Positions 1-37,340 of a DNA stretch of 37,340 bases are shown piece by piece. Numbering within the stretch: position 1 is the first letter of the stretch; the number at the start of each line of letters is the position of its first letter. Under the pieces are notes generated by a model. The model saw nothing but the letters and a program-made list of their open reading frames with translations. It ran no database searches and was not told where the DNA came from. The translations under genes and the position numbers were made by a program. Origin of the DNA: a virus; the IMG/VR virus record IMGVR_UViG_3300034691_000029, positions 1 to 37,340 of that record, one strand, 5' to 3'.

Positions 1-33
1 GGTCCTGCGGTTCCATGGGACTATGACAATTGA
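1..33 (+). CDS. Possible 3' end of an upstream gene (partial)
   Basis: Frame 1 is open from the window edge to a TGA at 31-33 and would give the tail GPAVPWDYDN. It stops eight bases before a terminator hairpin, which is where a gene end is expected. Ten codons are too few to prove coding, and frame 2 is also open until 52-54, so the frame is a guess based on position only. Confidence 0.25.
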   Translation, partial: GPAVPWDYDN

Positions 34-40
34 ACCTAAT

Positions 41-85
41 GACCGGAGAGCTTAAATGCTCTCTAAGGTCGTTGGCTTTCTTTTT
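41..85 (+). terminator. Rho-independent terminator
   Basis: GGAGAGC pairs with GCTCTCT around a TTAAAT loop, and the flanking GACC/GGTC (41-44 and 67-70) extends the stem. A T-rich tract (CTTTCTTTTT) follows at 76-85. It separates the upstream gene from the small-gene array. Confidence 0.75.
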
Positions 86-201
86 GGTACATGGGTAAGG
101 GTCGTGGTCCGTATAGCGCTAATAGGTCGTCTGTAGCGCCTTTAATTGTATCTTTCCACAGAATCAACAGATAATGTGGTCATCAGAGAGCGAGTACCGC
201 T

Positions 202-582
202 ATGAAAGCCGTATTGATCGATGTAAACCCAGTGCTTGAAAGGCTGAGCAAACGTGAAGGTGTTGGCTTCAATGCACCTGTCATGGAAAGCTGGGTAGCG
301 AGGACGTATGGTCGCCGATGGAACGTGCAGTGCATCAGCGCTCGATTGCTCCATGACTTCGGTAAATCCGAAGGCGGTGCTTTTGAGCAGCTGTCGTTTG
401 CCAAGTCCATGGATAGCCTTGGTTACGATTTGATTGGGACATTGCCAGCACCAGGCGAACTTAAAATGCCCCTCAACGGAGCTAATAGCCCAACCTTCTC
501 AGTTCATCTGTCGGATGATGGATTCTTGGTGATCGGAGATCCAAATGAAGTTAACCGCTACCGGCGACACCCAGCTGATTGA
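202..582 (+). CDS. Small unknown protein 1 of the 202-4710 array (126 aa)
   Basis: I do not recognise this protein. It opens with a hydrophobic strand (AVLIDVNP), has a mixed alpha/beta middle, and near the end carries the pattern SDDGFLVIGD, a D-D-x-F beta segment that recurs at the C-termini of several neighbours. The ATG at 202 has a weak upstream GAGAGCGAG at 186-194. It is the first gene of a run of 12 overlapping plus-strand genes and overlaps the next by 38 bases, which argues for translation from one mRNA. Upstream bases 86-201 hold no gene I can support. It could be a host-takeover or nucleus-associated protein, but nothing in the sequence says which. Confidence 0.75.
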   Translation: MKAVLIDVNPVLERLSKREGVGFNAPVMESWVARTYGRRWNVQCISARLLHDFGKSEGGAFEQLSFAKSMDSLGYDLIGTLPAPGELKMPLNGANSPTFSVHLSDDGFLVIGDPNEVNRYRRHPAD

Positions 583-988
583 TTTCAGTGAGATAGTCCG
601 CTGGACCGTCAAGACCATCAGCCGCAACATGCCTGGTCGGTATGTAGATGAGGATAAGGTCGAAAAGTGCGTTGGGTCAATTCTTGACAACACCTTGACG
701 ATGAACATGAAGTGGACAAAGGTTCATCTACAGCCACCAGAAGAGCATTATCTGGCAATGATGGATATCCCCGACTATCCAGGCGGGTGGCTTTTCATCC
801 AAGACATCGTTGACCACATTACGGGACTTCTTGAAAACATTATAGACTTACCGACGTGGCGCATTGTGTCCATGAGGATAATGGGATCATTTGCTCGCAT
901 TGAGTTAGATGAAGATTTTCGTGTAAAAGATTGGATGGAACATCATGCTAAGGAATATGGATTACGTGACGAGGTTAGAAGGTGGTGA
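545..988 (+). CDS. Small unknown protein 2 of the array (147 aa)
   Basis: Function not recognised. A GGAG at 535-538, six bases before the ATG, supports this start even though it lies inside the previous gene. The protein has a long helical middle and a C-terminal beta hairpin (WRIVSMRIMGSFARIELDED) that resembles the end of protein 4 (WVSVVVTDDFAKITVYP). No signal peptide, membrane segment or Cys cluster is visible. It overlaps the next reading frame by up to 44 bases, so the two are probably translationally coupled. The resemblance in overall plan to its neighbours suggests a diverged paralogue; that is inference. Confidence 0.75.
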   Translation: MKLTATGDTQLIDFSEIVRWTVKTISRNMPGRYVDEDKVEKCVGSILDNTLTMNMKWTKVHLQPPEEHYLAMMDIPDYPGGWLFIQDIVDHITGLLENIIDLPTWRIVSMRIMGSFARIELDEDFRVKDWMEHHAKEYGLRDEVRRW

Positions 989-1490
989 CCAGTACGTTAC
1001 GCTGGATGTAGAATCCCAGGTCAATGAACTGACAGCTCTGCTGGAAGACCGATACGATGACTGCTTTAAGCCTAGACAAAATGCTTACAGGTTGGTCAAG
1101 TCCCTCGTTCATCACATCACCAACCAGTGCACAGATTCTTTGTTCACCATCTGTAATCGTTATTCCAAGTCGACGTGTGAATATACCGCCCTGCTGTCTG
1201 CTGTAGTCCGCTATGATCACGAATTCAGACAGTCTTTAAATGAACTAGCGGGCGCCGATAACATCATTGGCCAGGTGAGGTTTTCAGAAGAAACAGAATT
1301 CATGGTTGTTCAAATATTTACATTGGATAATCGATATGGCCACGAAAGATTTGACAAATACATCGACTCTCTCAAAGCCGATGGGCAACCAGTCTCCAGA
1401 GACGTTGAACGACTCCTCGAAGAATGGCGGTCCATTGACGCGGACTTTCATTTACGACATCAAGGAATTGATGGTAGACGAGCTTTCTGA
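945..1490 (+). CDS. Small unknown protein 3 of the array (up to 181 aa)
   Basis: Function not recognised. The start is uncertain: ATG at 945, ATG at 957 and GTG at 966 are in frame. The best Shine-Dalgarno-like run (AAGGA at 950-954) fits only the GTG at 966. The mature-looking part begins with a strand (QYVTLDVES), continues through helices, and has a late beta segment (EFMVVQIFTLD) followed by a charged helical tail of about 55 residues that its neighbours lack. The tail is encoded up to the overlap with the next gene, whose start lies 20 bases before this stop. There is no recognisable catalytic motif. Confidence 0.7.
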   Translation: MLRNMDYVTRLEGGDQYVTLDVESQVNELTALLEDRYDDCFKPRQNAYRLVKSLVHHITNQCTDSLFTICNRYSKSTCEYTALLSAVVRYDHEFRQSLNELAGADNIIGQVRFSEETEFMVVQIFTLDNRYGHERFDKYIDSLKADGQPVSRDVERLLEEWRSIDADFHLRHQGIDGRRAF

Positions 1491-1773
1491 CCAAGTCTTA
1501 ATTGCGCAAGATGCTTTAATCAGATCGTCACTCACGTACCTGTTGTTTGATGATGCTACGGAGTGGACCAGGTTAGGTGAGAAGTTCTCAACCAATCCTG
1601 CTGATGACGTTCCGTTAGGGTTTTACATGGACACCTGGTGGATGGATCACGCCGAGGCGATGAACAGCATCTTTGCTGATCTGGTTGCCATTCGACCATT
1701 TCGTTGGGTCAGCGTTGTGGTCACAGACGATTTCGCTAAGATCACGGTGTATCCAACTGAGGATCATTCATGA
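1471..1773 (+). CDS. Small unknown protein 4 of the array (100 aa)
   Basis: Function not recognised. The frame is open from further upstream, but the ATG at 1471 is preceded by AAGGA with suitable spacing, and starting there limits overlap with protein 3 to 20 bases. The protein is acidic and rich in Trp/Met in the middle (MDTWWMDHAEAM), and ends with a beta hairpin containing TDDFAKITVYP. This ending is the clearest instance of the motif shared across the array. Its stop overlaps the next start as ATGA, indicating translational coupling. Confidence 0.75.
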   Translation: MVDELSDQVLIAQDALIRSSLTYLLFDDATEWTRLGEKFSTNPADDVPLGFYMDTWWMDHAEAMNSIFADLVAIRPFRWVSVVVTDDFAKITVYPTEDHS

Positions 1774-2111
1774 CTGTAAGGACCTTCTTAATTGATCTGG
1801 CCGACGCTCAGCTCCCAATAGGGTTCGGCTTCCCAGATCTGGGGGTCGACAATACGGTGCTGTTTAATGCGATGGTCAAAGCAGCTATTTGGGATGAGGA
1901 TATTATCTACGATCTACGGGGTTGGTTTAATCAGTGTGGGTATTACTATCAAGGCGATAATCTGATTGACCAGTATCATGGTCTAAGGACATTGTTACGA
2001 GATGTGATGAAGCATCAGGACAGCCCCATCCCCAGTTTCTATGGCCGCCTATTGTCGACCGAGCTACTCGACCACAGATTTGCAGTTATCAACGTCCAGG
2101 AGCTGACGTAA
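1770..2111 (+). CDS. Small unknown protein 5 of the array (113 aa)
   Basis: Function not recognised. The ATG overlaps the previous stop (ATGA), and GAGG lies seven bases upstream, so the start is secure. It opens with a strand (RTFLIDLAD), has aromatic-rich helices (CGYYYQGDNLIDQYHG) and closes with a strand (HRFAVINVQEL), the same beta-helix-beta plan as its neighbours. There is no obvious ligand-binding motif. The stop and the next start overlap as TAATG. Confidence 0.75.
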   Translation: MTVRTFLIDLADAQLPIGFGFPDLGVDNTVLFNAMVKAAIWDEDIIYDLRGWFNQCGYYYQGDNLIDQYHGLRTLLRDVMKHQDSPIPSFYGRLLSTELLDHRFAVINVQELT

Positions 2112-2503
2112 TGCCACAGTCAGTCATTATTGAAATCAGAAGCGACATAGCCGAGTCTATCGACCGGCTCGGTGATTACATCCCGGAAGGTGACCGTAAT
2201 CACTTTGTGTCCAGTGCTGTGAGTATCGTTGTGGCTAATATCCTGCATGACGATAATAACTCTGCGGCCTTGGACGCTATGGATCGCTTAGTTACACAGG
2301 CAGGTTTGTCACAACCTAAGGAAGCTGCCAACCTCTTAGGTGAAATGATGGTGCTGAACAATGTCTTTAAGTCGACGTACCAGCATCATGATGAAACGTA
2401 CAAAGCCCTGGAGAAGTTACTCCCCAATGATCTTAGGGTGGGTCTTGATGAGATATTTCATGTCGAGATCTCCTCAGGTGGAGATTTCTTGAGGATTCGC
2501 TGA
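2111..2503 (+). CDS. Small unknown protein 6 of the array (130 aa)
   Basis: Function not recognised. The start is fixed by TAATG overlap and by GGAG eight bases upstream. It opens with a strand (SVIIEIRSD) and has a largely helical middle predicted from regular Leu/Ala/Met spacing. The ending is EISSGGDFLRIR, again a D-x-F beta segment. It is acidic overall. The last codon overlaps the next start as TGATG, so proteins 5, 6 and 7 form an unbroken coupled set. Confidence 0.75.
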   Translation: MPQSVIIEIRSDIAESIDRLGDYIPEGDRNHFVSSAVSIVVANILHDDNNSAALDAMDRLVTQAGLSQPKEAANLLGEMMVLNNVFKSTYQHHDETYKALEKLLPNDLRVGLDEIFHVEISSGGDFLRIR

Positions 2504-2895
2504 TGCCCTTTTTCATTATCAACTTAGACAAGGAGGCGATCAGCGACCTGCAAGAGGTCGCTGATCGTCTTATGCACTTAGATGAGTATTGTGGTGAAGA
2601 CCGATCGGTCGCTATGTCCGATCTGGTTGATGCGTTACTGCACTATTGGTTGATTGCCGACTTTGATAGACTGAATCTGATGCTCGATGATCTCAAACAA
2701 GACCGCCCCTTATTCAGGGACGGTGAAATCATTGAAGCCTTCTACCGGCTGGCTAACCCGCATCGGTCAGGATACCGGGACTTAAACTCTAGCTCCATGG
2801 ATGTGCAACGTCAGTTGTTAGAGATTGATGAAATCATCACCTACGATGTAAAGGTAGATACTTTCTTTAACACGATTGGCTTCGGGATATATTAA
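2503..2895 (+). CDS. Small unknown protein 7 of the array (130 aa)
   Basis: Function not recognised. GAGG eight bases before the ATG and the TGATG overlap fix the start. The N-terminus (FFIINLDKEAI) is a strand followed by acidic helices rich in Asp and Leu. The C-terminus (YDVKVDTFFNTIGFGIY) is beta and aromatic. It is followed after ten bases by the next gene, which has its own strong ribosome binding site. The same general build as its neighbours suggests common descent, but pairwise identity by eye is very low. Confidence 0.75.
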   Translation: MPFFIINLDKEAISDLQEVADRLMHLDEYCGEDRSVAMSDLVDALLHYWLIADFDRLNLMLDDLKQDRPLFRDGEIIEAFYRLANPHRSGYRDLNSSSMDVQRQLLEIDEIITYDVKVDTFFNTIGFGIY

Positions 2896-2905
2896 AGAGG
2901 TACCC

Positions 2906-3220
2906 ATGCAGTCAAACCGATTTATCTTTGACACACCTAAGGGAGGTTCCATTAACCTTCCTATGTTACAAAAGCTCATTACGTTTTGGGCGACCGAGAT
3001 CAACGACCAGCACCAGTTCTTAAATGATGTACAGGAACGGTTCTTACGCCGGGCGTATCGCGCAAGTGGCGAGGACATTGAAAAATACACCGGTATCGTT
3101 ATGGATATATTCGGCTATAGCGGTATCATGACGGAATTGATCAAACAAGATCAGATCTTAAATGATATCACTTGTAGCGTTGATAGCGATTTTGGTGAAG
3201 TGATTCTGGAGTGGTTATGA
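2906..3220 (+). CDS. Small unknown protein 8 of the array (104 aa)
   Basis: Function not recognised. An in-frame upstream start exists, but the ATG at 2906 sits behind AAAGAGGT and after the previous stop, so I use it. The protein begins with a strand (RFIFDTPKGGSI), has an aromatic/charged helical centre, and ends SDFGEVILEWL, matching the D-x-F ending seen elsewhere in the array. Its stop overlaps the next start as ATGA. Confidence 0.75.
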   Translation: MQSNRFIFDTPKGGSINLPMLQKLITFWATEINDQHQFLNDVQERFLRRAYRASGEDIEKYTGIVMDIFGYSGIMTELIKQDQILNDITCSVDSDFGEVILEWL

Positions 3221-3579
3221 AAGCGCTCGTAAAGGTAGAGAAAGATACAGCGTTTCTAGTCAATGATTCACGCCTAAACGCATTCAGTGAAGCGGATATT
3301 AAAACGTTTCTATGGCTTTTGAAAGATGTGGCCACTGACATCACTGAACGTATTCCTATTTCATTACTTGTGCCCGTCTGGCCCCCGCATGAGATGCTAT
3401 TAAAAGAGTTTAGTAATCCAGCCCCTATTCGTATTCTGTATAGTGTGTTGGAAGACGTTCTTTCTAACGCGGGTTATTCATTGGGTGTGCTTACCACACT
3501 TGAGGTCGAGAAACATGAACCGACTGAACTCACAGTCTTTAAAGCCCAGACCCGATTCAGAGTCTACACGCTGCACTGA
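3217..3579 (+). CDS. Small unknown protein 9 of the array (120 aa)
   Basis: Function not recognised. The ATG at 3217 follows GGAG and overlaps the previous stop; a GTG six bases earlier is less likely. It opens KALVKVEKDTAFLV, has a helical middle with a Pro-rich loop (LLVPVWPPHEM), and ends in a strand (QTRFRVYTLH). The next gene begins 65 bases inside this one, the longest overlap of the run. Confidence 0.72.
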   Translation: MKALVKVEKDTAFLVNDSRLNAFSEADIKTFLWLLKDVATDITERIPISLLVPVWPPHEMLLKEFSNPAPIRILYSVLEDVLSNAGYSLGVLTTLEVEKHEPTELTVFKAQTRFRVYTLH

Positions 3580-3994
3580 AACGTATCTGTTTGATTTCAC
3601 AGGCGAAGTTGGGAAGTTTGTAGATAACTCCGATTCGTCTGTAGAGGACCTGGGGTATAAGGTTGAATCAATCGTCACTTTCTTCCTAAATGGTTCTTCT
3701 GATATTGAGGCAATCGCTGATGTGTTCTGGAAGAACATGTACGCAGGCACTCCAAAGGATGCGCTGATCTTAGCGAGCAATGCTGTAGGACAGCTGTATC
3801 CTGGCATGATGACTCAAATCAAATCACAGGGTCTGACGCACCAGTGCATTATTGACATGAGTGTTAAGTACACTGAAGACACCGGCCGTGGAACGATTGA
3901 ATGCCTGGTCTTGGTAAAAGTAAATGGTCGGGGAGTGGGGAATGGATTATCAGCGAACGGTGGGTTATTGCCCAGGCTTGGCGGCCAAGATTGA
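3515..3994 (+). CDS. Small unknown protein 10 of the array (159 aa)
   Basis: Function not recognised. The frame is open further upstream, but the ATG at 3515 is preceded by GAGG with eight-base spacing. This leaves a 65-base overlap with protein 9; the first about 22 residues, polar and rich in Ser/Arg/Pro, are encoded only in that overlap. The conserved-looking part begins ETYLFDFTGEV. A beta-rich end (GTIECLVLVKVNGRG) precedes a short Gly-rich tail encoded where the next gene starts. The polar extension may be an artefact of gene overlap rather than a domain. Confidence 0.68.
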   Translation: MNRLNSQSLKPRPDSESTRCTETYLFDFTGEVGKFVDNSDSSVEDLGYKVESIVTFFLNGSSDIEAIADVFWKNMYAGTPKDALILASNAVGQLYPGMMTQIKSQGLTHQCIIDMSVKYTEDTGRGTIECLVLVKVNGRGVGNGLSANGGLLPRLGGQD

Positions 3995-4361
3995 AGAGCT
4001 GGTAGCTGAAAGGCTCACCTATGAATACTTCGATGATCCGATCAGTGACGCTCGGTTCGAATTGCAACTGATGCACGACCGCCGGCTTTATCGTCAGGAA
4101 CTGTTGCGGGCATTGGGCAGTGTTCTGACGCCAAGTGACATGCAAGATGCGGTGGAAGACATTTGTGACTTCGTCTCAGATGAAACACTTCAAGCATTGC
4201 TAATGATGTACAGGCCATTTGTAATTCGGGTTAGTGATGATGATTTTTACGTGGCCGATTATTTAGAGGTGAATAATACAGGTAACTCTGTATTCTTTAA
4301 TCTCGGGACGCCAGAACATGAAGCTCGATTCAACAACCCTGCAGGCTACGCTAAGCTTTGA
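3942..4361 (+). CDS. Small unknown protein 11 of the array (139 aa)
   Basis: Function not recognised. The ATG at 3942 lies six bases after GGAG (3932-3935) and is preferred over the ATG at 3924, which has no such signal. The centre is helical and acidic. A segment VSDDDFYVADYLEV repeats the D-D-x-F beta motif of other array members, and is followed here by about 25 residues without clear structure. It overlaps the previous gene by 53 bases and the next by 44. Confidence 0.72.
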   Translation: MDYQRTVGYCPGLAAKIEELVAERLTYEYFDDPISDARFELQLMHDRRLYRQELLRALGSVLTPSDMQDAVEDICDFVSDETLQALLMMYRPFVIRVSDDDFYVADYLEVNNTGNSVFFNLGTPEHEARFNNPAGYAKL

Positions 4362-4710
4362 AACATACGCCGGTGTCAAATACAATCACATGAAGTTCAT
4401 TGGCATGATTGATGCCGTGACCATGATGACACTGGGTCAGGACGCAGTTGGTCTGCATTTACAAAACAAGCCTTACCTGCCAGACCCTAAGCCTGAAGCC
4501 TACACTGACTATAGCTACGCTATATTCGTCGGGTCTGAAAAGCAGCGGGTCTATCTGGGGGTACCTTGGGTACGCGAAGATTCGATCGTCAACAACGGTC
4601 AGCCGAACTACACGATGACAATCATTGCTCCAACGCCAGCACAGCTCGATACACTGCGCTCGATGGCAGTGGCATCGGGTATCGAAAACTTTACACTCAA
4701 AGCTATTTAA
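4318..4710 (+). CDS. Small unknown protein 12, last gene of the array (130 aa)
   Basis: Function not recognised. This member looks different from the others: it is beta-rich and less acidic, with aromatic strands (YTDYSYAIFVGS, QRVYLGVPWV) and a Thr/Pro-rich linker. No strong ribosome binding site precedes the ATG, so translation may rely on coupling through the 44-base overlap. A terminator begins 11 bases after its stop, making it the end of the transcription unit. Whether it belongs to the same family as proteins 1-11 is doubtful. Confidence 0.7.
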   Translation: MKLDSTTLQATLSFETYAGVKYNHMKFIGMIDAVTMMTLGQDAVGLHLQNKPYLPDPKPEAYTDYSYAIFVGSEKQRVYLGVPWVREDSIVNNGQPNYTMTIIAPTPAQLDTLRSMAVASGIENFTLKAI

Positions 4711-4721
4711 TTCCGACATAA

Positions 4722-4768
4722 GCCAGCTCCTTAGGGGGTTGGCATTATGCCGCCATTTCTTTTTTTAC
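4722..4768 (+). terminator. Rho-independent terminator
   Basis: GCCAGCTCC (4722-4730) pairs, with two G-T pairs, with GGGGTTGGC (4735-4743) around a TTAG loop. A T-rich run follows at about 4756-4768 after a short spacer. It ends the small-gene array. The spacer between stem and T-run weakens the call slightly. Confidence 0.6.
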
Positions 4769-4778
4769 TTGAGGTACC

Positions 4779-4786
4779 TATCTTAC
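4779..4786 (+). promoter_or_regulatory. Possible early-promoter-like motif before the DNA polymerase
   Basis: TATCTTAC differs at one position from TATATTAC, which I recall as the core of phiKZ early promoters. It lies 29 bases before the polymerase ATG, downstream of a terminator. One eight-base near-match is weak evidence. Confidence 0.25.
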
Positions 4787-4815
4787 ATACGCCTTAGCCC
4801 CATGGACATATCCAA

Positions 4816-6945
4816 ATGTCAACCAGTCAGAATCCGTTCATCCGTGATCACGCAGAATATAAACGTGACATCGATATCAAGCCCGCTGTAATCGATCAAA
4901 TTTCCAAGTACGTCAGCCTACGTCTGAAGATCAGTCATAAAGAAGCAACCGAGTGGATATTGCAGAAACTTAAAGACCCGCAATGGAGAATTAAGGACCC
5001 AACTCTGGAACGTCTGTTGCGTAAAGGTCCGGGTTGGCGCATCGAGGATGAGACTACGTTCTTGTCCTACATTGAAGAGATCATCGACAACAACTGGATC
5101 TTGTCGCCCGCACTGGTCGCGTACAAGCAAGCAGAAGATGAACTCTCCCCTATTGCTGAATGGCAAGAAGATAACATCGCTGCGCGTAAGAAGTCTAAGA
5201 CTAACATGTTTGTGCTTAAACAAGCAGGTCAGTTGCTTAAGTCCGCTCTTGCCGACTATGACCAAAACGCCCGGAAGATTCGAATCAACGCCGTCTCTGG
5301 ACAACATGGTTCAGAAGGTAACCCTCTTTTTCAAGCCACTGGTCACTACAGCCTCACAGCGCTCTGCCGAGCTGCGGCGGGTTATGGTAACGGTACCGTA
5401 GAGAGGTTCCTGACGGGGAGTAAACACTACCATACCCCAGAGATAGCAAAAGCAAATCTGGTGGCGATCTTGACGATGGAAGACAAAGATCGCTTTAAAG
5501 AAGCCATGGAACTGTACGAGTTGGTTTATCCGTCTGTGGATGACGTGCTGGCAATGGTTGAGCGTTCGACTAGCCTGTACTGGGAGTCTCCAGAAGAGTC
5601 AGCCATCATTCGTGACTGTATTACCGGCATGACCGATCTGGAACGTGCAATCGTTACCTATTCGGGTGACATGTTCCACTTGGCCAAATACAACCCTGAC
5701 ATCATTCGTGAGTTCATGGGTGAGATGATCATTGACGACATCTCCACAATGCCTGAAGTAGATACGGACGCTGAGCTCAAGACCATGAACTCAACTGACG
5801 TGGCTTACATCAACGCCTTGTGTGCTGACATCATGATCGGCTCTGACCACAAACGGGTTAAGGTCGACAATCCTGCCGGTTGGCAAGTGATTGGTAAAAC
5901 AGCGCGGCGCTTTAAGGATGTGATGAGTCGGTTCCGCCCACTCATTGCCACCTTCTTTGTGCCACGTCACTTGCCGCCTACTGTAGCGTCTCTGAAGGGC
6001 ATTCAGCGCCGTGCTTGCTTGGCAGCCGATACTGACTCCTCCATCTTTACCTGTGAGTCTTGGGTGAAGTGGTATTCGGGCGATCTGGTGCGTGGTCGTA
6101 CTCAAGACCGTATCTGGTACCTGACCACCTACATGGCGTGTCAGTGTATCGCTCACTCGTTGGCTATGTTGTCGGCTAACGTGGGTGTTGAAGCCAAGAA
6201 CCTCTTCCGCCTGGCAATGAAGAACGAGTACGCGTTCCCTGTATTCGCTCTGACTAACTTGGCTAAGCATTACTTCTCGCTGATTTCAATGCGTGAGGGT
6301 AACGTTTACGAGAAGATGGCACTTGAGATCAAAGGGGTGGAATTGCGTGGGTCTACCATGCCAAAAGAAACCCTGGACGCAATGAGCGACTTGATGGAAG
6401 AAATCCTCAATGCCGTTAACGAAGGTCGTAAGCTGAACGCTAAAGCCATGTTGACCGCTATTGCCGAACGTGAGATCGAAACCATTCGGTCTATTAAGCG
6501 TGGTGAGTATAAGTACCTCAAGTCCGCCCAGATCAAACCCAACAGTGATAAGATCGTTCACTTTCAACTGTGGCAAGAAGTATTTGCCCCTAAATACGGT
6601 GAGTCGGTACAGCCACCATTCCCAGTGGTGAAGGTGACAACTGAGCTGACCAACAAGACCTTGACCAAGGAATGGCTGGAAAGTATCGAAGACCGTGATT
6701 TGGCCGATCGGATGATTGAGTGGTTTAATAGAACAGGTCGTGATAAGCTACCTACCATGTATCTGCCCACTCAGATCGTGCGTAACAGTGGCCTGCCTGT
6801 GGAGATCCAGGAAGCTGCTAACGTGCGCAAGTTGGCCTACCAGATCAATAGCGGCTTCTATCGCCTCTTGGAGTCTACTGGCCTTGCTATCGTTGACCGT
6901 AACCATCACCGCCTAGTCCATGACTTTTTGAGGATGACTGCATGA
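4816..6945 (+). CDS. Family B DNA polymerase, C-terminal half (palm motifs B and C, thumb)
   Basis: This is the catalytic second half of a divergent family B replicative DNA polymerase (709 aa), which would add dNTPs during phage genome replication. Motif B is visible as K154-x3-N158-A-x-S-G162, followed by the expected A-x-x-G helix (AAAGYGN). Motif C is D405-T-D407-S, whose aspartates bind catalytic metal. A KxY-type motif is K484-H-Y486, followed by KGVELRGSTMPK, which aligns well by eye with the equivalent T4 gp43 region. I see no exonuclease motifs and no motif A (DxxSLYP), so the N-terminal half must be encoded elsewhere. The B-to-C spacing of about 240 residues is much longer than in T4. 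The ATG lacks a clear Shine-Dalgarno sequence. The next gene overlaps it as ATGA. Confidence 0.85.
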   Translation: MSTSQNPFIRDHAEYKRDIDIKPAVIDQISKYVSLRLKISHKEATEWILQKLKDPQWRIKDPTLERLLRKGPGWRIEDETTFLSYIEEIIDNNWILSPALVAYKQAEDELSPIAEWQEDNIAARKKSKTNMFVLKQAGQLLKSALADYDQNARKIRINAVSGQHGSEGNPLFQATGHYSLTALCRAAAGYGNGTVERFLTGSKHYHTPEIAKANLVAILTMEDKDRFKEAMELYELVYPSVDDVLAMVERSTSLYWESPEESAIIRDCITGMTDLERAIVTYSGDMFHLAKYNPDIIREFMGEMIIDDISTMPEVDTDAELKTMNSTDVAYINALCADIMIGSDHKRVKVDNPAGWQVIGKTARRFKDVMSRFRPLIATFFVPRHLPPTVASLKGIQRRACLAADTDSSIFTCESWVKWYSGDLVRGRTQDRIWYLTTYMACQCIAHSLAMLSANVGVEAKNLFRLAMKNEYAFPVFALTNLAKHYFSLISMREGNVYEKMALEIKGVELRGSTMPKETLDAMSDLMEEILNAVNEGRKLNAKAMLTAIAEREIETIRSIKRGEYKYLKSAQIKPNSDKIVHFQLWQEVFAPKYGESVQPPFPVVKVTTELTNKTLTKEWLESIEDRDLADRMIEWFNRTGRDKLPTMYLPTQIVRNSGLPVEIQEAANVRKLAYQINSGFYRLLESTGLAIVDRNHHRLVHDFLRMTA

Positions 6946-7373
6946 AAGATGAATACGTAAGTATCCAGATTCCAAAAGCGATGCAAGGTGAAGTAAAGCC
7001 GGATGAACCGATTTATAACCCACTGGCAAAGACCCAATATGTTGCATACCCAGGTGATAAGTTCTTCCATCTGAAGACAACACACGGGGTCTCGTGGACA
7101 GTTGCCATCTATCTGGTAATGGTAAAGTACCGCTTTGTAATCGATTGGATAAGCTTTGTTCAAGAAGCTCGAAAGAACAAGTGGTACGATTTCCAGACGG
7201 TTAAAGCAATTGAATCGTCTTTGCAGGAATCCGGCGTTGACAGGACCTTAGTGGACGGCATCATGTTGCGCATGAAACACTACATGCAAAATAATAAACA
7301 GCTCTTCTGGGACGATATCCCTAACATTCCTAAGTCGTTCCCCCACGGATGGCCTTTGGAACAGGAGGTTTAA
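6942..7373 (+). CDS. Unknown protein coupled to the DNA polymerase (143 aa)
   Basis: Function not recognised. Its ATG overlaps the polymerase stop (ATGA) and is preceded by GAGG at eight-base spacing, so the two are probably made together. The protein is mixed charge and aromatic (KFFHLKTTHGVSWTVAIYLV), with a C-terminal helical part and a short Pro-rich end. It has no zinc motif or nucleotide-binding loop. A polymerase accessory role is suggested by position only. It is followed after four bases by the next gene. Confidence 0.72.
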   Translation: MKDEYVSIQIPKAMQGEVKPDEPIYNPLAKTQYVAYPGDKFFHLKTTHGVSWTVAIYLVMVKYRFVIDWISFVQEARKNKWYDFQTVKAIESSLQESGVDRTLVDGIMLRMKHYMQNNKQLFWDDIPNIPKSFPHGWPLEQEV

Positions 7374-7377
7374 AGAC

Positions 7378-7998
7378 ATGAGTGAATTTAAAGCAACGAT
7401 GTTGTTTGAAAACATGGTGGGTGAGCATCCTGAAGATGTTAAACCTGTGTTGATAGAGTTGTGTGTGGTTTCAGACACCGCACACGGTGCTTTGCGCAAA
7501 GCCGCTGACTTCATTGAAGCTCGGGCAGGGATTACAGTAAAGCGGGTTGATGTTGTTGAAGTCACAGTTGATGACAAACACCCTGCTGGTCACAAGCCAG
7601 TAATGGTAGTGACAGACCTCATCCGTGATTTACCACTGCCGCGACACGGCCAGTTTCCACACCTAATGACGTTATCAACACCAGGGATTGGTAACTTCTA
7701 CCGAGAGAGTATTTCGGACGATGCTCCAACAATGGATTGTTTTGATTTCAAGGATACGTTAAAAGCACTGGACGATTTTAAAGATTCTTGGTTTCGTCCA
7801 ACTGGTCTGATTAACTGGCTCTTAAACCCAAAGGTTGTTTTAAAGACCATTACCAAAGGCACGCCACCAGTGCCGGAAGGTTATCCAACCGTGTTTGCAG
7901 AAGGTCCTTTGCCGAAAGCCATGGGTCTTGGGCATTTCAGGATAACCCGTAGTGAGGGTGGTGCGGGTTGGACCGATCAGGACAAAGCTAAAAAATAA
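7378..7998 (+). CDS. Unknown protein (206 aa), end of the DNA polymerase operon
   Basis: Function not recognised. A strong GGAGGT precedes the ATG. The first 80 residues look like a compact alpha/beta domain (two hydrophobic strands, VLIELCVV and VKRVDVVEVTV, flanking a helix). The rest is richer in Pro, Gly and Phe with few strong secondary-structure cues. The last residues are lysine-rich. Its stop is a few bases before a bidirectional terminator, so it closes the operon begun by the polymerase. No catalytic motif was identified. Confidence 0.72.
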   Translation: MSEFKATMLFENMVGEHPEDVKPVLIELCVVSDTAHGALRKAADFIEARAGITVKRVDVVEVTVDDKHPAGHKPVMVVTDLIRDLPLPRHGQFPHLMTLSTPGIGNFYRESISDDAPTMDCFDFKDTLKALDDFKDSWFRPTGLINWLLNPKVVLKTITKGTPPVPEGYPTVFAEGPLPKAMGLGHFRITRSEGGAGWTDQDKAKK

Positions 7999-8003
7999 GC
8001 AGC

Positions 8004-8034
8004 ATACAGGCAGGGCGCAATGCCCTGCCTGTAT
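8004..8034. terminator. Bidirectional terminator between convergent genes
   Basis: A perfect 13-bp stem (8004-8016 with 8022-8034) surrounds a five-base loop. On the plus strand it follows the 206-aa gene, and on the minus strand it lies immediately after the stop codon of the 366-aa gene. An A-rich run precedes it on the plus strand and serves as the T-run for the minus-strand transcript. Confidence 0.85.
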
Positions 8035-9135
8035 TTATGCTGGTATCTGGTCAGTAACCATTTTTGTTAAACGACCTTCCAGAAAGATCGCCGCTGCTGT
8101 CGTCAAACCGTTAGAGAAGATCTTGTCCTCGCGGTTGATGATCAGACCACGCTTGATAACCATGATCTCGTGCAACATCCGATCATAGCCTGCAGCCTTA
8201 CCCACGGCCAGTACGACAGAGGCTGGGTCTACCTTCAACGAGATCAGTGCCCACAGAACCTGTTCTGATGGCGGCATTGGAGGAAGACCCACAGCGTTCA
8301 AGTAGTTCTCGCCATAAACTGCAGGAACGCTGGAAAGGATCTGGTTGCCCGTCATCGTCTTACCAGACAGTTTATTAGCCACCTCATCAATCACTTGATC
8401 TGCTGGAAGGTTTGCGGAGTTCTGAGCAAAGGGAAGGTTGCTCTTGACGACACAGGCTTCACGAATACCCAGATAGACCATCAGCTTATTAAAGAGCGCA
8501 ACGTTCAAATGGCTCTTCATCATCTGCGGCAACACAAACCCTGAGACATAGGCTTCAACGTTCTTATCGGGGAACGTAGACTTGAACATCCGCCACTTAG
8601 CCGCCAGTAGTGGGATATCAATAGCGATCACTGCAAGATCAGGCCGAGGAATAGAAACAGAGTTCATCACACCCAGTTCAATGACCGTCATGTCAGAGAT
8701 AGGGTGGTTAACAACCCACACCGGTTCCACAGACCGCCAGTCAGTCCACAGGTCCATCATCTTGAACCGTGGGTTACGGGCACTGATAATGATCTCTGGG
8801 CAGTCGCTATAGAAGACACCTTCTGTAAAGAGACGACCCTTGCTGTAACTGGCAGTCATCTTTAAAGTAGGGACAACTCGCAACTCAGCCGCTTCGCAGC
8901 GCTGCATGTACTTTGGCATGTCACCATCAAATGGAATTGCCAAGGCACTGAGGATTTTGAATAGCAGATGTGAGCTGTCTACACGGCCAGGAAGCATGGC
9001 GCGTTCAGTTACAAGCTTCTGATAGTTTTCATCCACCCGCTGGTGCAGGTAGGTCATCTTGGCAAACTGAAAGGCCGAAGCATCAAACGTATTCTTTGGA
9101 TTAAGGATGTTGTACATGGGTAAGATCCCGGCCAT
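8035..9135 (-). CDS. Unknown protein (366 aa), minus strand, beside the shell gene
   Basis: Function not recognised. It is a soluble, mostly helical protein with no signal peptide, and it has strand-like stretches rich in Val/Ile (PDLAVIAIDIP, VEPVWVVNHPI). The start at 9135 has no good Shine-Dalgarno sequence; an in-frame ATG six codons later is preceded by GGGAT and is an alternative. It is the only minus-strand gene in the left half of the window and is divergent from the shell gene. It shares a 361-base control region with that gene and could be expressed at the same time. A virion or nucleus-associated role is possible; I have no motif to decide. Confidence 0.78.
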   Translation of the reverse strand: MAGILPMYNILNPKNTFDASAFQFAKMTYLHQRVDENYQKLVTERAMLPGRVDSSHLLFKILSALAIPFDGDMPKYMQRCEAAELRVVPTLKMTASYSKGRLFTEGVFYSDCPEIIISARNPRFKMMDLWTDWRSVEPVWVVNHPISDMTVIELGVMNSVSIPRPDLAVIAIDIPLLAAKWRMFKSTFPDKNVEAYVSGFVLPQMMKSHLNVALFNKLMVYLGIREACVVKSNLPFAQNSANLPADQVIDEVANKLSGKTMTGNQILSSVPAVYGENYLNAVGLPPMPPSEQVLWALISLKVDPASVVLAVGKAAGYDRMLHEIMVIKRGLIINREDKIFSNGLTTAAAIFLEGRLTKMVTDQIPA

Positions 9136-9270
9136 TGTAAAAAGTTACTAGAGGTATCTACTATATGTAGACAAACCAACCTGCTTTGTGCTGGTTGGGT
9201 CTTGAGCCCCTGCTGTCTAAGTTCATAATAGTCGTAGGGTCTTGAAATACGATTCAAAGAATCGAAGATG

Positions 9271-9279
9271 ATACATTAC
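9271..9279 (+). promoter_or_regulatory. Early-promoter-like motif upstream of the shell gene
   Basis: ATACATTAC occurs here and again at 20446-20454, in both cases in a plus-strand intergenic region upstream of a key phage gene. Its core TACATTAC is one base from TATATTAC, recalled as the phiKZ early promoter core. If it is a promoter, the shell mRNA has a leader of about 200 bases. Confidence 0.35.
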
Positions 9280-9414
9280 AAGATTGATAACGTGCACCGC
9301 TTTGTATTTATTCACATGGCAACGGTATCAATTGAGCAGCCAGTGACGCAAGTTGCTGGGTACCCGGATGATGAGCTGGGGAACTAAAGCCCAAATGGAT
9401 ACGGCCGTATTCAA

Positions 9415-9483
9415 ATTGCATTGGGAATTCCCGAAGCGATAGGGAACCGTCAAAGGCATATCGCCACAATCGCACAATGCAAT
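9415..9483 (+). other. Structured RNA element in the shell-gene leader
   Basis: ATTGCATTG (9415-9423) is perfectly complementary to CAATGCAAT (9475-9483). Inside it, GCGATA (9436-9441) pairs with TATCGC (9459-9464), and GGGAATTCCC is palindromic. The outer stem ends three bases before AGGAG, so folding could affect ribosome access or protect the 5' end of an abundant mRNA. Function is inferred; the pairing is directly visible. Confidence 0.45.
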
Positions 9484-9496
9484 CCTAGGAGTAAGC

Positions 9497-11452
9497 ATGA
9501 GCAACGATGACAACCTGTTTAACGACGCAAACGACCAATCTTCCAACAAGAACACCGGCGGTCAAGGTTCTCAAGAACGTGAAGCACCGCGCCAACAGCA
9601 AGAACGCGCCGCACCTTCCGCCTGGACCCTGGCCGATCTGGGCAATGTCCAAAACCGTCCTTCCCTCGGCGGTCTGACCGACGGCGCTCTGGCGCTGATG
9701 ATCGAGACCTTCGACGAAGCCAAAGGCCGCGCCAATGGTCGCGTTCCGGACGAAATCAGCAGCAGCCGCTTCAAAGCAATCCCACTGGTCGGCCAGCGCA
9801 TCGGTAGCCAAATGTCCGCCCTGTTGATCGCTCTGCCGACCAACATCGCCGGCAAGCAGTACGCCATTGCCTACGTTGCACTGATCGAACCGGCTGGCCC
9901 GATGGCTACCCGCAGTCTGGCTGACGCCCAAGGTACTTACGAAGCACTGTACCTGCCGGAAGACCGCCTGACCGAGAAGTACATCAAAGCTATCCGCGAA
10001 GAAGTTCTCGCAGCACTGCCAGGCAGCACCGTCGTCGTCGCCGGCCGCCAAGTGATCACCCAAGCCACCGTTGCGTCACTGAACGAGAAAGAAGGCGTGG
10101 GCATCATCGAGCGCATCTTCGACAACGCATTCGACGCTATCTGCGGCTACCGCCAGAACATGGCCGATGCTCTGACCGGCAAACGTTCGGGCGAAAAGCG
10201 TATCAACCCTGACGCCGTCGGCCGCCGTGACCGTCTGGAAGCCAGCTTCGATTTCTCCGGTGCTCAACCACTGGATACTTCGGGTCTGCCAATCCAGTCC
10301 GACGTGGCAATGACCATCTGGTACTCGGCCGCCGACGCCGACGAAGAAGGCAACTACAACCGTACCCCGCTGGCCGAAGTACGCATGGGTCTGAACCTGT
10401 TTCTGGATCAGGCTACCAAGCAAAACTCGCTGGGCTTCGGTCGTAGCCGTAACCGCACCGTCGATGATCCAGCGCCGTTCCAAGCGGTACTGACCATCAA
10501 CAACATCACCTCGCCGCAAGGCGTACCGTTCTCCCTGGAACTGGCTCAGTTGGCAATCGCCTCCACCGCCATCCTGTCGAACGACTACCGCTGGGCTGAA
10601 ATCCTGCGTCCGCGCGTTGCCATGCCATCCGGCCTGAAACCTGCGTACAACATCAAGGACCTGGTGCACTTCGCCGACGTCACCGATGAACAGCGTACCC
10701 ACCTGATGCAGGTGGTGACTCCGAACATCCAGGACGGCGATCTGTCCAAGTACCTCGATCTGGTAGTGCAGCCGCAAATCGCGTTCGCCATCTCGGCTCC
10801 AAGCTCCTGCGAAAAGGCCTGGTCCATCGGCATCTTCGAGAAGATCGCTACTGCGAAGAACGAAGTTGAACGCCGTGCTCTGATCTCCACTCTTTACGAC
10901 AGCGCCGATATCCTGACCGGTAGCCGCTTCCGTAAAGTGCTGCGCGATCTGGGTGGCGACGACACTACCTCTCCGGTAGTGTTGACCGGTAACCCGACTC
11001 TGGTCGGCACCTGGATCGACGCCGATGGCCGTGAACGCGCACTGAGCGAACTGAACGTACCTGCCGTACTGACCCGCCTCGGCGCGAAAGGCATGGATGC
11101 GATGGAGGACTTCCAGTTCACCATCCAGGACGATCGTCGCCCTGTAGCGTTCAACCTGGCTGAACGCTACAGCCAGCTGAACAAAATGTACGGCTCGATC
11201 CACGCGGTCACCACTGCCGAGCAAATCGGCTACGCGCCGATCTACCTGCAGGCGCTGAACATCTCGCTGCAGCAAGCGAACATGACCTGTGTACCTACCT
11301 CCCTGGAAGGCACTCAGGCGCGCCGTCGTCCAGCATCGGGCGGTTACGCAGGTCTGGCTACCAACGATATCGGCGCAACCCGCCGCACTACCGCTGGTGC
11401 CTCTGGCCTGGGTGGTCGTCCATCCAACCCACTGGGTGACAACTACTTCTAA
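9497..11452 (+). CDS. chmA: Phage nucleus shell protein (chimallin / PhuN family)
   Basis: This 651-aa protein is probably the self-assembling shell that encloses phage DNA in the infected cell and excludes host nucleases. Support comes from size close to known chimallins (about 600-630 aa) and from position immediately before the RNA polymerase beta' N-terminal gene, as with phiKZ gp54-gp55. Codon use strongly favours C-ending codons, as for an abundant protein. The first about 40 residues are polar and disordered (Asn/Gln/Arg-rich); residues about 45-590 are folded with no membrane segment; the last about 45 are Gly/Arg/Ser-rich and probably flexible, consistent with flexible termini described for chimallin. 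AGGAG lies five bases before the ATG, at the end of a structured leader. A strong terminator follows. Identity rests on context and size rather than on a recognised motif. Confidence 0.8.
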   Translation: MSNDDNLFNDANDQSSNKNTGGQGSQEREAPRQQQERAAPSAWTLADLGNVQNRPSLGGLTDGALALMIETFDEAKGRANGRVPDEISSSRFKAIPLVGQRIGSQMSALLIALPTNIAGKQYAIAYVALIEPAGPMATRSLADAQGTYEALYLPEDRLTEKYIKAIREEVLAALPGSTVVVAGRQVITQATVASLNEKEGVGIIERIFDNAFDAICGYRQNMADALTGKRSGEKRINPDAVGRRDRLEASFDFSGAQPLDTSGLPIQSDVAMTIWYSAADADEEGNYNRTPLAEVRMGLNLFLDQATKQNSLGFGRSRNRTVDDPAPFQAVLTINNITSPQGVPFSLELAQLAIASTAILSNDYRWAEILRPRVAMPSGLKPAYNIKDLVHFADVTDEQRTHLMQVVTPNIQDGDLSKYLDLVVQPQIAFAISAPSSCEKAWSIGIFEKIATAKNEVERRALISTLYDSADILTGSRFRKVLRDLGGDDTTSPVVLTGNPTLVGTWIDADGRERALSELNVPAVLTRLGAKGMDAMEDFQFTIQDDRRPVAFNLAERYSQLNKMYGSIHAVTTAEQIGYAPIYLQALNISLQQANMTCVPTSLEGTQARRRPASGGYAGLATNDIGATRRTTAGASGLGGRPSNPLGDNYF

Positions 11453-11475
11453 GTAGTCTGCAACATAAAGCAATA

Positions 11476-11521
11476 GAGCAGCAGGTGGAGCAATCCACCT
11501 GTTTGCTCACTTTTTCTTTTT
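11476..11521 (+). terminator. Rho-independent terminator after the shell gene
   Basis: CAGGTGGA (11482-11489) pairs with TCCACCTG (11494-11501) around GCAA, extended by GAGCA/TGCTC, and is followed by TTTTTCTTTTT at 11511-11521. It separates the highly expressed shell gene from the polymerase subunit gene 25 bases further on. Confidence 0.85.
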
Positions 11522-11545
11522 ATGTTGTTAGGGGGATGAGCTACA

Positions 11546-13045
11546 GTGGAAATAATCACCCATGACGTCCATGAACCACGGTTTCGTTATCAGGATCGTA
11601 AGGGTATCTATCCTTCCATCGTTGATTTCGATGACCTGTACAAGACGCTAGAAGTCAGGCCAATCTTGGCAAATGACATCGACCTGTCTACAGAAGCTGG
11701 ACGTGATTTGTTCAGTCGGCTGGTGTACAGTCGTCACGATGGCGATATGTTCAGTAACGTTCCATCGTGTGCATGCGGCGTAACAACACGCGGTAGTCGG
11801 ATCAACACGATCTGTAAGGAATGCGGTCAGCCAGTCTTACCACTGACTGAAATGCCAATCCAACCGATCATCTGGATCAAGGCACCGGAAAAGATCCCTG
11901 GTTTTCTAAACCTGATGATCTACCGGCATCTAAAGCTTGAGTTTACAAAATCAGGTTTCAGTGCAATCGATTTCATTATCGATCCAGGATATCGGTCTCC
12001 AAAAGCTGATAGCAATGAAGAAGCTGTCATTGTCAACATCCTGGGCGGGCCTCGGAACCGTGGTCTGAAATATTTCCATGACCATTTCGATGACATCATG
12101 GATGCGCTGTGCGCTAGTCGATTCTACATCAAGGCTCAGCAGGCTATCGTCGTCAAGAAGTATTTGGCGAAGTTCAGGCATTTGGTGTTCTGTAAGTATC
12201 TTCCGTTTCCATCGAAGATTGGTTTCATCATCGAGAACGTCGGCGAGCGTACCTTTGCCGACCCTCGGATGGCGCCTGCTATCAGTGCACTGATCTCGTT
12301 GTCGAATGTGTCCTTTGGCAAGAACCTGCCATTGAAAGACATCGAGAAGCGTGTAGCCCGATCCTTGTCCAAGTTGACCCAGTACTACATGGACAACGAA
12401 GGCAAGAACCTGTTTGACAAGTCGGGTGTGTTCCGTAAGCTGGTTTATGGTACTGACCCACACTTCAATGCTCGAACAGTGATCACACCGCTTCACAGGC
12501 CTCACAAGCACGACTCTATTGAAACCCCTTGGGGTGTCAGTATTCTCATGCTGAAGCTGCACATCGCCAACAAGCTGCTCAAGGATGATTACACGCCGAA
12601 CGAAATTTCGACGTTGGTCTATGACAACATCACCCGGACGCAGCCAAAGCTTGAGATGATCATCGATGAGTTGATCGCTGAAACTCCAGGCGGTAAAGGC
12701 ATTCCGGTAGGTTGGACACGATTCCCTGTTCTCATGCGGGGTAGTACGCAGCTTAAGTACATCACTGCGGTCAAACGTAACCCAACCCAGCTGTCGACAT
12801 CGACCAGTCCACTGACCGTAACATCAAGTAACGCCGACTTCGATGGTGACTACATGACCATCCAGATGGTACTTGATAACGTATGCGCCCTAGCCTATGA
12901 CCGGTTGGCTGACCACACCGGGATCATGGACCTTAAACATCCGTTCAAAATGAGCAACCACGCAGCGATTCCTGCACCTACCCTTACAACGATTAACGCT
13001 CGTCTTGAGGAGGGTGTTGCAATCTCACGACCCGTGGAGGAATAA
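11546..13045 (+). CDS. Non-virion RNA polymerase beta' N-terminal subunit (phiKZ gp55-like)
   Basis: This 499-aa protein is the N-terminal half of a split beta' subunit and carries the RNA polymerase active site: N429-A-D431-F-D433-G-D435, whose three aspartates bind the catalytic magnesium. A four-cysteine zinc site (C75-x-C77-x12-C90-x2-C93) is near the N-terminus, as in cellular beta'. It would combine with the beta' C-terminal, beta C-terminal and other subunits encoded here and elsewhere to transcribe middle and late phage genes. Translation appears to start at GTG 11546, with GATGAG upstream; no ATG in this frame gives the full protein. Its stop overlaps the next ATG (TAATG), so that gene is coupled to it. 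Confidence 0.92.
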   Translation: MEIITHDVHEPRFRYQDRKGIYPSIVDFDDLYKTLEVRPILANDIDLSTEAGRDLFSRLVYSRHDGDMFSNVPSCACGVTTRGSRINTICKECGQPVLPLTEMPIQPIIWIKAPEKIPGFLNLMIYRHLKLEFTKSGFSAIDFIIDPGYRSPKADSNEEAVIVNILGGPRNRGLKYFHDHFDDIMDALCASRFYIKAQQAIVVKKYLAKFRHLVFCKYLPFPSKIGFIIENVGERTFADPRMAPAISALISLSNVSFGKNLPLKDIEKRVARSLSKLTQYYMDNEGKNLFDKSGVFRKLVYGTDPHFNARTVITPLHRPHKHDSIETPWGVSILMLKLHIANKLLKDDYTPNEISTLVYDNITRTQPKLEMIIDELIAETPGGKGIPVGWTRFPVLMRGSTQLKYITAVKRNPTQLSTSTSPLTVTSSNADFDGDYMTIQMVLDNVCALAYDRLADHTGIMDLKHPFKMSNHAAIPAPTLTTINARLEEGVAISRPVEE

Positions 13046-13665
13046 TGGCACGCTTAGTAGATTGTGATGAAGATGTCATGCACGCCCGGACTCATGGCGT
13101 AATGTCTTCGTCTGACTTAAGCTTCTTCAGAGACCGTTCCGAACTGTCAATGCGGGAGTCTGGTCATTTCAGATTGGCCTATGCCCAAGAGTCATCCGAG
13201 GCTATTGAAGCCTTTGACTTAGCCGGATTGCGAGATCGTGTTGAGGCCACAAACAGCCGGAATGAACATCGTTGGTACAATAACGTTATTCGCCAGCTGG
13301 ATGACCTCTACGATATCCGCAATGCATCTGCCATCAACCGCCGGTATCTCATGTCGGATTCTCGGATCAGACGGTTACACCAGCAAGGTCATACTGATGG
13401 TTATGGTGATCTGTATCAAGATGAAGATCCGTTCGCTACAGCCCTGGAGCACCAAGCCAACCGTGAGATCATCACAGGTAGCTTTGTAGAAGACAACGAA
13501 GGGAATGACACCTGGCGGCACTGCATGGGCACCGAAGATGAGAACGGTGACCAGATTGCGCGCTACAGTCAGCGTGAGATCGTACGTCAGAACCGACGTC
13601 GTGCTCATGAACTGTTAGACTTGGGTGGACTTGATCCATTCAGCCCACTGGGCAAATCCCTGTAA
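13045..13665 (+). CDS. Unknown acidic/Arg-rich protein coupled to beta' N (206 aa)
   Basis: Function not recognised. GGAGGA precedes the ATG, which overlaps the polymerase stop by one base. The protein is highly charged and hydrophilic, with alternating Arg and Asp/Glu, several His and little hydrophobic core. It is probably helical and perhaps partly disordered (for example DNEGNDTWRHCMGTEDENGD). It contains no motif I know. Position suggests it is made together with the polymerase subunit and might bind it or nucleic acid; that is inference. Confidence 0.75.
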   Translation: MARLVDCDEDVMHARTHGVMSSSDLSFFRDRSELSMRESGHFRLAYAQESSEAIEAFDLAGLRDRVEATNSRNEHRWYNNVIRQLDDLYDIRNASAINRRYLMSDSRIRRLHQQGHTDGYGDLYQDEDPFATALEHQANREIITGSFVEDNEGNDTWRHCMGTEDENGDQIARYSQREIVRQNRRRAHELLDLGGLDPFSPLGKSL

Positions 13666-13680
13666 ACGACCCATCATGAT

Positions 13681-13716
13681 GCCAGCCTTCGGGCTGGCGT
13701 TATGCCCTTTATTTTC
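13681..13716 (+). terminator. Rho-independent terminator with UUCG loop
   Basis: GCCAGCC-TTCG-GGCTGGC at 13681-13698 is followed, after a spacer, by the T-rich run CCTTTATTTTC. It ends the beta' N operon. Confidence 0.75.
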
Positions 13717-13730
13717 TGGAAGAAAGATTC

Positions 13731-13934
13731 ATGCCTAACTTTAAAGGTGGCGACCGAGTAGTTGCAGCAGCCGATATTTATTTGACTGAACGTGACGGTA
13801 CGCCTACCGATTACGTCCTTGCCCATGAAGGTGATTCCATGGTTGTGCGTTCTAGCCAACCTCTTGAAGTCTCCGCCTGGTCAAACCCCCTGATTTCGTT
13901 CGAAGTGAAATCCCACCAAATTCGCCCTGAATAA
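13731..13934 (+). CDS. Small beta-rich unknown protein (67 aa)
   Basis: Function not recognised. GGAAGAAAG upstream supports the ATG. The sequence begins FKGGDRVVAAADIYL and has short strands with glycine turns, which suggests an SH3-like small barrel. This is a structural guess only. It is followed ten bases later by another small gene, with AAGGAA overlapping its stop codon. Confidence 0.65.
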   Translation: MPNFKGGDRVVAAADIYLTERDGTPTDYVLAHEGDSMVVRSSQPLEVSAWSNPLISFEVKSHQIRPE

Positions 13935-13944
13935 GGAACACCTC

Positions 13945-14325
13945 ATGCAACATATGTCCAAAATCATGGTACCGGTTGAGCTTACCTACGACGGTAGCGT
14001 GCCGGTTGAAGAAGTTCAGGCAATGGTTGCCAATGTTCTAGAACTGGCCCGGATTGATGGCCGGCTGAGTACTGAACAAATGGGTGAGGTCGGCTGCACT
14101 TCTGCAGTTGTTCAATCCCCGAAAGTGAAGCTGTGCACTCTTTATAAAGGCCCAGCTGAGGTATGTCCTGCGCTTGAAGAGTACTGCGGATCGGGTGATA
14201 GTTTGGTAAGTCTCGCCACCGACAACGAATCTTGCACGCTAGAAGTCTTCGATAATTACGCTGAATTCAGACCGTTTCCAGCTGGGGTGACGATGATTAT
14301 AACGCCTAGCAATCTGACGGCATAA
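13945..14325 (+). CDS. Small unknown protein (126 aa)
   Basis: Function not recognised. The start at 13945 follows AAGGAA; an ATG three codons later is an alternative. It has an amphipathic helix (VEEVQAMVANVLELARI) and several cysteines (at least five) scattered through the middle, not in a standard zinc pattern. A hydrophobic strand near the end (GVTMIITPS) completes it. It belongs to a run of small genes between the polymerase subunit and the next terminator. Confidence 0.7.
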   Translation: MQHMSKIMVPVELTYDGSVPVEEVQAMVANVLELARIDGRLSTEQMGEVGCTSAVVQSPKVKLCTLYKGPAEVCPALEEYCGSGDSLVSLATDNESCTLEVFDNYAEFRPFPAGVTMIITPSNLTA

Positions 14326-14344
14326 CTTTAAAGGTAAGTACCTC

Positions 14345-14914
14345 ATGGATCAGCAACAAGTTTATGCGCTCGCTACACTGGCCGGTTTCAAGAACTGCGG
14401 TTATGAAAAGATCCGCAATGATTACTGGCCTTCCCATTCGGACTACGACCATCTACGCGAACAGTATCCGTGGTGGATCGTTACCACCGAGTTTGGTTCC
14501 ATCCGAATAGGGTACCGCAAACGTGTTATCCACATCGACTGGATCAACACCAATCGCCGGGGCGTCGTTACTGAAGACGATGTAACCAAAGACGACTACA
14601 TGGTCCATGCCTGGAATCTGGGTACAGCCGTTACCTATCTCAAAGCAATTGCGACCCTCCCGATCGTCGATGTGACGCTGGCGGAGTTCAATGAGTATCA
14701 CGTCACTAGCTATTCTGATATTGTGTCGATTGTAAAAGACTTCGGTAACGTCACGCCAGAACACTTGCTGATGACAAAGCTCCTCGAAACCATTGACCCA
14801 GATGTAATGCCTACCACGCTCACCTTCTGCCGTAAGAAAGAAGGTAGTGAGATCAGCCGATATACCCTGCACATCGGCACCTTTCGTATCGAGTGGGTAT
14901 CTAAACGCTCGTAA
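14345..14914 (+). CDS. Unknown protein (189 aa)
   Basis: Function not recognised. AAAGGT lies upstream of the ATG. The protein is rich in Trp and Tyr (for example YPWWIVTTEFGSIRIGYRKR), with alternating strands in the first half, helices in the middle, and two strands at the end (RYTLHIGTFRIEWV). It has no catalytic motif I recognise. It is followed 17 bases later by the next small gene. Confidence 0.7.
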   Translation: MDQQQVYALATLAGFKNCGYEKIRNDYWPSHSDYDHLREQYPWWIVTTEFGSIRIGYRKRVIHIDWINTNRRGVVTEDDVTKDDYMVHAWNLGTAVTYLKAIATLPIVDVTLAEFNEYHVTSYSDIVSIVKDFGNVTPEHLLMTKLLETIDPDVMPTTLTFCRKKEGSEISRYTLHIGTFRIEWVSKRS

Positions 14915-14931
14915 CAAGCTCGGGGGTAACA

Positions 14932-15159
14932 ATGTCTCGATTTGATAAATGTCTTTTTATCACTGCCAAAGAAGGTATTGGTACAGAGCGAGTACCTACG
15001 GTAGATTTGGAAATTTCGATTCATACGAAATTTTCAGAAACTGCTGAGACAAGCTTCAAACGAAATAAAGTACGGATTCCAAAACCTACAGATACTGTCT
15101 ACCAATTCGATACCGAAGGTCCTCTGTATAAGTTGTTAATAGACAACCTAGGTAAATAA
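14932..15159 (+). CDS. Small unknown protein (75 aa)
   Basis: Function not recognised. A GGGGGT precedes the ATG by a few bases. It is a short basic protein with strand-like segments (CLFITAKEG, VDLEISIHTKF) and ends one base before a strong terminator. Its base composition is more A/T-rich than the neighbouring shell and SSB genes. Confidence 0.65.
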   Translation: MSRFDKCLFITAKEGIGTERVPTVDLEISIHTKFSETAETSFKRNKVRIPKPTDTVYQFDTEGPLYKLLIDNLGK

Positions 15160-15160
15160 A

Positions 15161-15206
15161 CCACGGGAGCCTTCGGGTTCCCGTGGTACCACCTTTCTTT
15201 TTTTTG
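15161..15206 (+). terminator. Strong Rho-independent terminator
   Basis: An 11-bp stem (15161-15171 with 15176-15186, one G-T pair) is closed by TTCG and followed by TTTCTTTTTTTT at about 15194-15205. It directly abuts the stop codon of the 75-aa gene. Confidence 0.88.
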
Positions 15207-15243
15207 TCTATTAGATGTCTACTACCACCACTTGAGAATGACC

Positions 15244-15669
15244 ATGGTCCAAAAAGTAGCTACTCTAGGAATGGAAGGGTTTCTTGAGGACATCAACCTT
15301 AAAATTGACTACCTCATGTGCTGCTACTTCTATTCCAAGTTCAAGCAGTCAACGCTGTACAGAGATAAGATTGTTTCCTTGTCGAAGACTTTGCAACTGC
15401 ACGGCCATGATGCCATTGAAGCAAAGATGGCCATGCAGGCTGACTTACAGGACTACCTGTCCAAATTCTTCACCACTGCCTTTGTGGAGGTTACTAACTT
15501 AACCGCAGAGGACGACCCTGGTATTAACTTACAGATCAACGCAATAGTAAGTGAGCAAGGGACCATTGAAGGTAACTCAGTCAGTATCGGTTACTCGGTC
15601 TTCAGTAAAGACTCCATGCTCAAACAACTTATCAACCGGTCTAATGGCACGACCATTTATAGCGCCTGA
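15244..15669 (+). CDS. Unknown protein (141 aa)
   Basis: Function not recognised. In-frame starts are TTG 15232, ATG 15238 and ATG 15244; I chose 15244 because TTGAG lies seven bases upstream of it. The first half is helical with a cysteine/aromatic patch (YLMCCYFYSKF). The second half is beta-like (INLQINAIVSEQGTIEGNSV). It follows a terminator, so a promoter should lie in 15207-15240, but I cannot pick one out. The next gene follows after 20 bases. Confidence 0.68.
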   Translation: MVQKVATLGMEGFLEDINLKIDYLMCCYFYSKFKQSTLYRDKIVSLSKTLQLHGHDAIEAKMAMQADLQDYLSKFFTTAFVEVTNLTAEDDPGINLQINAIVSEQGTIEGNSVSIGYSVFSKDSMLKQLINRSNGTTIYSA

Positions 15670-15689
15670 CCATTATAAAGGATACACCG

Positions 15690-16298
15690 ATGTCTACCCA
15701 AGCCGCCGATCAAGAGATTCCATTCGTACTGCCTACCACCCGCGCTGGTTTCAAGCAACTGTTTGCCGAGCTGTTCAGTGAAACCATGTCCAACCCGGAT
15801 AACGCCGCGCTGTTGGCCAAGACTATCACCGCTGCCAGTCACAACGCTCTGCTGGGTCGGATCGGCGAACGCCTCCGCGAACAGCGTAAACCAGTGGTTG
15901 TGCGTGAAGCTTACGACGATGCCTGGAAGTGCACCGTACAAGGCGGCCTGAACGGCACCCTGACCGTACTCATCGAAGAACAACTCGATGGTATCTGGAC
16001 CAAGCTGAAAGCCGAAGACAGCCTGTATCAGAAAGCATCCGGCCTGGTCCTGTCGCAAACCGCCGTGCCTGGCGACGTGTTCTACCTCACCGACAGCCTG
16101 CGCATCGAGGCCGCGCGTGAGTCGTACGTCGACGCATACATGGCGCATCTGGAAAAAGAGCAGGCTGCTGCTCAAGATGCCCCTCACCTGAAGGCCATCG
16201 CCCAGTTCAGCGAAGCCACCGCCGCGGCCGAAGCTACCGGCACTGCCACCGGTGCTGAAGTACAGTCTGAGGTCGGTGACCTCCAGAAAGAAGCGTAA
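15690..16298 (+). CDS. Probably abundant unknown protein (202 aa)
   Basis: Function not recognised. AAAGGAT precedes the ATG. Codon use is strongly C-ending like that of the shell and SSB genes and unlike the gene just upstream, which points to high expression. It is mainly helical with a compact middle (residues about 15-150). An Ala/Thr/Glu-rich tail of about 45 residues looks disordered. There is no membrane segment or Cys motif. A strong terminator follows. Candidates are an abundant nucleus-associated or structural protein; the sequence does not decide. Confidence 0.75.
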   Translation: MSTQAADQEIPFVLPTTRAGFKQLFAELFSETMSNPDNAALLAKTITAASHNALLGRIGERLREQRKPVVVREAYDDAWKCTVQGGLNGTLTVLIEEQLDGIWTKLKAEDSLYQKASGLVLSQTAVPGDVFYLTDSLRIEAARESYVDAYMAHLEKEQAAAQDAPHLKAIAQFSEATAAAEATGTATGAEVQSEVGDLQKEA

Positions 16299-16314
16299 CT
16301 GATCACAAAACTCA

Positions 16315-16346
16315 TAGACGGAGTGGGCGAAAGCCCACTCCGTCTA
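16315..16346 (+). terminator. Rho-independent terminator with GAAA loop
   Basis: A perfect 14-bp stem (16315-16328 with 16333-16346) is closed by GAAA. The downstream T-run is short (TTTATT), so termination may be incomplete into the SbcD operon. Confidence 0.78.
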
Positions 16347-16369
16347 TTTATTCAGTTGAGGAATATGTA

Positions 16370-16996
16370 ATGACCGATAAGCCAGACGAACTCGACTACA
16401 GTCATTTGAGCGGTGCTTTAAAAGCTGGCCTGACCGACTGGGACGATGCAGCTAACCTGATCCTGAGCATGTCTCAGGCAATGATCCGCCGAGTGCCCGA
16501 AGAGTACTTCACAGCAAAGGTACTGCCTATTATCAGGGCTTGGGTGCAGGGTATCCCTGTAGAGGTGGGTCAGTGGATGAACGTCGCTGATGGGATGGAG
16601 AATGAAATCATCGTCGTAGACTCAAAGAACGTCGAGCTGTTCATTTGCCCGCCTCCGTTTATACCCATGCCCCCTAAATCGGAGTTTGGTGAAAAGAACC
16701 GTGGGTCGGCGTTTGCTGTCGTGCATGCTCAGGGTCTGATGTACGACGCTGGCGAGATCCGTCAGGGTAACGCTATCGACGAAGCATTGTTTGAACTGGT
16801 GGTTGAAAAGCCAGACATTGCGATAAAAACAGCAGCGATCGATAAAATGATCTACATCTACCAGCGTTATGACTTACCAATGGTAGAACTGCTAGGAAGC
16901 CACACCGATGAAATCATGAAAGCGCGAGGCGCCCCGGTTAAGGCAGCCACTGAAAGTAAGGCGATTCCTGATGAAGAAGACACCCTCATCTACTGA
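16370..16996 (+). CDS. Unknown protein upstream of the SbcD-like nuclease (208 aa)
   Basis: Function not recognised. GAGG lies nine bases before the ATG. It is mainly helical and acidic. A Pro-rich turn in the middle (FICPPPFIPMPPKSEFGEKN) probably separates two helical domains. Its end overlaps the phosphoesterase gene by 26 bases, so the two are probably translated together. A partner or regulator of the nuclease is possible from position only. Confidence 0.73.
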   Translation: MTDKPDELDYSHLSGALKAGLTDWDDAANLILSMSQAMIRRVPEEYFTAKVLPIIRAWVQGIPVEVGQWMNVADGMENEIIVVDSKNVELFICPPPFIPMPPKSEFGEKNRGSAFAVVHAQGLMYDAGEIRQGNAIDEALFELVVEKPDIAIKTAAIDKMIYIYQRYDLPMVELLGSHTDEIMKARGAPVKAATESKAIPDEEDTLIY

Positions 16997-18089
16997 TGCG
17001 GTCAACATTGCTTGGATCAGCGATATCCACTTAGGTCATCGTCGAGTGCCGACCAAGAAGATTATTGCGTACTTGGAGAGTCTGTTTAGTGACAAGACTT
17101 TCCCGAACTACAAAGCTATCGTGATCTCTGGCGATCTGTTTGATAAGCGCCTGGCTCACGATAGTGAAGAAGCTATGCTGGTATCCTTCTGGATGACGGA
17201 TATGTGCGTGCTTGCTAAACGGCACAATGTTTCAATCGTCATCTTACTCGGCACGCCTAGTCACGACCAAGGTCAGCCAAAGTGGTTTACCTCAATCAAT
17301 GACAGGATTTCAAAGGTCGCGGCAGATGTCCGGTACTACGATAAGATCACGGTAGACAAGTTGTATCCAGGTGGTCCTGATACATTGTTCATCCCGGATG
17401 AGATGAATCATGTCGCTGACACTACGTATAAGGAAGCCGTAGAGGTCATTAAGCTTGCGGGTCTGGATAAGGTAAAGGTCGCGGTGATGCACGGCATGTT
17501 CCACTTCCAGGAACCTATCCGTACTGTAGTCAGTCACGATGAGGCCAAGTATCACGAAATCGTTGAACACCTGGTCATCATTGGACATCACCACACCCAT
17601 GCCAAATCCGGCATCATCCGAGTACCTGGATCGATAGAACGTTTGCGTCATGGCGAAGAGGAAGATAAAGGTCACCTTGAAACACTTTACTCCCCGACGC
17701 AAGGAGTTCTGGAAGAACATTTCATCGTCAATAAGAATGCTGATATATTCTCGACGATTGATATGCAGGGATGGCCTTTAAACGAAGTCATCGGCCATCT
17801 GACGTCGCTTAATCATCTTCCCGATGGCAGTAGACTAAGACTGCTGATAAGCCGCCATGACGAAGCATACAGCGGCTTGCCTGGGATTAAGAACAAATTC
17901 CCCCACTTTAATATCGAACCTAAAGTTGCGGAGTTGGTTAAGAGTAACAAAGATACAACGGAGCTGATTGCAAGGCCCGTTATGACATCTATCCGACCTG
18001 ACACTTTAAAAGGCCTGATCATGCCTAGAATTAAAGATGTGTCAGCTGAAACATTAAAGGCCATCGAGGTCAAGTTAGATAGTCTCTAA
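16971..18089 (+). CDS. SbcD/Mre11-like metallophosphoesterase (DNA nuclease)
   Basis: This 372-aa protein has the full order of calcineurin-like phosphoesterase motifs: D18-x-H20, G54-D55-x2-D58, a GTPSHD motif at 94-99 in place of GNHD, H174, and G205-H206-x-H208 near the end of the catalytic domain. The family includes SbcD, Mre11 and T4 gp47, manganese-dependent nucleases that process DNA ends in recombination and repair, usually with an SMC-type ATPase. About 130 residues follow the catalytic domain and may be the DNA-capping region. TAAGGCG precedes the ATG. No SbcC-like ATPase gene lies in this window, so the partner must be elsewhere or absent. Confidence 0.88.
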   Translation: MKKTPSSTDAVNIAWISDIHLGHRRVPTKKIIAYLESLFSDKTFPNYKAIVISGDLFDKRLAHDSEEAMLVSFWMTDMCVLAKRHNVSIVILLGTPSHDQGQPKWFTSINDRISKVAADVRYYDKITVDKLYPGGPDTLFIPDEMNHVADTTYKEAVEVIKLAGLDKVKVAVMHGMFHFQEPIRTVVSHDEAKYHEIVEHLVIIGHHHTHAKSGIIRVPGSIERLRHGEEEDKGHLETLYSPTQGVLEEHFIVNKNADIFSTIDMQGWPLNEVIGHLTSLNHLPDGSRLRLLISRHDEAYSGLPGIKNKFPHFNIEPKVAELVKSNKDTTELIARPVMTSIRPDTLKGLIMPRIKDVSAETLKAIEVKLDSL

Positions 18090-18104
18090 CTGTAGGAGCG
18101 CACC

Positions 18105-18965
18105 ATGTCAGCGGTACAAGACAAATCACGAGAAGTGATCTCCAATCGGGCGGTTGGGCAATTCCCAATCTCCATTGCGACAAGCCTGGCATTTGAATCA
18201 GCCATCGGCATCCTTCCGGAAGCACCTGCTCCAGAGCCCGAGATTAAAAAACGGGATCTGATCATGGTCAACGTCCGTACCTTGATCCGTAATCTGCTGG
18301 GGTCTTTCGAGAAGGAGGATAAAGTCCATCTGGAGAACTATACGCTCGCTGAAGCCTTAGTTGGCGAGATGCGTGTGATGGAGACCTTGGCAGTTGAACA
18401 TTCCAATGGCCGCTGCCGTGTAGAGTTCTACACCTGCACCTACGATGACCTGCAGACAAAATTTACAAGGGCTCTGATCAAAGTCCCGACTACACCGCTT
18501 CAAGTTGCTTACATGGGGATTGAAAAGGATATTCTCAAATACATCAAGGATGATTTCAAGTCAGCGCCGCCAGTCGAAGAATATACCCGTAACTTTAAAG
18601 ATCATTCGGGCGATGCATTAATTGTCACGCATTTCCCGATAGACCTGCTTCAACGCTATCGCTTCAATTCACTGTCATTGCTCGAATCCCACACCGGTGC
18701 TATTAAGCCCCCGCTGTTGTGGAACACAAAGCTTAAAGACGGTAAGGAATTTGAAAACATCCCGTTTGATCGGATGACGCTACAAATGTTCGGCGATGGT
18801 GTTCTGTTCGCACCCATGCCTATCAAGATTCGTCAACGTGTGTATTCGATCGCTATCAAGCAGCAATGGACTCCGGCTTCTACAAAGGACTGGATTATCC
18901 GTGGTATCGAGGCGCACCGAGATCCTGCACTTGAGGTACTTGTTAAAGACTTGTACCGTAAGTAG
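18105..18965 (+). CDS. Unknown protein (286 aa) after the SbcD-like gene
   Basis: Function not recognised. TAGGAG eight bases before the ATG fixes the start. The first about 50 residues contain a Pro/Glu linker (LPEAPAPEPEIKK). The rest is alpha/beta, with a C-terminal stretch rich in basic and aromatic residues (FAPMPIKIRQRVYSIAIKQQ). It lies between a DNA-end nuclease and the SSB gene, so a DNA-metabolism role is plausible but unproven. No terminator separates it from the SSB gene. Confidence 0.75.
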   Translation: MSAVQDKSREVISNRAVGQFPISIATSLAFESAIGILPEAPAPEPEIKKRDLIMVNVRTLIRNLLGSFEKEDKVHLENYTLAEALVGEMRVMETLAVEHSNGRCRVEFYTCTYDDLQTKFTRALIKVPTTPLQVAYMGIEKDILKYIKDDFKSAPPVEEYTRNFKDHSGDALIVTHFPIDLLQRYRFNSLSLLESHTGAIKPPLLWNTKLKDGKEFENIPFDRMTLQMFGDGVLFAPMPIKIRQRVYSIAIKQQWTPASTKDWIIRGIEAHRDPALEVLVKDLYRK

Positions 18966-19016
18966 TTACGCCATGTACAGATGCTTTGATTAAACCCACC
19001 TACAGGTAGAGAGAAC

Positions 19017-19796
19017 ATGTCCGACCAACGCCAAGCCTGGGTCCCGACCGTAATGGACGAGCGCACCCTGAAACTGTACGGCGCCCACCCGCTGGCAGAA
19101 GGTGCTTTCAAACCCGAATTTGCTATCAAGTGGATTCAGAAAACCAACGCCTTCTCGATCAAGGTTAGTACCGGCACCAAGACTGAGAAAGGGTTCCCTA
19201 TCTCTATCGAAACCGCTATTGCCGCAATGCCATTGATGGAACTGATGGAACTGATCGATACCGTGTCCAAGTCGCCGGGCGCCGTATCTTTCGAAATGGA
19301 CAACTGGGGGCAGCCCTTCATCTGGGATAACACTCAGAAGAAATCCATCCGTAGCCCTGACATCATCAACGTATCGCGCTTTCAAGTAGCCAAGCGTGAA
19401 GATGGTTCGATGGTGCTGAGCGTCGCAGCGAAAGGTAAGAAAGAGCTGGAATTTGAATTCAGCGGTTCTGACTTCCACCGTATCCTGAAAGCCGGCGAAG
19501 CTCACAAGGCCATGGCCTCGCGTGTAGCAGCAGTTGCCTGGGCTGGTTTCTGGAAGAAGTTTGCGTACGATAAGTACACCACAACCTGGCAGGAAACCGA
19601 ATACGACAAGAGCAAGCGTCTCGAACGTGCTGCCAAGGCGTTGGAGAAGAGCGGTGGTCGTGGCGGTTACGGCGGTGGCGGTGGCGGTGGACAACGTCCT
19701 CCACAACCTCAGCAACAACAGCGTCCTCAAGCTCCGGCTCCGGCGCCTGCTCCACAAGGTGACTTCGACAGCTTCGATGACGACATTCCTTTTTGA
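19017..19796 (+). CDS. ssb: Single-stranded DNA-binding protein
   Basis: This 259-aa protein has the build of an SSB: a folded N-terminal part of about 205 residues, a low-complexity Gly/Pro/Gln linker of about 40 residues, and an acidic tip ending DSFDDDIPF. The last six residues match the tip of bacterial SSB (DDDIPF), which docks repair and replication proteins. It would coat single-stranded DNA during phage replication. The N-terminal domain is longer than a bacterial OB fold (about 110 aa) and I cannot assign OB strands by eye. Codon use is strongly C-ending, consistent with high expression. An HNH endonuclease gene follows 28 bases later. Confidence 0.85.
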   Translation: MSDQRQAWVPTVMDERTLKLYGAHPLAEGAFKPEFAIKWIQKTNAFSIKVSTGTKTEKGFPISIETAIAAMPLMELMELIDTVSKSPGAVSFEMDNWGQPFIWDNTQKKSIRSPDIINVSRFQVAKREDGSMVLSVAAKGKKELEFEFSGSDFHRILKAGEAHKAMASRVAAVAWAGFWKKFAYDKYTTTWQETEYDKSKRLERAAKALEKSGGRGGYGGGGGGGQRPPQPQQQQRPQAPAPAPAPQGDFDSFDDDIPF

Positions 19797-19824
19797 GGCC
19801 AGAGTTTAGGGAGGTTTTGAATAA

Positions 19825-20283
19825 ATGGAAGAAGAAATCTGGAAACAGGTACCTTCCCTCCCTGCATGTGAAGCGTCTTCTTGGGGCAGAGTTCGTGTAA
19901 TTCCTTATGAGATTGAAATGCCTCATGGGGGTATAAGAACGTATGGCGGTTTTGCACGCTACGGTGATTGGAATGTAACTAGATTCACGCTGTTCTTCAG
20001 AAAACGTAACTACAAGATCGCAAGGCTTGTATGTGAAGCATTTCACGGACCTGCTCCAATTGGTAAGAACGTCTGTATGCATCTCGACGAAGATGCAAGT
20101 AACAACAGATCTTCAAACCTTGGATGGGGTACTCAGAAACAAAACCTAAACTTCCCTGGCTTCCTCAAGTATTGCAGTGGACGTACAGGCGAAGAAAATC
20201 CGTCTATACGCGGCCGGCGCTTGAAAGGGTGGAACGCTGTTAGATACACTGACCCTGAGGCAATCTCAGTGTTTCAGAATTGA
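19825..20283 (+). CDS. HNH homing endonuclease with NUMOD4 domain
   Basis: A 152-aa free-standing homing endonuclease. The N-terminus (EIWKQVPSLPACEASSWGRVR, residues 4-24) is a NUMOD4 DNA-binding motif. Residues about 63-108 form an HNH_3-type nuclease, with H86, D88, N93-N94 and the N98-L-x-W101 signature. Such proteins cut a specific site in an allele lacking the element and spread by repair. GGGAGGT gives it a strong ribosome binding site. It is inserted between the ssb stop and the terminator at 20330-20359. It is more A/T-rich in third positions than ssb, suggesting separate origin. No intron boundaries are visible. Confidence 0.88.
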   Translation: MEEEIWKQVPSLPACEASSWGRVRVIPYEIEMPHGGIRTYGGFARYGDWNVTRFTLFFRKRNYKIARLVCEAFHGPAPIGKNVCMHLDEDASNNRSSNLGWGTQKQNLNFPGFLKYCSGRTGEENPSIRGRRLKGWNAVRYTDPEAISVFQN

Positions 20284-20329
20284 GTAATACCAAACCTCTG
20301 GGACTTGATCTCAAAGTAGCCTGAAGAAT

Positions 20330-20359
20330 ACCCTCAATCGTGCTTCCGCGATTGAGGGT
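20330..20359 (+). terminator. Terminator hairpin after ssb-HNH
   Basis: ACCCTCAATCG (20330-20340) pairs with CGATTGAGGGT (20349-20359). An outer ATACCAA (20287-20293) is complementary to TTGGTAT (20371-20377). The T-run is short (GTTTA). It probably served ssb before the endonuclease arrived. Confidence 0.65.
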
Positions 20360-20445
20360 GTTTATGCCGCTTGGTATGATTTCACTGGAACACTATAGTC
20401 TATGGTAATGCCCCGAGTGCCATCTTTCTTTACTTTTCTACAGCA

Positions 20446-20454
20446 ATACATTAC
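20446..20454 (+). promoter_or_regulatory. Early-promoter-like motif, second copy
   Basis: ATACATTAC is identical to 9271-9279 upstream of the shell gene. It lies 31 bases before the ATG of the putative polymerase fifth subunit and downstream of a terminator, a sensible place for a promoter. Confidence 0.35.
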
Positions 20455-20485
20455 TTACCCGATGACCTACGCCTGGAGTTAATTG

Positions 20486-22066
20486 ATGGAGTTCAAAATT
20501 GCGACTTTTACGGTCAGGAGCTTTTCGATCGTACAAGCAAGCCACGGGGATGAAGTAGAGCTCGTCTTTAACACCGCCGGGTACACCTCAACTAAACCTG
20601 GGGCTATCAAGCGTGATGATGGAAACGAGATGGGCACCAAGATTGAGCTCTTCGAAGAGATCAATGCCCTGATTGCCACGCTACCACCCGCTTCTCAAGA
20701 CGCGTTGTACGGTGAGTATTCTCGCCTGGATAGCGTACTGACTAGCTTCCATGTCATCGGCGCTTCTGGTCTGTCGGCCATGAAGCAATTAAGAGAAGAT
20801 CTGTCGGGGATCATTAAAAGCATTTACGAGATTGTGTCATTTACAGCTTTGCGTGACTACATCGTCAATAGTCCAAACATTCGATTGCCCATCGAACTGG
20901 CCGACGATTACATCACCACTGATAAAGTAACACCGCTGTATAAGGAACGAACGTATCTGCGTTCCGAGTACATCGACCTGGATGCGTTTGCATTGGGTCT
21001 GCGGTTGATGATCCCTATCTGGGGTGGGTACTTGCCGATTGCTGAAACAGAGCACGGTAAGATGAAAGAGTACGATGCCTTCAAGTTGCTGTATGGTTCG
21101 GCAATGATGAAGACACCTGTATTCGATCGCCTCGAACGTTATCTGGCAGCCAACCTAGATGTCAGCAAATACGAACTGTCCGTGGTGTCGAAGTTCCTTT
21201 CGGCCGATGGCGTTCCTGGATTCTTGGCTTCGTTTGCCTTGATCCGTAAAGTCAGTGTGGCTCCACTGTCGGCAGTGTCCGACAAAGACCACCTGATGAA
21301 GATCATTTACAACTACGTCATCGGTGATAAGAACCGAGTGCCGGCAGCGTTCGCCAGTAACATCCGCGATAAGAAACCAGAAGACTCATCGTCTGAAGGT
21401 AACGAAAGCGTTTGGGGTATCTTTAAGATGAAGACCAAAATCTCCACAGGGGATTTGGCAATCATCGAAGAGTACATGGAGAAGTATCAGCGCGCTGCGA
21501 AGAAGATTGCACCAACGCTCACGGATGAACGCATCGAGATGTGTGTACAAAACGCACTGACGCTTCATGACTTCGATCCGACCTATGGTCAGGAATGGTT
21601 GGTCATGCAAGTGTGTTCCACAGTCATTGTGGGTACAGCTATCGAGCTGATGGACCGGATACCTGGTCTGATTGCGGCGGGTGTTGTACAAGCAGTACTG
21701 TGGGAATGGAATCTGCCTCAGTTGGCGATTCTGACTACGGCTCGTGTCGCTAAGCTTAAAGAAGGAGAAATGATTCAACCAATGCGGCGATTGCCCATCG
21801 CAGCAGATATCTTGGAACAATTTAATGTGATCTATCCGTACTTGGCTCCAGAGCCTCGCCGCGGTGATCCAATCCAGTCGACCAACGTCGGTGTCATCAA
21901 CGTTGAGAAGCATGTACCACACTTCTATCGTCACGACTGGGTACCACAATGCCCTGTTGAACTTGCAAAGAGCTACTACCGGTCTGACAAGACCCGTCGT
22001 ATTGAAGTCACCGGCGACCTTAACAGTCAGCTGGGTGAGATGCTCATCAAGATCAATAACTTTTAA
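20486..22066 (+). CDS. Putative fifth subunit of the non-virion RNA polymerase (phiKZ gp68-like)
   Basis: This 526-aa protein has no motif I can name. The call rests on position and size: it lies three plus-strand genes before the beta C-terminal gene, as phiKZ gp68 does before gp71-73 (intervening gp69 and gp70), and is close to gp68 in length. gp68 is a phage-specific polymerase component needed for promoter use. The sequence is largely helical, soluble, without zinc site. The start is ATG 20486, with GGAG at 20475-20478; a TTG one codon earlier is less likely. The gene is followed after 25 bases by the next gene in the same operon. Alternative: an unrelated early protein. Confidence 0.55.
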   Translation: MEFKIATFTVRSFSIVQASHGDEVELVFNTAGYTSTKPGAIKRDDGNEMGTKIELFEEINALIATLPPASQDALYGEYSRLDSVLTSFHVIGASGLSAMKQLREDLSGIIKSIYEIVSFTALRDYIVNSPNIRLPIELADDYITTDKVTPLYKERTYLRSEYIDLDAFALGLRLMIPIWGGYLPIAETEHGKMKEYDAFKLLYGSAMMKTPVFDRLERYLAANLDVSKYELSVVSKFLSADGVPGFLASFALIRKVSVAPLSAVSDKDHLMKIIYNYVIGDKNRVPAAFASNIRDKKPEDSSSEGNESVWGIFKMKTKISTGDLAIIEEYMEKYQRAAKKIAPTLTDERIEMCVQNALTLHDFDPTYGQEWLVMQVCSTVIVGTAIELMDRIPGLIAAGVVQAVLWEWNLPQLAILTTARVAKLKEGEMIQPMRRLPIAADILEQFNVIYPYLAPEPRRGDPIQSTNVGVINVEKHVPHFYRHDWVPQCPVELAKSYYRSDKTRRIEVTGDLNSQLGEMLIKINNF

Positions 22067-22091
22067 ATCCGCTAAGCCCTGAGGGATAACC

Positions 22092-23747
22092 ATGCGCGTT
22101 CTTAAGCTAAACTTTGTGGAGGCTCCGCCATCCTCTACCCAGTTCATCCGCACCTTCGACTTCGACAAGAAGAACAGTCGCATCGATGATCTTGCACGAC
22201 TGACTGAAGATGGCATGAACATCATGCCAGAGCGTCTGGCAAAGGTAGCATCAGCTCTGCTTTCGCCGAACACTACCGCCCGTGAGAAGATCGTTTCCCA
22301 GATCGACGGTGGTTGGGATCAGAAGCGCATCATGTTCTCCATGGTGGTCGAGACGTCCAGTCGTCCAAACCACCAAGAGTACGAATACATCGTGGGTCAC
22401 ACCGACTACGATGGCTTCTCTCTGATCGGTATGAAAGAAGTCAAGCTCGATCTCCGGATGAAGCTGTACTTCGACCAGATTACGCACATCAACCTATCCG
22501 GCGGAGTTCGTCGTGATACCAATGTCTGGACACCATCCATCAAATCCAGTGACCTGATCCTGAACCGCGATACGCTTCGCGGCTTCGGACATGACGATCT
22601 GGCATCGCGTGGTACTGACCGAGCACTGTCCAAGCGCCCAACGGATCTACTGCGTCGAGAAGGGGCATCCCTGAGTTACAATCAGGATAACTTCGCCTAC
22701 GACGATAACGATAAGCGCCGCCAGCCTCAGACCAATACCAATAACACGGTGGGTACGTTTACTCAACAGCTGAAGTTGTCCAGCCGGGATAACAACAGTG
22801 CGACGTCCTTCCTGCACCGAACTCTCGATGGCTATGTCTCCGCATCGACTGGCGCTGGACTCGGTTCATCTTCGTCGCCTTACGGCCTGGGTGATGAACG
22901 TTCGAACAAGCTGGATAACTTGAAACTGGCTTACGGTCGCGTTGACGAAAACGATCCAGCCGCTGACCGTTACCTGGAAGAGCTCAAGGAGTCTACCCGT
23001 ATCCTGAACTCTGGCTACATCACGTATGGCGAACTGATGGAGATGAATCCAGAGTTCGTTAAGAACGAGCAAGAAACGTTTGCTCGGGCAGATACGCGTC
23101 GTAACTATCGTCACAGTGATACCAGGCAGTGGCAAGGCGACGATCATGAAACGATCGCAGCGCTCACGATCGCCAACTCCCTGCCGGGATTGATGATCAA
23201 GAACATGTACTCGAAGCTGGATAAGCTGACGATCAACTCGTACGGTCACACCAAGTTGTCTCGTATCACCGGTTGCGTACCAGCGCCGTATATCGATGGT
23301 CTGGATATCAAAGCTACATGGCCTAACTTTGAACACCAAGTGTCCGAAGTCCTGATTCATGAAGTGTCCCGCGGTATCTTCAACTTCGAGGCAAAAATTG
23401 ACGCGAACGTCGATGGTTATGTCGACATCTGGATTCGTATCGATGGCGGTCCTGAATCGTTCCACAGCTTCCCGGCGTATTGCGCTGCGTTGATGTCGCC
23501 AACTCTGGACACTAACGTGGGTTCGTTGAACTCGATGAGTACCAATCTCACCGATATCTCGAACGATCTCGCCACTCGACGCATGGGTCACTCCCGCATC
23601 TCAATCGAAGATCCGTCGCGTAATAGTAGCGGCGGCCTCAAGTTGAATATTGGTGGGATTGATCGACGTGACACCCAAAGCTCTCGCCCCCTTGACACCG
23701 CACTCAGTTCAAGCTCGCTGGATCTTCCGGCCAAAAAGAACTGGTAA
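22092..23747 (+). CDS. Unknown protein in the polymerase operon (551 aa; gp69 position)
   Basis: Function not recognised. GAGGGAT precedes the ATG. The N-terminal about 150 residues look folded. Residues about 150-330 are low-complexity and polar (Asp, Asn, Arg, Ser), probably disordered or a long linker. Residues about 350-480 form a second folded region with strands (DANVDGYVDIWIRIDGG). The last about 70 are Ser/Arg/Asp-rich. A two-domain protein with a long flexible linker is the simplest description. Its place between the putative fifth subunit and beta C mirrors phiKZ gp69. Role in transcription is inference. Confidence 0.78.
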   Translation: MRVLKLNFVEAPPSSTQFIRTFDFDKKNSRIDDLARLTEDGMNIMPERLAKVASALLSPNTTAREKIVSQIDGGWDQKRIMFSMVVETSSRPNHQEYEYIVGHTDYDGFSLIGMKEVKLDLRMKLYFDQITHINLSGGVRRDTNVWTPSIKSSDLILNRDTLRGFGHDDLASRGTDRALSKRPTDLLRREGASLSYNQDNFAYDDNDKRRQPQTNTNNTVGTFTQQLKLSSRDNNSATSFLHRTLDGYVSASTGAGLGSSSSPYGLGDERSNKLDNLKLAYGRVDENDPAADRYLEELKESTRILNSGYITYGELMEMNPEFVKNEQETFARADTRRNYRHSDTRQWQGDDHETIAALTIANSLPGLMIKNMYSKLDKLTINSYGHTKLSRITGCVPAPYIDGLDIKATWPNFEHQVSEVLIHEVSRGIFNFEAKIDANVDGYVDIWIRIDGGPESFHSFPAYCAALMSPTLDTNVGSLNSMSTNLTDISNDLATRRMGHSRISIEDPSRNSSGGLKLNIGGIDRRDTQSSRPLDTALSSSSLDLPAKKNW

Positions 23748-23774
23748 CACATTTCTTAAATGAGGTACCATTGA

Positions 23775-25061
23775 ATGTCAACGAAACTCGACAAGCTGAT
23801 TGATTTCTATTCGAAGCTTCTGCTTGATGTCGGGGTGTTTGACAAAGACGGCCAGGGTCTGCTGTTCTACAACCAGGGTGATACGGCTCACCCTGTTTCC
23901 CTGAGCGGCACCCGTCTTTGCCTCCCAACCCGCGACCTAGTCCGCGACGGCGATTGGACTGCCCGTACGGCGTTCCATCCTCTGTCCGAACAGATCAACC
24001 AGGGTCCGTCCCCGGTACTCAATGCGTTCAAAGCTTACATCATCGAACGTATCAAACCCCTGTACAAGCTGATCGCCGTAGAGCTCGCTGAGCTGACCGC
24101 CGACAGTTCGCGACACAAAGCGCTGACTACCAAAGCTTCGAAGTTCATGAAGAGCCTGGTAGGCTTCGACGATACCACCACCAAGACTCTGGAAAAGATC
24201 CTCAAGCGCACCAGTTCCGACATTCCGGAAAAGCGCCTGGTCAGCATCTTCCTCCAGGGTAGCCAGGGTGGTGGTGTTCTGCGTAGCTGTAAAGTCTCGT
24301 TTCCAGTAATGGACGATGCTGAAAGCGAAGACACCACCACGTTCTTCGAAGTGGCAATGCCGCGCAAAACCAAGGACAAGGCACTGATCGTATCGTTGCT
24401 GAACTACGTCCTGGGTGAAGGTGGCATGTTCGACGGTGACGTAAAGAAAGGCGATGCGCCTTATTTCGAAAGCCTGCTGATCAGCTTCCACAAGATCGCC
24501 GAGCATCTGAACCGCTTGATCGATCTGCATGGCACCGCCTGTCCTGTACTTAAGGACTTCCGCTTCCATCTGGAATGGGCAGATGAACTCGCTACGTTTG
24601 GTGAGTTCTGTGAGAAATACGGCGTGGCTGTTCCAGCCCTGCCTGGTAACGTTGGTATTGATCCAGAGCCAGATGATGAAGAAGAAGAAACGTCCAGCAA
24701 ATCGGTATTTGAAGCAGGTGCCGACAAAGTTGGGGCGATTGACCTCCCGTTCAGCCGCAAAGGTGAAGACCGTAGCAGCCTGGGTAGTAGTGTTAATCGC
24801 AGTGGTGATGCCTTTACTCGCACTCGCGAGCAAGATGATCGTGATAACGATCGCAGCCGACCTGCTGCTGCCCCCATGAGCGTTGATGAAATCCTGCGTA
24901 GCGGTCGTGACCGAAGCCGCGGTGACTTCGATCGTCGTGATGATCGTGACCGTGGACGTGATCCGTTCCAGCGTCAGTCTCACGAACGTGGTGGTATTCA
25001 GCTGGGTGGTGGCGGTGGCGGTAGTGACCGCGGTGGTCGTGGCGGTGGCCGCGGCTGGTAA
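23775..25061 (+). CDS. Unknown protein with RGG-type tail (428 aa; gp70 position)
   Basis: Function not recognised. GAGGT precedes the ATG. The first about 290 residues are a folded, helical domain. After an acidic stretch (EPDDEEEETSS), the last about 110 residues are disordered, with repeated Asp-Arg and Arg-Gly units ending GGRGGGRGW. Such Arg/Gly tails bind nucleic acids and can drive condensation in other proteins; that they do so here is inference. Codon use is C-ending, indicating high expression. It lies directly upstream of a bidirectional terminator and the beta C gene. It could be an abundant nucleic-acid-binding partner of the phage polymerase. Confidence 0.78.
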   Translation: MSTKLDKLIDFYSKLLLDVGVFDKDGQGLLFYNQGDTAHPVSLSGTRLCLPTRDLVRDGDWTARTAFHPLSEQINQGPSPVLNAFKAYIIERIKPLYKLIAVELAELTADSSRHKALTTKASKFMKSLVGFDDTTTKTLEKILKRTSSDIPEKRLVSIFLQGSQGGGVLRSCKVSFPVMDDAESEDTTTFFEVAMPRKTKDKALIVSLLNYVLGEGGMFDGDVKKGDAPYFESLLISFHKIAEHLNRLIDLHGTACPVLKDFRFHLEWADELATFGEFCEKYGVAVPALPGNVGIDPEPDDEEEETSSKSVFEAGADKVGAIDLPFSRKGEDRSSLGSSVNRSGDAFTRTREQDDRDNDRSRPAAAPMSVDEILRSGRDRSRGDFDRRDDRDRGRDPFQRQSHERGGIQLGGGGGGSDRGGRGGGRGW

Positions 25062-25070
25062 ATGGCATAG

Positions 25071-25109
25071 AGAGGTGGGGGTAACCCCACCTCTTCTACC
25101 CTGTTTTTT
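25071..25109. terminator. Bidirectional terminator between convergent genes
   Basis: AGAGGTGGGG (25071-25080) pairs with CCCCACCTCT (25085-25094) around GTAA, with GTTTTTTA following on the plus strand up to the minus-strand gene's stop codon. Confidence 0.8.
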
Positions 25110-25449
25110 AATTTGTAGATAAGCGTGTTCGATACACCATTTTCATCCGCGCAACAAGATCTTTGTTTGGAATGAGTAGAGTGCCCAGATTTTCATCGAT
25201 CTGGGTATTAGAGGTCAGCCCATTGACGCGCATGATTAGCTCGTGATCCTCAAGCTGCACGTTATTGTCCAGCAAGAACGCCGCCATATCAAATTGGTAC
25301 AGATACCCATCTTCCGGGGCTATGACCAATGCCGTTGTGGTTGAGTGCGTTCTGTAAAAGGTGACGAGCGACTCGATGAATGTTTTATATTCCTCAGTAG
25401 TCGTGTACTCATCGGGAGAATCAATCCGTAGTTTTTCAAGCGCTGTCAT
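25108..25449 (-). CDS. Small minus-strand protein inside the polymerase block (113 aa)
   Basis: Function not recognised. On the minus strand GAGGT lies a few bases before the ATG at 25449, the same ribosome-binding form used by plus-strand neighbours, so the gene looks real despite its orientation. It has a helical N-terminus, a central strand region (TALVIAPEDGYLYQFD) and an amphipathic C-terminus. It is the only opposite-strand gene within the polymerase cluster. It faces away from beta C across a 68-base gap holding a palindrome, so it may share control with that gene. A regulator of polymerase expression is one possibility. Confidence 0.7.
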   Translation of the reverse strand: MTALEKLRIDSPDEYTTTEEYKTFIESLVTFYRTHSTTTALVIAPEDGYLYQFDMAAFLLDNNVQLEDHELIMRVNGLTSNTQIDENLGTLLIPNKDLVARMKMVYRTRLSTN

Positions 25450-25472
25450 TTCGACCTCGTAAAGTTCCAGTC

Positions 25473-25489
25473 ACACATCATAGATGTGT
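25473..25489. promoter_or_regulatory. Inverted repeat in the divergent intergenic region
   Basis: ACACATC-ATA-GATGTGT is a perfect 7-bp inverted repeat with a three-base spacer, midway between the minus-strand gene start and the beta C start. It has the form of a dimeric-protein operator; no T-run follows, so a terminator is unlikely. Confidence 0.4.
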
Positions 25490-25517
25490 AGTACCATACC
25501 GCCCAATGGAGTTGAAC

Positions 25518-27698
25518 ATGTCGGATATAATCTATCCAATTCACCCAGAATACGTTTCATTTAACGGTATGAATTCGCATTTCAAGAACGTATCGCCCGT
25601 ACGTCAGGTTATGCATACCGGCGCCATGTCACAGTCGTTGATTGTAGATGGCCGAACCCGTAAGCGTCAGCAAACGGGGCTCGAACGAGAAATTGCCCGA
25701 GGAACAATTCACAAAACCTTTACCGAAGACGTTATTATCCGCGCAGTGATTCCACGCTTCACGGATGACATGTTTACGCATCTGAAAGATGGTCGCAATG
25801 CCAACCCGCTGGATCTGATAATCTTCGAAGACTATCGCACCGGGATGCTGGATGTAATGGAGCTGGCTAAGTTCCACGTCATGCACCAGCACTTTGGGTT
25901 TATCTTTGACATCGATGATGAGGTTTACAATAAACTTGTCAGCGTTAAGGACGCTCACATCCCAGCAGGGACCCAGGTAGCTCGTTCACCGGCCGTTACG
26001 GCGGATGGTGACTACATGCCAGGGCTTGAAGCCAACGTCGTCATGCTGTCCCACCCAGCAACCGATAACGACAGTATCATCTTCTCTGAGTCGTATACCA
26101 AACGTATCCAGACCAACGCCTTCGAATCCCGTGGCGTGGAATGCGGCCGGCATAAATACCTGGTAAATGCGTATGGCAACGGATCAGTCTTCAAATGCAT
26201 TCCCGACATCGGCGAAACCATCCATACCAACGGGTTGTTGGTAGCCACCCGCCCGTATGACGAACGGCTGGATGCGGTCTACATGACCCGTAAGCAGTTG
26301 CTCAAGCCGGTCTATTGGTTGGATGATCGGGTCGTTGGACACCCAGGTGCCGAGATCGTTGACATCCGCGTGATGCACAACAGTCAGTTAGCAAGTCAGC
26401 GCATGCCAGAAGAAATGTCTCATCAGATCCGCAAGTACTGGGAAGCTGACAGACTCTTCAACACCGAACTGATTCGCCACACGGTGTGCCGCACCGGTCG
26501 GTGGGATGACAGCACCAGTATGTCTGATCGCTTAGCCACTCTGGTTAACGCGGCTATTCCTCGTGCCGGTCACATGTTGATCGACGAAGGTCTCTGGCCG
26601 AAAAGTCAGGCTGAACAACTCAATGTTCGGATGAACTACCGCGGCGAACTGCTCGATGAGTGGAAGATAGATATTACCTACCGCTATAAGACAGAAGCTG
26701 GTGAAGGGCCAAAGAACACGGATGAGAACGGCGCTAAAGGCGTTGGCTCGTTTGTAATGCCTGATGCATCTATGCCAATAGATAAGTTTGGTAACCGTGC
26801 TGAGATCGCGGTACTCAGTAACCCAACGGTTAACCGGATGAACCCTGGTCGTCCTCATCAGCAGATGGTGGGTGCCGCTGGCCGAGATGTGATCAAACGT
26901 ATTCGTCGCACCTACGGTTTCCCTGACATGGGCGTGGTGAGTCGCGCTGCTGTTGAAGCCGCCGTCTATGCAAAGCCAAACGCAGAGCTGAACTTCCAGA
27001 ACTATGCCTACCTTCTTGGTTTCTACAGGATCGTGAGTAAAGATCGGATGTATGCGCGCGGTACGCGTGATGATGTCATGCCGACTGGTCGCTATCTGAC
27101 TCACTTGATTGAAGTGATTCTCGATGGCAACTGTGAGGAAGGGTTGGCTTACGGTCTGTATCTGCAGAAGGTACCAGAAAGCCAGGACAAGATGGACGAA
27201 GTCATCCGCGCTATTGCGGAAGGTCCATACCGTCCAGAAATGAGTCCGGTGACTTACGAAGATTACAATGGCAACATGGTCACCACCAAGGAAGATATCC
27301 TCATTGGTCCTATCTACCACCTCAACCTGGAAAAGACAGCGACTGATGGCTCGGGTGTAAGTTCTGCCAAGCTTAACCAGTTTGGTATCACCTCACGGCT
27401 GACTAATGCTGACAAGTACGCCACCGCTGGCCGGCAGACCGTAACGCGTTCTTTGGACGAAGCATCTGTTCGAAGCATGAGTGCGGCATCTGGTGCTGAA
27501 ATCATGGCGCACATAATGGACTTGCACAACAACCCAGTGGTGCATAAGGCAGCTTGCCGAACCATCATCACCGCAGAGTACCCGACCAACATCGACTCTC
27601 TGGTTGATCGAGATGTGTTCAAGATGGGTGGTCACAGACCGTTGGCGTTTGCCATCCACCACTTCATTTGCTCCGGCAAGTACATCACTCGCGACTGA
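25518..27698 (+). CDS. Non-virion RNA polymerase beta C-terminal subunit (phiKZ gp71-73-like)
   Basis: This 726-aa protein is the C-terminal half of a split beta subunit. The clearest match by eye is around K407-G-V409, followed by MPIDKFGNRAEIAVL and NRMNPGRPHQQMVG. This aligns with E. coli RpoB GNKGV...MPYDENGTPVDIVL...SRMNIGQILETHLG, the active-site lobe that binds the nucleotide. The upstream GDKMAGRHG loop is degenerate here. The start is ATG 25518, eight bases after GGAG starts (25508-25511); the ATG at 25506 has no ribosome binding site. It is uninterrupted, unlike the phiKZ gene, which is split by an intron. The beta' C gene follows after 10 bases. Confidence 0.9.
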   Translation: MSDIIYPIHPEYVSFNGMNSHFKNVSPVRQVMHTGAMSQSLIVDGRTRKRQQTGLEREIARGTIHKTFTEDVIIRAVIPRFTDDMFTHLKDGRNANPLDLIIFEDYRTGMLDVMELAKFHVMHQHFGFIFDIDDEVYNKLVSVKDAHIPAGTQVARSPAVTADGDYMPGLEANVVMLSHPATDNDSIIFSESYTKRIQTNAFESRGVECGRHKYLVNAYGNGSVFKCIPDIGETIHTNGLLVATRPYDERLDAVYMTRKQLLKPVYWLDDRVVGHPGAEIVDIRVMHNSQLASQRMPEEMSHQIRKYWEADRLFNTELIRHTVCRTGRWDDSTSMSDRLATLVNAAIPRAGHMLIDEGLWPKSQAEQLNVRMNYRGELLDEWKIDITYRYKTEAGEGPKNTDENGAKGVGSFVMPDASMPIDKFGNRAEIAVLSNPTVNRMNPGRPHQQMVGAAGRDVIKRIRRTYGFPDMGVVSRAAVEAAVYAKPNAELNFQNYAYLLGFYRIVSKDRMYARGTRDDVMPTGRYLTHLIEVILDGNCEEGLAYGLYLQKVPESQDKMDEVIRAIAEGPYRPEMSPVTYEDYNGNMVTTKEDILIGPIYHLNLEKTATDGSGVSSAKLNQFGITSRLTNADKYATAGRQTVTRSLDEASVRSMSAASGAEIMAHIMDLHNNPVVHKAACRTIITAEYPTNIDSLVDRDVFKMGGHRPLAFAIHHFICSGKYITRD

Positions 27699-27708
27699 GG
27701 TATAAACG

Positions 27709-29679
27709 ATGCGTACGTTTCACGTCAGAGAGTTCTTTGACAATCCGCAGCGTGAATGGCCTTGTCTGAAGGACGAGCTGTTCAGGATGCAGTTGGATGA
27801 TGGGGAGGTTATTGAAACCATCACAGCCGCGGTGGAGATCTCCAGGAAGTTGTGGTTGGTTCACGAGAAGTACGATCGTCTGCCAATCTTTGCGCGACAC
27901 TGCGTGCGAACGGTACCGATGTCGAACGGAGACATTTCCAAAATCGGCTCTGCGCTGGCTGAAGATGTCCATGACATTTATGGCATCGATGGTTACAACC
28001 GGGAAGAGCTGTGGTGGTTCATGCAGCTCAATAACCAGCGGCTGTATAACGAATCGATTATCGACTATCCTGAATATGTGCGAGGGTCTAACTCTTTCAC
28101 GTTCGATGAAGTCTATTTCTTTCCAGCGGTCGCAGCCATCCGCGATAAGTTGATGGAAAACCCAACCGCCTTAGCTATTGAGAAGGCAACGGACCAAGCG
28201 GCATACGTCATCATGACGGCGCCAGAACTTGCCCGTAATGCGGTGGTATCCGACCTGCGCGCCAAGATCATTAAGATGGAGCAATTCCTTCAATGTATCC
28301 TGGTCCGTGGGTTTAACACTGACATCGATGACGTGATCTACAGGAAGCCGATCACCGGGAACTATTACTCGGGTATCAACGATCCAGCAGAAGCCCTCAT
28401 GGACTCCACGCTGGCGTCTAAGGCGATCATCTACCAAGGTGAGCCGTTGGAACAAACCGAGTACGCCAACCGTAAGCTGCAGTTCAGTTCACAGCGAGTT
28501 GACCTGCTGATCATGAACGACTGTAACTCACCAGTGCTCGCCGCTATTGAAGTAACGCCAAACCGTTATTCCGATATGGAAGGGCTGTACTTTAAAGATC
28601 CTGAAACAGGGCAGCTTAAAGCTCTGCGCCTACGGGATCGGAAGAAGTACGAAGGCATGACGTTAAGCTTCCGTCTGCCATTCAACTGTCGTTGGCGAGG
28701 TAGTGCGTGTGTTTGTCGGATGTGTTACGGCGAGCTGGCATTCAATCTTCCGTACGGTGTGAACATCGGTCACGTTGCATCGACCATGACCCAGTCGATC
28801 ATTTCTCAGCGCGTGTTGAAAGTTAAACACTCCGAGAGATCAACGGTAGCAGAGCGGATCAATATCAACCTGGAGGAAAAGCCTTACATTGACCATGCCG
28901 AGGCACCTAACCAGATTGCGTTGAACCCAGAGCTTGCGAAGAATGGTGTTAAGCTGATCCTTAAAGCAGCTGTAGCCCAAGGCGTATTCGGGGCTTCGAA
29001 GATTCCACTGCTGAAGAAGGAACACATCCGCGACGACGTCCCATCTTCCAAGTTCAGTCAGTTCCGTACCGTGTCGTTCGATCTGCCAAACGGTGAGAAG
29101 CAGCCACTGCGGGTTCACGTCACTGTATCGCGAGGGGGTAACTACTCCTTCCTGACGCATGACTTCCTGCGGTATATCCTCGACAACAAGTTTCCTATCC
29201 GAGAAGATGGTAACTATCACATCGACCTGGAGAAGTGGGACTTCACCAAGCCCGTGTTTGAACTCCCGAACAAACACATCTCGATGCGAGACTTCGCGGC
29301 TGAAGTTGAGGTGATGATTCGGTCTACTCGTGACAGTTCCAGCCGTCACTTGGGTCGCTTGAAACAGTTGACTCAATACGCAGATCCAGTAGAAGCCATG
29401 CTGGATGCCCATGAACTGATCGCCAGTAAAGTGCCGGTCTCGATGACGCACGTTGCAGTAGTGTTGCTGTCGATGACCACGGGGATGGATAAGGATTGCG
29501 TTAACATTCCGAAGTTTGGCGAGACATTGCGTTTTGCTAAATACGGTAAGATCCTTTCCAACGGTAGTTACGGTGTGCTCTTTGCATATCAAGGCGCTAA
29601 CGCAGTGATGAACAAGATGGAGCAATTCCTCTTGACTGATCGGAACCCCCACCTCTTGGACCCAATTCTACTCATTTAG
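27709..29679 (+). CDS. Non-virion RNA polymerase beta' C-terminal subunit (phiKZ gp74-like)
   Basis: This 656-aa protein is the C-terminal half of beta'. The zinc ribbon is visible as C327, C334, C336 and C339 (CVCRMCYG). It is followed by GVNIGHVASTMTQSIISQRVL (about 349-369), the counterpart of the cellular [20 protein letters not shown] segment that leads into the trigger loop. It would complete the polymerase active centre together with the beta' N-terminal gene at 11546-13045. GAGGT precedes the ATG, and it is co-transcribed with the beta C gene. A strong terminator follows, closing the block. The GEPGT part of the motif is replaced by SQRVL, as expected for a distant phage enzyme. Confidence 0.9.
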   Translation: MRTFHVREFFDNPQREWPCLKDELFRMQLDDGEVIETITAAVEISRKLWLVHEKYDRLPIFARHCVRTVPMSNGDISKIGSALAEDVHDIYGIDGYNREELWWFMQLNNQRLYNESIIDYPEYVRGSNSFTFDEVYFFPAVAAIRDKLMENPTALAIEKATDQAAYVIMTAPELARNAVVSDLRAKIIKMEQFLQCILVRGFNTDIDDVIYRKPITGNYYSGINDPAEALMDSTLASKAIIYQGEPLEQTEYANRKLQFSSQRVDLLIMNDCNSPVLAAIEVTPNRYSDMEGLYFKDPETGQLKALRLRDRKKYEGMTLSFRLPFNCRWRGSACVCRMCYGELAFNLPYGVNIGHVASTMTQSIISQRVLKVKHSERSTVAERININLEEKPYIDHAEAPNQIALNPELAKNGVKLILKAAVAQGVFGASKIPLLKKEHIRDDVPSSKFSQFRTVSFDLPNGEKQPLRVHVTVSRGGNYSFLTHDFLRYILDNKFPIREDGNYHIDLEKWDFTKPVFELPNKHISMRDFAAEVEVMIRSTRDSSSRHLGRLKQLTQYADPVEAMLDAHELIASKVPVSMTHVAVVLLSMTTGMDKDCVNIPKFGETLRFAKYGKILSNGSYGVLFAYQGANAVMNKMEQFLLTDRNPHLLDPILLI

Positions 29680-29692
29680 TTAGACAATATAC

Positions 29693-29737
29693 CTCACCGC
29701 CGGGAGCAATCTCGGCGGTGAGTATGTTTTATTTTTT
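29693..29737 (+). terminator. Strong Rho-independent terminator after beta' C
   Basis: A 13-bp stem (29693-29705 with 29710-29722, one G-T pair) is closed by GCAA, followed by TTTTATTTTTT at 29727-29737. Confidence 0.88.
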
Positions 29738-29793
29738 AACATAAACGCCTAATCCTCTGAGAGTAACTATGCCGTAAGCTTCGGGGGTTCATT

Positions 29794-31317
29794 TTGAAAA
29801 TAGATGTCTACAGCCATGGCTTTTCGGTAACAGAACTTAACACTGCTCAGGAAAAGAAAGCCCTTGAGCAGTTCTGCACGCCGTTGATTCTGTTCGAAGA
29901 GAAAACGTTCGAAGGCGGAATCACTCGCATGGTGCCGTCTAAGACCTTCGCAGCGTCAAACGCGGCCCGTGATTACTACCGTTTTCACGTCAATCTGCTG
30001 AGAGAGTTTCAGCAGATGGTAGCGTACTGCCAGATTAAGCGTGACGATGTACAGATTACTCGACACCCCGTAGTCATTGATGACAGCTTTCGGGTTGAGT
30101 TCATTGAGAACAAGCTACACCCACCTCGTGATTATCAGGAAGAGATCATTGAGTACAACCTTGCCGCTGGGTCTAACAAAGTAATCACCCTCCAAGCGGG
30201 TGGTGGTAAAACACTGTTGGCTCAGCACACCATGAAGCGACTGGGTTATCGGACCAGTATCATGATGAAGGGTGGGTATCTGGATCAGTGGGTGTCAAGC
30301 CTCGATATGGCGTTCAAGTTCGGCCGCGGTGGCTTGGTCAAGATTCAAGGCTCTATCGCGCTGCACACGATCATGCAGATGGCTATCGATGGGGATGAGT
30401 TGCCAATGTGCATGCTTATCTCGATTAACACCTTCTCTGAGTACATCAGGGAGTATGAGCGTAACGGTGTGTCACAGATGTATCCTATCGCCCCTCATGA
30501 GTTCTTTGAGGTGATGAAGATCGGGTTGAACATCTTCGATGAAGGACACCAGTTCCCGCATCAGGTAATGAAGCTGTTTGTCTACACCCACATTGAAAAG
30601 TTCATGACGCTGTCTGCAACGCTTGAGACGCGCAACAAGTTCATGAATCGGATCTATGAGATCATGTACCCCAGGTGTGACCGTTTTGATGCGGGGTATA
30701 GGAAAGTCTATATCTCTGCCTCTGCGGTCTTCTGGCAACTGAAGGACTCTAAGTCAATCAGGTACACTGGGTATAAAGGTGCGTATTCACATGTAAAATT
30801 TGAAGAAAGCATGATGCTGTCAAAGAACAGAAAGATCTTGGCGAATTACGTAGACATGATCTGCGCGTTTGCTGAGTCTGAGTTCATCAGCGTTATGGAG
30901 AAAGGTCAGAAGATGCTTATCTTTTGCGCCACCGTAAAGTTCTGTACGATGCTGGTAAAAGAGATTCAGAAACGTTATCCACACATGGACACTACCCGCT
31001 ATGTATCGGCGGACAAGCGTACTGTGATGGATAAAGCTGACATCATCGTTAGCACAGTGCTCTCAGCAGGTACTGCGGTGGATATCCCTAACCTACGGGT
31101 AACGTGGATGACCACCGCCATTGACTCTCAACAGGCGAATGAACAGGCTCTGTATCGGACACGTCCTTTGGTGGATTGGCCAGATCAGATCCCTCGTTTC
31201 ATTTACTCTGTATGTAGCACTATTCCAAAACATGTTGCTTACCACTTGAATAAAGTTACCGCTTGGAAACTTTTGGTCAAAGAACATGGTAGGATGCAAT
31301 CTCCAATAAGTGTTTAA
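29794..31317 (+). CDS. UvsW-like superfamily 2 DNA helicase
   Basis: This 507-aa ATP-dependent helicase has motif I A135-G-G-G-K139-T140, motif II D249-E-G-H252, motif III S274-A275-T276, and a motif V/VI region (STVLSAGTAVDIP, then QQANEQALYRTRP). The build resembles T4 UvsW, which unwinds branched recombination and replication intermediates and R-loops. Translation starts at TTG 29794 after a strong GGGGGT at 29783-29788; no ATG gives the complete N-terminus. Its last 13 codons and stop (31276-31317) are a diverged copy of 32124-32165, beyond the GIY-YIG gene, so its present 3' end was probably supplied by that element. Confidence 0.88.
   Translation: MKIDVYSHGFSVTELNTAQEKKALEQFCTPLILFEEKTFEGGITRMVPSKTFAASNAARDYYRFHVNLLREFQQMVAYCQIKRDDVQITRHPVVIDDSFRVEFIENKLHPPRDYQEEIIEYNLAAGSNKVITLQAGGGKTLLAQHTMKRLGYRTSIMMKGGYLDQWVSSLDMAFKFGRGGLVKIQGSIALHTIMQMAIDGDELPMCMLISINTFSEYIREYERNGVSQMYPIAPHEFFEVMKIGLNIFDEGHQFPHQVMKLFVYTHIEKFMTLSATLETRNKFMNRIYEIMYPRCDRFDAGYRKVYISASAVFWQLKDSKSIRYTGYKGAYSHVKFEESMMLSKNRKILANYVDMICAFAESEFISVMEKGQKMLIFCATVKFCTMLVKEIQKRYPHMDTTRYVSADKRTVMDKADIIVSTVLSAGTAVDIPNLRVTWMTTAIDSQQANEQALYRTRPLVDWPDQIPRFIYSVCSTIPKHVAYHLNKVTAWKLLVKEHGRMQSPISV
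31276..31317 (+). repeat. Direct repeat copy 1: in-frame helicase C-terminus
   Basis: This copy encodes VKEHGRMQSPISV plus TAA, and is the end currently used by the helicase. Its partner is 32124-32165. Confidence 0.85.
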
Positions 31318-31319
31318 TG

Positions 31320-31345
31320 TAAGCCGGGGAGAAATCCCCGGCTTA
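31320..31345 (+). terminator. Terminator-like hairpin inside the homing element
   Basis: TAAGCCGGGGA and TCCCCGGCTTA form a perfect 11-bp stem closed by GAAA, three bases after the helicase stop. No long T-run follows, so it may act as an mRNA 3' end or reduce read-through to the endonuclease. Confidence 0.65.
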
Positions 31346-31364
31346 TGTCATTAAGGGGGCGTTC

Positions 31365-32123
31365 ATGAAAACAAAAGTTCCAAGACTTCCTGGGGTTTAT
31401 GTAATCACACATGAACCAACTGGGATTTACTATGTTGGAAGTACAGGGAATTTATACGAAAGGCGTTCTAACCATATTGCTGAGCTTAAGCAGCACCGTC
31501 ATGTAAATAGGAGACTCCAAGACACATGGGGTGGGTCATTGGATGATTACACATTCAAATTTGAAGCGTGTGATAGTCGAGATGAGGCTCTTGATCTTGA
31601 ACAGGAGGTTCTCGACAAACTTTGGGGCATGTTTCTATGTGCAAATGTAGGTAATGACGCGAGGATAGGTTGGAAGCACGGCACGATGCCTCCAGAGCTA
31701 TTAAATAAACATAGCCAACACCTAAACGAAATTAGAGGACTGCGGGACTATTCCATTCCGTATACGCATACAGAAGAATCAAAAGAAAATATGCGTCGCG
31801 CTTGGTCGTTAAGGCCTAAAGAATCTATCCGCAGAGGATTTGCGCATTCGGCTGAAACTAGAGCAAAGATTTCAGAAGCTCTAACGGGACTGCCCGGTCG
31901 TAAAGGCGTTCCTCACACCGGTCAGGCTTTAGAAAATATGCGGGCTGGTTTTAAAGAAGCCGGTATAAAGAAAAGCCGCAAAGTTTCTCTAGATGGGGTG
32001 GTTTATAACAATGCTGAATATGCGTCGCGTGAACTTGGAGTAACTAGAAGAACCATTGTTCTTAGAATCCAATCGGAAAATGAACAATATGCAAATTGGT
32101 TATATGTGGAAAGAACCCAGTGA
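31365..32123 (+). CDS. GIY-YIG homing endonuclease (SegA-E / I-TevI type)
   Basis: A 252-aa free-standing endonuclease. Residues 10-25 hold the paired GVY...YYVG signature, R34 matches the catalytic arginine of I-TevI, and a glutamate in LEQEVLDKL (E79 or E81) is the likely metal ligand. After the nuclease domain come NUMOD3-type repeats (TEESKENMRRAW near 140 and SAETRAKISEAL near 165) and a C-terminal NUMOD1-like helix-turn-helix (NNAEYASRELGVTRRTI), which would recognise the target. The gene is A/T-rich with A/T-ending codons, unlike its neighbours, supporting recent arrival. GGGGGC precedes the ATG. It sits between two copies of the helicase 3' end. Confidence 0.92.
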   Translation: MKTKVPRLPGVYVITHEPTGIYYVGSTGNLYERRSNHIAELKQHRHVNRRLQDTWGGSLDDYTFKFEACDSRDEALDLEQEVLDKLWGMFLCANVGNDARIGWKHGTMPPELLNKHSQHLNEIRGLRDYSIPYTHTEESKENMRRAWSLRPKESIRRGFAHSAETRAKISEALTGLPGRKGVPHTGQALENMRAGFKEAGIKKSRKVSLDGVVYNNAEYASRELGVTRRTIVLRIQSENEQYANWLYVERTQ

Positions 32124-32165
32124 GTCAAAGAACACGGAACCATGCAATCACCCATTAGTGTTTAA
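32124..32165 (+). pseudogene. Displaced native 3' end of the helicase gene
   Basis: This 42-base remnant reads VKEHGTMQSPISV plus TAA and begins at the base after the GIY-YIG stop codon. It has no start signal and is followed seven bases later by a hairpin that probably was the helicase's own terminator. It is the likely ancestral end of the helicase, now untranslated. Confidence 0.75.
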
Positions 32166-32171
32166 GCTATT

Positions 32172-32192
32172 GGTGGGGGTGACCCCACCTTT
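32172..32192 (+). terminator. Hairpin, probably the original helicase terminator
   Basis: GGTGGGG (32172-32178) pairs with CCCCACC (32183-32189) around GTGA, followed by TTT. The T-run is short. Confidence 0.6.
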
Positions 32193-32216
32193 ATGCTGCA
32201 TGTAGGAGACCGCATC

Positions 32217-32438
32217 GTGATAAAAGATACAAAACTATCAATGCTCGAAGGACCTGACCTGCTTTATGTATACGGTGAGTTGTTAGCGCTATGCAAAAGC
32301 AGTGATTTAAACCCAGATACATTTCTGGCACTGATGTTAAAGATGCAGTGCGAAAGAAACATCGCCTTATTAAAGATCACGCCAGGGCCTGAAGATACTT
32401 TGAGGATGGTTCAGTCGCTGATCGACAAACCGACATAA
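32217..32438 (+). CDS. Small unknown protein (73 aa)
   Basis: Function not recognised. I use the GTG at 32217 because TAGGAG (32203-32208) lies eight bases upstream; an in-frame ATG at 32193 lies just after the preceding hairpin and lacks a ribosome binding site. The protein is helical (GPDLLYVYGELLALCKS and LALMLKMQCERNIALLK), with no membrane segment or motif. It ends inside a short tandem repeat and just before a strong terminator. Confidence 0.65.
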   Translation: MIKDTKLSMLEGPDLLYVYGELLALCKSSDLNPDTFLALMLKMQCERNIALLKITPGPEDTLRMVQSLIDKPT

Positions 32439-32450
32439 ACCGACATAAAC
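32427..32450 (+). repeat. Short tandem repeat at the end of the 73-aa gene
   Basis: AAACCGACAT is repeated 2.4 times. The first unit carries the gene's stop codon, so the extra unit lies outside the coding sequence and is probably replication slippage. Confidence 0.6.
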
Positions 32451-32451
32451 C

Positions 32452-32500
32452 GCATACACCTCCGGCATTAGCCGGAGGTGTATGCCTCTATCTTTTTTTT
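32452..32500. terminator. Strong bidirectional terminator at convergent genes
   Basis: A perfect 15-bp stem (32452-32466 with 32471-32485) is closed by ATTA, followed by TCTTTTTTTT on the plus strand. The minus-strand operon ends immediately to the right. Confidence 0.9.
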
Positions 32501-32501
32501 G

Positions 32502-33989
32502 TTACTGGCCGTGGACAGTGTAGAAGTTCACGACGTTCATACGCTGTTCTTCAGTCGCGTAGCGCAGCATGTGGACGATCTTGTGCTGCTTGGCGTCCTG
32601 CATGCGGGTAGCGCCGTTACGGGTGTTGATCAGCAAGGTCAGCACGTCTTCAAACGTTGCCAGTGTGGTACTTGGCAGTTTGATCTGCGCCCAACCTTTA
32701 CGCGCACGCTCTGGAGTGAACAGCGTGTTGTATTCGGTGTTCACGAAGTTCAGCAGTTTTACCCACCCTTCCTGGAAGGTCTGTGGATCGCGTTTCAATA
32801 CATCGAGGATGATGCTCCAAAGCGAGGCTTGAGCTTCGCCAGCGGAAATTGCGCTCAGCACTTTGCCTTGTGGCGTCATGGCTGCCTTGAATGAGCTGAG
32901 TCTTGCGTCCAGAATCGAATCGTCCATTGTTGCCTCATCAGTGTTGGCGTTAAGACTCTCAAGAATTTTCTCTTGGGAGGTGGCGTTAGAAAGACCCAGG
33001 CGGGAGCGCAGTGCGCTGACCAGATCGTCTTTGCTGTGCGTACCAATTTCGATCTCGCCCAACAACCCAGCTTTGATGTCTTTGAACGCCCAGTGGTTCA
33101 GTGGCGTGTTATCGCGGGCACGGTCGGTGATCAATACACCGCTCAAGGTATATTCTGGCTTGACGCCAGTAGCGATGAACACTGCGGCCGATTCAAGAGC
33201 CCAGTTGGCTGGGAGCTTATAGCGGCGATACAGTTCATCAGCCAGCGCTTCAGCCAATACGTTACGCGGTGTGTTGATCTCACCATTGAGCCAATCAACC
33301 AACGCACCGTCGGTCCAGGTGGTCATGTCTTTGGTACGACGAAGATCCACCGGCCATTCATTGTGGCTGGTCTTTACTGGCAGCATGCGCTTTTCTTCAA
33401 ACAGGATCAGAGCCTTGTTATCCAAAGCTGCCAAAGCATCAGCTTCCAGCAAGCCAGCCAGCCGTTGACGAATAGGCAAGGTGGCATGATCCTGAACGGC
33501 TTCTTCTACCGGTGTCGGCGCAGGAATGGGCTCAGGCTCGGTGACCACTGTTTCGGTGACAGGGTCTGGTGCAGACTCGGTGGTCGCATCACCTGCCGTG
33601 CCTTGCTCATCCGGTTGATCCACAGCTGGTGCTTCATCGACACCGCTTTCAAGGATTGGCGCATTGGTTACCTCGATGCTGACGACGCCATCGGCACTGA
33701 TGGCGTCAGATGGAACTACGAATACCTCTTCCGCTACATCGCCCAGCGTTTGAACCGGCGGCGCATTATCGAGCAGTAGATCGGACTCCAGTCCTGAGAC
33801 ATCTTCATCTCCAGCCCCAGATTGATCGCTACCCACATCGCTGCTATCTTCATTGCTGTTCTCCGGACCCTCTGTGAGGTCCTGTGCGTCAGTTTGGGAG
33901 GTTTCGTTATCTTCTACGTCCTGACCTTGCAGGTCAGCGCTATCGCCAGGCGTAGGGGTGTTGGATTGACCACGGTTCTTTCTGGACAT
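32502..33989 (-). CDS. Probable virion protein with long acidic N-terminal region (495 aa)
   Basis: Function not recognised. The first about 170 residues are acidic, Pro/Glu/Asp-rich and surely disordered. Residues about 170-495 are a folded helical domain (from LPIRQRLAGLLEAD). Codons are C-ending, as for an abundant product. It is last in a minus-strand operon with a virion RNA polymerase fragment, which suggests a structural or inner-body protein. The acidic region contains S/A-x-E tripeptides (for example SIE), the kind of site cut by the phiKZ prohead protease, so it could be a removed propeptide. GAGGTAG precedes the ATG. Confidence 0.75.
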   Translation of the reverse strand: MSRKNRGQSNTPTPGDSADLQGQDVEDNETSQTDAQDLTEGPENSNEDSSDVGSDQSGAGDEDVSGLESDLLLDNAPPVQTLGDVAEEVFVVPSDAISADGVVSIEVTNAPILESGVDEAPAVDQPDEQGTAGDATTESAPDPVTETVVTEPEPIPAPTPVEEAVQDHATLPIRQRLAGLLEADALAALDNKALILFEEKRMLPVKTSHNEWPVDLRRTKDMTTWTDGALVDWLNGEINTPRNVLAEALADELYRRYKLPANWALESAAVFIATGVKPEYTLSGVLITDRARDNTPLNHWAFKDIKAGLLGEIEIGTHSKDDLVSALRSRLGLSNATSQEKILESLNANTDEATMDDSILDARLSSFKAAMTPQGKVLSAISAGEAQASLWSIILDVLKRDPQTFQEGWVKLLNFVNTEYNTLFTPERARKGWAQIKLPSTTLATFEDVLTLLINTRNGATRMQDAKQHKIVHMLRYATEEQRMNVVNFYTVHGQ

Positions 33990-33996
33990 GTAAAAA

Positions 33997-35289
33997 CTAC
34001 CTCAAGAAATTCTCGATGTCGAGATCAGTTGTTTGAAGGGCTTTAGCGTGAGCAGAAGCCATCATGCGCGCCATCATTACAGCCGGGATGTCGCCGATCA
34101 TTGATCCCAGACTATCCGGGTTTGCTGCAAGCTTAGCGCCTGCGCAAATGGCGCAAATATCACCACCCTCTACTTTACAGTAAGGAGGTGCGTACATTGG
34201 ATAGACGCGACCATCATAATCAGACAGGTTATCGGCGGTGATCTGGACAATCTTGTCATCAATCAGGAAGTTACGACCAATGCGCCGAGGTTCCACTTTC
34301 TGAATGAACTGTTCTTCAGTGTTACAGAACTCGGGAACCACCTTAGCGTTCTGGAATACGCGACTCATCAAGTCAACGTCTTCCCCCGCCAAAGCAGTCA
34401 ACGCACCGCGGAAGAAAGAACCAGCCCGCAGGCTGTTTACCATCTCCGGATAGTAGTTGATGTCCAGACCTTCAAGCAGACTGTTGGTGATCAGAGTAGC
34501 TCGACCGCCCTCTTCAAACCCACCTTCGGGACCATGGATAAGGAACATCCGCTTGATCGCCGTCTTGAACGACTTAGCCTTAAGCAAGAAGCCTTCTGAC
34601 GGATCGCCCTTGATCATGTTCATGTAGTTGGCAATCAAGGCGTCTTGAATCTTAGCCTGAATCACCGGATCGTCCAACTGATCCTTGTTCTCCTCAAGCA
34701 ACTTATCTCGCAGCTGCTTGTTATCAGGAGGGGGTTGAAGAGACTTCTCAGTCATGGAAGGAATGAAGATCTCATACCCACACAAGTCACCGATAGCTCG
34801 ACCCAGCCGCTTATAGTGCTTAACGTAAATCTGGTTGGGGTCTTCTTCAGCCTCGATGACATCAGAGACCATCTTGTCAGCGACGATCGTTGCGATCTTG
34901 CGAATGACGATTTGACCCTGGGTATACGGATAGCGGTCACCCAATGCGTAAACCAACACCCGGCTATTAAACAGCAAGTCGCCCCAAGTGTTGTTATCGG
35001 GAAGATCGACCTTCAGGTTCTCAACGTCCCCAGCCCGCAGGGGACCCGCATCATCATGATAGACAAAAGGGATCTGGTAATGCTCAGCACCTTCCAGCAC
35101 TTCCCAGCTATACCCATTGTTACCATTGGGTACGTAGACCTCTACGGCCTTGTCTGTGTGGCGTAACGCCCAGGGTTTTGGTGCAGTGCCGTTCTCACCA
35201 ATGACCACCGTCATCGCCCGCAGAATCCATTCGCGATCGTAGTGGGCCTTAGCTTTCATAGACCCAAGAAAGTATGCTTGCCTATCCAT
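33997..35289 (-). CDS. Virion RNA polymerase beta' fragment (phiKZ gp80-like)
   Basis: This 430-aa protein matches the beta' region just before the trigger loop. A zinc site is visible as C371, C379 and C382 (CKVEGGDICAICAG), followed by SMIGDIPAVMMARMMASAHA, the counterpart of cellular [20 protein letters not shown]. The upstream stretch FRGALTALAGEDVDLMSRVFQ fits the bridge-helix/following segment. It is clearly different from the 656-aa beta' C protein of the plus-strand set, so it belongs to the second phage polymerase, which is packaged in the virion and transcribes early genes. The protein stops about ten residues into where the trigger loop should begin. Start is ATG 35289 after GGAG; it overlaps the upstream gene's stop as TGATG. 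Confidence 0.83.
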   Translation of the reverse strand: MDRQAYFLGSMKAKAHYDREWILRAMTVVIGENGTAPKPWALRHTDKAVEVYVPNGNNGYSWEVLEGAEHYQIPFVYHDDAGPLRAGDVENLKVDLPDNNTWGDLLFNSRVLVYALGDRYPYTQGQIVIRKIATIVADKMVSDVIEAEEDPNQIYVKHYKRLGRAIGDLCGYEIFIPSMTEKSLQPPPDNKQLRDKLLEENKDQLDDPVIQAKIQDALIANYMNMIKGDPSEGFLLKAKSFKTAIKRMFLIHGPEGGFEEGGRATLITNSLLEGLDINYYPEMVNSLRAGSFFRGALTALAGEDVDLMSRVFQNAKVVPEFCNTEEQFIQKVEPRRIGRNFLIDDKIVQITADNLSDYDGRVYPMYAPPYCKVEGGDICAICAGAKLAANPDSLGSMIGDIPAVMMARMMASAHAKALQTTDLDIENFLR

Positions 35290-36173
35290 CAATCATCTCC
35301 AAACATAGGCTTATAGTGCGATGTAAGCTTCATGCGTAACTGTTCTGCTTCACGGCGCATTTCAGCGTCGTAGTACAGATCATCTAGCCAATGAGCTACG
35401 CCAACCATCGCCCCTTCAAAACTCTCGTTGGAGATGACCGACAGAGAAAACAGGTTGTTCACGGCTACATCAACCGGAGAGTCCATGAGCTTAACAACGT
35501 TCTGAGCGTAGAGGGATTCAAGTGTCAAACCAAGACCCTGATCCGCTTTACCAATCTCAGCTCCCAAGCTCTCAGCGTTAGATTTTACCAAATGGTTTAA
35601 TCGTTTGAGGAGCGGTGCTGTTGCTAGACTGGTGTTACGGTCGGTAATGTCCTGTTCGAGTGTCTCTACGCAGAACCCTCGAACACGTTTAGCAAACGCA
35701 TCGCTGACACGAGAGATGTAAGGAAGCCAGTCATCGTCCGAATACGTGCCTAACAGATCCAGCAGTACCATTACGGTTTCTACAGAATCTTCAGCCGCAT
35801 CGATGGCATCGATCACCAATTGAGGAAACTCAGTAGGATCGAATTTAAGCAGTATGTCGCAGCCTTCGATGAGCATGCTCAATGGAACGTCTGGATCGAA
35901 TTCCACACCGCAGTTGTTGAGTGCGGTTTCAGCGCCGATGCGTAGGATTTGATCCACGTCGATGATGATCTCAGAAGGGTCAACCATCTCCGAATCCATC
36001 TGCTGATAAAGAACATCAAGTTCCTGTAAGTGTCCTTTAAAGTTTACTGAAGAGAGCAGCATTGCTAGCTCTACAAATTCATCTTCAAGTTCTGGAGTGC
36101 AGCGGTCACGAACAATATCACGCACGGTTGACTCTGTTACATTGTCTTCGACTTCAGATTGTGTGTCGCTCAT
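35289..36173 (-). CDS. Unknown acidic protein, first gene of the minus-strand operon (294 aa)
   Basis: Function not recognised. GGAG lies nine bases before the ATG on the minus strand. The protein is strongly acidic and almost entirely helical, with Leu/Asp/Glu repeats, and has no signal peptide or membrane segment. It is translationally coupled (TGATG) to the virion polymerase fragment, so it may be a virion protein or an assembly partner of that polymerase. No motif supports a specific role. Confidence 0.75.
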   Translation of the reverse strand: MSDTQSEVEDNVTESTVRDIVRDRCTPELEDEFVELAMLLSSVNFKGHLQELDVLYQQMDSEMVDPSEIIIDVDQILRIGAETALNNCGVEFDPDVPLSMLIEGCDILLKFDPTEFPQLVIDAIDAAEDSVETVMVLLDLLGTYSDDDWLPYISRVSDAFAKRVRGFCVETLEQDITDRNTSLATAPLLKRLNHLVKSNAESLGAEIGKADQGLGLTLESLYAQNVVKLMDSPVDVAVNNLFSLSVISNESFEGAMVGVAHWLDDLYYDAEMRREAEQLRMKLTSHYKPMFGDD

Positions 36174-36218
36174 GTAAACAGACTCCGAGAAATTTGTATA
36201 AATCTTATTGATTGCTTA

Positions 36219-36231
36219 GCCCATAGTGGGC
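36219..36231. promoter_or_regulatory. Inverted repeat in the divergent intergenic region
   Basis: GCCCA-TAG-TGGGC is a 5-bp inverted repeat with a three-base spacer, in the 92-base gap between divergent genes. The rest of the gap is A/T-rich (TTTGTATAAATC, AAATATTCATA) and may hold promoters for both directions. A small operator is possible. Confidence 0.3.
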
Positions 36232-36265
36232 ATTTGAGAAAATATTCATACTAGAGGTTAGTGCC

Positions 36266-36742
36266 ATGGGTAAGAAGAAAAGTAAAGCGGGGGCGTTTCA
36301 GGCACGGGGCACGTCGCCTTTGCAAAATTGTCTTCGTAATGAAAAGTCTGTAAAAGATAGCAGCGTAAGGTTGGACGAATCCATTCGCGATGCTTCGCGA
36401 ATCCTTACTGAACTGCCTAACGGGATGAGGGAGCTCAAGGAAAAAGGCCGCGAGGACAAGATCCCTGACCTGATCGCGCTGAACCGTTCCGCCGCCCGTG
36501 ACCTGGATTCGTTTGTTTCTGAAAAGGTCGGTCTGGATGCTGAGTTGAATACGCATGTTCAGACGCGTCCAAAAGTCCCTTCTGAAATGGCTGACTATAA
36601 CAGCAAAACTTTGACCATCGGTAATAAGTACGTTACCCTCGGTCATCGCCTGATTGGTACCGTCGGCAAGAGTACCGGCCAGATCATTGAAATCCTCACC
36701 CCTGTGGATGAGCCTGAAGCCGTCGAAGAGGCCGTTGTTTAA
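36266..36742 (+). CDS. Small probable virion-associated protein (158 aa)
   Basis: Function not recognised. GAGGT precedes the ATG. The first about 30 residues are basic (GKKKSKAGAFQARG). The middle is helical and charged, and a small beta-rich part follows at about 115-150 (TIGNKYVTLGHRLIGTVGK). The last residues are acidic. It is coupled to the next gene by TAATG overlap. Its position next to virion genes suggests, but does not prove, a particle component. Confidence 0.75.
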   Translation: MGKKKSKAGAFQARGTSPLQNCLRNEKSVKDSSVRLDESIRDASRILTELPNGMRELKEKGREDKIPDLIALNRSAARDLDSFVSEKVGLDAELNTHVQTRPKVPSEMADYNSKTLTIGNKYVTLGHRLIGTVGKSTGQIIEILTPVDEPEAVEEAVV

Positions 36743-37340
36743 TGAACGAATCACCAGATAACCCAAGTTCTGAAGAGCCCGCTGAACTCAACACACCGGC
36801 CGAGCTACCTTCCGCCATCCCAGTAGCGGAAGAAATCCCAACCGCCCCTGATGCGCCTTCAGCGGTAGAAGTCCCTCCTTCGGCTGCATTATTTGCCGAG
36901 GCTGATGAATTCATTCCGATTGAAGAACCACTGATTAAAGAACGCGGTGACTTCATTCCTGAAGACGCCCCTGATGCGCCAGCTCCAGCCCCAACCGCGA
37001 CCGATGGTGATGGCGTCAACATCCCAGACGATGGTCCGGAAGAAGTCTACGCTGGCGTATGGGACCCAGTACCGGGTGTAGAAACACCTGCGCCGATTCT
37101 GGAGCCGATGTCCGACGAACTGCTGGGTAAGTTTGCCCGGTACGGCAAAGCTGTTATCACGAACATGAACCTGGTCGAAGTCGAGAAACTCGATCAGATC
37201 CTTCGATTGCGCATCTTCGCTGCTCAGCGCGACCGCTATTCGAAAATCAACCAGGGTCTTCCGCGTGACCAGTTCATCCAGCTCGATTTGGATGGGGTGG
37301 GTAAGATCTATATCACCGAACCTGAACAGCAGGCCATGAA
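36742..37340 (+). CDS. Acidic Pro-rich protein, cut by the window end (at least 199 aa)
   Basis: The frame is open from the ATG at 36742, overlapping the previous stop, to the window edge. The first about 120 residues are acidic and rich in Pro, Ala and Glu, with imperfect repeats (TAPDAPSA and EDAPDAPAP; DEFIPIEEP and GDFIPEDAP), so they are disordered. A folded part begins near residue 125 (SDELLGKFARYGKAVI). The layout, acidic N-terminal region before a folded domain, resembles the 495-aa minus-strand protein. GC-rich third positions suggest an abundant, perhaps structural, product. The C-terminus is outside the window. Confidence 0.8.
   Translation, partial: MNESPDNPSSEEPAELNTPAELPSAIPVAEEIPTAPDAPSAVEVPPSAALFAEADEFIPIEEPLIKERGDFIPEDAPDAPAPAPTATDGDGVNIPDDGPEEVYAGVWDPVPGVETPAPILEPMSDELLGKFARYGKAVITNMNLVEVEKLDQILRLRIFAAQRDRYSKINQGLPRDQFIQLDLDGVGKIYITEPEQQAM

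Follow-up and report, generated by a model that had tools for sequence, protein, structure and literature searches.

The window, as we call the whole 37-kb stretch of DNA analysed here (37,340 nucleotides from IMG/VR, a fragment from a single metagenomic virus record), contains a helicase gene whose 3′ end is present twice, once in frame and once stranded on the far side of an endonuclease gene. We read this arrangement, with a probability of roughly 0.85, as a gene-end-substituting homing element, in which a free-standing GIY-YIG gene travels together with the helicase 3′ end upstream of it and a stem-loop. The features of the locus, in window positions, are the following.

29794-31317, + strand: helicase gene, 507 aa, TTG start at 29794 and stop at 31317; SF2/UvsW-like (phrog_16 DNA helicase, E=1.5e-30)
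31138-31314, + strand: putative imported (co-converted) helicase 3′ tract, 59 codons, from a GC3 shift; upstream edge approximate
31276-31317, + strand: copy 1, the in-frame helicase end (putative replacement end), GTCAAAGAACATGGTAGGATGCAATCTCCAATAAGTGTTTAA, encoding VKEHGRMQSPISV and stop; from repeat comparison and codon usage
31319-31346, + strand: stem-loop after copy 1, -24.4 kcal/mol, z -4.6, unique in the window; then TTATG (31343-31347)
31365-32123, + strand: GIY-YIG homing endonuclease gene, 252 aa; Pfam, phrog_314 and structure profile matches
31392-31619, + strand: GIY-YIG nuclease domain, aa 10-85; PF01541 and conserved residues
31968-32105, + strand: I-TevI-type DNA-binding domain, aa 202-247; Pfam and 1i3j match
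32124-32165, + strand: copy 2, the displaced, untranslated and presumably native helicase end, GTCAAAGAACACGGAACCATGCAATCACCCATTAGTGTTTAA, corresponding to VKEHGTMQSPISV and stop; from repeat comparison
32172-32189, + strand: stem-loop after copy 2, -18.5 kcal/mol, then TTTATG; near-identical twin at 25074-25091 after another gene
32193-32438, + strand: small ORF, 81 aa from ATG, or 73 aa from GTG at 32217 with an upstream GGAG; absent from the relative L002
32452-32485, no strand assigned: bidirectional terminator between convergent genes, -31.6 kcal/mol, then T8; conserved in L002 at 5390-5440

The helicase, whose start was aligned with that of L002, has as its homologues those of phiKZ-like jumbo phages. 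In a tblastn comparison with 272 phage records the top match was Pseudomonas phage pPa_SNUABM_DT01 (42%), and the gene adjoins phage RNA polymerase beta-type subunit genes, the same neighbourhood as in that phage. A nucleotide search of phage isolates for the whole locus and a scan of genome contigs for helicase relatives gave no match. Given the phiKZ-like helicase homologues, and a PhuZ-like tubulin encoded in the record of the nearest relative, L002, the lineage of the window is very probably nucleus-forming, which a stretch as short as the window does not show by itself. Another homologue of the helicase (L018:3980-6235) carries an in-frame insert of ~240 residues at the Walker A motif (GGGKR/CDDSW...FIVTHN/T), which looks like an intein; this would be another kind of mobile element within the gene.

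As the first-pass annotation of this DNA had claimed, the last 13 helicase codons and the stop occur twice, at exactly 31276-31317 and 32124-32165, and the second copy lies outside the helicase frame, its first base being the one directly after the endonuclease stop, with zero gap. The copies match at 35 of 42 bases and their likeness ends at both edges of the 42 bases. Recounting the seven differences gave the same figures as before: none in first, one in second and six in third positions, with a single residue changed (R/T). The pair was returned as family D2 in a repeat search of the window, where the second-best 42-base match to copy 1 reaches 23/42, and the chance expectation for a match of at least 35/42 on both strands is ~2e-10 (binomial).

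L002, a 248-kb record, shows the locus in an uninterrupted form. Its helicase is 82% identical in amino acids to that of the window, synteny holds on either side of the site (76.4% nt over window positions 29727-31307 and 67.6% over 32446-33450), and its one helicase end runs straight into the conserved bidirectional terminator. There is no endonuclease or second helicase end at this locus in L002, and no PF01541 match in the whole record; compared with it, the window has an extra endonuclease cassette and the extra 81-aa ORF. This ORF, which has no family match (Pfam, PHROG) and no relative that we could find, separates the displaced helicase end from the conserved terminator and has a small tandem repeat at its stop region (ACCGACATAA twice). 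The comparison with an endonuclease-free relative had been proposed as a test by the first-pass annotation, and the single end of L002, together with the downstream context in L014 described below, supports its claim that the 3′ end of the helicase was invaded and replaced by a homing GIY-YIG element. A search with the helicase-end peptide pattern matched only L002, whose end agrees with copy 1 at 30/42 and with copy 2 at 29/42 bases (hand count). Since L002 is equally far from both, the copies diverged from each other after the split from L002, and their sequences do not set the polarity of the exchange, which in the window rests on context; among the relatives found, no endonuclease-free phage is near enough to the window to show the native copy by sequence.

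The ORF between the copies is, by its sequence, an I-TevI-like GIY-YIG endonuclease, putative as to cleavage. Its Pfam matches are GIY-YIG (E=2.6e-9), NUMOD3 (1e-6) and I-TevI_DNA-bd (1.1e-6), with PF01541 at 37.7 bits against a cut-off of 22.6, and PF07460 (29 bits) and PF20987 (28.9 bits) both above cut-off; it also matches phrog_314 (homing endonuclease, 5e-21) and the I-TevI profiles 1mk0 and 1i3j. In an alignment with the endonucleases of L014 and L029, the G-Y and Y-G motifs, R33, H37, E79 and N94 are conserved, and R33, E79 and N94, presumably the equivalents of I-TevI R27, E75 and N90, are invariant among the three. A single-protein scan for relatives of this endonuclease found none. 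I-TevI relatives often reside in introns and relatives from the td intron are among the matches, as might be expected if copy 2 were the downstream exon of a group I intron (or intein) and the upstream sequence supplied an alternative end. We rejected this model, whose chances we consider negligible: there is no Rfam intron match even at E<=1, no ribozyme core fits into the 47 bases from the helicase stop to the endonuclease ATG or the 0 bases after the endonuclease stop, and with copy 1 the gene is already complete, stop included.

The context within the window points to the copy-1 side as the foreign one. Of the two stem-loops, only the one after copy 2 belongs to the window's own type, and this one is probably the native module of the helicase end. 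Strong stem-loops followed by TTATG or TATG form a recurrent gene-boundary module in the window (4711, 7999, 13666, 29680, 31318 and 32166), also seen 3′ of the helicase in L008-L015; TATG is what we take to be the late-promoter motif of phiKZ, and the module is probably an RNA 3′ end combined with a late promoter. The element had earlier been said to have brought a terminator, and a strong stem-loop does follow copy 1, but it belongs to a stem-loop plus TTATG module, not a U-tract terminator.

Base composition shifts on the same side. The last 59 helicase codons have a GC3 of 0.34 vs 0.58 for the gene (permutation p=0.001), the AT3-rich tract extends ~46 codons upstream of the repeat, and the L002 helicase has no AT3-rich tract of like strength. 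This shift fits an import far longer than the 13 duplicated codons, and the imported tract in the window is probably ~59 codons long. Among 13-codon stretches of the window's genes, codon usage places copy 1 in the lowest 0.4% and copy 2 in the lowest 1.5%, which weakly favours copy 1 as foreign, both copies fitting the window's genes poorly. The earlier description of a recoded end holds insofar as the replacement end is synonymous and encodes nearly the same residues, but not in its extent of 13 codons (~59 in the window by GC3, 32 in L019 by comparison), and a diverged allele from a related phage is a better reading of copy 1 than a recoded version. A search of viral contigs for the exact copy-1 junction with its stem-loop, as a possible donor, found none.

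Independent cases in related phages give the polarity by comparison with intact relatives. In a survey of 24 related virus records we found 18 GIY-YIG places, or 19 loci with the window. The PF01541 matches upstream of the helicase in G006 and G007 seemed doubtful, and nothing here draws on them. A duplicated gene end brackets the endonuclease at 4/19 loci (the window, L014, G014 and G022), in all four within 0-100 bases. Some homologous pairs are present in the survey's null distributions, which makes the P values approximate, and it is the comparison with intact relatives that carries the cases; every displaced end was found on a metagenomic contig. In L014, the helicase ends in ...HGVEQAPISV and stop, followed by a stem-loop and a GIY-YIG ORF that itself ends in ...PRYPEYN/HGVEQAPISV and stop, the old helicase end serving as the endonuclease's own C-terminus. 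The L014 copies differ at seven bases, 7/7 in third positions. Copy 2 runs on into CGCAAGAGCCGG...CCGGCTTTATGCCCCAT, a stem-loop and downstream bases as in the endonuclease-free L011 and L015 (84-85% nt to L014), whereas copy 1 is followed by an unrelated stem-loop, unlike in those two. The downstream context, matching L011 and L015, shows the stranded copy of L014 to be native.

In G014 the order is a dCTP deaminase gene with a foreign tail, a second deaminase gene, the GIY-YIG gene and, directly after the endonuclease stop, the original end of the deaminase, present without interruption in G013 (EGHVV/IEVANVSNSPVRCYLEEGIAQ..., 93% aa). At L062:3366-3938, the second dCTP deaminase gene, flanked by the foreign tail of the first gene and by the endonuclease, is complete, as if it were cargo of the homing element. 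G022 is a mirror image: a native phuZ start with its leader is stranded before the GIY-YIG gene and a divergent start follows it, and G013 has the intact phuZ start and leader. This displacement of the phuZ tubulin start and upstream leader by a GIY-YIG gene lies at ~5660-6500 of L053 (reverse complement), where phuZ probably also received a new promoter region. Judged against these intact relatives, the native piece in L014, G014 and G022 is the one lying beyond the nuclease. Copy 2 of the window would likewise be the native helicase end, as the helicase, dCTP deaminase and phuZ cases and its own stem-loop suggest.

In isolated phages, none of 15 GIY-YIG genes belonging to this broad family is flanked by a convincing end duplication, so the arrangement is not universal; a score in CHPC1109 was rejected as a low-quality, out-of-frame match. 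The endonucleases at the same helicase site in L029, L016 and L019 have no stranded helicase end either. In L029 (5599-6330), the GIY-YIG gene comes right after the helicase and a second helicase-type stem-loop lies beyond, as if the join had been made at the stop codon.

The opposite polarity, with copy 1 native and copy 2 brought by the element as downstream flank from a donor with an interrupted helicase, would be compatible with the window copies, which are indecisive when taken alone (30/42 and 29/42 to L002). We nevertheless hold it unlikely, as the intact relatives show the reverse in L014, G014 and G022, a stem-loop of the window's own type follows copy 2 and a unique one copy 1, and the composition shift lies on the copy-1 side. 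Slippage or unequal exchange might also have duplicated the helicase end locally, the endonuclease landing between the copies later and the copies drifting; a short direct repeat would fit this, as would the lack of helicase translation from copy 2. We judge this very unlikely, given that the differences fall in third positions (6/7 in the window, 7/7 in L014), as expected of two once-coding alleles, that the repeat brackets the endonuclease closely in 4/4 duplicated cases, that the AT3-rich tract reaches well upstream of the repeat, and that the in-frame copy is the foreign one in L014 and in the dCTP deaminase and phuZ cases. Finally, a metagenome assembler could have merged strains with and without the endonuclease, the window being a single metagenomic record. 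The same architecture, however, recurs in three other records, in different genes and with different junctions, and the displaced end in L014 forms the endonuclease's own C-terminus, which makes such an assembly chimera highly improbable.

Transfer of a helicase end together with its flank can be seen in L019. The last 32 codons of its helicase are identical to those of L016 (93/93), while the body is 81% identical; with its sister L020, in contrast, those codons agree at 60/93 (65%) and the body at 94% (Fisher 1e-8 and 1e-15 for the end-versus-body contrasts). The identity with L016 continues through the stem-loop up to the GIY-YIG gene. On this comparison the L019 helicase is a natural chimera, sharing its end with the endonuclease-bearing L016. 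Both records carry truncated GIY-YIG ORFs of 104 aa, with the nuclease domain only, 3′ of the helicase (L016:5597-5911 and L019:5162-5476). These are ~81-88% identical, and as 30/41 of their differences are in third positions they look maintained instead of decaying. One simple transfer is insufficient here, because the endonuclease genes are ~81-88% identical as against 100% for the stem-loop and the end of the helicase; a second, later exchange of that end may have taken place.

Returning to the gene-end-substituting element, we propose a mechanism for which the comparisons show the architecture and the transfer of gene ends, while cleavage position, copy-1 resistance, repair route and donor identity are what we infer. 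In a co-infecting phage whose helicase gene is uninterrupted, the enzyme would cut close to the 3′ end of that gene. The severed helicase body would then invade the donor helicase, and the donor 3′ end, stem-loop and endonuclease gene would be copied, with homologous exchange within the helicase body on one side. On the far side, the product would be joined ~39 bases before the old stop, so that the old end (copy 2) is stranded. With almost the same residues encoded by the imported end, the helicase protein would stay intact, and the sequence differences of that end would make the new gene resist the enzyme.

The closest known parallel is found in yeasts. WHO elements occupy the FBA1 locus of Torulaspora and Lachancea, and in the model for them cleavage of a sensitive allele is followed by repair from the donor, which brings in the resistant gene end together with the nuclease gene, and the old end remains as a downstream fragment (PMC7282813). 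This model fits the locus described here, and the T4 work cited below contributes its phage side. Shared with the phage elements are a nuclease gene downstream of a host gene whose 3′ end was exchanged for a diverged allele, a remnant of the former 3′ end on the other side of the nuclease gene, an essential host gene (metabolic in WHO) and the lack of splicing. The chimeric host gene is seen directly in the L019 helicase, the G014 deaminase and the G022 phuZ; in the window the GC3 shift over 59 codons makes it probable. WHO elements differ in their HO/LAGLIDADG-type nucleases, eukaryotic nuclear genomes, tandem clusters, and tested cleavage and resistance, whereas the phage elements have GIY-YIG nucleases with predicted cleavage, occur singly and, in the phuZ case, replace a gene start. 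The window element works like WHO but is not a member of the family, because its nuclease is unrelated (GIY-YIG, not HO/LAGLIDADG).

Fungal mitochondria provide a second parallel in the mORFs of Glomus atp6, atp9, cox2 and nad3, Allomyces atp6, Rhizopus atp9 and Mortierella cox2 (PMC3630166). There, too, an endonuclease ORF lies between an inserted and a displaced native C-terminal, the native ends match a close relative, and the Glomus atp9 case has a GIY-YIG nuclease (PMC3630166). Unlike the phage elements, mORFs are organellar and their hybrid genes are partly fused with the ORF. That the native C-terminal lies downstream, as in mORFs, is shown by downstream context in L014 and by sequence in the G014 deaminase; the window copies are equidistant from L002. 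Beside the Allomyces case named in the first-pass annotation, precedents include the Glomus mORFs (PMC3630166) and, above all, the yeast WHO elements (PMC7282813).

Among phages, the Seg endonucleases of T4-like phages are also free-standing GIY-YIG genes between conserved phage genes; they spread through double-strand-break repair, during which flanking markers are co-converted, and one-sided illegitimate repair has been described for td (PMC2988022). Their sites, however, are hundreds to thousands of bases from the gene, and this T4 review has no stranded gene end or end substitution (PMC2988022). The gp210 intron endonuclease of PhiPA3 likewise belongs to the nucleus-forming lineage and has as its target an essential gene in a co-infecting relative, but it is encoded and resides in an intron, with no gene-end substitution (PMC11620839). 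A study of ICP1 (PMC10448857) and passages from a review of nucleus-forming phages (PMC12908238) gave no phage case of gene-end substitution. The earlier statement that no described case was known in a nucleus-forming lineage agrees with our search of the open-access literature, in which we found no such case in any phage, although a report may have gone unnoticed. Gene-end-substituting elements were found described only in fungi; what is new here is WHO-like homing with a GIY-YIG nuclease in phages.

In nucleus-forming jumbo phages, we think it likely that such elements have repeatedly rewritten the 3′ or 5′ ends of the essential helicase, dCTP deaminase and PhuZ tubulin genes, leaving the genes chimeric and sometimes adding a cargo gene. 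Free-standing homing endonucleases are usually pictured between genes or in introns and inteins; here they become part of an essential gene's end or start, carry an allele along and leave datable molecular scars. Stranded gene ends are in this way a means to scan phage genomes for past homing events. Such homing also explains abrupt gene-end chimeras between jumbo phages thought to be genetically isolated by the nucleus, and extends a mechanism of yeast and fungal mitochondria to bacterial viruses.
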